From Phycisphaera sp. (GTDB taxonomy: Bacteria > Planctomycetota > Phycisphaerae > Phycisphaerales > Zrk34): a stretch of DNA of 64,000 nt. The notes under the pieces were generated by a model that had not been told where the DNA came from, did no database searches, and saw only the letters and a program-made list of their open reading frames with translations. This document shows, piece by piece, positions 1 to 64,000 of the stretch. Position numbers and translations under genes: made by a program. The stretch covers positions 62,001 to 126,000 of the forward strand of contig WGMA01000011.1 of the NCBI GenBank assembly GCA_016125285.1. The letters run 5' to 3'. How positions within the stretch are numbered: the stretch's first letter is position 1; the number at the start of each line of letters is the position of its first letter.

Positions 1-86
1 ACGCTCCCCCGCCACGGAGCCTCGACCGGCACGAACCAGGCGTGCGGGTTTTGCATTCCCACGCCCCACGCCAAGGAGCGACCGAG

Positions 87-1649
87 ATGGCCGACGAGCA
101 CGATCACGACCACAGCCACGACCATGATCACTCACACGATCATGACCATAGCCACGACCACGACCACAGCCATGACCACGACCACGACGGCTTCGAGCCG
201 ACGGTGACCGTCGAGGACATCGGCCCGGCCCGCAAGAAGATCGTCATCGAGGTCGCCGCCGAGCAGATCGCCGACCGGCTGTCCGACAACTTCAAGAACC
301 TGCAGTCCGAGGCGACGATCCCCGGCTTCCGCCGCGGCCGCGCTCCGCAGCGCCTGCTCGAGAAGCGATTCGGCTCCGATGTCCGCGCCGAGGTCTGCAA
401 CCAGATCATCGGCGAGAGCTACGCCCACGCCGTGGAGTCCAACAGCCTCCGCGTGCTCGGCGACCCGGACATCAAGGACCTCGACGACATCAAGCTGCCC
501 GACGACGGCCCGCTGAAGTTCGAGGCCGAGGTCGAGGTCGTGCCCGAGTTCGAGCTGCCGGACCTCAAGGGCATCGAGATCGACAAGCCGCTGCTCGAGA
601 TTTCCGACGATAAGATCGACGCGGAGATCGACCGCTACTGCGAGATGTACGGCAAGTTCGAGGGCGTCGACAAGACCGAGGCGGGCGACTACATCACCGC
701 CGCGATCAAGGTGATCGACAAGGACGGCGAGGTCATCCAGGAGCTGGCCGCGGCGCAGTCGCTGGTGCCCGGTGAGGACCGCAACTTCAAGGGCGCCCTC
801 GCGGGCATCCTCGTCGAGGACCTCGGCAAGCAGATCACCGGCAAGAGCGTCGGCGACAGCGTGACGGTCGACACCAAGGGCCCGTCGATGCACGAGATCG
901 AGGCGATCCGCGAGCAGCCGATCAAGATCGAGGCGACCCTCAGCCGCATCGAGCGCATGAAGCCCATGCCGCGTGAGGAGCTGATGGAGGCGCTGGGCAT
1001 GACCGAGGAGGACGAGCTGCGTGAGCAGGTTCGCGAGCGTCTGGACGGCCAGGCCCAGCAGGCGCAGCAGCAGGCGATGACCGAGCAGGTCGTCGAGGCG
1101 CTGGTCGACAAGATCGACATGGAGCTGCCCGAGGACCTCAGCGCCCGTCAGGCCGAGCGCGCCCTGCACCGCCGCCGCATCGAGATGATGTACCAGGGCC
1201 GCAGCCCGCAGGAGGTCGAAGAGAGCCTGGCCGAGATGCGTGAGGCGACGAAGGAAGCGGCGCAGCGCGACCTGAAGATCTCGTTCATCCTCGACGCCGT
1301 GGCGCGTCACTTCGACGTCAACGTCACCGAGGCGGAGGTCAACACGCAGATCGTGCACATCGCGATGCAGCAGGGCCGCCGCCCCGAGCGGATGCGTGAC
1401 GAGATGATCAAGTCCGGCCAGGTCGACCAGCTGTTCATCCAGCTCCGCGAGGCGAAGGCCGTGGAGAAGGTGATCGAAGAGGTCAAGGTCAACGAGCTGT
1501 CCGAGGACGAGTACCGCAAGAAGCACGGCGGCGACGACGCGGCCGACGAGAAGGCGGGCGAGTCGAAGAAGAAGACGACCAAGAAGAAGACCACGAAGAA
1601 GAAGACCACCAAGAAGTCGTCGACGAAGAAGAAGTCCGACGACGCGTGA
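87..1649 (+). CDS. tig: trigger factor with His/Asp-rich N-terminal extension
   Basis: This is the ribosome-associated chaperone that binds nascent chains at the exit tunnel. The ATG at 87 is chosen because AAGGAG lies at 73-78; a GTG at 42 would add an unconserved leader. Residues 5-33 are an alternating His/Asp/Ser run with 15 histidines, absent from ordinary trigger factors. The ribosome-docking signature GFRRGRAP follows at roughly residue 80, then a weakly conserved FKBP-like PPIase domain, the helical C-terminal domain, and a Lys/Thr-rich tail (KKKTTKKKTTKKK type) after residue 490. The protein has 520 residues, longer than the usual 430-450 because of both low-complexity ends. It is followed by a small membrane-protein gene and clpX, but clpP is not between them. 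The His-rich segment may bind metal (inference). Confidence 0.93.
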   Translation: MADEHDHDHSHDHDHSHDHDHSHDHDHSHDHDHDGFEPTVTVEDIGPARKKIVIEVAAEQIADRLSDNFKNLQSEATIPGFRRGRAPQRLLEKRFGSDVRAEVCNQIIGESYAHAVESNSLRVLGDPDIKDLDDIKLPDDGPLKFEAEVEVVPEFELPDLKGIEIDKPLLEISDDKIDAEIDRYCEMYGKFEGVDKTEAGDYITAAIKVIDKDGEVIQELAAAQSLVPGEDRNFKGALAGILVEDLGKQITGKSVGDSVTVDTKGPSMHEIEAIREQPIKIEATLSRIERMKPMPREELMEALGMTEEDELREQVRERLDGQAQQAQQQAMTEQVVEALVDKIDMELPEDLSARQAERALHRRRIEMMYQGRSPQEVEESLAEMREATKEAAQRDLKISFILDAVARHFDVNVTEAEVNTQIVHIAMQQGRRPERMRDEMIKSGQVDQLFIQLREAKAVEKVIEEVKVNELSEDEYRKKHGGDDAADEKAGESKKKTTKKKTTKKKTTKKSSTKKKSDDA

Positions 1650-1697
1650 GTGACCACCGCGAGGCCGAAGCCCGCCGCCTGAACACGAGGAGCCGCG

Positions 1698-2228
1698 ATG
1701 CCGACGACGATGATGCGATGGCTTGCGCAGGCTTCGTCGTCGTCGGGCGGCGGCGCTCCCCCGGCCGATCACACGGTGGACATCATGACCTGGTGCACGG
1801 TCTTCATCATCGCCGTGGTGGTCCTGTTCTTCATCGCGTCGGTGATGAAGAAGCGGTCGCAGGAGTGGCAGCAGGACACCCCGGCGATGAAGCTGACGTT
1901 CACGCTGGACGACGTGCGTCAGATGCTCGCCGCCGGGCAGCTCACGGAGGCCGAGGCGGCGCGGATGCGCGAGAAGATCATCGCCAGGTCGCGCGAGGGC
2001 CTCGGCGACGACAAGGCGGACGCGAAGGCGGACGACGCGTCGGTCGAGGACGAGGCGACGGACGTGGCGACCGAGGTGGCCGACGCCGCGCCGGCCGGTC
2101 CGGCCGAGACGACCGCGCCGCCGCCGTCGCGTGACTCAGGCCGCCCCGCGTCGATCAATTGGCTCTTGCGTAACAAGTCGCGACGGGCGCCGGGCCCCGC
2201 GCGACCGGCCCGTCGACGTCGACCGTAA
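1698..2228 (+). CDS. small single-pass membrane protein with SHOCT-like motif
   Basis: The 176-residue protein has a short polar N-terminus, one hydrophobic segment at about residues 30-50 (WCTVFIIAVVVLFFIASVM), and a basic stop-transfer KKR. It is followed by a helical stretch resembling a SHOCT motif (LAAGQLTEAEAARMREKII) at about residues 77-96. The rest is an acidic Ala/Asp-rich and then basic Pro/Arg tail that is probably disordered. GAGGAG at 1687-1692 supports the ATG at 1698. It lies 48 bases after tig on the same strand, so cotranscription is likely. SHOCT segments are short oligomerisation or recruitment motifs in many unrelated bacterial proteins. The function here is unknown and the motif assignment rests on pattern only. 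Confidence 0.65.
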   Translation: MPTTMMRWLAQASSSSGGGAPPADHTVDIMTWCTVFIIAVVVLFFIASVMKKRSQEWQQDTPAMKLTFTLDDVRQMLAAGQLTEAEAARMREKIIARSREGLGDDKADAKADDASVEDEATDVATEVADAAPAGPAETTAPPPSRDSGRPASINWLLRNKSRRAPGPARPARRRRP

Positions 2229-2270
2229 ACGCAGGATCGTTACGGAGATGATTCGATCGCCTGCAGCGGA

Positions 2271-2356
2271 TAGAATTGTGTCGTTTCGAGTTGCGAACGT
2301 CCGAGCCGGCCGCGCCGCGGTCAGACACTGGCCCAATGAGGCGACGCCGCTACAAT
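2271..2356 (+). promoter_or_regulatory. candidate promoter region for clpX
   Basis: Two -10-like hexamers occur in the gap before clpX, TAGAAT at 2271-2276 and TACAAT at 2351-2356. Neither has a convincing -35 at the right distance. They suggest that clpX can be transcribed on its own, but the evidence is weak. Confidence 0.25.
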
Positions 2357-2383
2357 CGGGTTCCAACCACGGGAAGCAGTGAC

Positions 2384-3733
2384 ATGGCGAATCAATCTGG
2401 CGGTGGCAACAAGGGTGGCGGGTCCGGTTCCGGCGACGGGAGCGGCACGGGCGGTGGCGGTGGCGGCGGCGGCTTCTCCGGACGCAAGATCACCACGTGC
2501 TCGTTCTGCGGCAAGACCTCGCGCGAGGTCGGCCCGATGGTCGAGGGCCCCAACGACGTGTACATCTGCTCGTCGTGCACCGACCTCTGCCAGAACATCT
2601 TCCGCCAGGAGCACCGCCGCGTTCACGCCCGCAAGACGCAGATCGGCGTGATCCCCTCGCCGCGCGAGATCCGCGAGTTCATGGACCAGTACATCATCGG
2701 CCAGGAGCCCGCCAAGAAGGCCCTCGCCGTCGCCGTGCACAACCACTACAAGCGACTGTCCAGTCAGGACAGCGAAGAGGACATCGACGTCGAGCTCGAG
2801 AAGTCGAACGTCATGCTCATCGGCCCCACCGGCTCGGGCAAGACGCTGCTCGCCCGCACCATGGCGCGCATGCTCAACGTGCCCTTCGCCATCGGCGACG
2901 CCACCACGCTCACCGAAGCGGGATACGTCGGCGAAGACGTCGAGAACCTGCTGCTCAAGCTCCTCCAGGCCGCAGACTACGACCTCGACTCCGCCCAGCG
3001 CGGCATCATCTTCATTGACGAGATCGACAAGATCGGCCGCACCTCGCAGAACGTCTCGATCACGCGCGACGTCAGCGGCGAGGGCGTCCAGCAGGCCCTG
3101 CTCAAGATGCTCGAAGGCACCGTCGCCAACGTCCCCCCGCAGGGCGGACGCAAGCACCCCGAGCAGCAGTACATCCAGATGGACACGACCAACATCCTGT
3201 TCATCTGCGGCGGCGCATTCATCGGCATCGAGGACATCATCCGCAAACGCCTCGGCGCCCAGCGCATCGGCTTCTCCGCGCAGGCGGGCGCCGCGATCGG
3301 CAACAAACGCGACGACCGCGTCCTCTCACAGGTCACCACCGACGACGTGCTCGAGTTCGGCCTCATCCCCGAGCTCGTCGGCCGACTGCCCATCGTCGTC
3401 CCGCTCAGCCCGCTCGACGAAGAGGCGCTCGTCCGCATCCTCACCGAGCCGAAGAACGCCCTCGTCCGCCAGTACCAGCACTACTTCACGATGGAAGGCG
3501 CCGAGCTGCAGTTCACCGAGGACGCGCTGTCCGCCGTCGCCCATAAGGCCATGGCGCGCAACACCGGCGCCCGCGCCCTGCGTGCGATCCTCGAGGAAGT
3601 GATGCTCGACCTGATGTACGACCTGCCCGACATGGAAAACCGCGGCGTCACTTACGTCATGGACGCCGATGTCATCGCCGGCACCAAGAAGCTCGGCGAA
3701 ATGAAGAAGATCAAGAAGAAAGAGTCGGCGTAG
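2384..3733 (+). CDS. clpX: ATP-dependent Clp protease ATP-binding subunit ClpX
   Basis: AAA+ unfoldase that recognises tagged proteins and feeds them to ClpP. The ATG at 2384 gives 449 residues. Residues 5-30 are almost pure Gly/Ser. The zinc-binding domain follows with Cys39, Cys42, Cys62 and Cys65 (CSFCGK and CSSC). The AAA+ module shows Walker A GPTGSGKT, the pore-loop GYVGED, Walker B IFIDEID, and sensor and C-terminal domains with GARALR. All ClpX hallmarks are intact. The preceding trigger factor matches the usual tig-clpP-clpX neighbourhood, but no clpP lies in the window, so the peptidase must be encoded elsewhere. The glycine-rich linker before the zinc finger is longer than usual. 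Confidence 0.95.
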
Positions 3734-3762
3734 CCCGATCCCCTGAGAAACGCGTGCGTTCC

Positions 3763-3790
3763 TTGACTTCGACCACCGTATCCGTATGGT
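3763..3790 (+). promoter_or_regulatory. candidate sigma-70 promoter before the methyltransferase gene
   Basis: TTGACT (3763-3768) and TATGGT (3785-3790) are separated by 16 bases in the gap between clpX and the methyltransferase gene. This predicts a 5' leader of about 230 bases. Confidence 0.45.
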
Positions 3791-3799
3791 CGGTGGTGG

Positions 3800-3824
3800 T
3801 CCCGCGCGTTGTTGTCGCGCGGGA
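3800..3824 (+). other. perfect 9-bp GC-rich hairpin in a long 5' leader
   Basis: TCCCGCGCG pairs with CGCGCGGGA around a 7-base loop, just downstream of the candidate promoter. There is no T-run after it, so it is not a standard terminator. It may be a structured part of the leader RNA, or the clpX transcript end. Confidence 0.4.
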
Positions 3825-4025
3825 ACGTCGAGTGTCCGGCGTGACTCACCCGCGCCGCGACGTCTATCCAGGCCACCGCCGAGCGTGATTCCGGCGGTCG
3901 GCCAACACCCGCCGCGTCGATCCGAAGTTCGGTGCGGCGCAACAAAACGACAGGCAACGCCGTAGGTCGTCGTGGCCGGGGTTGTGCATTGGCTACTCAA
4001 ACGTGATCGACAAGGGGATCCCCGC

Positions 4026-4847
4026 ATGGATACGCAGAACACCACACCGCGCTGGCGACTACGCGTCGCCGAGATCGACTCCGAGTTCGACGAACTCCGC
4101 CTGCCGAGCGGCGCCGACGACGGCGTCTCGCAGGACAAGGAGTGGTGCGACCTCGTGGTTGACGGGCAGACCCGACGCATCAGGTTCCACGACTACCACG
4201 ACGTGTTCAAGGTGCCCGGGCTCTACGAGCACCTGTTCTACCACACGCTGGAGTGCTGCTCGCCCACACGGGTAACCCGGCTGCTCGCCGACGTGCTGCT
4301 GGATCACCGCGACTGCCCCGACGACCTGCACGTCCTCGACGTCGGCGCCGGCAACGGCATGGTCGGCGACGAGCTCGACGCGCGGGGCGTCCAGAAGATC
4401 GTCGGCATCGACATCATCCCCGAGGCGCGTGAAGCGACGCTCCGCGACCGCCCGGGCCTATACCACGACTACCTCGTGACGGACCTGACCAACCTGCCCG
4501 AACGCGACGAAGAGACGCTGCGCAAGCACCAGTTCAACTGCCTGACCACCGTCGCCGCGCTCGGCTTCGGTGACATCCCGCCGCGTGCGTTCGTCAAGGC
4601 GCTCGACCTGATCGAGACGCCCGGCTGGATCGCGTTCAACATCAAGGAAGACTTCATCCACGAACGCGACGCCAGCGGGTTCTGCCGCCTCATCCGCCGA
4701 CTCGCCCGCGACGAGGTCATCCAGCCGCAGGCCTACCGCCGCTACCCCCACCGCCTGTCGGTCGCCGGCGAGCCGCTTCACTACGTCGGCATGGTCGCAC
4801 GCAAGCTCAGGGACGTGCCCGACGACATGCTCGAATGTGATTTCTGA
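4026..4847 (+). CDS. class I SAM-dependent methyltransferase
   Basis: The 273-residue protein has the SAM-binding motif I VLDVGAGNGMVGDEL at about residues 101-115, followed by acidic motif II (IVGIDIIPEA), typical of the Rossmann-fold methyltransferases. The ATG at 4026 has AAGGGG at 4012-4017. It appears monocistronic and convergent with the gene on the other strand. No substrate-specific region is recognisable. It could be a small-molecule methyltransferase; annotation beyond the superfamily would be a guess. Confidence 0.75.
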   Translation: MDTQNTTPRWRLRVAEIDSEFDELRLPSGADDGVSQDKEWCDLVVDGQTRRIRFHDYHDVFKVPGLYEHLFYHTLECCSPTRVTRLLADVLLDHRDCPDDLHVLDVGAGNGMVGDELDARGVQKIVGIDIIPEAREATLRDRPGLYHDYLVTDLTNLPERDEETLRKHQFNCLTTVAALGFGDIPPRAFVKALDLIETPGWIAFNIKEDFIHERDASGFCRLIRRLARDEVIQPQAYRRYPHRLSVAGEPLHYVGMVARKLRDVPDDMLECDF

Positions 4848-4867
4848 TCAGGCAGACCCCGCCCGGC

Positions 4868-5989
4868 TCACTGCCCGAACAGGTTACGCTGCGCCAGGAA
4901 CATGCCTTCGCTCTCGAAGTGCAGCAGCGCCTCGTCCGTCGACTTGAACACCTTCGTCGCCGTCTCGGTGATGAACGGGCTGGGCGACTTGGCCGGCTTC
5001 CACACCACGTACACTTCCTTCGAGCCCTCGAACGCGTGCTGCAGCTCGCGCTCGACGCCGCTGCTCAGACCCGGCGTGCCGCCCGGCAGCTCCGGGACCA
5101 GCGACACGATCATGTCCGACTGGTCGATCAGCTTGAAGTCGCGCGCGTAGATCTGCCCGTCGATGTCGCCCGCGATGTCGATCACCTGCTTGACCGACAC
5201 GTCGAACGTCACCGGGTTGCCCTCCGGGTCGAGCCCCTTGCCCGTGATGAAGTCCTTGGCCTCCTTCGCCGCGGCGAGCGCGCGATCCAGCAGCAGCTTC
5301 TCGTCGACGTCGCCGGGGTCGAACGAGATGAAGTGCCGCGCCAGCTCGGCGCGGAACGCGTCGATCTCCGCCAGCACGTCCGGCATGCTCACCACGTGCG
5401 TCATCGGGAACGACGGATAAACCTTGCGCATCTTCGGCTGCGTGACCAGCCGCGCCGCCGTCTCGATCGTCGCCCTGTCCCGCCCGCGCGACAGCACGTA
5501 GAACTCGTTGCCGCACCCCACCGCCTGCGCCAGCAGCTCCGTGGCCATGATCTCTTCTTCGCGCCACACCATCAGGTCCTTGAGCGTTGCGTCGACGGTG
5601 TGCTCGCGGTGCAGCCGATGCCCGATCGCCTCGATGTTGTCGACCAGGCAGATCAGCACGTCGGGCTTGAGGGCCTGGATCTGGTCGAAGTCGAACGCGC
5701 GGAACAGGCCGTGCCGCCACCGGAACGTGCCGTGCGTGTTGATCAGCACGTGCCGGTGATTCGCCGCGTCGTTCATCACGTCCTTGAACACCGAACGCCG
5801 CAGCGTGTGCAGACGCCCGAGCGGCAGGTCGAGGATGCGCCCGGGGCGCACGTCCGGCGCCTCGGCGTACATCATGTCGCCGATGTGATACAGCTTCACC
5901 GGCTCGCCGCGCTCGGCCGCGAACTGCGAAACCGCCTCGGCGTACTTCTTCTTATCCATCCCGACCTGGCCGGTGAGAATTGCGAGCAT
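4868..5989 (-). CDS. AdkA-like nucleotide kinase domain fused to a nucleoside 2-deoxyribosyltransferase-like domain
   Basis: The ATG at 5989 is preceded by GGGAG and begins MLAILTGQVG; upstream in-frame codons look like spacer. The N-terminal ~210 residues resemble archaeal-type adenylate kinases: a beta strand and a degenerate P-loop (LTGQVGMDKKKY instead of GxxGxGK[ST]), then a INTHGTFRWRHG block and a LKPDVLICLVDN block like the THA and KPD motifs of AdkA. The C-terminal ~160 residues resemble the nucleoside 2-deoxyribosyltransferase fold: SDMIVSLVPELPGG, then GLSSGVERELQHAFEGSKEVYVV, where the Glu after the SSG turn would be the candidate nucleophile, and a TKVFKSTDEAL end. The domain calls are pattern-based inference. 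The P-loop lacks the canonical Gly-Lys-Ser/Thr, so the kinase half may be inactive. The role may be nucleotide salvage or sensing. The gene is divergent from the nuclease gene at 6147. Confidence 0.6.
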   Translation of the reverse strand: MLAILTGQVGMDKKKYAEAVSQFAAERGEPVKLYHIGDMMYAEAPDVRPGRILDLPLGRLHTLRRSVFKDVMNDAANHRHVLINTHGTFRWRHGLFRAFDFDQIQALKPDVLICLVDNIEAIGHRLHREHTVDATLKDLMVWREEEIMATELLAQAVGCGNEFYVLSRGRDRATIETAARLVTQPKMRKVYPSFPMTHVVSMPDVLAEIDAFRAELARHFISFDPGDVDEKLLLDRALAAAKEAKDFITGKGLDPEGNPVTFDVSVKQVIDIAGDIDGQIYARDFKLIDQSDMIVSLVPELPGGTPGLSSGVERELQHAFEGSKEVYVVWKPAKSPSPFITETATKVFKSTDEALLHFESEGMFLAQRNLFGQ

Positions 5990-6028
5990 GCCACACTCCC
6001 TCGTGAACGAACTGCGATGACAGCCATG

Positions 6029-6058
6029 AATATAAGCCCGACGCGTCCGCACCGCCAA
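6029..6058 (-). promoter_or_regulatory. candidate promoter for the kinase/deoxyribosyltransferase-like gene
   Basis: On the minus strand TTGGCG (6053-6058) and TATATT (6029-6034) are spaced by 18 bases, about 40 bases before the start codon. Confidence 0.35.
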
Positions 6059-6146
6059 GCGCGCGTTAACGTTTCGAGAAAGCCGCCCGGCCCGCGCTCG
6101 CCGCGATATCATGCTCACGGATACCCCATCCCCCGGAGACCAACCC

Positions 6147-7034
6147 ATGCCACGCGTCACGCCGCTGCTGCTCGGTCTGATCGTCGCCGTCGCCTGCCCC
6201 GCCGCGTTCGCCTGGCATCACGAGGGTCATCACCTCATCGCCGAGCGCGCCGTCGACGCCCTGCCCGACACCGTCCCGGCCTTCTTCCGCGCCGGCGCCG
6301 CCACGATCGCCCACGCCAGCCTCGACCCCGACCTGACACGCAACCCCGCCGCGCCGCAGCTCAACGACGCCAACGCCCCCGAGCACTACCTCGACTACGA
6401 AGCGCTCCAGGGCAAAGCCCTGCCCGCAAAGCGATCGCAGTATCTCAAGCTGATGGGCGAGCTGAATCTCTCCGCCCAGCAGGCCGGGTTCCTGCCCTAC
6501 TCGGTCACCGAGTCCACGCAGCAACTGATGATCGCCTTCGCCGAGCACCGCAAGTGGCCCGACAACCCGTACATCAGGATGAAGTGCCTGATCTACGCCG
6601 GCTGGCTGGCGCACTACGCCGGCGACCTCGTCCAGCCGCTGCACAACACGATCCACTTCGACGGACGCGTCGTCAACGGACGCTCGCCGCACACCGGCAT
6701 CCACGCCAAGGTCGACGACCTGCTCTACCGCTACAAGCCCGACGACATCGCCTTCGACCCCGCACATGTCCGCGCGATCGACGGCGACCTGTTCAAGGCC
6801 GTGCTCGCCGAGATCGACAAGACCCACGCCCTGGTCGACCGCGTCTACGAACTGGAGCCGAAGCTGCCCGGCGTCAAAGAGAAGGTCGAACTCGACCCGC
6901 AGGTCAAAGACTTCGCCCTCGACCGCGCCACCGCCGGCGTCGAACTCACCGCTTCACTCTTCCTCACCGCGTGGGAACAGTCGGCGAAGATTGTGATCCC
7001 GAGCTACGTCGATCGGGCGGAGCAGGACAAGTGA
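6147..7034 (+). CDS. secreted S1/P1-nuclease-type zinc phosphoesterase
   Basis: The 295-residue protein has a clear signal peptide (MPRVTPLLLGLIVAVACPAAFA). The predicted mature protein begins with Trp followed by HHEGHHLIAERAV. In the S1/P1 nuclease and phospholipase C superfamily the N-terminal Trp itself ligates zinc, so a mature N-terminus at Trp fits well. Further His/Asp ligands are likely in HYLDYE, in AHYAGDLVQPLHNTIHFDG (compare the HxxGDxHQPLH signature) and in HTGIHAKVDDLL. GGAG at 6135-6138 supports the ATG at 6147. The role is probably extracytoplasmic nucleic-acid or phosphodiester hydrolysis. Assignment to the superfamily is fairly safe; the substrate is not known. Confidence 0.72.
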   Translation: MPRVTPLLLGLIVAVACPAAFAWHHEGHHLIAERAVDALPDTVPAFFRAGAATIAHASLDPDLTRNPAAPQLNDANAPEHYLDYEALQGKALPAKRSQYLKLMGELNLSAQQAGFLPYSVTESTQQLMIAFAEHRKWPDNPYIRMKCLIYAGWLAHYAGDLVQPLHNTIHFDGRVVNGRSPHTGIHAKVDDLLYRYKPDDIAFDPAHVRAIDGDLFKAVLAEIDKTHALVDRVYELEPKLPGVKEKVELDPQVKDFALDRATAGVELTASLFLTAWEQSAKIVIPSYVDRAEQDK

Positions 7035-7089
7035 CGCCCGAAGCTGGTTGATGCTATACGCCGCCGCGCGACCGTGTTACGCTGCGGCC

Positions 7090-7911
7090 ATGGCCTTTCG
7101 CTTCATCATGCTCGGTGACATCGTCGGTCGACCCGGGCGCCGCGTTGTGCAGCAGCACATCGCCGCGCTGCGGCAGCAGCACCGCGCCGATCTCGTCATC
7201 GCCAACGGTGAGAACATCGCCGGCGGCTCCGGCATCACCACACGCCTCTACCAGAAGCTGCTCAGCTACGGCGTCGACGGCGTCACGCTCGGCGACCACG
7301 CGTTCCGGCAGGCGGAGATCGTCCCGGTGATGCACCAGCACGACCGGCTCATCCGCCCGTTCAACCTGCCCGAGCAGGCGCCCGGACAAGGCGCGATGGT
7401 GCTCGAAACGAACAGCGGCCTGCGCGTGCACGTGATCACGCTGCTCGGTCGGCTGTTCATCTCCAACCCGCTCGCCGACGATCCGTTCGCCGCCGCCGAT
7501 CTGTACCTGCAGGAGGTCGGCCGCGACGAGGCCGTCATCGTCGAGATCCACGCCGAGGCCACCAGCGAAAAACTCGCGCTGGCCCACTACCTCGACGGCC
7601 GCGTCGCCGCGGTGCTCGGCACGCACACCCACACGCCCACCGCCGACGCCCGCGTGCTGCCCGGCGGCACTGCCTTTATCAGCGACCTGGGCATGTGCGG
7701 CCCCTACGACTCGGTGCTCGGCCGACTCAAGGACCGCGTCGTCCAGTTCATGTCGACCGCCAACCCCGCACGCTTCGAGGTCGCTGACGACACCAACGAC
7801 ACCCGCCTCTGCGGCGTCCTCGTCGAACTCGACGACCACCTCCGCGCCACCCGCTGCGAACGCGTCGAGGTCGCCGCCGACCTCGACAACCCGCCCTTCA
7901 ACGCCGACTGA
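7090..7911 (+). CDS. ymdB: YmdB-family metallophosphoesterase
   Basis: YmdB proteins are cyclic-nucleotide (2',3'-cAMP type) phosphodiesterases with a binuclear metal site. The signature blocks are all visible: MLGDIVGRPGRR at the N-terminus, VIANGENIAGGSG, TLGDHAFR, VEIHAEATSEK, the GTHTHTPTAD metal-binding block and FISDLGMCGPYDSVLG. The length of 273 residues is normal for the family. The ATG at 7090 is chosen because the conserved first strand starts right there; no clear Shine-Dalgarno is seen. In other bacteria ymdB often lies near rny, but here the neighbours are unrelated. Confidence 0.87.
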   Translation: MAFRFIMLGDIVGRPGRRVVQQHIAALRQQHRADLVIANGENIAGGSGITTRLYQKLLSYGVDGVTLGDHAFRQAEIVPVMHQHDRLIRPFNLPEQAPGQGAMVLETNSGLRVHVITLLGRLFISNPLADDPFAAADLYLQEVGRDEAVIVEIHAEATSEKLALAHYLDGRVAAVLGTHTHTPTADARVLPGGTAFISDLGMCGPYDSVLGRLKDRVVQFMSTANPARFEVADDTNDTRLCGVLVELDDHLRATRCERVEVAADLDNPPFNAD

Positions 7912-8081
7912 CCCGCGCCGATCCGTGCGCACCAACGCGCACACGCCACACCGTCAGCGCGATTTTGCCACAAAAAAGTCATCGCCCGCCCCACCCGTCA
8001 CTTACACCGACGCCCCCCGCGCGTCGCGACACCCCCGTGCGCACCTGCGCGTCGTTTCGCCCATTTATGGAGGGCTGACAC

Positions 8082-8261
8082 ATGACCCAAACGCCAGACA
8101 ACGTACGCGCCGACCGCGCGACACGCCCCAAGCCCGCGACTTCGAGCGCCGCGAGGCGCCGCGGGATCGCAATGAAAAATGGAAAATGGAAAATGACAGA
8201 TGACAAAGGCCCCCTCCCCCCCCCCCGCAAATCACGACACGAGCGCCCGCGCCGGTATTGA
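8082..8261 (+). CDS. possible small orphan protein, 59 residues
   Basis: A very strong Shine-Dalgarno GGAGGG (8069-8074) stands 7 bases before an ATG that opens a 59-codon frame. The product is basic and Pro/Arg-rich with a Lys/Met-rich centre. The frame crosses an A-rich stretch made of repeated GGAAAAT words (8171-8203) and a run of eleven C at 8216-8226, so the second half may be a repeat rather than gene. It is the only candidate in the 430-base gap between ymdB and the protease gene. The function is unknown and coding is uncertain. Confidence 0.3.
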   Translation: MTQTPDNVRADRATRPKPATSSAARRRGIAMKNGKWKMTDDKGPLPPPRKSRHERPRRY

Positions 8262-8343
8262 CACCCATGGGCCACCGTCGAGAATGCGAAATGAGCCTTC
8301 CAGACACCCGGCGTGACCCGCAGCGCCACCTCAGGGGACCAAT

Positions 8344-10305
8344 ATGACACCTGCAACGCACCCCAAACCGCCCGCGCCCGGCCAGTGGCCGACGACGCTG
8401 CTGCTGATGGCCATCGCCGTCACGCTCGGCGTGATGAGCGTCGCGCGACCGGTCCTCGCCGGCGACCTCGGCGCCAACCCCATCACCGCCGACGACTTGA
8501 AGGGCATCCCCGTGTGGAAGCCCGCGAACGAGGGCACGGGCGTCACGCCGAGCGTCGACCTGCGGTTCGCCGTGCGCGGCGGGCGACAGGTGCGCGTGCT
8601 GCCGGAGGTCGGCAACCAGGCGAACCAGAACAGCTGCGTCGGCTGGGCCGTGGCCTACGCCTGCAAGACCTACAACGAGGCGCAGGATCAGGACTGGGAA
8701 GCCACGCAGCGCGAACACATCTTCTCGCCGTCGTTCATCTACAACCAGATCAACGGCGGCGTCGACCACGGCTCCAACACCGTCGCGGCCCTGCAACTCG
8801 TCATCGACCGCGGCTGCGCCACGCTGGCGACCATGCCGTACACCGACTACCGCGAGCAGCCCCCCGCCGCCGCGCTGCAGGAAGCCACGAAGTTCCGCGC
8901 CAGCCACTTCAGCCAGCTCACCACCGGCGACGCCATCCGCTCGGCCGTGGCGCAGGGGCACGTGGTCGTGCTCGTCATCCGCACCGACCCGATCTTCAAC
9001 AGCGGGCGCTACGACGTGTTCACCCCCGCGATGCGACGCGAAGCCGACGCACACATGGACCCCAACACGCAGCACCGCTACCACGCCCTGTGCGTTGTCG
9101 GCTTCGACGACACGCGGCACGCGTTCCTGCTGATGAACTCGTGGGGCACGCAGTGGCGGTGGCAGGACACCAACTACGCCGGGCACACGTGGGTCGACTA
9201 CGACCTGCTCCGCGAGCTCAGGCCGCACCCGTACAGCTTCGGCCAGGCGGCGTTCATCCTCCACGACATCCCCGAGAAGCTGCACAACGCGCCCGACATC
9301 GACCGCGCCGTCGCCGCCACCGGCAGCATCCGCTACGCCGGCGTCGTCAACGGCGGGCACACGTGGCAGTGGTCCGTGGCGCTCAACGGCAACCGACGCG
9401 CCCTCGAGAGCGTGCGGAACGTCACGTGGAAGGTGCCGCTGTCCGGCGGACAGATCGGCTCGTATCAGCGCACGTCGCTCGACGACGCGTTCGCCCTGCA
9501 GGGCAACCACGGCGGGACCGGCCGCGTGCACATCGAAGCGACCGTCCAGTTCTACGACAACACCACCAAAGACGTCGGCGTCGATCTGACGTTCAACCCG
9601 CCGCAGCAGCGCTCGCTGTCGCTCGTCCAGACCGACCGCTACTGGGGCCGCAGGGGCGACCAGCCGTACTGGGAATGGTCGCTGAAGCTCAACGGCTCGA
9701 TGACGGACCTCGCCGACGTGCAGCAGGTCACGTATCACCTGCACCCGACGTTCCCGCAGCCCAACGTCGTGGTGACCGACGCGCCACGCAACGGCTTCGC
9801 GTTCACCACCAACGGCTGGGGCACCTTCGCGGTCGGCGCGACCGTGCTGTTCAGGGACGGCACGACGCAACGCCTCACGCACCAGCTCAAGTTCAACGCC
9901 CCGGCCGACGACGCGATCCGGCTCGTCAACTCGTCCCGCAACACCGGCACGACGAAGTTCGGCAAGATCTGGTACGACTGGACGACGTGGGTCGAGGGCC
10001 CGGTCGGCGTGCTGCGCGACGTCAAGGCCGTCCGCTATTACCTGCACCCGACCTTTAACCCGAACCAGATCGACGTGGTCGACGGCGCGGACTACGGCTT
10101 CCCGTTGTCGCGCAGCGGCTGGGGCACCTTCGAGGTCGTCGCCGACGTGTTCATGAACAACGGCCGCGTTTACCGGCTCAAGCACCAGCTCGAGTTCGAC
10201 CCGAACAACCGCGTGGGCGGCAACGGCAACGCCGACGATCGCCTCGATCCCGCGCCGCCGCCACCGGCGTTCAAGGGCGGCAACAGCTCGCCGCTGATCA
10301 AGTGA
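8344..10305 (+). CDS. secreted papain-like cysteine peptidase with three pYEATS-like repeats
   Basis: The 653-residue protein has an N-terminal signal or anchor (TTLLLMAIAVTLGVMSVARPVLA). A C1/papain-like domain follows: NQNSCVGWAVAYA has the catalytic Cys and oxyanion Gln, HALCVVGFDD the catalytic His, and LLMNSWGTQW the Asn. From about residue 325 to 635 there are three repeats of ~100 residues. Repeats 2 and 3 carry the blocks VTYHLHPTFPQPN with GWGTFAVGATVLF, and VRYYLHPTFNPNQ with GWGTFEVVADVF. These match my memory of the prokaryotic YEATS (pYEATS) fold; repeat 1 is more divergent. The C-terminus is a low-complexity Gly/Asn/Pro tail. Cleavage after LA would make it periplasmic or surface-exposed. 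The peptidase call is firm and the pYEATS call is inference from motif resemblance. No self-evident partner genes adjoin it. Its stop codon abuts that of mfd. Confidence 0.8.
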   Translation: MTPATHPKPPAPGQWPTTLLLMAIAVTLGVMSVARPVLAGDLGANPITADDLKGIPVWKPANEGTGVTPSVDLRFAVRGGRQVRVLPEVGNQANQNSCVGWAVAYACKTYNEAQDQDWEATQREHIFSPSFIYNQINGGVDHGSNTVAALQLVIDRGCATLATMPYTDYREQPPAAALQEATKFRASHFSQLTTGDAIRSAVAQGHVVVLVIRTDPIFNSGRYDVFTPAMRREADAHMDPNTQHRYHALCVVGFDDTRHAFLLMNSWGTQWRWQDTNYAGHTWVDYDLLRELRPHPYSFGQAAFILHDIPEKLHNAPDIDRAVAATGSIRYAGVVNGGHTWQWSVALNGNRRALESVRNVTWKVPLSGGQIGSYQRTSLDDAFALQGNHGGTGRVHIEATVQFYDNTTKDVGVDLTFNPPQQRSLSLVQTDRYWGRRGDQPYWEWSLKLNGSMTDLADVQQVTYHLHPTFPQPNVVVTDAPRNGFAFTTNGWGTFAVGATVLFRDGTTQRLTHQLKFNAPADDAIRLVNSSRNTGTTKFGKIWYDWTTWVEGPVGVLRDVKAVRYYLHPTFNPNQIDVVDGADYGFPLSRSGWGTFEVVADVFMNNGRVYRLKHQLEFDPNNRVGGNGNADDRLDPAPPPPAFKGGNSSPLIK

Positions 10306-13605
<3,300 letters not shown>

Positions 13606-13644
13606 GTTCGCGTTCCGCGACACGTGGCGCGCAGGCTGGCGCCG

Positions 13645-13662
13645 CCCGATCGCGCGATCGGG
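13645..13662. promoter_or_regulatory. perfect 18-bp palindrome upstream of mfd
   Basis: CCCGATCGCGCGATCGGG is self-complementary over all 18 bases and lies about 40 bases before the mfd start codon. It could be an operator or a hairpin. Chance is possible in GC-rich DNA. Confidence 0.3.
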
Positions 13663-13737
13663 GGCTCGCCAAAGTGTCGGATTGTGCGGCGCGATCGTTT
13701 GGGCGATCACGCCGGGACACGCGTCACGGGAGGCGCG

Positions 13738-14325
13738 TCACAGCTTTTCGGTGCGGACGGCTTCGTTCTCGATGATGCGGATCTGATCGACGACGACGGG
13801 CACGTCGTACCGGCCGGGCTCGAACTGGCGCGAGCCGGGCGTCGGGCCGACCTCCGGCACGTGCTCGAGCACGCGGACCATCGCGATCTCGTCGCACATC
13901 TGGTTCTTCGGGCAGCGGATGCACTCGGACCAGACCTTCAGCGGGAGCGTGCGGTGGCGATCGACGACCTCGAAGCCGCACCGCTCAAAGAAGCGGCGCT
14001 CGTAGGTCAGCGCGAACAGCTTGCGGATGCCGAGCCGCTCGGCCTCTTCGCCACACGCGGCGACGAGGCGGCGGCCGATGCCCTGACCGTTGAACTCGGT
14101 GTCGACGGCCAGCGCGTACACCTCCGCGAGGTTCGCCCAGAGGATGCGCAGGCCGCAGATGCCGACGACGCGGCCTTCGATCTCGGCGATGAGGTAGTCG
14201 CGCAGGCGTTCGTACAGCTCCGCGTGCGAGCGGTGCAGCATCAGGCCGCGCTCGGCGTAGTCGTTGATCATGTCGGCGACCTGGGTGATGTCGCCGACGC
14301 GGGCCTGTCGGATCGTTGCGTCCAT
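13738..14325 (-). CDS. GNAT-family N-acetyltransferase, ArgA-like
   Basis: The 195-residue protein begins with TIRQARVGDITQVADMINDYAERGLML and contains LAEVYALAVDTEFNGQGIGRRLV, the acetyl-CoA-binding A motif (Q-x-x-G-x-G/R type). This pattern is shared with the stand-alone N-acetylglutamate-synthase-like acetyltransferases. A CIRCPKNQMC cysteine cluster follows the GNAT core, as seen in that subgroup. About 40 extra C-terminal residues follow. The ATG at 14325 matches the conserved beginning. The gene lies upstream of mfd on the same strand with 132 bases between, and is divergent from the glycosidase gene. Confidence 0.8.
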   Translation of the reverse strand: MDATIRQARVGDITQVADMINDYAERGLMLHRSHAELYERLRDYLIAEIEGRVVGICGLRILWANLAEVYALAVDTEFNGQGIGRRLVAACGEEAERLGIRKLFALTYERRFFERCGFEVVDRHRTLPLKVWSECIRCPKNQMCDEIAMVRVLEHVPEVGPTPGSRQFEPGRYDVPVVVDQIRIIENEAVRTEKL

Positions 14326-14400
14326 GGCGTGATTATACGTCAACCGGTTCACGAAGGTTTCACCGGCGCGCTTCGCGTCGCGATCGGTACAATGCCGACT

Positions 14401-17091
14401 ATGAGCACACGCACCGCAACGCCGCCGGGGGACGCCGAGTCGGTCCGACTCCACGAGTCGATCACGCGCAAGCGTAACTGGAAGCGTTGGGGCCCGTACC
14501 TGTCCGAGCGTCAGTGGGGAACGGTCCGCGAGGACTACTCCGACAACGGTGACTGCTGGAACTACTTCACGCACGACCAGGCGCGGAGCCGGGCGTATCG
14601 CTGGGGCGAGGACGGCCTGATGGGCGTCACCGACCGCGAGTGCCGCATGTGCTTCGCGCTGGCGTTGTGGAACGGCCAGGACCCGATCCTCAAGGAGCGG
14701 CTGTTCGGGCTGACCAATCCCGAAGGCAACCACGGCGAAGACGTCAAGGAAGAGTACTTCTACCTCGACTCGACGCCGACGCACTCGTACATGAAGACGC
14801 TGTACAAGTACCCGCAGGCGGCGTTTCCTTACCAGCAGCTGATCGACGTGAACCGCGAGCGCGGCGTGCACGACGCGGAATTCGAGCTGAGCGACACGGG
14901 CGTGTTCGACGACGGGCGTTACTTCGACGTGATGACCGAGTACGCCAAGGCGGGGCCGAACGACCTGCTGATCCGCGTGACGGTGTCGAACCGCGGGCCG
15001 GACGCGGCGGAGGTGCACGTGCTGCCGACGCTGTGGTTCCGCAACACGTGGTCGTGGGGGACGCGTCACGAGGGCTGCGGTCGCAAGCCGATGCTCAAGC
15101 AGACCGGGCCACACACTTTGCTGGCGGACCACGACACGCTGGGGCGTTTCGTGATGCAGGTCGGGCCGGGCGCAGACGGCGAATCGCCCGAGCTGATGCT
15201 CACGGAGAACGACACGAACGCGCAGCGCCTGTGGGGCGCGCCGAACGCGGCGATGCACGTGAAGGACGCGTTCCACGAGCGCGTGATCCGCGGGCGCGTC
15301 GACGCGGTCAATCCCGCGGGCACGGGCACGAAGGCCGCGGCGTGGTACAAGCTGCGTGTCCCGGCGGGCGAGTCGGTGCGGGTCCAGCTGCGTCTGACCG
15401 CAGAGGACGAGCAGCCCAAGGGCGATCCGTTCGGCAAGGCCTTCAACGACACGTTCAAGAAGCGGGCGACGGAGGCGGACGCGTTCTACGCGGCGCGGCT
15501 GTCGAAGGAACTGAGCGACGAGCAGCGGAACGTGGCGCGGCAGGCGTACGCGGGCCTGCTGTTCAGCAAGCAGTTCTACCACTACATCGTCGAGGACTGG
15601 CTGAAGGGCGACCCGGCGATGCCGCCCCCGCCGCCGCAGCACCAGCACGGACGCAACGCCGAGTGGGAGCACCTGTACAACCGCGACGTGGTGCTGATGC
15701 CGGACAAGTGGGAGTACCCGTGGTACGCGGCGTGGGACCTGGCGTTTCACGCGGTGGCGCTGGCGAAGGTGGACGGCGACTTCGCCAAGAAGCAGCTCAT
15801 GCTGCTGCTGCGCGAGTGGTACATGCACCCCAACGGCCAGCTCCCGGCGTACGAGTTCCACTTCGACGACGTGAACCCGCCGGTGCACGCCTGGGCGTGC
15901 TGGCGCGTGTACAAGATGACCGGCCCGCGCGGCAAGCGTGACCGCAAGTTCCTCGAGTCGTGCTTCCAGAAGCTGCTGCTGAACTTCACGTGGTGGGTCA
16001 ACCGCAAGGACCCGCAGGGCAACCACCTGTTCAGCGGCGGGTTCCTCGGCCTGGACAACATCGGCGTGTTCGACCGCTCGCAGCCGCTGCCCGGCGGCGC
16101 GACGCTTACGCAGGCGGACGGCACGGCGTGGATGGCGTTCTACTGCGGCACGATGCTCGCCATCGCGCTGGAGCTCGCGGAGGACAACCCGGTCTATGAG
16201 GACATGGCGTCGAAGTTCTTCGAGCACTTCGTGGCGATCTGCGACGCGATGAACACGCTAGGCGGCAACGGGCTGTGGGACGAGGAGGACGGCTTCTACT
16301 ACGACCAGCTGCACGTCAACGAGCACTCGGTGCCGGTCAAGGCGCGGTCGCTCGTCGGGCTCATCCCGCTGTGCACGGCGACGGTGTTCTCGTCACGCCG
16401 CATCGACACGCTGCCGGGCTTTCGCAAGCGCATGGATTGGTTCCTCGAGTACCGCGGCGATCTGGCGCGGCACGTGGCGCTGATGGAGCGCGTCGAGCAT
16501 CAGCACGGCCACGAGCACCTGCTGCTGGCGATCCCGTCGCAGAAGCGCCTCCGCCGCGTGCTGACGTACATGCTCGACGAGAACGAGTTCCTGTCGCCCT
16601 ACGGCATCCGCTCGCTGTCCCGCGCGTACCGCGACAAGCCGTACCAGTTGCAGCACCACGGCCAGACGTACGGCGTGGCGTACGACCCGGCGGAGTCGAC
16701 GACGGACCTGTTCGGCGGCAACAGCAACTGGCGCGGGCCGGTGTGGTTCCCGATCAACTACCTGCTCGTCGAGGCGCTCGAACGCTACCACCACTTCTAC
16801 GGCGACTCGTTCCAGATCGAGTGCCCGACCGGCTCGGGCAACATGATGACGCTGCTGGAGGTCGCCCACGAACTCGACCGACGCCTGTCGTCGATCTTCA
16901 TGCCGGACGACACGGGGCGTCGACCCGCGCACGGTCACAACGCCCTGTTCACGCACGACGCGAACTGGCGGGACCTCGTGCTGTTCTACGAGTACTTCGA
17001 CGGCGACACCGGCCGCGGCTGCGGCGCGAATCACCAGACCGGGTGGACGGCGCTGATTACGCACTGTGTCGACAAGATGCACCGCGAGTAG
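14401..17091 (+). CDS. GH63/MGH1-like glycosidase
   Basis: The 896-residue protein resembles the large intracellular glucosidase and mannosylglycerate-hydrolase-like proteins with an (alpha/alpha)6 barrel. Characteristic blocks are [18 protein letters not shown] at the N-terminus, [92 protein letters not shown] and HQTGWTALI. There is no signal peptide, so it acts in the cytoplasm. A TACAAT box at 14388-14393 lies only 7 bases before the ATG and no Shine-Dalgarno is visible, so the mRNA may be leaderless (inference). The substrate is likely an alpha-glucoside or a compatible-solute glycoside. Confidence 0.78.
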
Positions 17092-17100
17092 GTTGATTCC

Positions 17101-17268
17101 GGGTGGCACTGACAAGCGCAACGCAGCGGAGCTTGTCAGTGGAGATCTGCAGCGACCCCAGCGTGTGCGCCGCGAGTGTCATTGACGAATGGGCAGCTAA
17201 AGGTTTTCGCCGATCGCGCCGCCCTCCGCCACTGACAAGCTCGCTACGCTCCCTTGTCAGTGCCACCC
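17101..17268. repeat. nested inverted repeat element, family A
   Basis: The left arm (17101-17142) and right arm (17229-17268) are inverted copies of one another with few mismatches. Each arm is itself a palindrome, CACTGACAAG facing CTTGTCAGTG around an AGCG-rich loop. Both outer ends read GGGTGGC inward. The 86 bases between the arms hold no ORF. The right arm supplies the last codons and stop of the minus-strand DHOD-like gene. Confidence 0.8.
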
Positions 17269-18047
17269 AGGCGCCTCGTCGCGTGCTCGATCAGCGGGCG
17301 CACCCCCGCGTCGCTGAACAGGTAGATCGGGTTGCAGACCTTCGTCGCGACGGCGACACGGTCGACGCCCGCGGCGAGGTAGTCGTCGATGTCGCACGTG
17401 GCGCGGATGCCGCCGCCGCCGATCACCAACAGCCTGGCGCGGTCGTCGGGGGGCATGTCGCCGAACAGGTCGCGGATGCACTGCAGCGCCACGGGCTTGA
17501 GCGGCGCGCCGCTGAGCCCGCCCGCGGGGACCGGCAGCGTGTTGCAGCAATGGAACCCGCGGATCTGCGCCGCGTGCGCCTGCGTGAACATCTCGTCGTA
17601 GTTGACCGGGGGCAGCTTCGCGATCACCGGCACGCCGGTCGCCACCGCGCGGTCGAACAGCTCGTCGGGCCAGTCCACCTCGCCGACGTTCGGGCAGCTC
17701 ATGTTCAGCTCGACGGCCAGCGGCTTGATCTCCGCGATCTGATCCAGCAGCGCCCACCAGTCATCGGCGACGAAGCCGTGCACGGAGACGATCTTGTCGG
17801 CCGCGTCGATCTTGCCGGCCTTGCACTGCTCGACGAACCACGGCATGCCGGGGTTGCGGAGGCCGATCTTGTTGACCCACGCGCGGAGGCGACGGTAGTA
17901 GCGGACGGTGCGGATGAATCGCCAGTAGCGACCGGGGCGTGCGGCGGCGGTGAAGGTGCCGCACGTGGCGGTCGCGCCGTCGGGCTGGATGTAGTTGCCG
18001 AACGGGGCGGAGATGATCAGCGGTTTGATGTCGGTCAGGTCGCTCAT
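17244..18047 (-). CDS. dihydroorotate-dehydrogenase-like flavoprotein
   Basis: The 267-residue protein has the TIM-barrel FMN signature of the DHOD family: SAPFGNYIQPDG and KIGLRNPG near the N-terminus, VELNMSCPNVGE at about residue 115, and the phosphate-binding LLVIGGGGIRATCDIDDYLAAG with VAVATKV near the C-terminus. It is shorter than true PyrD proteins and lacks obvious membrane or PyrK partners, so dihydroorotate is not assured as substrate. The ATG at 18047 starts MSDLTDIKPL. The C-terminal codons GGTDKGA and the TAG stop are encoded by the right arm of the adjacent inverted repeat, so the native end was probably replaced. Confidence 0.78.
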   Translation of the reverse strand: MSDLTDIKPLIISAPFGNYIQPDGATATCGTFTAAARPGRYWRFIRTVRYYRRLRAWVNKIGLRNPGMPWFVEQCKAGKIDAADKIVSVHGFVADDWWALLDQIAEIKPLAVELNMSCPNVGEVDWPDELFDRAVATGVPVIAKLPPVNYDEMFTQAHAAQIRGFHCCNTLPVPAGGLSGAPLKPVALQCIRDLFGDMPPDDRARLLVIGGGGIRATCDIDDYLAAGVDRVAVATKVCNPIYLFSDAGVRPLIEHATRRLGGTDKGA

Positions 18048-18078
18048 GGGTGGTCGGGGTGAGTATATTACACGGATC

Positions 18079-18522
18079 GTGAACCCCGCGCACCCGGATG
18101 ACGACAACATCGTGACACGCCGCGAGCGTGAAATGTTCGACGACCTGCTCGAAAGCGTGCTCGCCGAGCTGCCTTCGCGTGTGACCGACCTGCTCGAAGA
18201 GATTCCGCTGATCGTCGAGGACTACCCCTCCGACGACGTGCTCGACGACCTGGGCGTCGACCCGGACGACGACACGGCCATCGACAACCTGTGCGGCCTG
18301 CACAGCGGCATCCCACTGACCGAGCGGAGCGTCATGCACTCCGGCACGATGCCCGACACGATCCACGTGTTCCGCAACGGCGTGCTGAACCTCGCGACGG
18401 GGCCCGACGGGTACGTCGACGAAGCCGAGCTCCGCAGGCAGATCCGCATCACCGTCCTGCACGAGATCGGCCACCACTTCGGCCTCGATGAGGACGACCT
18501 CAGGAACCTCGGCTACGCGTAG
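18079..18522 (+). CDS. small zincin-type metalloprotease (MpgP/Zincin_1 family)
   Basis: The 147-residue protein contains HEIGHHFGLDEDDLRNLG, the HExxH zincin motif with a third downstream acidic ligand, preceded by GIPLTERSVM and DTIHVFRN. This order is that of the minimal bacterial metallopeptidases (Zincin_1 family). A GTG at 18079 is chosen; TATATT at 18064-18069 would place transcription start at about the GTG, so the mRNA may be leaderless. ATG 18133 is an alternative start. The stop codon is inside a perfect 22-bp palindrome. It is divergent from the DHOD-like gene. Confidence 0.72.
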   Translation: MNPAHPDDDNIVTRREREMFDDLLESVLAELPSRVTDLLEEIPLIVEDYPSDDVLDDLGVDPDDDTAIDNLCGLHSGIPLTERSVMHSGTMPDTIHVFRNGVLNLATGPDGYVDEAELRRQIRITVLHEIGHHFGLDEDDLRNLGYA

Positions 18523-18528
18523 CCGAGG
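18507..18528. repeat. perfect 22-bp palindrome over the metalloprotease stop codon
   Basis: The 11-base half CCTCGGCTACG is followed directly by its exact complement, ending at the first base of the next repeat. It includes the TAG stop at 18520-18522. It may act in transcript ending, but there is no loop or T-run. Confidence 0.55.
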
Positions 18529-18620
18529 AATGCCCAATGACCAAGCCCCAATGTCCAATACCGGATGCGCGGACGAGGGCTCTGTAACATTGGTCATTGG
18601 GATTTAGTCATTGGGCATTC
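18528..18620. repeat. inverted repeat element, family B (CCAATG words)
   Basis: The 32-base arms at 18528-18559 and 18589-18620 pair with four mismatches. They are made of the words AATGACCAA and CCCAATG. A second copy of the family is at 48956-49042. It lies between the metalloprotease gene and the permease gene. Confidence 0.75.
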
Positions 18621-18675
18621 TTCCCTGCTATGCTGTGTCGGCACGGTCTTTACGAACGATCAGGGGATTTGATCA

Positions 18676-21030
18676 ATGAGTGAGGCACCGACACCATCCA
18701 TGCGTTGGTTCGTCCGCGGAGACCTCGACGGGTTCTTCGGGTTGGCGATCGACAACCTTGTTCAGCTGCTGGTCATCACATCGCTGTGCAAGGGGCTGCT
18801 GGGCTTCACCGACGAACTGCTGTTCGGTCGTGTGCTGCCGGGCGTGGCGGTGTCGCTGATCATCGGCAACGTGTTTTACGCGTGGCAGGCGAAGCGGCTG
18901 GCGGCTCGCGAGGGGCGGACGGACGTGTGCGCCCTGCCGTACGGGATCAACACGCCGAGCGTGTTCGCGTTCATCCTGCTGGTGATGCTGCCGGCGAAGA
19001 TCGCGGCGCAGTCGGCGGGCGCGACGCCGGAGGACGCGGCGACGACGGCGTGGCGCGTGGGCCTGATCGCGTGCCTCGGCAGCGGCGTGATCGAGTTCGT
19101 CGGGGCGTTCGCCGCGCCGTGGATCCGCAAGGTCACGCCGCGCGCCGCGCTGCTCAGCACGCTGGCCGGCATCGCCATCGTGTTCATCGCCGGCATGTTC
19201 CTGTTCAAGACGTACGCGTACCCGGTGGTCGGGCTGGCGACGCTGGCGGTGATCCTCGTGGCGTACTTCGGCCGCGTGCGGATCCGCGGCGGCATCCCGG
19301 CGGGGCTGGTGGCGGTGGTGATCGGCACGGCGCTGGCGTGGCTGCCGGTGCTGACCGGCGACGGCTCACCTCTCATCGACATGAAGGCCACGCTGCCTAG
19401 CGCAGGTTTCTATGCGCCGATCCCCGTGTTCGACGACCTGCGCGCCCTGTTCACCGACAAGACACCCGGCGGCATGGTCGTCGGTTGGTACTACCTCGCG
19501 ACGTACCTGTCGGTCATCATCCCGATGGGCCTGTTCAACGTGATCGGCTCGATGCAGAACATCGAATCGGCCGAGGCGGAGGGCGACGGGTACGCGACGT
19601 GGTCAAGCCTGTCGGTCAACGGCATCGGCACGATGGCCGCGGCGTGCTTCGGCTCGTGCTTCCCGACGACGATCTACATCGGCCACCCCGGCTGGAAGGC
19701 GATGGGCGCACGGGCGGGTTACTCGATCGCCAACGCGGTGTTCATCACGATCCTGTGCCTCAGCGGGACGGTGGCGCACGTCGCGTGGGCCGTGCCGATC
19801 GAGGCGGGCATGGCGATCGTGCTGTGGATCGGCATCGTGATCACCGCCCAGGCGTTCACCGCCACGCCGCGCAAGCATGCGCCCGCGGTTGTCGTCGGCC
19901 TGCTCCCGGCGGTCGCGGCGTTCGGCGCCCTGCTCGCGAAGTTCGGCCTCCAGGTCGCGGGATTCGGCCCGCCGAACGGCCCGGCGTTTTACGACAGGTC
20001 GCAGACAATCCTCGACGGCTTCGCTGCCCGCGGGTGGAACATCGATGGCGCGTTCCGCATGGAACAGGGCTTCATCCTCACCGCGATGATCCTCGCCGCG
20101 ATGACCGTCATGGTCATCGAACGCAAGTTCATCTGGGCGATGACGTGGTGCCTGATCGCCGCCCTGCTCACGACGTTCGGCCTGATGCACTCGTACACGT
20201 TCACACCGAGCGACACGGCGATCGTGCTGCTCTACCCGCACGGCGAGGCCGCCCAATCGCTGCAGGGCTGGTGGGAGTGGCTGCGCGGCATCCCGACGAT
20301 GGACTGGGCCCTGGGCTACCTGTGTATGGCCGGCGTGTTCCTGCTCGCCAGGTTCGTCACGACGCCCAGTGAGCACGCGGACCACGGCGAGACGCTCACC
20401 GAACTCGAAGAAGGCGAGGCCGGGCCGGGCGGCGCGGCGTTCGTGCACGCGGGCTCGAAGTCTGCCGAGATCGCGGCGCAGTCGGACGTAAAGCTACCCG
20501 ACGTCGACGACAGCATCGAACTCGAGGCCGCGAGTGAACTCACACCGCCGGACGCCGACACGCCGACGCCGTCGACCGCGCAGGCCGACCCAGACACGGG
20601 GCTGAAGCCCGACGAGGTCGACCTGTACGAACTCGGCGGAGGTTCACCCCCACCGCCGCCCACGTCCGTCGCGGAACCCGATGAGACGCCGGCGCCCGAC
20701 GACGAAGGCGACGACCAGATCGCGATCGCAGACGAGGACGCGGCGGAAAGCTCCGATCTCACCTCGCTCGCCGCGGCGCAGCCGGAAGCGGACACCGCGG
20801 GCGAGCCCGCGGAGGTCGCGCCGTATGAAGAAGACGAGACGCCGCGCTCCGACGTGAAGCTGCCGGACATCGACCCCGACGAGATCGACGAAGACGAGAT
20901 CACGCACGGCGGGATGGTCGGCATGGGGCTCGACGACGAAGACGATGAAAACGACGACGCGGGCCTGCCGCCGGTCGCGGACGCGACGGACGAAGAGGAC
21001 GACGACGAGAATCGGCCGCCGATGATGTAG
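18676..21030 (+). CDS. NCS2-type permease with a long acidic C-terminal tail
   Basis: The first ~560 residues form a polytopic membrane protein of the xanthine/uracil/AzgA-like transporter type: MRWFVRGDLDGFFGLAIDNLVQ at the N-terminus, ALPYGINTPSVFAFI, and GLFNVIGSMQNIESAEAEGD in the core, with many hydrophobic helices. The remaining ~220 residues are Asp/Glu/Pro-rich, probably cytosolic and disordered, and contain the motif SDVKLPD[VI]D twice (around residues 604 and 726). The protein has 784 residues against about 430-560 in relatives. Purine, xanthine or an anion could be the substrate. AGGGG precedes the ATG at 18676. It converges with the pectate lyase gene; its TAG stop is the first triplet of the inverted repeat at 21028. 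Confidence 0.8.
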   Translation: MSEAPTPSMRWFVRGDLDGFFGLAIDNLVQLLVITSLCKGLLGFTDELLFGRVLPGVAVSLIIGNVFYAWQAKRLAAREGRTDVCALPYGINTPSVFAFILLVMLPAKIAAQSAGATPEDAATTAWRVGLIACLGSGVIEFVGAFAAPWIRKVTPRAALLSTLAGIAIVFIAGMFLFKTYAYPVVGLATLAVILVAYFGRVRIRGGIPAGLVAVVIGTALAWLPVLTGDGSPLIDMKATLPSAGFYAPIPVFDDLRALFTDKTPGGMVVGWYYLATYLSVIIPMGLFNVIGSMQNIESAEAEGDGYATWSSLSVNGIGTMAAACFGSCFPTTIYIGHPGWKAMGARAGYSIANAVFITILCLSGTVAHVAWAVPIEAGMAIVLWIGIVITAQAFTATPRKHAPAVVVGLLPAVAAFGALLAKFGLQVAGFGPPNGPAFYDRSQTILDGFAARGWNIDGAFRMEQGFILTAMILAAMTVMVIERKFIWAMTWCLIAALLTTFGLMHSYTFTPSDTAIVLLYPHGEAAQSLQGWWEWLRGIPTMDWALGYLCMAGVFLLARFVTTPSEHADHGETLTELEEGEAGPGGAAFVHAGSKSAEIAAQSDVKLPDVDDSIELEAASELTPPDADTPTPSTAQADPDTGLKPDEVDLYELGGGSPPPPPTSVAEPDETPAPDDEGDDQIAIADEDAAESSDLTSLAAAQPEADTAGEPAEVAPYEEDETPRSDVKLPDIDPDEIDEDEITHGGMVGMGLDDEDDENDDAGLPPVADATDEEDDDENRPPMM

Positions 21031-21100
21031 GGGTCCGCTATTGCGGACCGATTCGGCTCAACACACGCACGTCGTACCGGTCCGCAATAGCAGGACCCTA
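21028..21100. repeat. inverted repeat carrying both convergent stop codons
   Basis: The 23-base arms at 21028-21050 and 21078-21100 pair with three mismatches, and the left arm also folds on itself (GGTCCGC/GCGGACC). The outermost triplets are TAG on each strand, and these are the actual stop codons of the permease (plus) and the lyase (minus). It may also serve as a two-way terminator. Confidence 0.75.
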
Positions 21101-22543
21101 CCTCGACGCCGCGAGATACTCGGCCAGCGTGTTGAGGTTGTTGACGGTCACGCGCATGTCGATGACGGGGCCGGGCTTTTTGTGATAGCGCAGGCCGTCG
21201 TCGGTCACCCAGGCGCCGCGCTCGTCCATCGCCTTGATCACCTCACGCACCTCGCGCTCCATGCCGCTGGTCATTCTGCCAGGCCCTTGCTTTTCAAGCA
21301 GTTCGTCTGCCCGGAGCTTCGATACCTTCTCGTACTCGCGCCGCAGCTTGTCGAGCTTGCTGGGGACCTTGAACCCGTAGTGCGTCGACATGTCCGAGTC
21401 GTCGTAGGTGAGCTGCGAGTCGTCGTGCGTGAAGTACAGCGGCTTGTTGGTCTTCATCTCGTAGAAGCGGGCGAGCCGACCGTCGGGCAGCTTCGACTTT
21501 TCGAGGTAATCGAGCGCGCGCGGGATCGGCTCGATGTACTTGCGATCGCCGGTGCGTCGGTACACGTGCATCAGCGCCGAGATGACGCCCTGCGACTCGC
21601 CGCCGGTGACGGACGCCGGCTCGAACCGGCGCGCCCAGATCGGGTGCATGTCGTAGTCGTACTGCTGCGCCCACGCGGGCTGCGGCTCGGGCATCTGCGC
21701 CAGCAGCAGGAATCCCGCGGCCTTCTCCGCGGCGGCGGCGTAGCGCTTGTCGCCGTACGTGTCCGCCGCGAGGTACAGCGCGTCGATCACGTCCGGCATC
21801 AGGTTGTCGTTGAGCGTGTAGCGGAGCCAGTACTCGTGATGCCCGGTGTATTCGCGCGACCACGTCTCGGGGTACGACGCGGGCTTGACGGGATAGTCCT
21901 TCGCGTCGCGCGGCTCGCCGTTCCACACCTGCGGAAACCCGCCGTTGGGGAACTGCCCCTTCGTGAGCAGGCCGTCGAGCGCGTACATCGCCATCTCGTG
22001 CACCGCGGCGTCCTTGAAGTCGAGCGCGCGGTCGAGTTGGATCACGAAGCGGAGCGACGACTGCGTCTTGTCGTCGTCGAGGCTCGACTGGTCCTTGCGT
22101 TTGTCGCCCTCGGGCTCGGTGCGATAGGCCCATTTTTTGCGGCGGTCGGCGTCGAACTCGACGTACGCCTGCCACCCGCCGGATCGCATCTGGCCCAGCC
22201 GCAGCGCCTCCGCGGCGTCGCGCGCCGCGTCGCGGAACAGCGTATCGCCCGTCGCCTCGTAGAGCCGCACGAACGCCTCACCGACCGACGGCGTGCCCGG
22301 CGGCTGCGTCCAGACCGTCTGCGTGTCGACCACGCCCTCGCCCTCGCGCAGCTTGAGGTCTGCGCTGTAACGCCACAGGTAACCGCCGCGCGTGGCGACC
22401 TTGTCGTGCAGGAACGACGTCGCCTTCTTCGCCGCGGCGAGCGCGTCGGCGCGCAGGTCAGCGTGGCACGGCGTGATCGCGCAGGTAACGAAGACGATTG
22501 CGGTCGAAATGATAAATGTGTGTGCCCGTGCCATCCGAAACAT
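21098..22543 (-). CDS. secreted pectate lyase, PL10-like
   Basis: The 481-residue protein has a signal peptide (ARAHTFIISTAIVFVTCAITPCHA). It is followed by GGYLWRYS, a VWTQPPGTPSVGEAFVRLYEATGD block and LGQMRSGGWQAYVEFD, which resemble the conserved parts of the PL10 (PelA) family. The middle is all-helical. The C-terminus keeps a RFYEMKTNKPLYFTHDDS block. The start at 22543 is chosen because further upstream codons are made by a CCCTCTCCC repeat; 22534 is an alternative. The role is degradation of plant or algal polyuronates outside the cytoplasm. Some DUF families in planctomycetes look alike, so the substrate is not certain. Confidence 0.72.
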   Translation of the reverse strand: MFRMARAHTFIISTAIVFVTCAITPCHADLRADALAAAKKATSFLHDKVATRGGYLWRYSADLKLREGEGVVDTQTVWTQPPGTPSVGEAFVRLYEATGDTLFRDAARDAAEALRLGQMRSGGWQAYVEFDADRRKKWAYRTEPEGDKRKDQSSLDDDKTQSSLRFVIQLDRALDFKDAAVHEMAMYALDGLLTKGQFPNGGFPQVWNGEPRDAKDYPVKPASYPETWSREYTGHHEYWLRYTLNDNLMPDVIDALYLAADTYGDKRYAAAAEKAAGFLLLAQMPEPQPAWAQQYDYDMHPIWARRFEPASVTGGESQGVISALMHVYRRTGDRKYIEPIPRALDYLEKSKLPDGRLARFYEMKTNKPLYFTHDDSQLTYDDSDMSTHYGFKVPSKLDKLRREYEKVSKLRADELLEKQGPGRMTSGMEREVREVIKAMDERGAWVTDDGLRYHKKPGPVIDMRVTVNNLNTLAEYLAASR

Positions 22544-22554
22544 GATAAACGAAA

Positions 22555-22716
22555 CCCCCTCTCCCTTGAGGGAGAGGGCCGGGGTGAGGGTGAATCTAGA
22601 GGTCACGGCGTCTGCTTCGCACGAGTCGTACGCAGCGAGTCATTCGAAAGGTGCGCGGTGTCCGAAGAATCGACCCCCTCACCCAACCTCTCCCCCACCC
22701 GGGGGAGAGGAGTTCC
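22555..22716. repeat. paired CCCTCTCCC/GGGTGAGGG repeat, family G
   Basis: A unit at 22555-22590 (CCCTCTCCC, GGGAGAGGG, GGGTGAGGG) and a similar unit in opposite orientation at 22674-22716 flank 83 bases. A third, single copy lies at 47463-47501. Similar words are widespread in unrelated bacterial genomes. It separates the lyase start from the cysH stop. Confidence 0.65.
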
Positions 22717-22724
22717 ATCGGATC

Positions 22725-23534
22725 CTACAGCTGCGAGCCGTCGAGCGACTTGATCTGGTTGCCATCGAGGTGGATGCCGCACTCGGTCTTGCCAAGCCCC
22801 GCCCAGCGTCCGCTGCGCGGATCCTCGCCCTCTTTGACCGGCCGCGTGCACACCGGCGTGTTGCAGCCGATGGACGGATAGCCCTGGTCGTACAGCGGGT
22901 TGTACGGCACCTTCTGGTCGTGGATGTACCGCCACATCTGCTTGTCGTCCCACAGCGCCACGGGGTTGAACTTCACCATCCCGTTGACCGCGTCCCACAG
23001 CACGACGGGCATGTTCGCACGCGAGGGGTTGTGCCCGCGGCGCATGCCGGTGATCCACGCCGCCTTGCCACGCAGGTGCTTGCGCTGCGGCTCGACCTTG
23101 CGCATGTAGCAGCACTTGTCGACGCCCTCGGCGCCCTGCTCGTAGAGGTGTCCGCCGAACTTCTTCTGCTGGTGATCCCACGACAGGTCCGCGGCGACGC
23201 GCACGGCGCGGAAGCCGTACTTCTCCTGCAGGCGGAGTCGCGTCTGGTGCGTCTCGGCGAACAGCACGCCGGTGTCGAGGTAGAACACCTCGGTATCGTT
23301 GAGCAGGTCCAGTTGCTTGAGCATGTCGACCATGACGACCGACTGCATGCCGAAGGAGCACGCGAGCGAAACGCCCGGGCGGTAGTGCTCCACGGCGTAT
23401 CGCAGGATATCCTGCGGCGGCTTGTTCTCGAGGTCCGCGGCGACGGCGGCGAGCTCGTCGATCTTCTGCTGAAGCTCGGCGGCGTCGGCGTCCGACTCGG
23501 CGGGTTGTGCTTGCTGTTGTTCCACGGTCGACAT
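22725..23534 (-). CDS. cysH: assimilatory APS reductase (CysH family, iron-sulfur type)
   Basis: This enzyme reduces adenylyl sulfate to sulfite with thioredoxin. The 269 residues show the adenylyl-binding ACSFGMQSVVMVDML, the YLDTGVLFAET block, KCCYMRKVEP (Cys141-Cys142) and the C-terminal catalytic ECGIH (Cys252). The double Cys and the second Cys pair are ligands of the [4Fe-4S] cluster that marks APS- rather than PAPS-type enzymes. The second pair is unusual: Cys224 and Cys229 are in GCNTPVCTR (CX4C), where CX2C (GCxPCTR) is usual. AGGAG precedes the ATG at 23534. It has its own promoter and a cysteine-rich leader ORF 63 bases upstream, apart from the rest of the sulfur island. Confidence 0.92.
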   Translation of the reverse strand: MSTVEQQQAQPAESDADAAELQQKIDELAAVAADLENKPPQDILRYAVEHYRPGVSLACSFGMQSVVMVDMLKQLDLLNDTEVFYLDTGVLFAETHQTRLRLQEKYGFRAVRVAADLSWDHQQKKFGGHLYEQGAEGVDKCCYMRKVEPQRKHLRGKAAWITGMRRGHNPSRANMPVVLWDAVNGMVKFNPVALWDDKQMWRYIHDQKVPYNPLYDQGYPSIGCNTPVCTRPVKEGEDPRSGRWAGLGKTECGIHLDGNQIKSLDGSQL

Positions 23535-23597
23535 GGCTGACCGTCTCCTGTGCTGGCTGGTTCGGGTTGGGGTGAGCTACGACGCGCCGCACACGCG

Positions 23598-23681
23598 TCA
23601 ACAACACGTGCCACAACAACAGCAACAGGCGCACAGGTGCCGGTTGGTCGTGGTCGTCATGCGGTGAGCGGTCGTCTTCAT
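23598..23681 (-). CDS. 27-residue polycysteine leader peptide before cysH
   Basis: The frame opens at ATG 23681 after GGGAACGAGC and closes with TGA 63 bases before the cysH start. Residues 16-27 are LCACCCCCGTCC, giving eight cysteines, five of them consecutive (TGC/TGT codons). A second in-frame Met is residue 8, preceded and followed by Thr codons. A candidate promoter lies about 36 bases upstream. Position, size, and a run of the codons for the end product of the pathway are those of an attenuation or ribosome-stalling leader. Polycysteine leaders are known before cysteine genes in actinobacteria; that this one is functional is inference. Confidence 0.65.
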   Translation of the reverse strand: MKTTAHRMTTTTNRHLCACCCCCGTCC

Positions 23682-23723
23682 GCTCGTTCCCGAAGGCCTT
23701 GACGGTCGGTCGGTTACGGGATC

Positions 23724-23752
23724 ATCGTATCGGTCCGCCCGGCGCGGATCAA
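23724..23752 (-). promoter_or_regulatory. candidate promoter of the leader-cysH unit
   Basis: On the minus strand TTGATC (23747-23752) and TACGAT (23724-23729) are spaced by exactly 17 bases. The predicted start is about 35 bases before the leader ATG. Confidence 0.5.
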
Positions 23753-23789
23753 CGATTAAGATGCTCGTCGGCCTGCTGCCGTTCCAGGT

Positions 23790-23864
23790 GATGCTCGGTG
23801 CTGGATACTCGATGCTGGATACGCCCGCCACCTATCCAGCATCCCGCATCCGCCATCCAGCATC
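23790..23864. repeat. inverted repeat of GATGCTGGAT words, family F
   Basis: The word GCTGGAT occurs twice in the left arm (23790-23823) and its complement ATCCAGC twice in the right arm (23832-23864). It lies between the sulfur-carrier gene and the cysH promoter. Confidence 0.55.
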
Positions 23865-23878
23865 GCGGCGCAGCCGCC

Positions 23879-24154
23879 TCACCCGCCCGCGATCGCCGGG
23901 ATGATCGACAGCTCGTCGCCGTCCTTCACCGCCGTCGCCGGGCCGTCCTGGAAGCGGATGTCCTCGTCGTTGAGGAACACGTTGACGAACTTGCGGAGGT
24001 TGCCGCTGTCGTCACAAAGCCGCTCCTTCAAGGCCGGGTACTGCGACTGGAGGCTGACGATCGCCTCCTGCACCGTGCCGCCCTCGGCGGAGACGGTCTC
24101 GTTGTCGTCGGTGAACTTGCGAAGCGGGGTCGGGATGCGAACGGTCACTGCCAT
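23879..24154 (-). CDS. CysO/MoaD/ThiS-like sulfur carrier protein
   Basis: This is a ubiquitin-fold protein of 91 residues ending in IIPAIAGG, the free C-terminal Gly-Gly needed for adenylation and thiocarboxylation. It starts MAVTVRIPTPLRKF and has FVNVFLNDEDIRF in the middle, closely matching the carrier domain of the fused protein at 27146-28588. In mycobacteria CysO-thiocarboxylate donates sulfur to CysM. Here a CysM-like synthase, a JAMM peptidase and an E1 are all in the same island, so the same pathway is likely. It is probably cotranscribed with the threonine-synthase-like gene under the SAM-I riboswitch. Confidence 0.87.
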   Translation of the reverse strand: MAVTVRIPTPLRKFTDDNETVSAEGGTVQEAIVSLQSQYPALKERLCDDSGNLRKFVNVFLNDEDIRFQDGPATAVKDGDELSIIPAIAGG

Positions 24155-24211
24155 CAGTCAGGTCCTATCTGTTGAGTCGTAGTGTTGTGGTTGCGTGCCT
24201 CGGCGGCGTGC

Positions 24212-25483
<1,272 letters not shown>

Positions 25484-25547
25484 CGTTACTTCCTCTCGCC
25501 CGCGTGCGCCGTTCGCGTGTGCGCCTTACCGAGGCACGCACCAACGC

Positions 25548-25602
25548 AAAAAGCCTCGTCGCATCTGTCCCCATTCGTTCGGGGGCAGACTCGGCGAGGC
25601 TC
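25548..25602 (-). terminator. intrinsic terminator of the SAM-I expression platform
   Basis: On the minus strand GCCTCG pairs with CGAGGC, with a further inner CTGCCCC/GGGGACAG helix, followed by TTTTT (25548-25552). It lies after the aptamer and before thrC. The word TATCAAGAGC at its foot repeats the aptamer 5' end, so the two may compete. Confidence 0.78.
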
Positions 25603-25621
25603 TTGATAGCTGGAGCACTTC

Positions 25622-25741
25622 CGCCCTTATCTACCCCCGGCCCGGCTCACACGCCGGATCAGGGCTGGAATTGGCACCTCTCCCATATGGGCGGTTGCCG
25701 CGGCTTCAAAGGGCCAGTCCCTCCACCGCTCTTGATAAGAC
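25622..25741 (-). promoter_or_regulatory. SAM-I (S-box) riboswitch aptamer
   Basis: Read on the minus strand, all core blocks of SAM-I are present in order: CTTATCAAGAG (P1 and start of P2), GGTGGAGGGACTGGCCC (kink-turn), TTTGAAGCC-GCGGCAACC, GGTGCCAATTCC, and GATAAG closing P1. SAM binding stabilises the aptamer and lets the downstream terminator form, so thrC and the sulfur-carrier gene should be off when SAM is high. Confidence 0.96.
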
Positions 25742-25771
25742 ACGCAGGTCTATTCGGTTGTCAGTCCGGCA

Positions 25772-25800
25772 AGTATACGCTCACGCGGACGTTCGGTCAA
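25772..25800 (-). promoter_or_regulatory. promoter of the SAM-I/thrC/sulfur-carrier unit
   Basis: On the minus strand TTGACC (25795-25800) and TATACT (25772-25777) have a 17-base spacer, directly after the peroxiredoxin stop codon. The predicted start is about 25 bases before the aptamer. Confidence 0.68.
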
Positions 25801-25807
25801 CGGTTTC

Positions 25808-26437
25808 TCACTTCGGCGCCTTCGTGTACCGCAGGTAAGGCTTGACCGTCTTGAAGCCCGGGAACAGCTTCGCGGCGTCCTCGTTGCTCACCGCCGGGGA
25901 GATGATCACGTCGTCGCCCGGCTTCCAGTTCACCGGCGTGGCGACCTTGCTGCTGTCGGTCAGCTGCAGCGAATCGACCACGCGGAGCAGCTCGTCGAAG
26001 TTCCGGCCGCAGCTGGCGGGGTACGTGAGGATCAGGCGGACCTTCTTCTTCGGGTCGATCACGAACACCGAGCGGACGGTCATCGAGTCGTTGGCCTCGG
26101 GGTGGATCATGCCGTACTGCTCGGGCACCTTGCGGTCGGCGCCGTCGATGATCGGGTACGCCACCGTGCAGCCCTGCGTCTCGTTGATGTCGTTGATCCA
26201 GCCCTTGTGGTCGTCGACGCTGTCGACGCTCACCGCGATCAGCTTCACGTTGCGCTTCGCGAACTCACCGGACAGGTTCGCCATCTTGCCCAGCTCCGTC
26301 GTGCAGACGGGCGTGTAGTCCTTGGGGTGGCTGAACAGGATGCACCACGAATCGCCGATCCAGTTGTGGAAGTTGATCTGGCCGTCGGTCGTGTTGGCGG
26401 TGAAGTCGGGAGCGGTGTCGCCGATGCGGATGGACAT
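25808..26437 (-). CDS. 1-Cys peroxiredoxin (Prx6 type)
   Basis: Thiol peroxidase of 209 residues. The peroxidatic Cys is in FSHPKDYTPVCTTELG (PxxxTxxC motif), and the long C-terminal domain with NWKPGDDVIISPAVS and AAKLFPGFKTVKPYLRYT is characteristic of the Prx6 class. No resolving Cys is placed as in 2-Cys forms. The ATG at 26437 has GAGG upstream. It lies between two sulfur-pathway units and may protect thiols or sulfide-handling enzymes from peroxide; cotranscription with the genes upstream is interrupted by an inverted repeat. Confidence 0.92.
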   Translation of the reverse strand: MSIRIGDTAPDFTANTTDGQINFHNWIGDSWCILFSHPKDYTPVCTTELGKMANLSGEFAKRNVKLIAVSVDSVDDHKGWINDINETQGCTVAYPIIDGADRKVPEQYGMIHPEANDSMTVRSVFVIDPKKKVRLILTYPASCGRNFDELLRVVDSLQLTDSSKVATPVNWKPGDDVIISPAVSNEDAAKLFPGFKTVKPYLRYTKAPK

Positions 26438-26510
26438 GGGGTTGCCTCGTTTGTGATGATTGACTGTCGTTTCGTATCCCAGGGCCCGCTAGTGGGCGTA
26501 AGGTATGTGC

Positions 26511-26630
26511 GAATGACGAATGACGAAATCCGAATGACGAATCAATGACCCAATGCTTCAATGCTCAATTTCGGACATTCGAGAATTGGAGCTTATTTCG
26601 TCATTCGATTTTCGTCCTTCGTCATTTTCC
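26511..26630. repeat. inverted repeat of AATGACGAA words, family D
   Basis: The left arm (26511-26550) repeats GAATGACGAA three times; the right arm (26592-26630) is its imperfect complement with TTCGTCATTC. It is A/T-richer than its surroundings. It fills the gap between the peroxiredoxin start and the next gene's stop. Confidence 0.6.
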
Positions 26631-26635
26631 AAAAC

Positions 26636-27121
26636 CTACCATCCCCGCGCTTCGGTGTACAGGCGGGCGTATTCGCAGATCTGCTGCTCGACGAAGCGGA
26701 GCAACTGATCGGGCTCGCCGTCGAACACGTCTTCTTCGCGCGTCCGCCTGCGGCGCTCGGAGTTGCGGATGATCATCTTCGACTCGACCTCCACGTCGGC
26801 GTACTCGTGGTACCGCCGCACGCGGAAGCTGAGCTGGTGGAAAAAGTGCTCGGAGCCACGGCCGGGCTCGTTCCAGTGCACGCGGAAGTTCCGGCCGTTC
26901 TCCGTGAACGCCTCGTACTTGAACTCGACGAACTCCTCGTTGAATTCCTTGAGGCACTGCTCGATGTGGACCTCGAGCTGCAGGGCCACGTCGTCGACCA
27001 GCTCGTCGCGCTGCTGCTCGCGCTGCGCGCTGGACAACTCGGCGCGGCGTTCGGCCTGCGCCTTGTCCGCCGCGTCCTGCTTCGCCTGGCGAAGCCGTTG
27101 AAGGAAGTTGTCCTCGCTCAT
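26636..27121 (-). CDS. uncharacterised 161-residue protein of the sulfur island
   Basis: I do not recognise the family. The first ~50 residues are highly charged and helical (NFLQRLRQAKQDAADKAQAE and beyond), probably a coiled coil. A beta-rich middle with FRVHWNEPGRGSEHFFHQL and a C-terminal helix rich in aromatic residues follow. No signal peptide or metal motif is seen. The start is 24 bases after the stop of the carrier-E1-rhodanese gene, so it is very likely cotranscribed with it. Confidence 0.72.
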   Translation of the reverse strand: MSEDNFLQRLRQAKQDAADKAQAERRAELSSAQREQQRDELVDDVALQLEVHIEQCLKEFNEEFVEFKYEAFTENGRNFRVHWNEPGRGSEHFFHQLSFRVRRYHEYADVEVESKMIIRNSERRRRTREEDVFDGEPDQLLRFVEQQICEYARLYTEARGW

Positions 27122-27145
27122 GTCGCCCCCGCGTGTTCAGCGACG

Positions 27146-28588
27146 TTAGTACTTCGGCACCGACGGGTCGACCTGCTCGGACCAGGCGTTCATCCCGCCC
27201 CACATGTTGCGGACCTTCTCGTAGCCCTGGTCACGCAGGAAGCTCACCGCCTTGGCCGAGCGGCCGCCCATCTTGCAGTGCACAATGATGTCGGCGTCCT
27301 TGTCGATCTCGCCGACGCGCTTGGGCAGCTGGTCCAGCGGGATCAGCGTGCCGCCGATGTTGCAGATCTCGTACTCGTGCTCCTGGCGGACGTCGAGGAC
27401 AAACACCGGCGCCTTCGCGTCGAGCAGGTCCTTGACCTCACGCGGCATCACGTCCCACGGCGTCTGCGGCTCGACCTTCGCCGCCTCGCTCTTGCCCTCC
27501 GGCTCGTCGGGGATGCCGCAGAACTGCTTGTAATCGATCAGTTCCTTGATCGTTGGGTTGTCACCGCAGATCGGGCACGCCGGGTCGCGACGGATCTTCA
27601 TCTCGCGGAACTTCATCGCCAGCGCGTCGAACAGCAGCAGTCGGCCGTTGAGCGTCGTGCCCGTGCCGAGCAGGATCTTGATGCCCTCGGTCGCCTGGAT
27701 CACGCCGATGATGCCCGGCAGGATGCCCAGCACGCCGCCCTCGGCGCAGCTCGGCACGAGGCCCGGGTCCGGCGGCTCGGGGTACAGGCAGCGGTAGCAA
27801 GGCCCGCCCTGATAGCCGAACACGCTGGCCTGACCATCGAAGCGGAAGATCGAGCCGTACACGTTGGGCTTGCCCAGCAGGATGCACACGTCGTTGACGA
27901 GGTACCGCGTGGGGAAGTTGTCCGTGCCGTCGATGACCATGTCGTACTTCTCGACGATGCCCATCGCGTTGGCGCTGGTCAGCGGCTCGTTGTAGATCTC
28001 GACCTCGACGTTCGGGTTGATCGAGTTGATCGTCCGCTTGGCCGACTCGGCCTTGGGGCGGCCGACGTCTTCGGTGCCGTGGATGATCTGACGCTGGAGG
28101 TTCGAGAAGTCGACCATGTCGAACTCGACGATGCCGAGTCGCCCGACGCCCGCAGCGGCGAGGTACATCGCCAGCGGCGAGCCGAGGCCGCCCGCGCCGA
28201 TCAGCAGGATGCTCGACGCCTTGAGCTTGCGCTGCCCCTCCATGCCGACCTCCGGCAGGATCAGGTGCCGCGCGTAGCGCTCGATCTCTTCCTTGCTCAG
28301 CGTCGGCAGGTCGGCGCCGCCCGCGACGGCGGGCACGATCGCCACCTCGTCGCCAGCCTTCACCGGCGTGTCGGCCTGCTGCTGATCGCGGATGTTGTCG
28401 TCGTTGACGAACACGTTCACGAAGCTGCGCAGCTTGCCGTCGTCGGCGAACAGGTGCGGCTTGAGCGCCGGGTGCTTCGCGGCGAGGTTCTTCATCACCT
28501 CACCCACGGTCGCCCCGTCGAGCTCGGCCGTATCCGCCCCGTCGGCGTAAGACCGCAGCGCGGTCGGAATCATCACTGTCACGGACAT
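27146..28588 (-). CDS. fused sulfur carrier / MoeB-type E1 / rhodanese
   Basis: Residues 1-91 are a MoaD/CysO-like ubiquitin fold ending in IVPAVAGG. Residues ~97-350 are a MoeB/ThiF E1-like enzyme with the nucleotide-binding GAGGLGSPLAMYLAAAG, DGTDNFPTRYL, the zinc Cys pairs PCYRC and CPIC, and PSCAEGG with the candidate adenylate-attacking Cys. Residues ~375-480 are a rhodanese with active-site loop VHCKMGGRSAKA. E1-rhodanese fusions are well known (MoeZ, MOCS3 type); fusion of the carrier itself at the N-terminus is not usual. GGAG before ATG 28588 favours this start over 28600. Its likely job is to activate the carrier and load it with sulfur for cysteine synthesis. The fused Gly-Gly is internal, so the domain cannot be thiocarboxylated unless cut after Gly91. 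Confidence 0.94.
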   Translation of the reverse strand: MSVTVMIPTALRSYADGADTAELDGATVGEVMKNLAAKHPALKPHLFADDGKLRSFVNVFVNDDNIRDQQQADTPVKAGDEVAIVPAVAGGADLPTLSKEEIERYARHLILPEVGMEGQRKLKASSILLIGAGGLGSPLAMYLAAAGVGRLGIVEFDMVDFSNLQRQIIHGTEDVGRPKAESAKRTINSINPNVEVEIYNEPLTSANAMGIVEKYDMVIDGTDNFPTRYLVNDVCILLGKPNVYGSIFRFDGQASVFGYQGGPCYRCLYPEPPDPGLVPSCAEGGVLGILPGIIGVIQATEGIKILLGTGTTLNGRLLLFDALAMKFREMKIRRDPACPICGDNPTIKELIDYKQFCGIPDEPEGKSEAAKVEPQTPWDVMPREVKDLLDAKAPVFVLDVRQEHEYEICNIGGTLIPLDQLPKRVGEIDKDADIIVHCKMGGRSAKAVSFLRDQGYEKVRNMWGGMNAWSEQVDPSVPKY

Positions 28589-28600
28589 GGTCGTCTCCAT

Positions 28601-28702
28601 TTTTGAATTTTGATTCTTGATTTCGGATCTGGTGACGAGCCATTCGGCGCGCCGTCCCTCTCCGCTAGATCAAAAATCAAAAATCCAAATTCAAAATTTC
28701 AA
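28601..28702. repeat. AT-rich inverted repeat, family E
   Basis: The arms at 28601-28624 and 28668-28702 are built of TTTTGAATTTTGATT words and their complements, contrasting with GC-rich surroundings. The right arm codes the last residues and stop of the JAMM protein. Confidence 0.65.
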
Positions 28703-29162
28703 TCCCAACAGGTTCAAAATCGCTTCTATCGTCGCTCAGGTTCCAGCACGTCATCTCGGCCGACTTTCCCTGCATCACCGACACGATCACGAACGCGCTG
28801 TTCGGCCAGGTCGCGTTCTCCAGATCGCTGCCGCCGGTCTCACCGGTCGCCGATGCGGACACGGTGTGCGGCTTGGACGGGATCGCGCGGCTGTCCGGAT
28901 GCGAATGATAATGTCCAATCACGCTCAGTCCACGCGCCCGCGCTTCCTTCTCGGCCCGCAGCGACGCGATCGGCGTGATCTCGAAGCGGTTGTGCGCCTC
29001 TTCCTCACCCTTCGAATTCGTCGCCGGCACCACCGCGTCGACCGTCCACAGGTCTTTGCCGAGCAGGAACCCGCAGCACTCGTGCGGGTAGATGCGTTCC
29101 GCATGGGCCCGCATCGCTTTATCATCTTCGACCGATATACGTAGCTTCAACAGTCTTACCAC
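28677..29162 (-). CDS. JAMM/MPN+ metallopeptidase (Mec-like)
   Basis: The 161-residue protein starts with GTG at 29162, overlapping the upstream gene by 7 bases; the start is supported by the first strand LLKLRISVED. It shows RIYPHECCGFLLG with the catalytic Glu28, and GHYHSHPDSRAIPS with metal His86 and His88 and Ser96. The third ligand, normally Asp three residues after the Ser, is replaced by His99, while Asp113 in GSDLENATWP stands where the usual TDLxxAWP block resumes after a ~14-residue insertion. In actinobacteria the JAMM protein Mec removes cysteine from CysO. The last residues EILNLDF come from an AT-rich repeat. The role here is probably to release cysteine from the carrier or to cut the fused carrier. 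Confidence 0.85.
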   Translation of the reverse strand: MVRLLKLRISVEDDKAMRAHAERIYPHECCGFLLGKDLWTVDAVVPATNSKGEEEAHNRFEITPIASLRAEKEARARGLSVIGHYHSHPDSRAIPSKPHTVSASATGETGGSDLENATWPNSAFVIVSVMQGKSAEMTCWNLSDDRSDFEPVGIEILNLDF

Positions 29163-29665
29163 TCGTTATGCCAGAGTTTAAGCTGTTCGTCGCCCAACTC
29201 TGCTTTGATTTCACCCAACCACTTGTCACCGATTCCATCTTCGTAGTCTGCTGGCCAAGTGCGCTTATCCAGCCGGTCAAATATCAGATAGACATTCCCG
29301 TCATCGTCTCTGACAAACACGAACTCGGACTTCGTCGCATAATCAATCTTCAATCTGTCCAGATCGGGAATCTTGCCCCACACAATCCAATAGTGATAAA
29401 TACGCTCTTCACCATTTTCCGTAATCCGGTATGCAACCCTCGTCGCCTCCAAACTCCAATATGACGAACTCGTCCAACACGGTCGCACATACTCGATTTC
29501 GATCCCAACGTTCGGCACCGACAATGATCGAGCAACATATCGCTTGTTCGACCAGCAGTCAGTTGGTGTCGCTATCCCTACTATCGCCGCCACTGTCGAG
29601 ATAAACACCAAAGTTAGCACTAAGCAGCCTCGCAAATTCCGCTTTGCCGGCTCCTTGTTGTCCAT
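29156..29665 (-). CDS. low-GC membrane-anchored protein of unknown function
   Basis: The 169-residue protein starts at ATG 29665, which overlaps the cysM stop as ATGA, so translation is coupled. A hydrophobic segment at about residues 14-34 (CLVLTLVFISTVAAIVGI) should anchor it, with a Trp/Tyr-rich outer domain. The DNA is visibly richer in A and T than the genes on either side. I do not recognise the family. It is lodged between the CysM-like synthase and the JAMM peptidase and looks like a later insertion into the operon. Confidence 0.68.
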   Translation of the reverse strand: MDNKEPAKRNLRGCLVLTLVFISTVAAIVGIATPTDCWSNKRYVARSLSVPNVGIEIEYVRPCWTSSSYWSLEATRVAYRITENGEERIYHYWIVWGKIPDLDRLKIDYATKSEFVFVRDDDGNVYLIFDRLDKRTWPADYEDGIGDKWLGEIKAELGDEQLKLWHNEW

Positions 29666-30615
29666 CACCAAAGATCCAGGTGGTCGAGATATTTCGATGC
29701 GTTGTCCGCCAGGACGGTCACGACGACGCCTTCGTCGAGTTCCCCCGCGAGCTTCAGCGCCGAGGCGACTGCCGCGCCCGCGGACGGGCTGACGAGCAGG
29801 CCCTCTTCCGCGGCCATGCGCTTGATCGTCGCGAAGGCTTCTTCGGTCGTGATCCAGCGGTTTTCGTCCGCGACGGACTCGTCGTAGAAGCCGGGCTTGA
29901 TCGAGGTTGGCATGTGCTTCCAACCTTCCAGCGCGTGCAGCGGCGTGTCGGGCTGGACGGAGATCGCACGGATCGCGGGGTTGAATTCCTTGAGCCGACG
30001 GGCGGTGCCGGTGAACGTGCCCGACGTGCCGAGCCCCGCGACGAAGTGCGTGATCTGGCCTTCGGTCTGCTCCCAGATTTCCGGCGCAGTCGTCTTGTAG
30101 TGCGCCCGCCAGTTCGCGTCGTTGTTGTACTGATCGGGATAGAAGTACAGGTCGGGGTCCGCGGCGTAGAGACGCTGGGCCTCGCGGATCGCGCCGTCGG
30201 ACGCCTCGGCGGCGGGCGTCTCGACGATCTCCGCGCCGTAGCTGCGGAGGATGCGCTTGTGCAGCTTGCCGGCGTTGGCCGGGAGCGCCAGACGCACGCG
30301 GTAGCCCATCGCCGCGCCGAACATCGCGTAGGCGATGCCGGTGTTGCCGGAGGTGGCGTCGAGGATGATCTTGTCACGCGTGAGCTTGCCGGACTTCTCG
30401 CCTTCCAGCAGCATGTTCAACGCCGGGCGGTCCTTTACCGATCCGCCCGGGTTGAACCACTCGCACTTGGCGAACACCCGCACCGGCGCGACGTCCGCGG
30501 CGAGGCGACGCAGCTCAACAAGCGGCGTGTTGCCGACGGCGTTGATGATGCTGTGCCTCCGGTCGGCCGAGGCCGGGTCCGTCGGATCGATCAGGCTGGG
30601 TGCGTCGGTGTGCAT
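29665..30615 (-). CDS. cysM: CysM-like cysteine synthase, probably O-phosphoserine type
   Basis: Fold-type II PLP enzyme of 316 residues. The PLP lysine is Lys61 in NPGGSVKDRPALNM, the substrate loop is TSGNTG (88-93), and ITHFVAGLGTSGTFTGTARRL binds the cofactor phosphate. The HFVAGLGTxGT block and overall layout are nearer to the mycobacterial CysM, which uses O-phosphoserine and CysO-thiocarboxylate, than to CysK. The carrier, E1 and JAMM genes nearby support this. It lies 26 bases downstream of the 198-residue protein gene, so it belongs to the sulfite-reductase operon. Confidence 0.9.
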   Translation of the reverse strand: MHTDAPSLIDPTDPASADRRHSIINAVGNTPLVELRRLAADVAPVRVFAKCEWFNPGGSVKDRPALNMLLEGEKSGKLTRDKIILDATSGNTGIAYAMFGAAMGYRVRLALPANAGKLHKRILRSYGAEIVETPAAEASDGAIREAQRLYAADPDLYFYPDQYNNDANWRAHYKTTAPEIWEQTEGQITHFVAGLGTSGTFTGTARRLKEFNPAIRAISVQPDTPLHALEGWKHMPTSIKPGFYDESVADENRWITTEEAFATIKRMAAEEGLLVSPSAGAAVASALKLAGELDEGVVVTVLADNASKYLDHLDLW

Positions 30616-30641
30616 GGCTGAGAGTCGGGTTGGCGTGTCGA

Positions 30642-31238
30642 TTACGCGGTCGCTCCGGCGGTCTCCAGACGCGTGATGAGCGTGGCGAGGTCCGCCGCGC
30701 CGGTCACGTTCACCTTGAGCGTCAGCGGGTCACGCAGATCGTCGCTGCCGCGATCGACGCTGACGTCGCCGCCCTCGTACAGCTCGCCGAACAGCTCGGC
30801 GGTCGCTGCCTTGACCTGCTCGAACGTCTCGGCGGTGTTCGGCGCCTCGAGGCGGTCGAGGATCTGCACGAGCAGTTCGTCGGTGCGGAACGTCAGCGGG
30901 CCGTGCGGGCTCGCGTCACGCTCGAACTCCGCGGCGCCCTTGAGCGCGCCGTGCACGGTGGCGCGGATGCGCTCGACGAGGTTGCCCTCGGCGATGCGTT
31001 TGCGGACACACTGCATGCCGGGACGGTCGCCGGTCACGTCGATCGCGTAGTCGCGGTCGTGACCGATGAGGACCACGCCCGGGCCCTGGGGCACGTGGGT
31101 GTAGTCGGCGACGTCGATGAGCAGGCCGGGCGCGGCCGCGTCCCGGATCCACCGGTGAAACACGGGGATGACCTTGTGGAGGTCGACGGCCTCGTGGTTG
31201 TCGACGAAGAGCTTGGCGCTGATACGGTGCGGTTGCAT
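30642..31238 (-). CDS. uncharacterised 198-residue protein between sulfite reductase and CysM
   Basis: I do not recognise the family. The protein is soluble, with a mixed alpha/beta pattern; clear parts are ISAKLFVDNHEAVDLHKVIP, LIDVADYTHVPQGPGVVLIGHD and TGDRPGMQCVRKRI. No metal or nucleotide motif is evident. It is 60 bases after the sulfite reductase stop and 26 before cysM on the same strand, so it is probably a component of sulfite reduction or cysteine synthesis. A similar gene may accompany sulfite reductases in relatives. Confidence 0.8.
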   Translation of the reverse strand: MQPHRISAKLFVDNHEAVDLHKVIPVFHRWIRDAAAPGLLIDVADYTHVPQGPGVVLIGHDRDYAIDVTGDRPGMQCVRKRIAEGNLVERIRATVHGALKGAAEFERDASPHGPLTFRTDELLVQILDRLEAPNTAETFEQVKAATAELFGELYEGGDVSVDRGSDDLRDPLTLKVNVTGAADLATLITRLETAGATA

Positions 31239-31298
31239 GTCTGAGCCTCTATCGTTGTCGATCGCTTCTCGATCTTGGATGCGTTTGGTGTTGACGGG

Positions 31299-33548
31299 TC
31301 ACGCGGACGCCGCGGCGCTGCTGAGTCGCATGTCGCACGCGTGGCACGCCTCGATGAACAGCTGCGCCTCTTCGACGACCTGGTGAGCGCGGTCCCGGCC
31401 GGGGTCGCCGGTCGGCGCGTTGGCGTGACGCTCGAACAGGTACTCGGCGAACTTGCCCTTCATGTACTTGTCGTGGAACAGCTCGGTGTCGAAGTAACGC
31501 GTCTTGAACTCGTCGACGATGTTCTGCGGGTCCCACGTCACGTCGATGAACGTCGCGCGGACCAGCGACCGGGCGGCGCTGAGCATCGCCTGGTACGCCA
31601 GCGCGTCCGCCTTGGCGTAGTCCTTCTCTTCGTCGAGCGCGACCGACGCCTCGAACACTTCGCTCTCGGCCTTGGCGACCTCGATCGCGAACAGCGACAC
31701 CATCTCACCGGCGCACTCGCCGATGCCCATGTCGCCGATCGTGAACTCACGCGGATCGCCCCAGTCGGTGTAGTACGACGGATCCTCCGTGTAGTCCGGC
31801 ACGTTCGTGAACGGCGCGAGCATCGCCTTCACTTCCTTCTTGCCGAGGCGGGTGATCCAGTCGCGGAACTTCTCGTCGCCCTGCCGCTCGGCGAGGTAAC
31901 GATCGGCCAGCGCGTCGACCACGGCCGGGGCCGCCTTCGACGGGATCTTCTCGATCGCCAGGCCGTAGGTGCCCGCGTTGTCGTCCCACTGCCCGCCCAG
32001 CACGAGCTGGAAGTGCGGCACGACGTGGTTGCCGGCCTTGCGGCTGTTGCCGTAGAAGCCGATGTCCGCGACGTGGTGCTGGCCGCAGCTGTTGAAGCAG
32101 CCGCTGACCTTGATCTTCAGGTCCTTGATCGCCTTGTCGAGCTTCGAGGACTTGGCGATGAGACGGTCACGCAGCTCACCGGCCAGCCCGCGCGACGCGG
32201 CGATGCCCAGCTTGCAGGTGTCCGTGCCGGGGCACGCGGTGATGTCGACGATGGTGCCCGCGCCGGGCGCAGCCAGGCCGATCGCCTTCAGCTCGCTGTA
32301 CACCGCCGGCAGGTCCGCCTCGCTGATCCAGCGCAGCACGAGGTTCTGCTCGACGGTCGTGCGGACGTTGTCGCCGATGTACTTGCGGGCCACGTCCGCG
32401 AGCTTGCGCGCCTGGTCCGACGTGAAGTCGCCCAGCGGCAGGTTGATCGTCGCGATGACGTAGCCGTCCTGACGCTGGCGGTACACGTTCGTCTCGGCCC
32501 ACTCGGCGTAGCCTTCGGGGAGGTTCGATCCGCTGATCGTCAGCGGCACCGCGTCCTTCAGCGGCTTGGACTCGTGGCGGTCGAGGTCGTCGAGGTACGC
32601 CGTCCAGCGCGGGTCGTGCGGCAGCTGCGCCCGCTCCTCTTCCACGAGCTTGCGGAACTCGTCGATGCCGAGCTTCGCGACGAGGAACTTGATGCGGGCC
32701 TTGTTGCGATTGCGCTTCTCGCCGAGGCGGGCGAACACGCGCGACACCGCCTGCGTGACCGGCAGGATCTCCTCCTCCGGCACGAACTCGTAGAGCACCT
32801 TCGCCTGGTGCGGCACGGCGCCGAGGCCGCCGCCGACCACCATCTTGAAGCCGCGCTTGCCGTTGGCGTCGACCTTCGCGACGTAGCCGCCGTCGTGCAT
32901 CCACACCAGCCCGCACGCCTCGCCCTCGCATCCGGAGAACGCGGGCTTGAACTTGCGGCCGAAGTCCTGCACGTCGGGGTGACCGAGCAGGAACTTCATC
33001 AGCGCGTCGGCGTAGGGCGTGATGTCGAAGGTCTCGGTGCGGCAGCACCCGGCCAGCGGGCAGCCGGTGACGTTACGCACGGAGTTGCCGCACGCCTCAC
33101 GCGTGGTGATGCCGACCGCCGCGAGACGCCGCATCAGGTCCGGCGTGTCTTCGATATGGATGAAGTGCAGCTGGATGTCCTGCCGCGTGGTGATGTGCAG
33201 GATGTTGTCGGAGTACTCGTCGGCGAGGTCGGCGAGCACGTCGATCTGATCGGCGGACATACCACCGTACGGGATCTTGATGCGCATCATGCCGGGCGCG
33301 TCCCACGCGGTCTCGTGGCCCTTGGTCACGCCCTCGTTGGGGAAGGCGATCGTGCGGGACTGCGTGCCGTCGTGGCGCTGGCCGTTGTCGTAACGCTGGC
33401 CGTACGCGCCGCGGCGGAGGCGGGTTTCAGCGAACACCTTCTCGTCGAGCTTGCCCTGCTTACGCAGCACCATCTGGCCCTCGAAGATGTCGATCTCCTC
33501 GGCCAGCGTGTCGGGCATACGGTCGGCGAGCGTTTCCTTCCAGGTCAT
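31299..33548 (-). CDS. ferredoxin-type siroheme sulfite/nitrite reductase with helical C-terminal extension
   Basis: The 749-residue protein begins at ATG 33548 (GGAG upstream; a TTG at 33557 is less likely). The first ~570 residues carry the duplicated ferrodoxin-like and siroheme-binding halves: THITTRQDIQLH-type block, RNVTGCPLAG, then TACPGTDTCKLGI and SGCFNSCGQHH, whose four Cys bind the coupled [4Fe-4S]-siroheme centre. In this setting (APS reductase, CysM) it should reduce sulfite to sulfide with ferredoxin. The last ~170 residues form a helical domain with AEAESEVFEASVAL-like and AYQAMLSAARSLVRATF stretches reminiscent of HEPN domains. It heads an operon preceded by a cysteine-rich leader ORF. 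Confidence 0.92.
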   Translation of the reverse strand: MTWKETLADRMPDTLAEEIDIFEGQMVLRKQGKLDEKVFAETRLRRGAYGQRYDNGQRHDGTQSRTIAFPNEGVTKGHETAWDAPGMMRIKIPYGGMSADQIDVLADLADEYSDNILHITTRQDIQLHFIHIEDTPDLMRRLAAVGITTREACGNSVRNVTGCPLAGCCRTETFDITPYADALMKFLLGHPDVQDFGRKFKPAFSGCEGEACGLVWMHDGGYVAKVDANGKRGFKMVVGGGLGAVPHQAKVLYEFVPEEEILPVTQAVSRVFARLGEKRNRNKARIKFLVAKLGIDEFRKLVEEERAQLPHDPRWTAYLDDLDRHESKPLKDAVPLTISGSNLPEGYAEWAETNVYRQRQDGYVIATINLPLGDFTSDQARKLADVARKYIGDNVRTTVEQNLVLRWISEADLPAVYSELKAIGLAAPGAGTIVDITACPGTDTCKLGIAASRGLAGELRDRLIAKSSKLDKAIKDLKIKVSGCFNSCGQHHVADIGFYGNSRKAGNHVVPHFQLVLGGQWDDNAGTYGLAIEKIPSKAAPAVVDALADRYLAERQGDEKFRDWITRLGKKEVKAMLAPFTNVPDYTEDPSYYTDWGDPREFTIGDMGIGECAGEMVSLFAIEVAKAESEVFEASVALDEEKDYAKADALAYQAMLSAARSLVRATFIDVTWDPQNIVDEFKTRYFDTELFHDKYMKGKFAEYLFERHANAPTGDPGRDRAHQVVEEAQLFIEACHACDMRLSSAAASA

Positions 33549-33579
33549 CGGTTCCAACTCCTGCGTCGTGTAATTCTTG

Positions 33580-33607
33580 CGGTCTGAGGCGGCCGCCGCG
33601 GCGACCG
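33580..33607 (-). other. GC-rich hairpin in the sulfite reductase leader
   Basis: CGGTC and GACCG enclose the perfect palindrome GGCGGCCGCC, 30-60 bases before the start codon. No T-run follows, so it could hide the ribosome site rather than terminate. Confidence 0.35.
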
Positions 33608-33658
33608 ATCTGGTTCGGTATCAAGGGGTAGCAACAGCGGGTCTGTGCAAAATTCCCA

Positions 33659-33686
33659 GTATAGCTGATCCGGGAACCGCGACAAC
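33659..33686 (-). promoter_or_regulatory. second candidate promoter of the sulfite reductase operon
   Basis: Minus-strand TTGTCG (33681-33686) and TATACT (33659-33664) are 16 bases apart. If used, it would bypass the cysteine-rich leader ORF upstream. Confidence 0.4.
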
Positions 33687-33771
33687 CGGATTCGGGCCGG
33701 ATCGCGCGGCGGTGACGCCTTCGGATCGTGGGTTTTTTCGGGGTTGGGGATCGTCGGGAGAACGGTCGTTC

Positions 33772-33855
33772 TCACCGCGTGGCGCAACACGAGCCCGCCC
33801 CGTGGGTACAGGTCATACAACACATCGGTCGGGCTGTGGGGTTCATGCGGTTCAT
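33772..33855 (-). CDS. 27-residue Cys/Met-rich leader peptide before sulfite reductase
   Basis: The frame starts at ATG 33855 after GAGG and stops at 33772, 223 bases before the reductase. Residues 10-17 are PMCCMTCT and residues 22-24 SCC, so there are five Cys and four Met in 27. It is exactly as long as the leader before cysH. A 17-spaced promoter lies about 30 bases upstream. GAGAACG/CGTTCTC, just after its stop, can form a hairpin. Leader function is inferred from position, composition and the parallel with the cysH leader. Confidence 0.58.
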   Translation of the reverse strand: MNRMNPTARPMCCMTCTHGAGSCCATR

Positions 33856-33881
33856 GTCACGCCTCTAAGTGCGAGCGGCAA

Positions 33882-33910
33882 ACTTTAGTGGCCCCGCCGC
33901 ACGCGGTCAA
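33882..33910 (-). promoter_or_regulatory. candidate promoter of the leader/sulfite reductase unit
   Basis: Minus-strand TTGACC (33905-33910) and TAAAGT (33882-33887) with a 17-base spacer. The -35 is identical to that before the SAM-I unit. Confidence 0.5.
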
Positions 33911-33953
33911 GCACTTTCTCTGACGCACAACCCCGCCGCGCGGTTACGCGGGG

Positions 33954-35756
33954 TCACGGCCTCATCGAGATCGGACCGAGATACACACGCTGCCTCTCAC
34001 GCCGCCACCACCCCTCGCCCGCGTCGCCGTCGCCCCACCGCGTGAACTCGTACTGGTACAGCACGGCACGCACGTACCGCGGCGGCGCGCCCGCGAACGG
34101 GTCCTCCGCCAGCAGCCCCGTCACCTGCTCGTCGCCGGTAAGCAGGCGTTGCAGCAGCAGGTGGAACCAGTAATGCGGGTCGCCGCCGCGCTCCGCGTTC
34201 AGCGCCTCGAACCACATCTGCCAGTCCAGCCGCGGCTGATGCGGCGCGACGAACGGCGGCGCCCGCCGCGTGTCGCCCGCCTTGTACGCGAACTCGTAAT
34301 CCCGCCACGTCCGACCGTCGTCGCTGCCCTGCACGATCAGCTCCGGACGCGACGTGGTCATCACCGCGAACAATCCGTAGCCGTTGACCACGTGGAACGC
34401 GCCCGCCTCGCGCATCCCCATCGTCACACGCGTCGGCCAGTAGAAGAACCCGTACGGCACGACCTGGTCCTCCGGCAGATCGATCTGCCGGCGGGCCGCC
34501 ATCGCCTCCACCTCCGACCGGCTGAAGTACCGCGGCGCCACACGCAGCGTGTCCAGCATGATCACCGTCGACATCATCGCCACGACGAACGCGACGGGGA
34601 TCACCGCCGCGCGGCGATACACGTGGTCGATCGCCGTCATCTCGCGCGCGAGCGCGGCGGTCGGCGCAAAACGGGCCGCCACAGGCCGGATCGCAACGTC
34701 GGGCGCGCTACGCCGCGTCACCGCACGCCAAACACGCCGCACGCCGCGACCGATCGCACGCAGCTGGCCGTCGTCCAGCAGGCTCACGCACAGCAGGATC
34801 GTCAGCCAGTTGAAGAAGCAGTAGTTGCCCGTCGCCGCGATCATCAGCATCAGCCCCGAGATCGCCGTGAACGCCACCGCGTGCGCGACGCGGAAGTCCA
34901 GCACCACCGCCACCGCCCACCACAACGGCCGCGGCAGTTCCGCGCCCCAACGATCGAACCGCACCGCCAGCCCGATCACCGGCGTGAGGATCAGCCACGG
35001 CACGATCAGCTCCACGCAGAACATCGCGCCGACCTCGAGCTGATGCACCCAGCCCGGCAGCTGGCTCATCCACCACGCCACGCGGTTGGGGATCGGCTGC
35101 GTCCAGTAGTGGTACGACATCGCCGAGAAGTCGCGCCACGTCGGGTCGCCGCTCGTCAGCTTCACCACGCCCGAGCTGAAGATCAGCCGAAACACCAGCC
35201 ACCGCACCAGCCAGATCTTCACACGCGACGGCCGCGCCGCGTCCGCGCCCGGCACGCTCAACCGCCACCGCACCGGCGACAGAAAGATCAGCAGGAACCC
35301 CGCCTCCAGCAGCAGCACGTCCCACTGATAGCTCAGGAACACCCCGCCCGCGTTGACGATCGACAGCCACAACACCCACAGCCCGATCGTGCACGCCAGC
35401 GCCGCCCGCCCCGCCATCAACACCACCGCCAGCACACACCCCGCCGCGCACACCGCGTGCAGCATCCAGTCCGCCGTGCTGAACCACATCAGCGTCGGCA
35501 GCCGCCACACCGACCCGAAACTCAACACCCCCCACCGCTTGGCCATCAACGCCACCGGCACGATCCCGTGCGACCCGATCAGCCCCATCACCTGCACCCA
35601 GAACGACCCGAACGCCATCAGGTAGATCACGCCCAACCCACGCAACAACACGTCCCGCGTCAACACATAACGCCGCCGCGCCGGCAACGGAGCAGGCGCA
35701 GCAGACCCGCCGTCATCCGGCACATCTGCGAGATTGTCCACGGCCTCGTCTTCCAT
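33954..35756 (-). CDS. lipase maturation factor family membrane protein
   Basis: The 600-residue polytopic protein starts at ATG 35756. After a ~45-residue acidic N-terminus it has LRGLGVIYLMAFGSFWVQVMGL, SYQWDVLLLEAGFLLIF, RLIFSSGVVKLTSGDPTWRD and a PNRVAWWMSQLPGWVHQLEV block, which match the lipase maturation factor (LMF1-like) family of multi-spanning membrane proteins. A soluble C-terminal domain of ~180 residues with PRLDWQMWFEAL is also typical. In animals LMF1 assists folding of lipases; the bacterial function is unknown. It is on the same strand as, and upstream of, the sulfur island, but separated by its promoter region. Confidence 0.82.
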   Translation of the reverse strand: MEDEAVDNLADVPDDGGSAAPAPLPARRRYVLTRDVLLRGLGVIYLMAFGSFWVQVMGLIGSHGIVPVALMAKRWGVLSFGSVWRLPTLMWFSTADWMLHAVCAAGCVLAVVLMAGRAALACTIGLWVLWLSIVNAGGVFLSYQWDVLLLEAGFLLIFLSPVRWRLSVPGADAARPSRVKIWLVRWLVFRLIFSSGVVKLTSGDPTWRDFSAMSYHYWTQPIPNRVAWWMSQLPGWVHQLEVGAMFCVELIVPWLILTPVIGLAVRFDRWGAELPRPLWWAVAVVLDFRVAHAVAFTAISGLMLMIAATGNYCFFNWLTILLCVSLLDDGQLRAIGRGVRRVWRAVTRRSAPDVAIRPVAARFAPTAALAREMTAIDHVYRRAAVIPVAFVVAMMSTVIMLDTLRVAPRYFSRSEVEAMAARRQIDLPEDQVVPYGFFYWPTRVTMGMREAGAFHVVNGYGLFAVMTTSRPELIVQGSDDGRTWRDYEFAYKAGDTRRAPPFVAPHQPRLDWQMWFEALNAERGGDPHYWFHLLLQRLLTGDEQVTGLLAEDPFAGAPPRYVRAVLYQYEFTRWGDGDAGEGWWRRERQRVYLGPISMRP

Positions 35757-35866
35757 CGAGCGGCCATTGTACGCCCTCACCCGCCAACGGCCCGCCGCCG
35801 CCAAGGATCTTCGAGTCAAGATCGACCTTTACCGAGCATATCCCGGCGAATACAGTTTCAAGAACT

Positions 35867-36448
35867 ATGGCACATAACGAGATTGACGCTCCTGTCATCG
35901 GCGATTGGGTTGAAGCCTATTCGCCGGGAATCTGGCAAGTCATCAAAACTTTGTCTGGCTTCTACAGACTTCGTTGGAGCCTCGACAAACCCAAGCGGAT
36001 TCAGAAGAAGCCTATCGTCTTCGTGAAACGTCTGGTGGACGACCATTGGCGAAAGTCTTTCCGAGTGGAATCCTGCGATGTTGCCTTTGTTATTCCACTG
36101 AGTCAGGAGCAACGCAACAGATTGGATGACTACTTGAAGGAGCGCCCAGACGTCGCTGCCGACTTTAAGGCGTATCACCCTGCGCTTCCAGGTTTCAGAA
36201 CGGGGCTGGGCTTCAATATCACCGATATGCCAGAGTTTGAACAACGCCGAGCCCTCGTGGATTCGGTGTTTGCAGGTATCGAGCAAGGAATGACAAACGA
36301 TGAGATCCTGGAGCGAATCGCACGGTCGCCTCTTGCGCGATATGAGCAAGCCGCACCGAAAAACACGACGGTGTTCTTCGACAACAACGGGCACGAACTG
36401 CGCGACGGCGACTTTGTCTTTCGGTCATACGATGTACACCCTTTTTGA
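35867..36448 (+). CDS. low-GC orphan protein, 193 residues
   Basis: I do not recognise the family. The protein is soluble and charged. The first half resembles a small beta-barrel with DWVEAYSPGIWQVIKTLSG and FRVESCDVAFVIPLS; the second is helical with a conserved-looking GMTNDEILERIARS. The gene is visibly richer in A and T than neighbouring genes, pointing to transfer. Directly after its stop lies a nested inverted repeat (36486-36602). It could be a mobile cassette or simply an orphan. Confidence 0.62.
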   Translation: MAHNEIDAPVIGDWVEAYSPGIWQVIKTLSGFYRLRWSLDKPKRIQKKPIVFVKRLVDDHWRKSFRVESCDVAFVIPLSQEQRNRLDDYLKERPDVAADFKAYHPALPGFRTGLGFNITDMPEFEQRRALVDSVFAGIEQGMTNDEILERIARSPLARYEQAAPKNTTVFFDNNGHELRDGDFVFRSYDVHPF

Positions 36449-36485
36449 CGAACGCCGGATGCCCGGGTCGGTAGCCAGGTGCAAT

Positions 36486-36602
36486 CGCTGACGGTGCGTC
36501 ACTGCCCCCCAAGCAGTGCTGTTGCGTCGACCAACCAGCGACTTGAGACGTCGAACCTAACTCGACGGAGCACTGTCTTTTGGCAGTGACGCCCCGTTAG
36601 CG
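36486..36602. repeat. nested inverted repeat after the low-GC orphan gene
   Basis: Outer arms of 21 bases at 36486-36506 and 36582-36602 pair with two mismatches. Inner arms CAGTGCT (36514-36520) and AGCACTG (36569-36575) pair perfectly. The outer right end reads GTTAGCG. It could be a structured RNA, or a recombination site resembling an integron attC, although its box sequences deviate from the attC consensus. Confidence 0.55.
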
Positions 36603-36859
36603 GTCATCACCCCATGACCGGCCCGGCCACCCGCCGCGCAACTCGAAGGACGATCGATCCCACACGTACCCCGACAGGCCATTGCGTCACTCCACCACCA
36701 GCGTGTCCGGCTGCGTCACCTCACCCCTGCCGCGCCGCGCGCCACGACGTTCAAGGGGGTCGCGCAGGGGGCGGCAGCCCCATGCGGATTGAAGTGGAAA
36801 TCAACCGTCCGGCATACCCGACTTTTCCCCATCGACGCTTGACTTTGCCCGGCGGGTGG

Positions 36860-36993
36860 CTGTGGCAAATGAGCGCAGCGACGTGCCACAGGCGGTGTGC
36901 ACGGCGCTGTGTCACGCTGCGCTTTGACACAGGCACGCGCGCGATCGTAGCCGCGTCTCTCTGAGACGCGGTGCGAGTCTCGGAGAGACTCGC
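36860..36993. repeat. cluster of four palindromes
   Basis: CTGTGGCA/TGCCACAG (36860-36891) and CTGTGTCA/TGACACAG (36907-36932) are inverted versions of one unit with an AGCGCAGCG-type loop, similar in plan to family A. CCGCGTCTC/GAGACGCGG (36951-36971) and GCGAGTCTC/GAGACTCGC (36973-36993) follow. No gene is seen in the gap 36603-37050. Confidence 0.65.
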
Positions 36994-37051
36994 GTACGGC
37001 GCGGAGCGGATGGCCGGCGCGGGGTCGCGGCCATTTTCTCGGCGGGTGGGG

Positions 37052-37081
37052 TTGACTTTGGCTGGTTGTTGTTAGTATAAT
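37052..37081 (+). promoter_or_regulatory. strong sigma-70 promoter
   Basis: TTGACT (37052-37057) and a perfect TATAAT (37076-37081) have an 18-base spacer in an AT-rich patch. It should start transcription about 80 bases before the gene at 37169. Confidence 0.72.
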
Positions 37082-37168
37082 ATACGGTATTCACGCCGAG
37101 TCCGCATGCCGGGGGAGCCGGGGTGGAACGGTTGTGATGTGGGGAACTTACAACGAGGGGAGGATGCG

Positions 37169-38029
37169 ATGGAAGCGTTGAGCATGAAGGACCTGGCGCA
37201 GTCGTTCGAGACGCTGCGGCGGGGTGCGGGGCAGTTCGAGGGTGAGGCGAAGACGGCGGTAGAGTGGCACGCGCTGCTGCTGGCGGATCACATGGCGCGG
37301 AAGGTCGAGGCCGACGCGAAGCGGATGCGGCGGGCGGAGGCCGAGGAGGCGTTGGCGGACGCGGCGCCGTCGCAGTTGGCGTGGCTGTGCAGCGCGTCGG
37401 ACGGGTCGCGGGCGGCGATGCGTAAGCGGGTGTTGGCGGGGGAAGACGCCGAGGCGGTGTGGCGGACGCACCGCGGCACGTCGCACCGCATGGCGATGGC
37501 GCAGGCGGCGGTCGATGCGGCGGTGGACGCGGCCATGGACGACGCGCTGGCCGCGGTCGACGCCGTGCTCGACACGCCCCTCCCCCCAGACAACGACAAC
37601 GACAACGACGACAATAACGAAGCGGATCACGCAGCCGAGTCGCGCCACGCCGACGCCAATGACAGCGCCGGCGCCAACACCGACCCCGGCGCCGACCCCC
37701 CTCCCCCCCAACCATCGGCGTGCGCGACATCGCCAACCCCCAACCCCAAACCCCCAGCCCCGGCGTCAACCCCGGTGGCCCCGTCAACTCCTGCGCCCGC
37801 GTCAACCCCGACGCACGCCCCGGTCGCCCCGCACGCCCCCGTCGCTCACGACGATTTCACGCCGCCCGGCCCGCCACACCCGGCCTCCGCGCCGGGCGCG
37901 GGGCGCGCGGGGATTTCACACGATCGCCCCGCCGGGCGTGGTACAATGCGTCATCCAGACGGGGGTCGGGTACGTCACACACGCCGCGCGGGGCGCGGCC
38001 GGGCAACACTTATCGAGAGGCACCGATGA
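37169..38029 (+). CDS. hypothetical protein with helical head and Pro-rich tail
   Basis: GAGGGGAGG (37156-37164) supports ATG 37169. The first ~135 residues are Ala/Arg/Glu-rich and helical (EALSMKDLAQSFETLRRG, EAKRMRRAEAEEALAD-like), with a SQLAWLCSAS block. An Asp/Asn run follows (DNDNDNDDNNE), and the rest is Pro/Ala/Thr-rich low complexity. No domain is recognised. The last codons overlap the start of the next gene (ATGATGA). The low-complexity half could include a false extension, but it stays open to the next start. A strong promoter suggests high expression. Confidence 0.58.
   Translation: MEALSMKDLAQSFETLRRGAGQFEGEAKTAVEWHALLLADHMARKVEADAKRMRRAEAEEALADAAPSQLAWLCSASDGSRAAMRKRVLAGEDAEAVWRTHRGTSHRMAMAQAAVDAAVDAAMDDALAAVDAVLDTPLPPDNDNDNDDNNEADHAAESRHADANDSAGANTDPGADPPPPQPSACATSPTPNPKPPAPASTPVAPSTPAPASTPTHAPVAPHAPVAHDDFTPPGPPHPASAPGAGRAGISHDRPAGRGTMRHPDGGRVRHTRRAGRGRATLIERHR
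37939..37947 (+). promoter_or_regulatory. extended -10 promoter candidate
   Basis: TGGTACAAT (TGn plus TACAAT) lies about 80 bases before the secreted-protein gene at 38026, inside the end of the previous gene. No good -35 is present. Confidence 0.35.
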
Positions 38030-39123
38030 TGAGACTGCGCACGTTCGCCACCGTGATCGTCATGCTCGTGAGCACCGCCACGTTCGCCAGCGCGGCGCAG
38101 CGTTGGGGCATGACGGAGGGGACGCCGGAGCTGATGTCCGCCGGGCCAATCGTGTTCGGGCCGGACGGCGTGCTGTTTGTCGGCGACACGAAGGCCGCGA
38201 CGCTTTTCGCGATCGGCACGAACGACATCCGGGGCGACGCGTCGGTGGCGAAGCTGAACATCACCGACATGGAAGGCAAGTTTGCCGCAACGCTCGGCGT
38301 CGACGCCAAGGCGGTGACGATCAACGACATGGCGGTCAACCCACTGAGCGGCAACGCGTATTTCTCGGTCAGCGCCGCGGGCAAGCCGGCGATCGTGCGC
38401 GTGTCGACCGACGGCAAGATCGGCCGCTTCGCGCTGGACAACGTGCCGTTCTCGAAGCTCGCGATCCCCGACGCGCCGGAGGACAAGGTGCAGAAGCGCG
38501 GCAGCCGCGAGTTCAACCTGCGCGACGACTCGATCACCGACCTGCTGTACCGCGACGCGACGCTGATGGTGTCGGGCGCGTCGAACGCGGAGTCGACCGC
38601 TGCGATCCGCGAGTACGCGTTCCCGTTCGTCAAGACCGACCTGGGCACCAGCGTGGTGATCTACCACGCGTCGCACGGCCGCGTCGAGGAGAACGCGGTG
38701 CCGCGCGTCGTCGTGCCGTTCACCGTCGGCGGCGAGCCGAGCCTGCTGGCGGGGTTCGTTTGCACGCCGCTGGTGCAGTTCCCGATCAGCGGGTTCGAGC
38801 CGGGCAAGCAGGTCCGCGGCAAGACGCTCGCGGAACTCGGCAACCACAACAAGCCGCTCGACATGATCGTGTACGAGAAGGACGGCCAGAGCTGGCTGCT
38901 GATCGCCAACAGCGCCCGCGGCGTGATGAAGGTCAGCACCAAGGACATCGAAAAACAGCAGGGCCTGAAGGACAAGGTCGCCGGGGCCGCGGGCCTGCCT
39001 TACGACACGATCACCGACCTGCAGGGCGTCGAGCAGCTCGACAGGCTCAACGAGACCAGCGTGCTGATCGCGGTGAAGACCGACGCCGGCACGCACGACC
39101 TGCGGACGATCGACCTGCCGTGA
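38026..39123 (+). CDS. secreted protein, probably beta-propeller
   Basis: The 365-residue protein has a signal peptide (LRTFATVIVMLVSTATFASA). After it come repeated strand patterns such as GPIVFGPDGVLFVGDTKAATLFAI, AVNPLSGNAYFSVS and WLLIANSARGVMKV, which look like blades of a six- or seven-bladed propeller. No catalytic motif is seen. GAGAGG (38015-38020) supports the start. Similar secreted propeller-like proteins are common in planctomycetes; the function is unknown. Confidence 0.65.
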   Translation: MMRLRTFATVIVMLVSTATFASAAQRWGMTEGTPELMSAGPIVFGPDGVLFVGDTKAATLFAIGTNDIRGDASVAKLNITDMEGKFAATLGVDAKAVTINDMAVNPLSGNAYFSVSAAGKPAIVRVSTDGKIGRFALDNVPFSKLAIPDAPEDKVQKRGSREFNLRDDSITDLLYRDATLMVSGASNAESTAAIREYAFPFVKTDLGTSVVIYHASHGRVEENAVPRVVVPFTVGGEPSLLAGFVCTPLVQFPISGFEPGKQVRGKTLAELGNHNKPLDMIVYEKDGQSWLLIANSARGVMKVSTKDIEKQQGLKDKVAGAAGLPYDTITDLQGVEQLDRLNETSVLIAVKTDAGTHDLRTIDLP

Positions 39124-39276
39124 GCGCCGATGAGGCCGAGCGTGTGACGAAATCCCGGAATAGAGATACCGAAAAACGTCCTATCCATCAGCGGATGAAC
39201 GAGGTATACTTGTGACGTTCCGGCTGGCATCGGGCACTGATGTCTTTTCTACAGCCAGGTTGAGGAGCACGTTAAC

Positions 39277-40014
39277 ATGTCACAGGCACGCCCCGCGCGG
39301 TCGTCTCGCACGGCCTTCACACTTATCGAGTTACTGGTCGTCGTTTCGATCATCGCGCTGCTGATCGCGATCCTGTTGCCGTCGCTCAAGCAGTCGCGCG
39401 CCGCGGCGCGCACGGTCGTCTGCGAGACCAACATCCGTCAGTACGTGTTCGGCAACGAGATGTACGCGGACGCGAACAACAACGTCTACGTGCCGATCAA
39501 AACCGCGCACGGCACCAACGGCAGCGGCTACTACGGCTGGTACGCGAACAAGTTTTACATGACCAGCATCCTGAACATGAAGCCGAGCTGGTCGCTGCCG
39601 AGCCTGATCTGCCCCGAGCGGCCGTTCCGCGACTCGCCGAACCCCGCGGCGTTCGGCGCCGACGGCATCCGCAACGGCGGCACCGGCAACACGTACGGCT
39701 GGAACTGGGAAGGCGTCTACACGCCCAACGGCTGGAACAGCCACATCCAGAACAACCGCCTGAAGATCATCACGCCCGACAAGAAGGTGCACATGGCCGA
39801 CGGCACCGACTGGCACCTGACCAAGAGCATGGCGGACTACATCAACCGCTGGGACATCTACGGCGAGGAGCGCCTGTGGGAGGTCGCGTATCGTCACCCC
39901 AACGAGAGCGCCGCCCTGCTTTACGCCGACGGACACGGGGACCACCTCACCAAGTACGAGATGTGGCCGGCCGATCCGACGCTGCGCACCCGCCTGTGGA
40001 ACCTGTACAAGTAA
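39277..40014 (+). CDS. pseudopilin-like protein with N-terminal methylation motif
   Basis: The 245-residue protein carries the type IV prepilin signature AFTLIELLVVVSIIALLIA; the residue before Phe is Ala, not Gly. The C-terminal part has the planctomycete-type HPNESAALLYADGHGDH block, close to the H-X9-DG motif of DUF1559-like pseudopilins. A candidate -10 TATACT is at 39205-39210 and GAGGAG precedes the start. Such proteins are very numerous in planctomycete genomes and are thought to be exported by a type II or type IV system; the individual role is not known. Confidence 0.87.
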   Translation: MSQARPARSSRTAFTLIELLVVVSIIALLIAILLPSLKQSRAAARTVVCETNIRQYVFGNEMYADANNNVYVPIKTAHGTNGSGYYGWYANKFYMTSILNMKPSWSLPSLICPERPFRDSPNPAAFGADGIRNGGTGNTYGWNWEGVYTPNGWNSHIQNNRLKIITPDKKVHMADGTDWHLTKSMADYINRWDIYGEERLWEVAYRHPNESAALLYADGHGDHLTKYEMWPADPTLRTRLWNLYK

Positions 40015-40048
40015 TCGCCAACGAATCCCGCCTCACCGATTCAATGAC

Positions 40049-42298
40049 TCAACGATTGGCGTAGAGCACGAGGTTGCTGACGATCTTGTGCGCCGAGTTT
40101 GACTCGTAGCCGAAGACGCCCCACACGGTCTGACCGAGCATGGCGTGGCTCAGGTCGTCACCCGAAATGAAGATGCGCGGCTGGTCGTCGATGCTGACGG
40201 CCATCAGCTGCGGCGCGTCCATCCTGCCGCGTTTGAGCAGCGTGTAGGGGCAGTAGTCGACCTGCGCGACGTTGTAGCCGCCGATGCCTTCGCCGGTGAT
40301 GACGGGGCTCGACAGCGCGACCGGTCGGATGCGGCTGCCGGGGAACGCCTTGAGAACCATGGCCATGACGGACTCGACGAACTCGGTGCTGCGTCCGCCG
40401 GCGTTCTCGAAGAGGATCGTTCCGCCGCTGTTGGCGTAAGACTGGATCGCCTGGACCTGCGCGTCGGAGAACTCGACCGCGGCCGTGCCGACGACGTGCG
40501 CGAAGCGGACGCCGGACTCGCGCAGGTGATCGAGCTCCACGCTCGTCGTCTCGAGTTTCGCCTTACCTTCGTTGTACATGAAGTTGGCCTGCGTCTCCCA
40601 CGACAGCGGCTCGGGGTCGTGATTGCCTTCGTAGACCACGCGGGCGACGGTGATCGCCGGCGCCTTGTCACCGGCGCCCGGCGTGCGTTCGATGACGTGC
40701 GGCCCGAGTCGCGGGCGCGAGCCGCGTTTGCTCGTCGCGTAATAGTAGGTGTTGAGCATGAGCTGCCAGGGCGCGGGGTCGAGCTGCGACTGCGTGTGCC
40801 ACGTCCACGACACGTCGCCGCGCGGGATGTGGATCGCGATGTGACGCACGCCGTTGTGCATCGTCTTGACGCCGAGGCGACCGGGCTCGACCTGGAACAC
40901 GGTCTTGCACAGCTCGTCGTCCGGCGAGAGGTCCTTGTACGCGTAGCTCGGGTAGAGCTCGGTCATCAGGTCGTTGACGGACCTGGTGAACTGGATGCTG
41001 CCCTTGTCGGCGGCGGTGATGAGCAGGCCGCCCATGTCGATGTAGCGTTTGAGCCTGGCCTTCTGCTGATCGTTGAGTTCGAGCGGCGCCTGGCTGGTGA
41101 TGTAGAGCAGCGGCGCGTCCATCCACTGCTCGGGCTTCTGATCGATGGACTGGACCTGCCAGTTGATCTCCTGCTCAACGGTGTCGGAGACCCACTCGGT
41201 GAGGCTGGCCATGTCGCGCGGGCGGTTGTTCCAGTCGTAACCCGGGATCTCGAGCTTGTTGATCATGACGGGCACGCCGCCGCGCACGAGGAACAACAGC
41301 GCGAAGGCATGGCCCGCCGCCGCGTGACCGTGCGACTGCAGCGCGGGGAACGGCCCGTTGCCGTTGCCCATCTTCGCGAGGATGAACTCGGCGCCGGTGG
41401 CGAACCAGTCCTTGTTGCCGAAGTAGCGTCGCCCGCTGGCCAGGCCCACGCGTTCGCAGCCGTAGAGCGTGTACCACGGGAACGCCCCGCCGCCGGCCGG
41501 AGCGTAATGCTTGTCCATGTACGCCAGTCCCTTGTCGAGCTGCGCGGTCAGCGGGTGATTGCGGCTGAAGCCCGGCTGCTTGAACTCGTCGCGGTGCGCG
41601 TAGTCGCGTGTGATGTACAGACACGTCAGCCCCGCGCACGTCATCGACAGCTTGCTCTCACCTTTGTAGGCGTAGCCCCAGCCGCCGTCGTCGTTCTGAC
41701 CGGTGGTGTAGTACGCTTCGATGCCGTTCCACGCGTCTTTGCTGATCGGCAGGCCGCGCTTCGCTCCTTCCCAGAAGCCGAGCACGCCGTACTGTCCGGT
41801 CGAGGTGTGCACCGGCCCCATGCGATAACCGTACGCCCAACCGATCGCGCCGTTCTGCGCCCCGGCGGGCGGCGCCTTCCACTGGTCCAGCGTGTAGACG
41901 TCCTCGCGCAGCTTCTCGAGGAACTGATCGGGCAGGTGGCTCCAGACGTGACAACGGATGCCCAGCGCGTACGTGCTGTGGATTTCCTGTTCGGCGAGCC
42001 ACTTGAGCGCCGGCTGGAGGCGCGGGTCCTGGTAGCTTTCGCCCGCCTGCAGCAGCGCGTAGATCGCCAGCGCCGTGTCACCGCCGCCGGCGCGGTGCAC
42101 CGCGTCCTCGGCCTTGGTCTCGAAGCTGCCGTCGGCTCGCTGCATGCTGTAGATCGCGTTCTTCAAGCGGCGCACCGCCGAGTCGATCTGCGTCTGCGTC
42201 ACCTCCCCCGACGCCGACGACGACGCGGTCGAGATCACACCACACACAATCAGGGCTATCGCCCACGTCACTCCAGACAACACGCGGCATCGACGCAT
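40049..42298 (-). CDS. squalene-cyclase-like repeat protein with DUF4159 domain
   Basis: The 749-residue protein has a signal peptide (GVTWAIALIVCGVISTASSSA). The first ~400 residues have repeats like ALKWLAEQEIHSTYALG, NDDGGWGYAYKGESKLSMTC and GAFPWYTLYGCERVGLAS, the prenyltransferase/squalene-cyclase alpha-toroid pattern. The last ~250 residues from APLLYITSQAPLELND to the WGVFGYESNSAHKIVSNLVLYANR end match DUF4159. AGGAG precedes ATG 42298. Such two-part proteins are typical of planctomycetes and often accompany MoxR/vWA-type genes; none is next to it here. Confidence 0.83.
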   Translation of the reverse strand: MRRCRVLSGVTWAIALIVCGVISTASSSASGEVTQTQIDSAVRRLKNAIYSMQRADGSFETKAEDAVHRAGGGDTALAIYALLQAGESYQDPRLQPALKWLAEQEIHSTYALGIRCHVWSHLPDQFLEKLREDVYTLDQWKAPPAGAQNGAIGWAYGYRMGPVHTSTGQYGVLGFWEGAKRGLPISKDAWNGIEAYYTTGQNDDGGWGYAYKGESKLSMTCAGLTCLYITRDYAHRDEFKQPGFSRNHPLTAQLDKGLAYMDKHYAPAGGGAFPWYTLYGCERVGLASGRRYFGNKDWFATGAEFILAKMGNGNGPFPALQSHGHAAAGHAFALLFLVRGGVPVMINKLEIPGYDWNNRPRDMASLTEWVSDTVEQEINWQVQSIDQKPEQWMDAPLLYITSQAPLELNDQQKARLKRYIDMGGLLITAADKGSIQFTRSVNDLMTELYPSYAYKDLSPDDELCKTVFQVEPGRLGVKTMHNGVRHIAIHIPRGDVSWTWHTQSQLDPAPWQLMLNTYYYATSKRGSRPRLGPHVIERTPGAGDKAPAITVARVVYEGNHDPEPLSWETQANFMYNEGKAKLETTSVELDHLRESGVRFAHVVGTAAVEFSDAQVQAIQSYANSGGTILFENAGGRSTEFVESVMAMVLKAFPGSRIRPVALSSPVITGEGIGGYNVAQVDYCPYTLLKRGRMDAPQLMAVSIDDQPRIFISGDDLSHAMLGQTVWGVFGYESNSAHKIVSNLVLYANR

Positions 42299-42514
42299 TC
42301 CAAGCTCCTGTCGTTCGTCCGTATCCGATGCTGATGACGACCACGCCATCGGATGTGTCACAGGTAGATAGCCCAACATCACCAAACCTTGACAAGCTCA
42401 CCGGCGTCGACGCTGAATCGCCGCAACACGACGTGAGCCGCGGCGCGCACCCTCTGCGCATACCGTCGGCGAACTCTACCTCCGCTTCGCCGCCACGACC
42501 TGCGCCAGCGTAGC

Positions 42515-42553
42515 GCCAACCGGTTGGCACAACTGCGCCGCCGCGTCTAAACT
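42515..42553 (+). promoter_or_regulatory. promoter with palindromic operator before the AraC-type regulator
   Basis: TTGGCA (42524-42529) and TAAACT (42548-42553) have an 18-base spacer. The perfect palindrome GCCAACCGGTTGGC (42515-42528) covers the -35, suggesting that a dimeric repressor, possibly the regulator itself, blocks it. Confidence 0.5.
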
Positions 42554-42589
42554 ATTCCGGGATTTGTCTAACGGAGTAAATGCCCCCTC

Positions 42590-43753
42590 ATGGCGAAACG
42601 ACGGTCTATCGCGATCGCACTGACCCACTGGGCCGTCTACGCACGCACCGCGGTCATGGGCATCGTGGCGTACGCCCAGCAGCACCCGGCGATCGAGTTG
42701 CAGGACGTGTTGTTCATGGATCACCGCGAACTGCCGGACCTGCTGAGCCACCGCGCCTGGGACGGCGCGATCATCAACCTCACGAAGCCGGACTACGAAC
42801 AGATCAAGGATCAGCTTCCTCCGCAGATGCGATGCGTGAACATCGGCGCCGGGATGGTCGATCCGCGTGTCGGCGCGGTGCGCGGCATCACCGGCGAGGG
42901 CAGCCGCGTGCTGCTCGCTCACCTGCGCGAGTGCGGCTACACGCGGTTCGCGTATGTCGGCACGCGAGGCGAACCGATCGCCGAGTCACGGCCGGCCTAC
43001 CTCAACGACCTGCTCCGCACGGCCGAGGGCGAGGTCAGCGCGTTCTTCCGTGACAGCGTCAGCGATCACAAGCAGACCGACGCCGCCCGCCGGGCCGAGC
43101 GACGCCTCGACGCCTGGCTCAAGCGGCTCAAGCGGCCGATCGGCGTGCTGACGTGGAACGGCGTACACGCCACGGCGGTCTTGCGGTCGTGCGAACGCCT
43201 CGGCCTGCGCGTGCCCGACGACGTGGGCATCGCCTCCTATCTCGACGAGCACGCCTGCCTGCTGACACACCCGCAGATCACCAGCGTGGCCGGCGGCGGC
43301 AGCGAACAGGGATACGCGGCCATCGAACTGTTGCACCAGTTGCTTGAGGGCAAACGCGTGCCGCGCAAGCCGGTCGAGGCCGGCGCGACCACCCTCTTCG
43401 CACGCGGCTCGACGCTCAACCGCACCCAGACGGCGCACGTGGTGGAGAAGGCCATCGAGTACATCGACAACAACATCGCCCGACGCATCACCATCGAGGA
43501 CCTGCTCGACCACCTGCAGTCCGTCTCCCGCGCCACGTTCTACAACGAGTTCACCGAAGCCCTCGGCTGCGCCCCCGCTCAGTACATCCGCGCCAAGCGC
43601 ATCGAGCACGCCAAACGCCTGCTCACCGAGACCAGCCTCTCCATCACACGCATCGCCGGGATGTGCGGCTTCACCAGCCTCACGCAGTTCGGCGAGACCT
43701 TCAAGCGCGAGACCGGCCAGACGCCGCGCCGATTCCGCCGGGAAGCCGAGTAA
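42590..43753 (+). CDS. XylR-type regulator, LacI-like sensor plus AraC helix-turn-helix
   Basis: The 387-residue protein has an N-terminal periplasmic-binding-protein-like sensor domain (ALTHWAVYARTAVMGIVAYA to about residue 275, with LRVPDDVGIASYLD). A C-terminal AraC/XylS DNA-binding domain has two helix-turn-helix units (RITIEDLLDHLQSVSRATFYNEF and ITRIAGMCGFTSLTQFGETFKRETGQTPRRFR). This domain order is that of E. coli XylR and many planctomycete sugar regulators. The ligand is probably a sugar. No sugar-pathway gene adjoins it. Confidence 0.9.
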   Translation: MAKRRSIAIALTHWAVYARTAVMGIVAYAQQHPAIELQDVLFMDHRELPDLLSHRAWDGAIINLTKPDYEQIKDQLPPQMRCVNIGAGMVDPRVGAVRGITGEGSRVLLAHLRECGYTRFAYVGTRGEPIAESRPAYLNDLLRTAEGEVSAFFRDSVSDHKQTDAARRAERRLDAWLKRLKRPIGVLTWNGVHATAVLRSCERLGLRVPDDVGIASYLDEHACLLTHPQITSVAGGGSEQGYAAIELLHQLLEGKRVPRKPVEAGATTLFARGSTLNRTQTAHVVEKAIEYIDNNIARRITIEDLLDHLQSVSRATFYNEFTEALGCAPAQYIRAKRIEHAKRLLTETSLSITRIAGMCGFTSLTQFGETFKRETGQTPRRFRREAE

Positions 43754-43914
43754 CCGACCCGCGCACGACGCCCGGTTTTCACGCGGTTTTCCTTGCTTCC
43801 AATGCAGGCCCGATGTGCGGATAGGTCCGCGACCGCTTGCGGCAAGGGTCGCGTCGACGCCGTGATTGAAGGGGAATGGCGGTATCGTCCGCCGCCGCAG
43901 GAACTTCTCAGAAA

Positions 43915-43988
<74 letters not shown>

Positions 43989-44001
43989 GGACTGGTGGGA
44001 C

Positions 44002-44029
44002 AGTATAGCGATGCGTCGTCGAGGGACAA
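44002..44029 (-). promoter_or_regulatory. candidate tRNA-Ile promoter
   Basis: Minus-strand TTGTCC (44024-44029) and TATACT (44002-44007) have a 16-base spacer, ending 13 bases before the tRNA. Confidence 0.5.
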
Positions 44030-44052
44030 GCCCCTCCCGGCACGAATTGGAT

Positions 44053-44081
44053 TTGACACCGTCCGGGCACGGGGCTACCTT
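44053..44081 (+). promoter_or_regulatory. candidate promoter of the GAPDH gene
   Basis: A perfect TTGACA (44053-44058) is 17 bases before TACCTT (44076-44081), leaving a leader of about 75 bases. Confidence 0.45.
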
Positions 44082-44162
44082 TGCCGTCTCGTTGCGCCGA
44101 CCTCGGTGTGACGGGCACAGTACAGTAGTAATCTCCTCCAACCAAACATTGTGGAGTGTTGA

Positions 44163-45191
<1,029 letters not shown>

Positions 45192-45221
45192 GCCCGCTGA
45201 AGATTGCGACAACGACACGAC

Positions 45222-45256
45222 CAGACGCCCCGGAGCATCACGCTTCGGGGCGTCTG
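45222..45256 (+). terminator. GAPDH terminator hairpin
   Basis: CAGACGCCCCGGAGC pairs with GCTTCGGGGCGTCTG (one mismatch) around a 5-base loop, 30 bases after the gap stop codon. The T-tract after it is interrupted (TCATTTCATT). Confidence 0.65.
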
Positions 45257-45311
45257 TCATTTCATTGATAGTTGATTGGCGCGTCGTGCATGTTGCGGCG
45301 CGGTATGCGCA

Positions 45312-45350
45312 CGAAAAAACGAGGCGTCGTCTTTGACGCCTCGTTTTTCG
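45312..45350. terminator. bidirectional intrinsic terminator
   Basis: ACGAGGCGTC pairs with GACGCCTCGT around a 6-base loop, with AAAAAA before and TTTTT after. It can stop transcripts from both sides: the gap mRNA from the left and a minus-strand transcript from the 45.4-46.8 kb gap. Confidence 0.87.
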
Positions 45351-46798
45351 TTGATTCGGCGAGTGCTTCTCCGGTCAGCTCTGACCGTCGGTATCCGGCT
45401 TCGACATCGCAAGCGACGTCGTACCCGGGTGGTCCTGTGACAGCGTGATCTCGACGGGTTCGATCGTCCCGCCTTACCCTGTGCACGTCAGGCGCGTCGG
45501 ATGATTCAAGTCGTGCCGGTCGCTTCGTTCGGCCGAACGATGAGCGATCCGCGACGTCCCACTGAGCTGCGTCGTCCTGTTGGTTCGCCGAATGTCTCGA
45601 TCAGGCCTGTGGTCCCCCGCGTGGGGTCCCGGGATCGACATTCGGCCGGACGACGCCGGCCTGTGCACGCGATTCAGCCGACGTCCCGATGGATCAGATC
45701 GGGTCGCCTGAGCCGGCTCCACCGCGGACCGAAGTCCTCGGCGGCCTCTGCTCGTGGCCTCATCGCGTCGCCAGTCGTGGCGCCATCCGCGAGAGCCGTC
45801 GCACGTTTCCGTTCCCGCTACACGCCCCGGGCAAGCCCGTTGCGATCGCTGGTTGCGGATGTCGACGCATCTCGCAGACACGCCACCCTCAGTTCTCCCG
45901 CGGTCACGTCGACGACGCTTGCGCGTCGCCGTCGCTGGAGTGCTTCGTGGATCTCTCCACGTTCGCGTTCTCCACATGGTTCCGCGGGCTGAATCGCCAC
46001 CACGTTCCGCACACGTTGCGTGCGATCCGAAGACCGCCGCGAGGATGTGCGGGCGTGCTCCGCGTTGAACGGGACGGGTCGAGTCCTTCTAACCGCGGCA
46101 AGCCCGAAGGCCCGCCTTGGCCGTCCAAACCCGCCGGTGTCCCGTCTCTGCAGCAAACGTTCGTTCCGTCGACCCGCGGCAAGCCGCATGTCGCTTTCCC
46201 GAACGCCGCCTCAGCTTCGCGGATCGGTGCGTTCCGTGCGGTCTCAACAGTGCGCAGTGGCCTGTTGAAATCGCACGTCGTCACCGGCCCGTCTCTGCTG
46301 AACGGAGCCCTTCACTCCGGCACACTTCTCATTTAATGGATTCGTGCCGCGGTCGGCCCCACATCGCCGAAGCTTTGTGGTCCGTCCGCCGCCCTTCCGC
46401 TCACGCTTTCACGTGAGCTTCCGGGCCGCCCCTTCGATGCTTTCACACCGTGGGACCGAAACGCCTCCGCACCGCCTGGGCGATGCATTGCGAATCGTGG
46501 AGCAGGTGAGGCTTGCAGCGACTATTTCACCGTTCGTCCTCCCCACTTTCGTGTTGCCACTGCGGTGGTTCGTCCGATCGGCTGAGCCCGGTCACCCGGG
46601 CGAGTCGCTGCCTTCCGACGCGTGTATCACTTGTCAAGGATCATTCCCGGCCGGCCAGAACCAACCGGAGCAGCACTCAACTGCTGATACGGATTAAACC
46701 ACGGACTCACGCATCCCTCAACATCGTGACGGAAATCACGAAAACACTGCTAATACAGTGCAAAACTTGTTGCAGACGACGCGCAAGTCGTGCTGCAA
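45351..46798 (-). ncRNA. candidate long structured RNA in a 1.5-kb gap without genes
   Basis: No frame in this stretch looks like a protein: the open frames on both strands are Arg/Ser/Pro-rich, have no start signals and match nothing I know. The minus strand is purine-rich and full of short hairpins: TTGCAG..CTGCAA type at 46770-46798, CACTG/CAGTG at 46745-46760, CGTGA/TCACG at 46725-46740, GCTCACG/CGTGAGC at 46400-46419, CGGAG/CTCCG at 46303-46319. A weak promoter TTTACC-N17-TAAAGA is at 46805-46833 on the minus strand, and a strong terminator is at the other end. A decayed gene is the alternative. Confidence 0.3.
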
Positions 46799-46944
46799 TC
46801 AGGCTCTTTAGTGTGTGGAAAACGGTTGGTAAACGCGCGTTTCACACACACAACTGACAGGGGGTGAAAAAACATTTTTTGAAGCTTGAAAAGACTTGCA
46901 TTTCGCGCCGCGGATCGTGCGACAACGCCACGCGTTGATGCGAT

Positions 46945-47433
46945 TCACAACGCGCGCCGCGCGGCGTCGAGTCCGCTGCGCCATTCCATGTAGCGGTACT
47001 CGATGCGATGCGCCTCGTGCAGCGCGCGCAGGCGATCGAGGAACGATTCGTACAACGGGTTCTGCCACGACTGCGCACTCGGGTCACAGAAGAACACGCG
47101 GCAGCCGAGCGGACGAATCGTGCGCACGCCGCACAGCTTGTCGTGCTGAAACGGACAGCCGTCAACGTCCGGCAGCGGCGCGACGTCGAGTGTCGCGCGC
47201 TGCGCGTCGTCGAGTTGACTGACGAGCCACGCGATCTCGAGACCGGTGACGTAGAGACGATGCTCGAACGAATCGAACTGACAGCAGCGCCCGCTGATCC
47301 AGCACGTCGGGCCGCGCTCGGTCACTGCGGCGTCGAGTTCGTCGAAAAGCGTGCGGAGCGCCGCGTCGATCTCCGCGTCGCGCGCCTGGTCACGCCATGC
47401 GCGCCACATGATCTGTTCGGTTTCGTCTGTCAT
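46945..47433 (-). CDS. YkgJ-type cysteine-cluster protein
   Basis: The 162-residue protein has cysteine groups GPTCWISGRCCQFD, DGCPFQHDKLCG and IRPLGCRVFFCDP, arranged like the YkgJ family of putative zinc- or iron-chelating proteins. The start at 47433 (MTDETEQIMWRA) is chosen because codons before it come from a repeated element. A second, more typical family member lies immediately upstream on the same strand. The gap from 46799 to 46944 is AT-rich with GAAAAAACATTTTTT at about 46866-46880 and no gene. Confidence 0.72.
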   Translation of the reverse strand: MTDETEQIMWRAWRDQARDAEIDAALRTLFDELDAAVTERGPTCWISGRCCQFDSFEHRLYVTGLEIAWLVSQLDDAQRATLDVAPLPDVDGCPFQHDKLCGVRTIRPLGCRVFFCDPSAQSWQNPLYESFLDRLRALHEAHRIEYRYMEWRSGLDAARRAL

Positions 47434-47462
47434 CGGACAATGCGCCGCGTTCGAAGGATCGG

Positions 47463-47501
47463 CCCCCTCGCCCAACCTCTCCCCCACCTGGTGGAGAGGG
47501 G
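47463..47501. repeat. single copy of repeat family G
   Basis: CCCCTCGCCCAACCTCTCCC followed by GGTGGAGAGGGG repeats the unit at 22674-22716, with similar bases also before it (GAAGGATCGG against GAAGAATCGA). Confidence 0.6.
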
Positions 47502-47507
47502 TATTGC

Positions 47508-47957
47508 TCACTTGTTCGTCGCGTCACGCCGGATGCGGATCTCTTCGATCGGCACGAACACGCCCTCGCCCTGCAGGCCCTTCATCATGCCGGGGCAGCG
47601 CTGCGCCGCGTTGGCCCACGCCCGCAGCGAGCGCAGGTTCTCCGGCCAGAACGGCCACGTGCGGCACTGCTTCGGCCGGACATTGTAGATGCTGCACAGC
47701 GCCTTGCCCTGCTCGTCGCGCCGCAGGAACACGCAGTCGTAGCCGTGCTGCGTGAGGGTCTCGTTGAGCGACCAGTCGCCGTGCACCTTGTGGGCGTACG
47801 TCTTGCGGAACTCCTTGGGCGTCATGCCGAAGTGCTCGGCCATCGCCTTGAGCTCCGCGTCGTCGAACCACACGTAACCGCTCGGCCCGGTGCAGCAGTT
47901 GCCGCACTGAGTGCACTCGAAGCTCAATCCGTCGGCGTACCACTCTTCCTTGCTCAT
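47508..47957 (-). CDS. YkgJ family cysteine-cluster protein
   Basis: The 149-residue protein has the family signature FECTQCGNCCTGPSGYVW, then CVFLRRD, CSIYNVRPKQCRTWPFWPENL and RCPGM. The Cys set fits a zinc- or iron-sulfur-binding fold. Its start overlaps the stop of the deacetylase-family gene by 4 bases (ATGA), so the two are translationally coupled. The biochemical role of YkgJ proteins is not established. Confidence 0.85.
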   Translation of the reverse strand: MSKEEWYADGLSFECTQCGNCCTGPSGYVWFDDAELKAMAEHFGMTPKEFRKTYAHKVHGDWSLNETLTQHGYDCVFLRRDEQGKALCSIYNVRPKQCRTWPFWPENLRSLRAWANAAQRCPGMMKGLQGEGVFVPIEEIRIRRDATNK

Positions 47958-48904
47958 GCGTCACCTTCGCCCATCAAGGCCCTGACGTGCGCCGCCGCAC
48001 AGCGTGACAGCGCGGTCAGATCGTACCCGCCTTCGAGCACGCTGACGACGCGCCCGTCGCCGTGCCTGTCGGCGACCGCCGCGAGCTGGCGCGTCATCCA
48101 CGTGAACGCCGCGTCGGTCAGTTCGATCTGCGCCAGCGGGTCCTCGCGTGCGGCGTCGAACCCGGCGCTGATCAGCAGCATCTGCGGCTTGTAGTCGTCC
48201 AGCTTCGGCAGAATCTTCGCCTCGAACGCCTGGCGGTAATCGTTGTCACCCGAGCGCGGCGGCATCGGCACGTTGAGCGTGAATCCCTTGCCCGCGCCGC
48301 GGCCGGTTTCGTCGGCGTAGCCGGTGCCGGGGTACAGCGTGTCGGGGTGCTGGTGGATGGAGATGAACAGCACGTCGGCGCGTTCCTCGAGGATGTGCTG
48401 CGTGCCGTTGCCGTGGTGCACGTCGAAATCGACGATCGCGACGCGCTCGACGCCCTGCCGCGTAAACCAGTCCGCGGCGATCGCGATGTTGTTGAACAGG
48501 CAGAAGCCCATCGCCTTGTCGTGCTCGGCGTGATGGCCCGGCGGTCGCACCGTGCAGAACGCCCGCTTGAGCTTGCCGCCGTGCACCTGCTGGCATGCGT
48601 TGATCACGCCGCCGGTCGCCAGCAGCGCCACGTCGTAGCTCGCCGGGCAGACCAGCGTATCGCCGTCGAGGTTGCGCACGCGGTGGGCGCACGCCTCGCG
48701 GACCGACGCGACATAGAGCGGGTCGTGGACGCATTCAACGAGTTTCACGTCGACCGGCGTCGCGTCGATCGGCGTCAAGGCGTCGGCGAGCATCGTTTCG
48801 CGGAAGTGACTGACGATGGCGCGCAGGCGATCCGGCCGCTCCGGATGAAACTTGCCGGTGTCGTGTTCGAGGTAGCGATCGTTGTATAACCATCCGACGT
48901 TCAT
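47954..48904 (-). CDS. histone deacetylase / AcuC family hydrolase
   Basis: The 316-residue zinc hydrolase shows HPERPDRLRAI, RPPGHHAEHDKAMGFCLFNN with the catalytic His pair, VAIVDFDVHHGNGTQHIL with metal Asp and His, SIHQHPDTLYPGTG, and LISAGFDAAREDPL with the third metal Asp, and a C-terminal VSVLEGGYD. All catalytic residues are present. Bacterial members deacetylate acetyl-lysine (for example acetyl-CoA synthetase) or acetylpolyamines. It is coupled to the YkgJ gene downstream. Confidence 0.92.
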   Translation of the reverse strand: MNVGWLYNDRYLEHDTGKFHPERPDRLRAIVSHFRETMLADALTPIDATPVDVKLVECVHDPLYVASVREACAHRVRNLDGDTLVCPASYDVALLATGGVINACQQVHGGKLKRAFCTVRPPGHHAEHDKAMGFCLFNNIAIAADWFTRQGVERVAIVDFDVHHGNGTQHILEERADVLFISIHQHPDTLYPGTGYADETGRGAGKGFTLNVPMPPRSGDNDYRQAFEAKILPKLDDYKPQMLLISAGFDAAREDPLAQIELTDAAFTWMTRQLAAVADRHGDGRVVSVLEGGYDLTALSRCAAAHVRALMGEGDA

Positions 48905-48955
48905 TCCAGCAGCATATCACAGTGGGTTCGTATCCGAACGCCCGCGGTGATTGAA

Positions 48956-49042
48956 AATGACCAATGCCCAAGCCCCAATGACCAATGCCGGGAAGGCGTC
49001 CGCATCTGTACATTGGTCATTGGGGCTTGGGCATTGGTCATT
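48956..49042. repeat. perfect inverted repeat, family B
   Basis: Arms of 32 bases at 48956-48987 and 49011-49042 are exact complements around a 23-base loop. They consist of AATGACCAATGCCCAAGCCC-type words and are related to 18528-18620. It is in the gap between divergent genes. Confidence 0.88.
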
Positions 49043-49087
49043 CTCGCCGGACTGATCTACGAACCTCTACTGCGGTACCATGCGCAC

Positions 49088-49732
49088 ATGCATTGGGACC
49101 ACGTCGACATCTGCGAAGCGGTGCACGCCGGGCTGCTGAAGTGCGCGCAGGAGATCGACGCCGAGCAGGCGGTGTACGGGATCGACGCGCTGGACGAGCT
49201 GGGCCTGCATCCGCTGATCCAGCAGCCGCTGCGCGACGCGGGGTTCGGCGTCTGGCCCGAGCAGGCGTACCCGTCGGACCGCATCGGACGCAAGCGCCGC
49301 AGCGAGGGCAAGCGGTGCGACATCGTGCTGACGCCGGACGAGCGTGAGCTGGTCGACCCCGAAGCGGAGGCGACGCTGTTCGAACCGCCCGACACCGTCG
49401 CGCTCGAGTCGGCGTACTGGCTGGAGATCAAGACCGTCTCGCAGTACACGACCGACGGCCCGTTCCCGCACTACTCCAAGGAACTGCTCAGCCCCGTGCG
49501 CGAAGACCTGCGCAAGCTCGCGCAGGACCCGCTGATCTACCACTCCGGCCTGATGCTCGTGCTGTTCACCGAAGACCCGCGTGTCGCGCAGCACGACCTC
49601 GAGCTGTGGGAGATGCGCTGCCTGCAGAAGGGCTACCCGATCGCCCCGCCGGTCCGGCGTGACTTCGCGATCACCGAGCGGATGGGCAACGCGCTGTGCA
49701 CCGTGGCGCTGTTCCCGGTGCGGCGACTTTAG
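49088..49732 (+). CDS. conserved hypothetical protein with PD-(D/E)XK-like motif
   Basis: The 214-residue protein starts at ATG 49088, since codons further upstream come from the inverted repeat. It has KRCDIVLTPDE and then SAYWLEIKTVSQYT, an Asp followed by E-x-K spacing that resembles the PD-(D/E)XK nuclease core. The N-terminus (DHVDICEAVHAGLLKCAQEI) and the C-terminus are helical and mixed. The fold assignment is inference, and the function is unknown. No Shine-Dalgarno is clear. Confidence 0.62.
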   Translation: MHWDHVDICEAVHAGLLKCAQEIDAEQAVYGIDALDELGLHPLIQQPLRDAGFGVWPEQAYPSDRIGRKRRSEGKRCDIVLTPDERELVDPEAEATLFEPPDTVALESAYWLEIKTVSQYTTDGPFPHYSKELLSPVREDLRKLAQDPLIYHSGLMLVLFTEDPRVAQHDLELWEMRCLQKGYPIAPPVRRDFAITERMGNALCTVALFPVRRL

Positions 49733-49842
49733 CGCTGAAAATATCGACGCGCCACTAAACCATCCCACACATCTGTGCGTATAGTTAAGTGAGTCGTTTG
49801 AGGGAGATGGAACACGTCTGTCGTGCCATTTGGAGGTGGAAT

Positions 49843-50004
49843 ATGGTCTGCAATGCGTGTGATTTCTACTGGATCCTGCTGCGTGGTGAGGACGACTGGC
49901 TGCGTGCGATGCGGATGCACAACGATCCGGCGTACTTCCAGATCCTCGGGTCGCAGCGGCGTGTAAGCATCGTCGCCGTCGAGGCGGTGCAGCCGGTCAA
50001 CTGA
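49843..50004 (+). CDS. small hypothetical protein, 53 residues
   Basis: GGAGGTGG (49832-49839) gives one of the best ribosome sites in the window, just before ATG 49843. The product begins MVCNACDFYWILLRGEDDWL and ends with a short strand-like VSIVAVEAVQPVN. Two Cys are in NACDF context. ATG 49807 is an alternative start in the same frame. The family is not known. Confidence 0.5.
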   Translation: MVCNACDFYWILLRGEDDWLRAMRMHNDPAYFQILGSQRRVSIVAVEAVQPVN

Positions 50005-50017
50005 GTACCGCCACACA

Positions 50018-51418
50018 TCACATCAGTCCCGGGATCGGTTCGCTGCGTGTCAGCGCCGCCAGGACGTCGGTCGGCAGGTCGGCGCGCGTGCGGACCTTTC
50101 CGATGTCCAGCAGCGTGTGCATGATCGTGGCCATGAGGTGATCGATGTTGACGGGCGTGACGCTCGGCTGAGCGCCGTCGAGGTCGGACGCGCCGATGAC
50201 CTGGCCCATGTTCATCCCGCCGCCGTACAGCAGCAGCGGCGCGCTGCCGCCCCAGTGATCGCGGCCGCCCTTCTTGTTGATCTTCGGCGTGCGTCCCATC
50301 TCGCCGCAGCACACGAGCAGGATCTTGTCGCCGAGCCCGCGCGACTCGCAGTCTTCGATGAACGTCGCGACCGCGTGATCGAACGGCTCGCCGCAGTAGC
50401 GCATCCCTTCGTCCATCGTCGCGTTGTTCTGGTCCGCGTGCATATCCCACACGAAGCTGGTCGTGACGGTGATGAACCGTGCGCCCGCTTCGACGAGCCG
50501 CCGCGCCAACAGCATCAGCTTGCCGAGCGTCTGGCCGTGGTCGCGGTAGTTGTCGTGGTTGTTCCACTTCCTGGAGATGCTGTCGGGGTGGACGAGCTTC
50601 GACGTGTCGTACCGCGCGACGACGGCGGGGTCTTCCTTCGACAGATCGAACGCGTTGGCGATCCCGCCGAGGATCACGTCGTATGCCTGCTGCGTGAAGC
50701 GGTCGGCGCCGTCGAGCTTGCCGCTGACGTCGATGCGGCGGCGGATGGTGTCCAGGGCCTGGAGCAGCGAGCGGCGGTCGTCGAGGCGCGTGCGCGGCAT
50801 CCACAGCTTCATGTCGTTCTGCAGATCGCCGCCCGTGCTGGGGACGAAGGGCGTGTACGCCGGGCCGAGGTTGCCGGTCGATGGGAACTTGCCGAATTGC
50901 GACACGCCTTCCTGCGCGGTGGGGTCGACGGCGCGCGGGAACAGCACGGCGTTGATGGGCATGCCGGTGTCGGTGTTGTTCACGCCCGCGACTCGCGTGT
51001 AGAGCGCGCCCATGTTGGCGTTGAGGGTTTCCTTGCAGACGATGGGCTTGATGTCGTGGTTGCCCGAGCCGGTGGTGAACGAACGGACGACGGCGGTCTT
51101 GTGGGCGAGTTTGGCGAGGCGTTGCAGCGTCGAGCCGTAGGTGATGCCGGCCAGCGTGGTGGGGATCTCACCGGTCGCGCTGCGGATCTCCATCGGGCGG
51201 TCCATCTTCGGGTCGAACATCTCGTGCTGCGGCGGTCCGCCGTGCATGAACAGGAAGATCACGGCCTTGTCGGTGACGGGCAGGTCGACCCCGCCCGCCG
51301 CGGCGCGCGCCTGTGCGGCGAGCAGGCCCGGCAGCGTCATCCCGCCGCCTAGCGCGAGGCTGCCGACGCCGAGGAAGTCCCGGCGGGAGTGGCTTCGGGG
51401 ATCGAAGAATCGCAACAT
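50018..51418 (-). CDS. DUF1501 protein with Tat signal
   Basis: The 466-residue protein has a twin-arginine signal (SHSRRDFLGVGSLALGGG), so it is exported folded. The alkaline-phosphatase-like DUF1501 blocks are FLFMHGGPPQHEMFDPK, NHDIKPIVCKE, and LVCCGEMGRTPKINKKGGRDHWG with metal-site Asp and His. Start 51418 is chosen from the signal peptide. In planctomycetes DUF1501 genes usually pair with DUF1549/DUF1553 genes, but that partner is absent here. Function is thought to be a secreted sulfatase- or phosphatase-like enzyme, unproven. Confidence 0.9.
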   Translation of the reverse strand: MLRFFDPRSHSRRDFLGVGSLALGGGMTLPGLLAAQARAAAGGVDLPVTDKAVIFLFMHGGPPQHEMFDPKMDRPMEIRSATGEIPTTLAGITYGSTLQRLAKLAHKTAVVRSFTTGSGNHDIKPIVCKETLNANMGALYTRVAGVNNTDTGMPINAVLFPRAVDPTAQEGVSQFGKFPSTGNLGPAYTPFVPSTGGDLQNDMKLWMPRTRLDDRRSLLQALDTIRRRIDVSGKLDGADRFTQQAYDVILGGIANAFDLSKEDPAVVARYDTSKLVHPDSISRKWNNHDNYRDHGQTLGKLMLLARRLVEAGARFITVTTSFVWDMHADQNNATMDEGMRYCGEPFDHAVATFIEDCESRGLGDKILLVCCGEMGRTPKINKKGGRDHWGGSAPLLLYGGGMNMGQVIGASDLDGAQPSVTPVNIDHLMATIMHTLLDIGKVRTRADLPTDVLAALTRSEPIPGLM

Positions 51419-51682
51419 GCCGCGCCCCAACGAGGTGACAAGCGAAACGCCTGTTACGACCATGATACGCGTGACATTACAGCCGGGTAAAGGTTTTTCG
51501 CGGCGTTCTGTCGTTCGCGGAGGTCCGTGGCGGCGGTGGATCACGCACCCCGATGCCGCCGTCAGGCATCTGAGCCGGAGGCGTAAGCCCCGCGATCACG
51601 AGCGTCTTATCGATGAGTGACCAAACTACAATCGCCGCGGGCATCGGCGTATGATCTGACGCACGACTGACGAGGGATGTCT

Positions 51683-54100
51683 ATGAAGGTTGGTAAGCCG
51701 GTTTCGATCCTCACGATGGCGACGGCGCTGCTGGCGCTGAGCGCGGCGGCTATGCGCGTGTCGGCGCAGGATTTCAAGCTCGACAGCTTCGCACCGAAGT
51801 CCGCGGAGCCCGCGACGGCCGGCCCGCCCGGGCGTCAGTCGCCGGTGCAGGTGTCGACGCAGCTTTCAGCCGACGCCGTAACGCCCGACGGCACGATCAA
51901 GCTCGCGGTGATCTTCGACATCAAGTCGCCCTATCACATCCAGACGCGTCAGCCGAAGCTCGACTTCCTCGTCGCCACGAAGGTCGAGCCGACGACGCTG
52001 CCGCAGGGCATGGTTGCGGGCGATGCGCAGTGGCCCAAGGCGCATCCGCTGAAGGTGGACTTCGGTTTCGGCAATCAGACGCTGGAGTTCTACGTCGAGC
52101 GGTCGGTCGTGTTCATGACGGTGTCGGTGGGTAAGGAGGTCGCGCCGGGCGACTACGACGCGGTGATCACGACGACGCACCAGGCGTGCAACGACAAGTC
52201 GTGCCTGCCGCCGGACACGCAGGAGTTGCACGTGCCGATCAAGGTCGTCGCAGCGGGCACGGCGGTGACGTCCGCGAACGACGAGCTGTTCGCGATGTAC
52301 GCCGGGCCGAGCGTCGGCACCGCTGCGCCTGGCGACAGCGCCACCAGCAACACGCTGAAGATCCCCTTCTTCGGCTACGACTTCACGATCGATCCCAACA
52401 ACATCTTCCTGCTGCTGATCCTCTCGGCGGTCGGCGGGCTGCTGCTGAACCTCACGCCGTGCGTGCTGCCGGTGATCCCGCTGAAGATCATGGCGTTGAC
52501 GAAGTCGGTCGAGCACCGCGGGCACGCGATCCTGTACGGGTCGATCATGTCGCTGGGCGTGGTGGCGTTCTGGCTGGGGCTGGGGCTGGCGGTGTCGCTG
52601 GTCAGCGGGTTCAGCGCGGCGAACCAGCTGTTCCAGTACCCGGCGTTCACGATCACGGTCGGCGTGATCATCGCGGTGATGGGCGCGGGCATGTGCGGGG
52701 CGTTCGCGACGAACCTGCCGCAGTGGGTCTACCAGTTCCGCCCGACGCAGGACACGGTGCACGGGTCGTTCGGCTTCGGCATCATGACCGCCGTGCTGTC
52801 CACGCCGTGCACCGCACCGATGATGGGCGCGACCGCGGCGTGGTCGGCGACGCAGGGCGTGACGATCACGCTCGTGACGTTCGGCTCGATCGGCGTCGGC
52901 ATGGCGTCGCCCTACCTCGTGCTGTCGATCTTCCCGCACCTCGTGCACAAAATGCCGCGCACCGGCCCGGCCAGCGAGCTGATCAAGCAGGTGATGGGCC
53001 TGCTGATGATCGCCGCGGCGACGTACTTCCTCGGCACCGGCATCGCGGGCATGACCACGACGCCGCCCGACCCGCCGACGCGCCTGTACTGGTGGGCGGT
53101 GGGCCTGGCGTCGATCGCCGCGGGCGGCTGGCTCGCGTACCGCACGTTCCGCATCACGCCGAGCGCGGCGCGGCGTGCGATCTTCGGCGGCATCGGCGTG
53201 GCGATCGTGGCGATCGGCGTGACCATCGGCTTCCGCATGACCGACCGCGGGCCGATCGACTGGGTCTACTACACGCCCGAGCGCCTCGCCGAGGCGCAAG
53301 CGAAAAAGAACGTCGTCGTGCTCGAGTTCACCGCCGAGTGGTGCCTCAACTGCCACGCGCTCGAGCAGACGGTGCTGCACAGCAAGCACGTCACCGACCT
53401 CTTCGCCGATGCCGACGTCACGCCGATCAAGGTCGACATCACGGGCAACAACACCGTGGGCAACGCGAAGCTGCTGGAGGTCGGTCGGCGGACGATCCCG
53501 CTGCTGATCGTGTACGACACGCAGGGCAAAGAGGTGTTCCGCTCCGACGCGTACACGGTGAACCAGGTGGTCGAAGCGATCGGCAAGGCGCGCGGCGGCG
53601 TGGCGAAGGCCGACACGCCGGGCGACACGCCGACGCCTGGCGCCGCCGATACGCCCGCGCCCGCGGACGGCGCGGCCAGCGCCGCGACACCCACTGCCGA
53701 AGACGAAGACAACCCCCCGCCGCTGCCGCCGAGCCCCGTGAAGTGGGTGCCCTACAGCGACGAGGCGTACGCCGCGGCGGTCAAGTCCGGCAAGACGCTC
53801 GTGCTCGATTTCGCCGCGGACTGGTGCCTCGACTGCCGGGCCGTCGAGGTCAAGGTGCTGCGACACGCGGACGTCGTGCCGCAGCTCAACCGCGACGACG
53901 TGATCGCGATGCGTGGCGACATGACCGGCGACGATCCCGCCGCGCTCGCCGCCGAGGCGCAGATGAAGAAGCTCGGCCACACCGGCCTGCCCTACCTGTT
54001 CGTGTTCGCTCCCGACGGCAAGCGCGTCTACGAGGGCGAAAACGTCACCACCGACGCCCTGCTCGGGGCAATACGCCAGGCCCGCGGCACGTTGGAATGA
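51683..54100 (+). CDS. DsbD-like thiol:disulfide interchange protein with two thioredoxin domains
   Basis: The 805-residue protein has a signal peptide (SILTMATALLALSAAAMRVSA). An N-terminal DsbD-alpha-like domain has HQACNDKSCLPPDTQ with a Cys pair. Eight or so transmembrane helices follow, including LNLTPCVLPVIPLK and LSTPCTAPMMG, which hold the membrane Cys pair. Two thioredoxin domains stand in tandem: one with FTAEWCLNC, then a Pro/Ala linker, and a second with FAADWCLDC. Ordinary DsbD has one. It carries reducing power from cytoplasmic thioredoxin to the periplasm. GAGGG before ATG 51683 is preferred over ATG 51677. Confidence 0.88.
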   Translation: MKVGKPVSILTMATALLALSAAAMRVSAQDFKLDSFAPKSAEPATAGPPGRQSPVQVSTQLSADAVTPDGTIKLAVIFDIKSPYHIQTRQPKLDFLVATKVEPTTLPQGMVAGDAQWPKAHPLKVDFGFGNQTLEFYVERSVVFMTVSVGKEVAPGDYDAVITTTHQACNDKSCLPPDTQELHVPIKVVAAGTAVTSANDELFAMYAGPSVGTAAPGDSATSNTLKIPFFGYDFTIDPNNIFLLLILSAVGGLLLNLTPCVLPVIPLKIMALTKSVEHRGHAILYGSIMSLGVVAFWLGLGLAVSLVSGFSAANQLFQYPAFTITVGVIIAVMGAGMCGAFATNLPQWVYQFRPTQDTVHGSFGFGIMTAVLSTPCTAPMMGATAAWSATQGVTITLVTFGSIGVGMASPYLVLSIFPHLVHKMPRTGPASELIKQVMGLLMIAAATYFLGTGIAGMTTTPPDPPTRLYWWAVGLASIAAGGWLAYRTFRITPSAARRAIFGGIGVAIVAIGVTIGFRMTDRGPIDWVYYTPERLAEAQAKKNVVVLEFTAEWCLNCHALEQTVLHSKHVTDLFADADVTPIKVDITGNNTVGNAKLLEVGRRTIPLLIVYDTQGKEVFRSDAYTVNQVVEAIGKARGGVAKADTPGDTPTPGAADTPAPADGAASAATPTAEDEDNPPPLPPSPVKWVPYSDEAYAAAVKSGKTLVLDFAADWCLDCRAVEVKVLRHADVVPQLNRDDVIAMRGDMTGDDPAALAAEAQMKKLGHTGLPYLFVFAPDGKRVYEGENVTTDALLGAIRQARGTLE

Positions 54101-54158
54101 CACGTCGCGGTCTCGCCCGCGGCGCCGCCAACACCCGCAATACCCTCGGAGACAGCTC

Positions 54159-55031
54159 ATGCGTTTGTCCGTCGCCGCGTTGATCGCCACGCTCGCCCTG
54201 TTCGCCATCGCCGCCGCACCCGCCCGCGCCGCGGACGAATCCCCCACGCGCAAGGTCGTCTACAAGACCGTGGGTGACACGAAGCTCAGCCTGCACATCT
54301 TCGAACCGAAGGGCCACAAGGCGGGCGACAAGACGCCGGGCATCGTGTTTTTCTTCGGCGGCGGCTGGGTGGGCGGGTCGCCCTCGCAGTTCTACCCGCA
54401 CTGCGCGTACCTCGCGTCGCGCGGCATGTGGGCCGCGGCGGCCGAATACCGCACGAAGAAGTCGAACGGCACCGACCCCCGTGCGTGCGTCGCCGACGGC
54501 AAGTCCGCGATGCGCTACGTGCGAGCGCACGCGTCGGAGCTCGGCGTCGATCCCGACAAGCTCGCCGCGGGAGGCGGCTCGGCGGGCGGACACGTCGCGG
54601 CCACGACGGCGACCATCACCAAGTTCGACGAGGAAGGCGAAGACACCTCCGTCAGCCCCGTGCCCAACGCCCTGTGCCTGTTCAACGCCGTGTACGACAA
54701 CGGGCCCGACGGCTACGGCTACGACCGCGTCAAAGATTACTGGCAGGACTTCAGCCCGCTGAACAACATCCGCAAGGGCATGCCGCCGGCGATCGTCTTC
54801 CTCGGCACCAAGGACGCGCTCATCCCCGTCGCCACCGCCGAGAAGTTCAAGGCCGAAATGGAAAAGGTCGGCTCCCGCAGCGAGCTGATGCTGTTCGAGG
54901 GACAGGGCCACGGCTTCTTCAACAAGGGCAAGGGCGGCGACAGCAACTACACGAAGACCGTCATCGCGATGGACCGCTTCCTCGCGTCGCTGGGCTTCCT
55001 GACCGGCGAGCCGACCCTTGAGGAGAAATGA
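54159..55031 (+). CDS. secreted alpha/beta-hydrolase, acetylesterase-like (copy 1)
   Basis: The 290-residue protein has a signal peptide (LIATLALFAIAAAPARAA). The oxyanion GGGW (FFFGGGWVGG) and nucleophile GGGSAGGHVAA are those of the BD-FAE/hormone-sensitive-lipase type. Asp in GTKDALIP and His in GQGHGFFN complete the triad. It probably deacetylates plant or algal polysaccharides. A paralogue starts one base after its stop codon. Confidence 0.85.
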   Translation: MRLSVAALIATLALFAIAAAPARAADESPTRKVVYKTVGDTKLSLHIFEPKGHKAGDKTPGIVFFFGGGWVGGSPSQFYPHCAYLASRGMWAAAAEYRTKKSNGTDPRACVADGKSAMRYVRAHASELGVDPDKLAAGGGSAGGHVAATTATITKFDEEGEDTSVSPVPNALCLFNAVYDNGPDGYGYDRVKDYWQDFSPLNNIRKGMPPAIVFLGTKDALIPVATAEKFKAEMEKVGSRSELMLFEGQGHGFFNKGKGGDSNYTKTVIAMDRFLASLGFLTGEPTLEEK

Positions 55032-55032
55032 C

Positions 55033-55965
55033 ATGAGGCATGTGAACGCGGTCATGACCGTCGCGCTGCTGCTCGGCTGCGCCCACACGGGCTCGGCGCA
55101 GCAGGCGAAACCCAAGGCCTCGAACTACCCGCCGCAGATCGGGGGTTCGACCGTCGAGGTGTACAAGACGGTCGGCGACGTGAAGCTGAACATGTACATC
55201 TTCACGCCGGAGGGTCACCAGGCGACGGACAAGCGGCCGGCGATCGTGTTCTTCTTCGGCGGCGGGTGGCGCGGCGGATCGCCGACGCAGTTCGCCGGGC
55301 AGTGCCAGTACCTCGCGTCGCGCGGCATGGTGGCGATGACGGCGGACTACCGCGTGCTGTCCCGCCACGGCACGCCGGCGGCCAAGTGCGTCGCCGACGC
55401 GAAGTCCGCGATCCGCTGGGTGCGCACGAACGCGGCGCGGCTCGGCGTCGACCCCGACCGCATCGTCGCGTCGGGCGGGTCGGCCGGCGGACACATCGCC
55501 GCGTGCACCGGCGTGATCAAGGGGTTCGACGAGGAAAGCGAGGACACGTCGACCAGCAGCGTGCCCAACGCGATGGTGCTGTTCAATCCCGCGACGGTGC
55601 TGGCGCCGGTCGAGGGCGAGCCGCCGATCGACGCCGACCGCATGGCGTCGCTCAAGGAGCGCATGGGTGTCGAGCCGATCGAGCTGTCGCCCTACCACCA
55701 CGTCTCGGCCGGGGCGCCGCCGACGCTGATCCTCCACGGCAAAGCCGACACGACCGTCCCCTACCACACCGTCGAGCTGTTCACCGAAGCGATGACGAAG
55801 GCGGGCAACCGTTGCGAGCTCGAGGGCTACGCCGACCAGGCGCACGGCTTCTTCAACGCCCGCGGCGCGCACAACGCGATGTACACCGCGACGCTGCGGC
55901 GCGCCGACGTGTTCCTCAAGTCGTTGGGTTATCTGGAAGGCGAACCGACGCTCGCCGCGGAGTGA
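55033..55965 (+). CDS. secreted alpha/beta-hydrolase, acetylesterase-like (copy 2)
   Basis: The 310-residue paralogue of the preceding gene has FFFGGGWRGGSP, nucleophile SGGSAGGHIAA, Asp in HGKADTTVP and His in QAHGFFNARG. The signal peptide MTVALLLGCAHTGSA could also be a lipoprotein type, since LLGC resembles a lipobox. AGGAG at 55021-55025 precedes ATG 55033. Both copies are expected to be cotranscribed. Sequence divergence suggests different ester substrates. Confidence 0.85.
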   Translation: MRHVNAVMTVALLLGCAHTGSAQQAKPKASNYPPQIGGSTVEVYKTVGDVKLNMYIFTPEGHQATDKRPAIVFFFGGGWRGGSPTQFAGQCQYLASRGMVAMTADYRVLSRHGTPAAKCVADAKSAIRWVRTNAARLGVDPDRIVASGGSAGGHIAACTGVIKGFDEESEDTSTSSVPNAMVLFNPATVLAPVEGEPPIDADRMASLKERMGVEPIELSPYHHVSAGAPPTLILHGKADTTVPYHTVELFTEAMTKAGNRCELEGYADQAHGFFNARGAHNAMYTATLRRADVFLKSLGYLEGEPTLAAE

Positions 55966-55972
55966 CTCGGCG

Positions 55973-57223
55973 TCATCCCATCCAGAGCATGATCACGCAG
56001 ATCAGCAGCACGATGTTCAGGATCCCCGACGCGACGAGGATCCAGAAGATCGGCTGCGCGATCAGCGGCGTCTGCTCCATGGCCTTGATGCCTTCGGAGA
56101 AGTCGACGACGGCGGACTTGGTGTTCGCCTCGGCGCCGGCCAGGGAGCCCAGATCGAACGTCTTGTGGGCCTGCATCGGCACTTCGCCGGCGGCGACGGC
56201 GCGGAGATCCGCCAGCAGGTCGCGCGTCGAGGGGTAGCGCTCCTTGCGCTCCTTGGCCATCATGACCTCGATGACCTCGCTGACGTGCGCCGACACGTTG
56301 GGCATGATGTGGTCCGGCGGGACCAGCGGTTCCTTGAGGTGACGCTTCATCACGTCCTTCGGCGTGGCGCCGTCGAACGGCACCTTGCCGGTGATCATGT
56401 GGTAGAACGTCGCGCCCAGGCCGTAGATGTCGGCGCGGAAGTCGATGTCGGCGCGGCCGCGGATCTGCTCGGGGCTGATGTAGTACGGCGTGCCGTACGC
56501 CTTGCCCTCTTCCTCGAGCGCGGCCTTCTCGTCGCTCATCTGCCGCGCCAGACCCATGTCCGCCAGCTTCGCGATCCCCTTCTTGGTGATCATGATGTTG
56601 TGCGGCTTGACGTCGCGGTGGATGAAGCCCTTCTCGTGCGCGTGCGCCAGCGCCTCGGCCGTCTGGATGATGATGTCCAGCGCCGTCTTCTCGTCGTAGT
56701 ACTTGCCTTCCTGGAGGCGGTCGTGAACCGACTGGCCCTCGACGTACTCCATGACGAAGTAGTGGCTCTCGCCGGACTGACCGACGTCGATGGCCTGCAC
56801 GATGTTCGGGTGGTTCAGCTTCGCCGCCGCGCGACCCTCCGCGAGGAACCGCGCGATGTACTCCGGGTCCTTGAGGAACTTCTTCGGCAGCACCTTCACG
56901 GCGACGATGCGGTCGAGGCTGACCTGCTTGGCGCGGTACACCACCGCCATCGCCCCCGCGCCCAGCATCTCCATCATCTTGTAGCCGGGGATCTCGAACT
57001 GCGAGGCGTGCTGCGACGCGGCCTTCTGCACGCGTTTGAACTGACCGAACGTGACCAGGTCACGCTCGACAAACATCTTCGCGAGGTCTTCGATGGACTG
57101 GCCGCCGGTGTCACGCCACGACTCGATGCACTCCTCGACCTGCGACTGCGAGGCCAGGCCCTGCTCCACGATGATCTTGCCGATCATGATCGTGTCATGA
57201 CTCGTCTCGTTCTGCTGCGGCAT
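55973..57223 (-). CDS. membrane-anchored serine/threonine protein kinase
   Basis: The 416-residue protein starts at ATG 57223 with GGGAAG upstream. The first ~70 residues (IGKIIVEQGLASQSQVEECI) resemble the N-terminal helical module of T2SSE/MshEN proteins. The kinase core has GAGAMAVVYRAK, the ATP lysine in VAVKVLP, the catalytic loop HRDVKPHNIM, the metal motif DMGLA in place of DFG, and YYISPEQIRG. A C-terminal transmembrane helix (FWILVASGILNIVLLICVIML) anchors it with no outer sensor domain. Targets are unknown. Confidence 0.93.
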   Translation of the reverse strand: MPQQNETSHDTIMIGKIIVEQGLASQSQVEECIESWRDTGGQSIEDLAKMFVERDLVTFGQFKRVQKAASQHASQFEIPGYKMMEMLGAGAMAVVYRAKQVSLDRIVAVKVLPKKFLKDPEYIARFLAEGRAAAKLNHPNIVQAIDVGQSGESHYFVMEYVEGQSVHDRLQEGKYYDEKTALDIIIQTAEALAHAHEKGFIHRDVKPHNIMITKKGIAKLADMGLARQMSDEKAALEEEGKAYGTPYYISPEQIRGRADIDFRADIYGLGATFYHMITGKVPFDGATPKDVMKRHLKEPLVPPDHIMPNVSAHVSEVIEVMMAKERKERYPSTRDLLADLRAVAAGEVPMQAHKTFDLGSLAGAEANTKSAVVDFSEGIKAMEQTPLIAQPIFWILVASGILNIVLLICVIMLWMG

Positions 57224-57293
57224 GCGGCTTCCCATTTTTGACGAACACGCCAGGGGGCGTCGAGGAACGGTGCGACTGCTTCCAACAATGTGA

Positions 57294-57323
57294 ATATTAT
57301 TCGGAGGCGGATCGGGGTGTCAA
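57294..57323 (-). promoter_or_regulatory. promoter of the kinase gene
   Basis: Minus-strand TTGACA (57318-57323) and TAATAT (57294-57299) have an 18-base spacer. A plus-strand TTGACA at 57342-57347 may serve the divergent ABC operon, but its -10 is unclear. Confidence 0.55.
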
Positions 57324-57415
57324 CGCAAGATCGTCGCGGCCTTGACATTACCCTCACGATCGTGGAGCTTTAACCGCTTTGCCACACCACGGCGGCCCGG
57401 ACGGCAGGTACCGAC

Positions 57416-58363
57416 ATGATCCACGTGAACAAGCTGGTCAAGCGATTCGGGTCGACCCTCGCGGTGGACCGCATCGACCTCGACGTGGCGCCCGGCCAGA
57501 TCGTCGGCTTCCTCGGGCCCAACGGGGCGGGAAAAACCACCACAATCCGCATGATCACCTGCTTTCTGCCCCCCACCGCCGGCACCGCGACGGTCGACGG
57601 CCACGACATCCTCGCGGACTCCGACGCCGTGCGACGCTGCATCGGCTACCTGCCGGAGGCCACGCCGCTGTACCCGGAGATGAAGGTCACCGAACAGCTG
57701 CACTTCTCCGGCCGTCTCCACGGCATGGACCGCGCCACCCGACGCCACCGCATCGCCGACCTGACCGACCACTGCGGCCTGGAGAAGATCCTTCACCGCC
57801 CGATCGGCCAGCTGTCGAAGGGCAACAAGCAGCGTGTCGGCCTCGCCCAGGCGATGCTCCACGACCCGCCCGTGCTGATCCTCGACGAGCCGACGTCCGG
57901 CCTCGACCCCGCTCAGATCACCGACGTCCGCAACCTGATCCGCTCGCTGGCCCACGACAAGACGATCCTGCTGTCGACGCACATCCTGCCGGAGGTCGAG
58001 AAGACGTGCGAGCGCGTCGTGATCATCGCGCAGGGCAGCATCGTGGCCGACGGCACACCCGAAGAGCTGATCCGCAAGAAGCGTTCGGCGTCGCGCGTGC
58101 TCGTGGAGCTCAAGGCGGACGCGGCGTCGGTCGAGCGGGCGTTCGCGGCGATCAGGCACGTCGGCAAGGTTGAGGCGACGGCTGATGGCGCGTGGACCCG
58201 CGCCGCCGTCACGCCGCGCAGCCACGACTTCGACGTCCGCGAGCTGCTGGCCGACGCGGCGCTGGAGCACGGCTGGCCCATCCGCGAGATGCGGCACGAG
58301 GTCGCGAGTCTCGAAGAGTACTTCATCCAGGTCACCAGCGCCGCTTCCATCGAAGCCGCGTGA
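57416..58363 (+). CDS. ABC transporter ATP-binding protein, GldA-like
   Basis: The 315-residue ATPase has Walker A GPNGAGKTTTIRM, a Q-loop-like YLPEATPLYPEM, signature QLSKGNKQRVGLAQ, Walker B VLILDEPTSGLDP and H-loop LLSTHILPEVE. About 90 C-terminal residues follow the core, as in GldA and CcmA-type proteins. It heads a four-gene set with the permease, GldG-like and DUF4340 proteins. Such clusters occur in gliding bacteroidetes and, without gliding, in planctomycetes. Confidence 0.93.
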   Translation: MIHVNKLVKRFGSTLAVDRIDLDVAPGQIVGFLGPNGAGKTTTIRMITCFLPPTAGTATVDGHDILADSDAVRRCIGYLPEATPLYPEMKVTEQLHFSGRLHGMDRATRRHRIADLTDHCGLEKILHRPIGQLSKGNKQRVGLAQAMLHDPPVLILDEPTSGLDPAQITDVRNLIRSLAHDKTILLSTHILPEVEKTCERVVIIAQGSIVADGTPEELIRKKRSASRVLVELKADAASVERAFAAIRHVGKVEATADGAWTRAAVTPRSHDFDVRELLADAALEHGWPIREMRHEVASLEEYFIQVTSAASIEAA

Positions 58364-58397
58364 CACGCCGCCCACCGAACGATCGCCAACGCACGCC

Positions 58398-59357
58398 ATG
58401 ACGACCACGACCCCCAGCACGACGACCGCGACACCGGCCCCGACGCCCGCGAAGGGCGCGGCGCGCGGGCTGTCGTCGTCGGCCACGAAGCGGCTGCTGA
58501 TCGAGGTGATCTGCTACCTCGCGGCGGGCGTGGTGATCCTCGGGCTGGGCCTGCTGGATGCGACGTCGGACCTGACGTTCTGGCCGAAGGCGGGCCTGAT
58601 GACGCTGGCGATCGCGCTGGTCGCCGCGGGTCTGCTGTCGCAGGCGCCCCGCCGCGTGATCGCCATGCGTGAGCTGCGCAGCTACTTCTACTCGCCGGTC
58701 GGCTACGTCGTGATGTTCCTCTACACGCTGATCGCGGGCATGTTCTTCGTGCTGTTCGTCTTCGACGGCGGCGGGCCCGCGTCGATGCGTCCGCTGTTCG
58801 AGTCGCTGGTGTGGGTGATGATCGCGATCTGCCCGGCGATCAGCATGCGGCTCTTCGCCGAGGAGCTGCGCAGCGGCACCATCGAGACGCTGATGACCAG
58901 CCCGGTGACCGACACGCAGGTCGTGATCGGCAAGTGGCTCGGCGCGGTCGCCTTCTTCGCCACGCTCTGCCTGCCCACCGTCGCGTGCGTCGTCGCGCTG
59001 GCCTGGAAGGCGGACCCGGACTACGGGCCGATCTACACCGGCTACCTCGGCCTGCTGCTCGTCGCGTCGCTGTACCTGGCGATCGGCGCGCTCGGCTCCG
59101 TGCTCACACGCAACCAGATCATCGCGTACTTCATCTCGGCGTTCATCATCCTCATCATCTCCGTCGTGGCCCAGTTCCTGCCGGAGTACCTGTCGCCGAG
59201 CCTCGGGAAGGCCGTCGCCTACATCAACGTCTACGGCCAGTACCTCGACTTCTCGAAGGGCCTGATCGACACCAGCCACTTCGTCTACTTCTTCAGCATC
59301 ACCGGGTTCTTCCTGGTGGTCACGGTCAAGGCGCTGGAGAGCCGCAAGTGGCGCTAG
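58398..59357 (+). CDS. ABC-2 type permease, GldF-like
   Basis: The 319-residue membrane protein has a Thr/Pro-rich start, two extra N-terminal helices (about residues 35-80), then the six-helix permease core beginning RELRSYFYSPVGYVVMFLYTLIAG and the coupling region RLFAEELRSGTIETLMTSPVTD. The end ALESRKWR is typical of the family. It works with the ATPase 34 bases upstream. The substrate is not known. Confidence 0.9.
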   Translation: MTTTTPSTTTATPAPTPAKGAARGLSSSATKRLLIEVICYLAAGVVILGLGLLDATSDLTFWPKAGLMTLAIALVAAGLLSQAPRRVIAMRELRSYFYSPVGYVVMFLYTLIAGMFFVLFVFDGGGPASMRPLFESLVWVMIAICPAISMRLFAEELRSGTIETLMTSPVTDTQVVIGKWLGAVAFFATLCLPTVACVVALAWKADPDYGPIYTGYLGLLLVASLYLAIGALGSVLTRNQIIAYFISAFIILIISVVAQFLPEYLSPSLGKAVAYINVYGQYLDFSKGLIDTSHFVYFFSITGFFLVVTVKALESRKWR

Positions 59358-59405
59358 GCTGCGGCGATTGAACGCCGACGCCGCACGCCGCGTAGAACCC
59401 AACGC

Positions 59406-61571
59406 ATGAGCAGCAAGCACGACAACACGACGCCCGACCCCGCCGCCCCGACGCAGAAGCAGCGTTGGGCGAAGTACGGGCTGAACGTTGCGCTGCTCAT
59501 CTTCTCGGTGTTCGCGATCGTCGTGCTGCTGAACTACATCGCCTACCAGCCGGGCAACGCCAAGCGGATCGACTTCACCCACACCCGCCGCTACTCGCTC
59601 AGCGAGCAGACGCTCGGCGTGATCAAGCGTGTCGATCGCCCGATCACGATCACCACGCTGTACAACAAGCTGACCAACGCCGACCGCAACGAGGTCGCCC
59701 TGCTCAACCGCGTCGAGGACCTGCTCGACGAGTACCAGAGCCGCAGCAAGCAGATCGTGTATCGGCAGATCGACCCCGGCGTCAACGTCGTGGAGTACGA
59801 CACGTTCGTCAAGGACATCCTCGCGCGTCACGGCGACACGCTGAAGGCGAGCACCAACGCCCTGCGGAACGCGCAGAAGACGTTCGACGCGGCGGAGGCC
59901 TTTACGAAGACGCAGGCGACGGACGTGGGCAACATGCTCACCGACGCCGGCAACAACCCCGACGTCATCGTGTTCATCAAGAACCTCAGCAAGAACTTCT
60001 CGCGGGCGCCCGAGGAGTTCACGCGGTCGAGGGAGCTGATCGACCGCGAGCTCAAGACGGCGATGCCCGACCACCTCGGCATGCGGATGAACGCGGCGGC
60101 GGTGCTGCGACAGTTCGCCGACAAGTCGCTGGCGCCGGCGATCAAGAACTTCGAGTACCTCAAGGCCGACTCGCGTATGAGCCACGCGTTTCAGGACACG
60201 ACGCTCGGCCTGCTGCCCAGGCTCAAGGCGATGCAGGAGCAGGTCACGCAGGCGCTCGACGCGCTGGCCGACGCGAAGAGCGACGCGTACGACGATCTGC
60301 GGATGAACGTCTCGCGCGCCAACAGCATCGTGATCACCGCGGACGCATCCGCCGTCGGCCCCGACGCCGCGAAGGGCCTGCCCGACGTCGTGGCCCTGTC
60401 GCTGAATCAGATCTACCCCGGCATCGAGCGCGAGAACCTGACCGGCCGGGTGATCCGCTCGGCGGGCTACAACGGCGAGGAAGCGATCACCGGCGCCCTC
60501 ATCCGCCTCACGCAGCGGACCGACACGACCGTCGTGTTCCTCAACCCGTCGCAGTTCCCGGCGTTGTCACGCGGCAACCCGCAGGGCACGTACAACTACG
60601 TCGCCGATCGCCTGCGCAAGATGAACATCGCGGTGACGGAGTGGATGCCGGCCGGCCGCATGGGGCCCGGTGGACAGCCGCTGCCGCCCGGGCCGCGCCC
60701 GACGCCCACGCCGGGCCAGACGATGGTGTACGTCGCCCTGCCCGCGGCGCAGAACGCGAAGTCCGGCTCGGTGCCGACGAGCATGATCATCGCCGACGCC
60801 GTCCGCAAGCACATCGAGGCCGGCCATCCCGCGATCGTCATCGTCGCGCCGTCGCAGCTGGTGGCCGTCGGCGAGCCCGAGCCGTTCATCGACATGCTCA
60901 AGACGCTCGACGTCAACGTCACCGCCGACCGTGTCGTGCTCACCGAACACACGACGCCGAACGGTCAGGCGGTCGTGACGAACCAGCTCGACTCCGGCAA
61001 CGCGTTGATGATCGGCGACCACCCCGTGGCGCAGACCGCGTCGAGCCTCCGCGGCCTGCTGCTGCAGGCGGTGCCGGTGAAGGTCGCCGCCAAGGAAGGC
61101 GTGCAGGCGTGGCCGCTGCTGCGGAGCAACGACAAGACGTGGGCCGACAACGAGTACACCGACCTGAGCGCGGCGAAGCGTGACGACGGCGACGCCTCGG
61201 GTCCGTTCGACATCGCCGTCGCCGTGGACCGCTTCGGCACGCGCTTCGCGGTGCTGGGCGATCCGGTGATGGCGTCGGACTTCGTCACGACGTTCGGCGG
61301 CGCGCCCGGCCGCGGCGGGCCCGGACTCGCCGAGTCCCTCGGCGCGACCTTCCCGGCCAACGCCGAGCTGTTCGTCAACACCGTGTACTGGACCGCGGGC
61401 CTCGACAGCCTCGTCGCCGCCGGCGCCCGCTCGCAGGAGGTTCGCCACCTGGCCGACATCAGCCCCGGCGAGAAGCACGCCGCGTGGTTCGTGCTGGTGC
61501 TGGGTCTGCCGGTGCTGTGCCTGTTCTCGGGCGGCTTCGTGTGGATGCTCCGCAACCGCCGCCCCGCGTGA
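59406..61571 (+). CDS. GldG-like ABC auxiliary protein
   Basis: The 721-residue protein has an N-terminal transmembrane helix (VALLIFSVFAIVVLLNYIAY), followed by FTHTRRYSLSEQTLGVIKRVDRPITITTLY, the standard opening of GldG-like proteins, and QKQIVYRQIDPG-like strands. A coiled middle region separates the two halves of the large extracytoplasmic domain (ABC_transp_aux type). A C-terminal helix (WFVLVLGLPVLCLFSGGFVWML) anchors the other end. It is the third gene of the export cluster. Confidence 0.88.
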   Translation: MSSKHDNTTPDPAAPTQKQRWAKYGLNVALLIFSVFAIVVLLNYIAYQPGNAKRIDFTHTRRYSLSEQTLGVIKRVDRPITITTLYNKLTNADRNEVALLNRVEDLLDEYQSRSKQIVYRQIDPGVNVVEYDTFVKDILARHGDTLKASTNALRNAQKTFDAAEAFTKTQATDVGNMLTDAGNNPDVIVFIKNLSKNFSRAPEEFTRSRELIDRELKTAMPDHLGMRMNAAAVLRQFADKSLAPAIKNFEYLKADSRMSHAFQDTTLGLLPRLKAMQEQVTQALDALADAKSDAYDDLRMNVSRANSIVITADASAVGPDAAKGLPDVVALSLNQIYPGIERENLTGRVIRSAGYNGEEAITGALIRLTQRTDTTVVFLNPSQFPALSRGNPQGTYNYVADRLRKMNIAVTEWMPAGRMGPGGQPLPPGPRPTPTPGQTMVYVALPAAQNAKSGSVPTSMIIADAVRKHIEAGHPAIVIVAPSQLVAVGEPEPFIDMLKTLDVNVTADRVVLTEHTTPNGQAVVTNQLDSGNALMIGDHPVAQTASSLRGLLLQAVPVKVAAKEGVQAWPLLRSNDKTWADNEYTDLSAAKRDDGDASGPFDIAVAVDRFGTRFAVLGDPVMASDFVTTFGGAPGRGGPGLAESLGATFPANAELFVNTVYWTAGLDSLVAAGARSQEVRHLADISPGEKHAAWFVLVLGLPVLCLFSGGFVWMLRNRRPA

Positions 61572-61617
61572 CGCCGCCCGCCGCGTCGCACGCACCCGTT
61601 CGCTTCGAGGATCGACG

Positions 61618-63798
61618 ATGAACACGAAAACCACCCTCGCCGCGCTGCTCGTCGCCATCGCGCTGGGGGTCTACGTCATGTTCGTCGGAGGCGGCGGCGG
61701 TGGCGCCGGCGAGGGCAAGGCCGGCGACCGCCTCGTGCTCGGCGGCACGCCGCTGACCACCGACAAGATCAACCGCCTGCGCATCGAGCAGCCCGGCCAG
61801 CCCACCGTCGTGTTCGAGCGTGACCTCGACCGCGACGACTCGTGGCGACAGGTCGAGCCGGTGACCTTCCCCGTCCAGCACTACTACCCCGAGAGCGTGC
61901 TCGACCGGCTCGTCGCGATCCAGTACGGCGCCACCGTCACCCCCGCCGACAAGGGCTACACGCTCGACCAGCTCGGCCTGGCGCCGCCGCGGGCGATCGT
62001 GACGATCGAAGGCCCCGGCGTCGGCTCGCACACGCTGACGCTCGGCCGCGAGGCCGCCGGCGGACGCGCGTACCTCACGCTCGGCGCCCCCGCCGCCGAC
62101 CAGCCCGTTTTCGTCGCCGAGGACATCCTCCACCAGATGCTCGTCGACCAGGACTTCAAGCAGTGGCGGCAGCCCAACCTCGCCGCGTATCCGCCCGGCA
62201 GCGTGCGGAAGTTCACCCTCAAGCGCGGCGACGAGACGATCACGCTGCTGAACACCGCCGGCGACTGGACCCTCGCCGAGCCCGTCGTCGGACGCGCCGA
62301 CCGCGGCGCCGCGCTCGGCATCGCCGGCACGATCGCCTCGGCCCAGATCAAGGGATTCGTCGCCGATCAGCCGCAGGACCTGTCGAAGTACGGCCTCACG
62401 CAGCCCGCCGTGACACTCGACGTCCAGCTCGTCGACGCCGCCAAGCCCGACCCGTCGGCCGCCCCCCCGGCCGGCGCGTCGAGCCACACACTGCGTGTCG
62501 GCGCCGCCGTCGACCTCACCGCCGAGCAGTACTTCGCCATGTTCGACGACGCCCCGACCGTCTTCACGCTCGGCAAGCTCGACGTCGACCGTCTCCGCAC
62601 GCCGCTCGACAAGCTCCGCGACGCCCGCCTCACGCCCGTGCCGCGCACCGACGTGCAGCGCATCGACGTGGAGCGTGACGGCAAGACCCAGCTCGCCGCG
62701 ACCCACGCCGTCGGCGGGTGGTCGTTCGCGCTGCCTGCCCCGCCGTACGACGTCGACTCGCCGATCGTCGACCACCTGCTCGACGCGGTGTTCAACACGA
62801 AAGCCAGCTCGTTCGTCGACCTGACGACCGCGCGGCTCAAGGCGCCCGTCGCGAGCATCACACTCGGCGTCGGCGACGCCCGCCCCGCCGAGAAGCTGCA
62901 ACTCCACGACGGCGGCGACGGCAACCTGCTTGTCGTGCGCGCCGGCGAGCCCGTCGGTCACGTCGTGCCCGCCGACGCATTCAAGCTCGCGTTCGCCAAG
63001 CCGCTGACCTTCCGCAGCCGCGTCGTGCTGCCGATCACGGCCCCCGACATCACCGAGCTGCGTGTGATCCGCTCCGGCCGCTACCCCGCCGACTATCGCC
63101 TCAAGCGTCGTCCGCTCGAGGAAGCCGGGCCCGCCGTCGCCCCGAGCACGACCGGCGCGAAGCCCAAGGCGCGGGCCGGCGAGTGGCTGCTCGACGGCTA
63201 CGACGCCAAGGCCGTCCATCGCCTGATCGATCGGATCAGTCCGCTCATCGTCGATCAATGGCTCGAGGAGCCGCCGATCACGACCCCCGAAGGCGTGACG
63301 CTGCAGATCAAGCTCGCCGACGGCTCGACGCGCACGCTGTCGATCCACCCCGCGAGCCTCACCGGCCGCGTCGACGGCGAAGCTACCGCCTTCAAGGTCG
63401 ACCAGGCCCTCGCCGACGCCGCCCTCGCCGAGCTACGCGACAAGGTCGTGCTGAGCCTCGACGCCAAACGCATCGCGACCGTGTCGGACGGCTCGATCAC
63501 CGTCGAGCGACACGCCGACGGCAAGTTCACACTCACCGGCAGCGGACAGCTCAACGAGACCGCCGCCGCCGCGTGGTTCGACGCGATCGCCGGGCTCAAG
63601 GCCGAACGCTTTGTCAGCAAGGAACGAGCGCTCGGCGACCCCGCCGTCACGCTCACCATCAAGACCGTCGACGCGCAGGCCTACACGCTGCGGCTGTGGG
63701 CCGGGCCGGGCGTCGAGCCCGTCGCGCAGGTCGGCGAACGCTGGTTCACCCTGCCCGCCACCGCGACAGCCACGCTGCTCCGCCGCCCCGTGCGGTAG
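61618..63798 (+). CDS. DUF4340 protein of the Gld-type cluster
   Basis: The 726-residue protein has a single N-terminal helix (TTLAALLVAIALGVYVMFV) and a large outer region. It shows repeated blocks such as YTLDQLGLAPPRAIVTIEG, SKYGLTQPAVTLDVQL and FTLKRGDETITLLNTAGDWTLAEPV, which are the DUF4340 repeats. DUF4340 genes regularly follow GldG-like genes. The stop is at 63798 and a convergent gene follows. Confidence 0.88.
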   Translation: MNTKTTLAALLVAIALGVYVMFVGGGGGGAGEGKAGDRLVLGGTPLTTDKINRLRIEQPGQPTVVFERDLDRDDSWRQVEPVTFPVQHYYPESVLDRLVAIQYGATVTPADKGYTLDQLGLAPPRAIVTIEGPGVGSHTLTLGREAAGGRAYLTLGAPAADQPVFVAEDILHQMLVDQDFKQWRQPNLAAYPPGSVRKFTLKRGDETITLLNTAGDWTLAEPVVGRADRGAALGIAGTIASAQIKGFVADQPQDLSKYGLTQPAVTLDVQLVDAAKPDPSAAPPAGASSHTLRVGAAVDLTAEQYFAMFDDAPTVFTLGKLDVDRLRTPLDKLRDARLTPVPRTDVQRIDVERDGKTQLAATHAVGGWSFALPAPPYDVDSPIVDHLLDAVFNTKASSFVDLTTARLKAPVASITLGVGDARPAEKLQLHDGGDGNLLVVRAGEPVGHVVPADAFKLAFAKPLTFRSRVVLPITAPDITELRVIRSGRYPADYRLKRRPLEEAGPAVAPSTTGAKPKARAGEWLLDGYDAKAVHRLIDRISPLIVDQWLEEPPITTPEGVTLQIKLADGSTRTLSIHPASLTGRVDGEATAFKVDQALADAALAELRDKVVLSLDAKRIATVSDGSITVERHADGKFTLTGSGQLNETAAAAWFDAIAGLKAERFVSKERALGDPAVTLTIKTVDAQAYTLRLWAGPGVEPVAQVGERWFTLPATATATLLRRPVR

Positions 63799-63867
63799 TC
63801 CGCCAGACCCTGTTTGTGCGTGTTACGCGACGTGTCGTGATCACTCACGCCCGGCGTCGCGACCGGG

Positions 63868-64000
63868 TTACGGCTGCTCGTCTTCCTCGTACATCCACGC
63901 CAGCGCGTCTTCGGGATCGGCGCCGCCCGCCTCGTCCCCGCCCATCGCCATCGCCAGTTCGTCCAGCGCCGAGGCGGGGTCCGCGTCGCCCCCGGCCGCG
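63868..64000 (-). CDS. C-terminal part of an acidic protein (runs off the window)
   Basis: A minus-strand frame enters from the right edge and stops with TAA at 63868. The visible 43 residues are Ala/Asp/Glu-rich, ending EDALAWMYEEDEQP, with a repeated [DP]xALxxLA/DPEDALAWM pattern. The start is beyond the window. The function cannot be told. Confidence 0.5.
   Translation of the reverse strand, partial: AAGGDADPASALDELAMAMGGDEAGGADPEDALAWMYEEDEQP

Follow-up and report, generated by a model that had tools for sequence, protein, structure and literature searches.

Cysteine leader peptides described in other bacteria

Transcription attenuators of the trp and his type combine a short reading frame with codons for the end product of the pathway, a stop codon lying over the antiterminator strand, and a terminator that is exclusive with the antiterminator and ends in a U-run. 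The described leaders that were found to use cysteine codons come from Actinobacteria (cys operons and cbs) and from Rhodobacterales (cysS). For the actinobacterial cys operons, cysteine leaders without terminators have been predicted in Mycobacterium, Propionibacterium acnes and Bifidobacterium (PMC1262725). Furthermore, leaderless polycysteine short ORFs have been shown in mycobacteria by Canestrari et al. 2020, as reported in later papers (PMC9094748, PMC9031893, PMC13236596). These papers and the earlier prediction agree with the statement in a sequence-only reading of the present DNA that polycysteine leaders precede cysteine genes in actinobacteria. In Rhodobacterales, the uORFC-8-2 motif consists of a Cys leader and a terminator before cysS, for which transcription attenuation has been proposed (PMC8632094). 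The same reading knew of no such leader in a planctomycete; in agreement with this, a search of open-licence papers, in itself weak evidence, returned no report of a cysteine leader in planctomycetes, in Chloroflexota or before cysH.

The leader frame and its locus

The window, which is the whole stretch of 64,000 nucleotides that was analysed, contains a short frame upstream of cysH that is probably a real and functional cysteine leader, as judged from sequence. The frame had been described as having 27 codons with eight Cys, five of them consecutive, and as ending 63 bases before cysH. Both statements proved exact: the ATG is at 23681 and the stop at 23598, the run occupies codons 19-23, and the ATG of cysH is at 23534-23532. 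The same-strand order is SAM riboswitch, threonine-synthase-like PLP enzyme, CysO-like carrier, leader and cysH, with the following features:

25624-25741, minus strand: SAM riboswitch (85.1 bits), upstream of the PLP enzyme, cysO and cysH
24212-25483, minus strand: threonine-synthase-like PLP enzyme, upstream of cysO
23879-24154, minus strand: cysO-like sulfur-carrier protein of the ThiS family, ending in GG; upstream neighbour
23747-23752, minus strand: candidate -35 box TTGATC, matching 4 of 6 consensus bases, 17 nt from the -10 box
23724-23729, minus strand: candidate -10 box TACGAT, with the leader ATG 42 nt downstream
23688-23691, minus strand: weak ribosome site GGGA, 6 nt 5' of the leader start, read directly
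23598-23681, minus strand: leader ORF MKTTAHRMTTTTNRHLCACCCCCGTCC followed by its stop, read directly and backed by shuffles and TGT bias
23601-23633, minus strand: putative regulatory stretch (codons 17-27) with eight Cys codons, of which six are TGT, a rare choice in this neighbourhood
23581-23599, minus strand: GACGCG/CGCGTC hairpin from the leader stop codon onward, with no U-run after it
23545-23549, minus strand: cysH Shine-Dalgarno AGGAG; the overlapping GCACAGG complements CCTGTGC of leader codons 16-17
22725-23534, minus strand: cysH, (phospho)adenylyl-sulfate reductase, the presumed target

The identity of CysH was confirmed via NCBIfam and Pfam. The leader had also been credited with its own promoter and ribosome site. 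The 17-spaced letters are indeed present, with TTGATC-17-TACGAT matching 8 of 12 consensus bases, but both elements are weak, and a promoter scan of the window reported none, the candidate falling under its threshold. The GACGCG/CGCGTC hairpin was considered as an intrinsic terminator and rejected because a downstream U-run is absent, and no intrinsic terminator was found on the minus strand of the window between leader and cysH. Ahead of the ATP sulfurylase of the source genome, no Cys leader was found.

Several observations on the surroundings stand apart from the leader. The SAM riboswitch, also detected in two relatives discussed below (loci L047 of G006 and L048 of G002), hints that the threonine-synthase-like paralogue may make homocysteine and not threonine. 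Further along the minus strand, a fusion of ThiS-like carrier, MoeB/ThiF-like E1 and rhodanese (27146-28600) adjoins a Prok-JAB (JAMM) protease (28677-29162), which together form a compact ubiquitin-like sulfur-carrier system. In the window CysH, residues 224-229 form the C-x4-C motif (CNTPVC) of family f1, compared to C-x2-C in the CysH of L010.

Recurrence in close relatives

The window belongs to family f1, which, like f8 and f19 below, is a label assigned by the tool; all three presumably fall within the class Phycisphaerae. The f1 sample comprised nine genomes, all of which have cysH. The cysH tree joins the window and G002 as a sister pair (support 81/86), within a clade that also holds G004 and G006 (100/91), the latter being Planctomycetales bacterium ZRK34, which NCBI places under Planctomycetia. 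The cysO-cysH locus is common to these four genomes. In G002, the gap between cysO and cysH encodes the Cys-rich peptide MELDQMFTDSTAKSCCSICCGVCM at the same position as in the window, on the assumption that translation starts at a GTG codon. Its Cys density was matched by 1 of 3000 shuffles, and the similarity to the window peptide goes beyond composition (p = 0.009). A promoter TTGAAC-17-TATGAT lies 46 nt upstream of the leader start, compared to 42 nt in the window.

The sequence-only reading had named loss of the Cys codons in close relatives as evidence against a leader, and on this point the outcome is mixed. The leader ORF is present in only 2 of the 9 f1 genomes, and its absence from the other seven counts against a cysteine-sensing leader. 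However, five of these lack a comparable locus, since no cysO was seen adjoining cysH, and a convincing leader was found in none of them. G006 has no separate ORF, but its cysO ends in GGCCC and a stop, and the cysH match begins 94 nt further on; G004 alone retains the locus with neither leader ORF nor Cys tail on cysO. Cys codons thus recur in three of the four comparable f1 loci and are absent from one.

With the GGCCC terminus of G006 CysO (L047 4870-4906), the tail would have to be removed to uncover the di-glycine, a step that the JAMM protease encoded in the same cluster might carry out. Planctomycete CysO proteins often carry a short tail beyond GG; a Cys tail was not found as a general trait, with CCC in 0 of 30 loci. 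A different sequence block, ATCTGGACCCTTGGGCCGCA, is common to the region upstream of cysH in two f1 genomes of genus g2 (L007 and L008).

Predicted attenuators before cysH in families f8 and f19

A polycysteine ORF, for example one ending in CARCCCCCCCIKCLGGAS and a stop, precedes about nine in ten cysH genes of families f8 and f19, and an intrinsic terminator comes next. At a threshold of five or more Cys within 10 residues, leaders were counted at 14 of 19 cysH loci in f19, 3 of 4 in f8, 2 of 9 in f1, 11 of 15 in Chloroflexota and 0 of 15 in f6, compared to 1 of 85 on the reverse strand, 0 of 85 inside genes and 0.2% of shuffles. The f8 and f19 leaders prefer TGT as well (188 TGT to 104 TGC, versus 58 to 189 in cysH; p = 5e-22). 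Their promoters are TTGACA-like, and the distance from the -10 box to an in-frame ATG is 5-11 nt at 34 of 38 loci, versus a background of 7.5%; these ORFs therefore look leaderless.

At 40 non-redundant loci, including one f2 locus, a strong GC hairpin with a U-run begins 23-63 nt past the leader stop. The loop and 3' arm of this terminator hairpin find their complement in the final codons of the ORF (AGGAAC..., AGGAGC... or GACAC...), and across 38 loci matched leader ends and terminators pair better than swapped ones (z = 4.9, 0 of 500 permutations). In an alignment of 19 sequences, 98% of cells are paired in the terminator and 81% in the rival helix, each with 18 doubly changed cells, and both helices beat shuffled and slid controls in covariation score and in doubly changed cells. 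For the rival helix, the count of pairs with a double change alone fails to tell it from shuffles, and only some of the sequences can form its innermost pairs. Read from these alignments, f8 and f19 carry two mutually exclusive, covarying predicted helices, an arrangement that corresponds to a textbook transcription attenuator.

In such a switch, a ribosome at the leader stop would hide the last codons (AGGA[A/G]C...) and let the terminator form. With the ribosome held back at the Cys run instead, the last codons would be free to pair with the terminator loop and 3' arm, so that cysH would be transcribed. Judged by known footprint sizes, the spacing of the last Cys codon would fit, with a stalled ribosome freeing AGGAAC and a ribosome on the stop codon covering it.

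A covariance model run over 298 genomes of the class gave strong full-length hits before cysH with two exceptions, namely L180, at a contig edge and with a Cys leader, and L190 (G182), apparently a terminator on its own. Control of other genes by the f8/f19 attenuator was rejected on this basis. A search of the f8, f19 and window leaders against Rfam matched no family.

Leaders in Chloroflexota

In Chloroflexota, eleven MAG loci have leaders that end in CTCCCCDCTCACIRGVVV and a stop, or close variants of this. The start of these leaders overlaps the stop codon of the gene before them, and the cysH match lies 150-225 nt away; being close relatives, the loci represent few independent cases. At L054, L060, L062 and L066, where the overlap of the leader ATG with the upstream stop reads GAATGCGCGGTCTGA, translation of the leader may be coupled to that of the preceding gene, and the leader is followed by a strong GC hairpin lacking a U-run.

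How the window leader may act

Taken by itself, the window leader is very likely a cysteine-sensing leader, and with the f8/f19 reading included, the window ORF likely encodes a regulatory leader peptide whose translation gauges the supply of charged tRNA-Cys. We infer that the leader is translated, that ribosomes stall on it and that it responds to cysteine. When cysteine is short, ribosomes would pause on the mostly-TGT run and expression of cysH would rise; when it is plentiful, they would reach the leader stop and cysH would stay low. The input is probably the same as in f8 and f19. The output must differ because the window has no U-tracted terminator, and our guess is that the leader acts either at translation initiation or through Rho-dependent termination. 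Action of the window leader on translation comes somewhat short of an even prospect.

A specific translational route, compatible with cysteine sensing by the leader, would have a stalled ribosome mask an anti-Shine-Dalgarno sequence in the leader and thereby free the cysH ribosome site. In G002, a perfect 10-nt complement links the leader to the cysH ribosome site (shuffle p = 0.002), which speaks for this route. The predicted accessibility of that site is about 0.4-0.6 with a ribosome at codons 4-16 and falls to 0.07-0.22 once the ribosome is past, and the folding model thus supports behaviour of this complement as a translational attenuator would show, although the GTG start of the G002 leader is an assumption. 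In the window the corresponding CCTGTGC/GCACAGG complement is 7 bp long and weak (shuffle p = 0.086). Folding did not support the proposal that a ribosome paused at the Cys codons opens the ribosome site of cysH in the window: the predicted accessibility is 0.65 both without a ribosome and with one on the Cys run. We regard this route as possible but leaning towards doubtful. RNA structure beyond that of shuffles was likewise rejected for the window leader, whose folding energy is no better than theirs (z = -0.03 and z = 0.64).

Alternatively, and also compatibly with cysteine sensing, release at the leader stop would bare the 63-nt spacer to Rho, and stalling would prevent this. The spacer GTAGCTCACCCCAACCCGAACCAGCCAGC, read directly, is C-rich and G-poor, which together with the absence of a U-tracted terminator agrees with such an output. 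However, the footprint of a ribosome paused at the Cys codons would reach just a few bases beyond the stop, and we consider Rho-dependent control rather unlikely.

Chance and peptide function as alternatives

The Cys run could also be a functionless product of TGT/TGC slippage that happens to precede cysH. Runs of this kind are not rare as such: (TGY)5 has 22 overlapping matches genome-wide, versus 36 for a reversed control. Most of the other sites lie off-frame inside coding genes or in TGT microsatellite, and one microsatellite of about eleven TGT units occurs in the same genome as the window (L043, G000:C85:53457-53489). Furthermore, a Cys run is missing from the five f1 genomes without the shared locus and from G004, which has the locus. 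Against chance, the window leader is the only (TGY)5 found within a short intergenic ORF facing a gene, and that gene belongs to the cysteine pathway. Dinucleotide shuffling of the 344 nt between cysO and cysH never matched the Cys density of the leader (7 Cys in 10 residues; 0 of 3000), and the codons recur in G002 and in the cysO tail of G006. The leader uses 6 TGT and 2 TGC, versus 5 TGT and 41 TGC in nine neighbouring genes (p = 4e-4); a preference for the locally rare TGT would be expected of a stall-sensitive leader. Outside these families, a phylum-wide search took in 50 cysH loci, three of them from f1 (window included), and the remaining 47, from other planctomycete families, yielded one borderline candidate (L213, 4 Cys) and otherwise no leader. 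Chance is therefore improbable.

A function of the Cys-rich peptide itself, for example as a metal- or redox-binding small protein and not as a codon counter, is very improbable: Cys-dense peptides can bind metals, but the ORF sits in cis before cysH, the residues around the Cys are hardly conserved whereas the Cys codons and the TGT preference are, and f8 and f19 add their RNA helices.

With cysteine sensing by the leader thus preferred, the earlier proposal of cysteine-dependent leader-peptide control gains support from the recurrence of Cys codons in G002 and in the G006 cysO tail, from a TGT bias that fits and from fully formed Cys attenuators before cysH within the class. The leader, its recurrence and the exclusive helices of f8 and f19 can all be read in the DNA itself. 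The window leader need not share its origin with these attenuators, because f1 cysH lies apart from f8 and f19 cysH in the tree. Tentatively, cysteine attenuators may have arisen or been rebuilt several times before cysH in Planctomycetota and Chloroflexota with differing outputs (a terminator type in f8 and f19, a non-terminator type in f1), the C-terminal codons of cysO in G006 acting as the sensing run in place of a separate leader ORF.

Comparison with known systems

The class-level set of leaders, with its on/off RNA switch in f8 and f19, is apparently undescribed. Leaders before cysH in Planctomycetota and Chloroflexota suggest that charged tRNA-Cys governs sulfate assimilation well outside Actinobacteria and Rhodobacterales, and the f8/f19 version, a leaderless ORF with an intrinsic terminator, has a rival helix that is directly testable.

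The window resembles the mycobacterial polycysteine ORFs in its contiguous Cys codons within a short ORF upstream of cysteine genes, and the Actinobacteria in having no obvious terminator. However, the window leader is not leaderless: its predicted 5' UTR is about 35 nt, with the ATG 42 nt past the candidate -10 box. The mycobacterial ORFs are leaderless (PMC9031893) and the f8/f19 ORFs look so too, whereas f8 and f19 carry the intrinsic terminator and antiterminator that are reported missing in Mycobacterium (PMC1262725). The uORFC-8-2 motif likewise combines a Cys-containing short ORF with an intrinsic terminator behind it, but it has two Cys codons only, precedes a cysteinyl-tRNA synthetase gene and belongs to another phylum (PMC8632094).

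Compared to the trp and his attenuators, the window has the short ORF with end-product codons just upstream of a pathway gene, and is not filed with them because it lacks the terminator. In f8 and f19 both terminator and antiterminator are present; their antiterminator pairs with the terminator loop and 3' arm and not with the 5' arm, and their ORF appears leaderless, but they share with the trp and his systems the end-product codons, the stop codon over the antiterminator strand, the exclusive terminator and the U-run.
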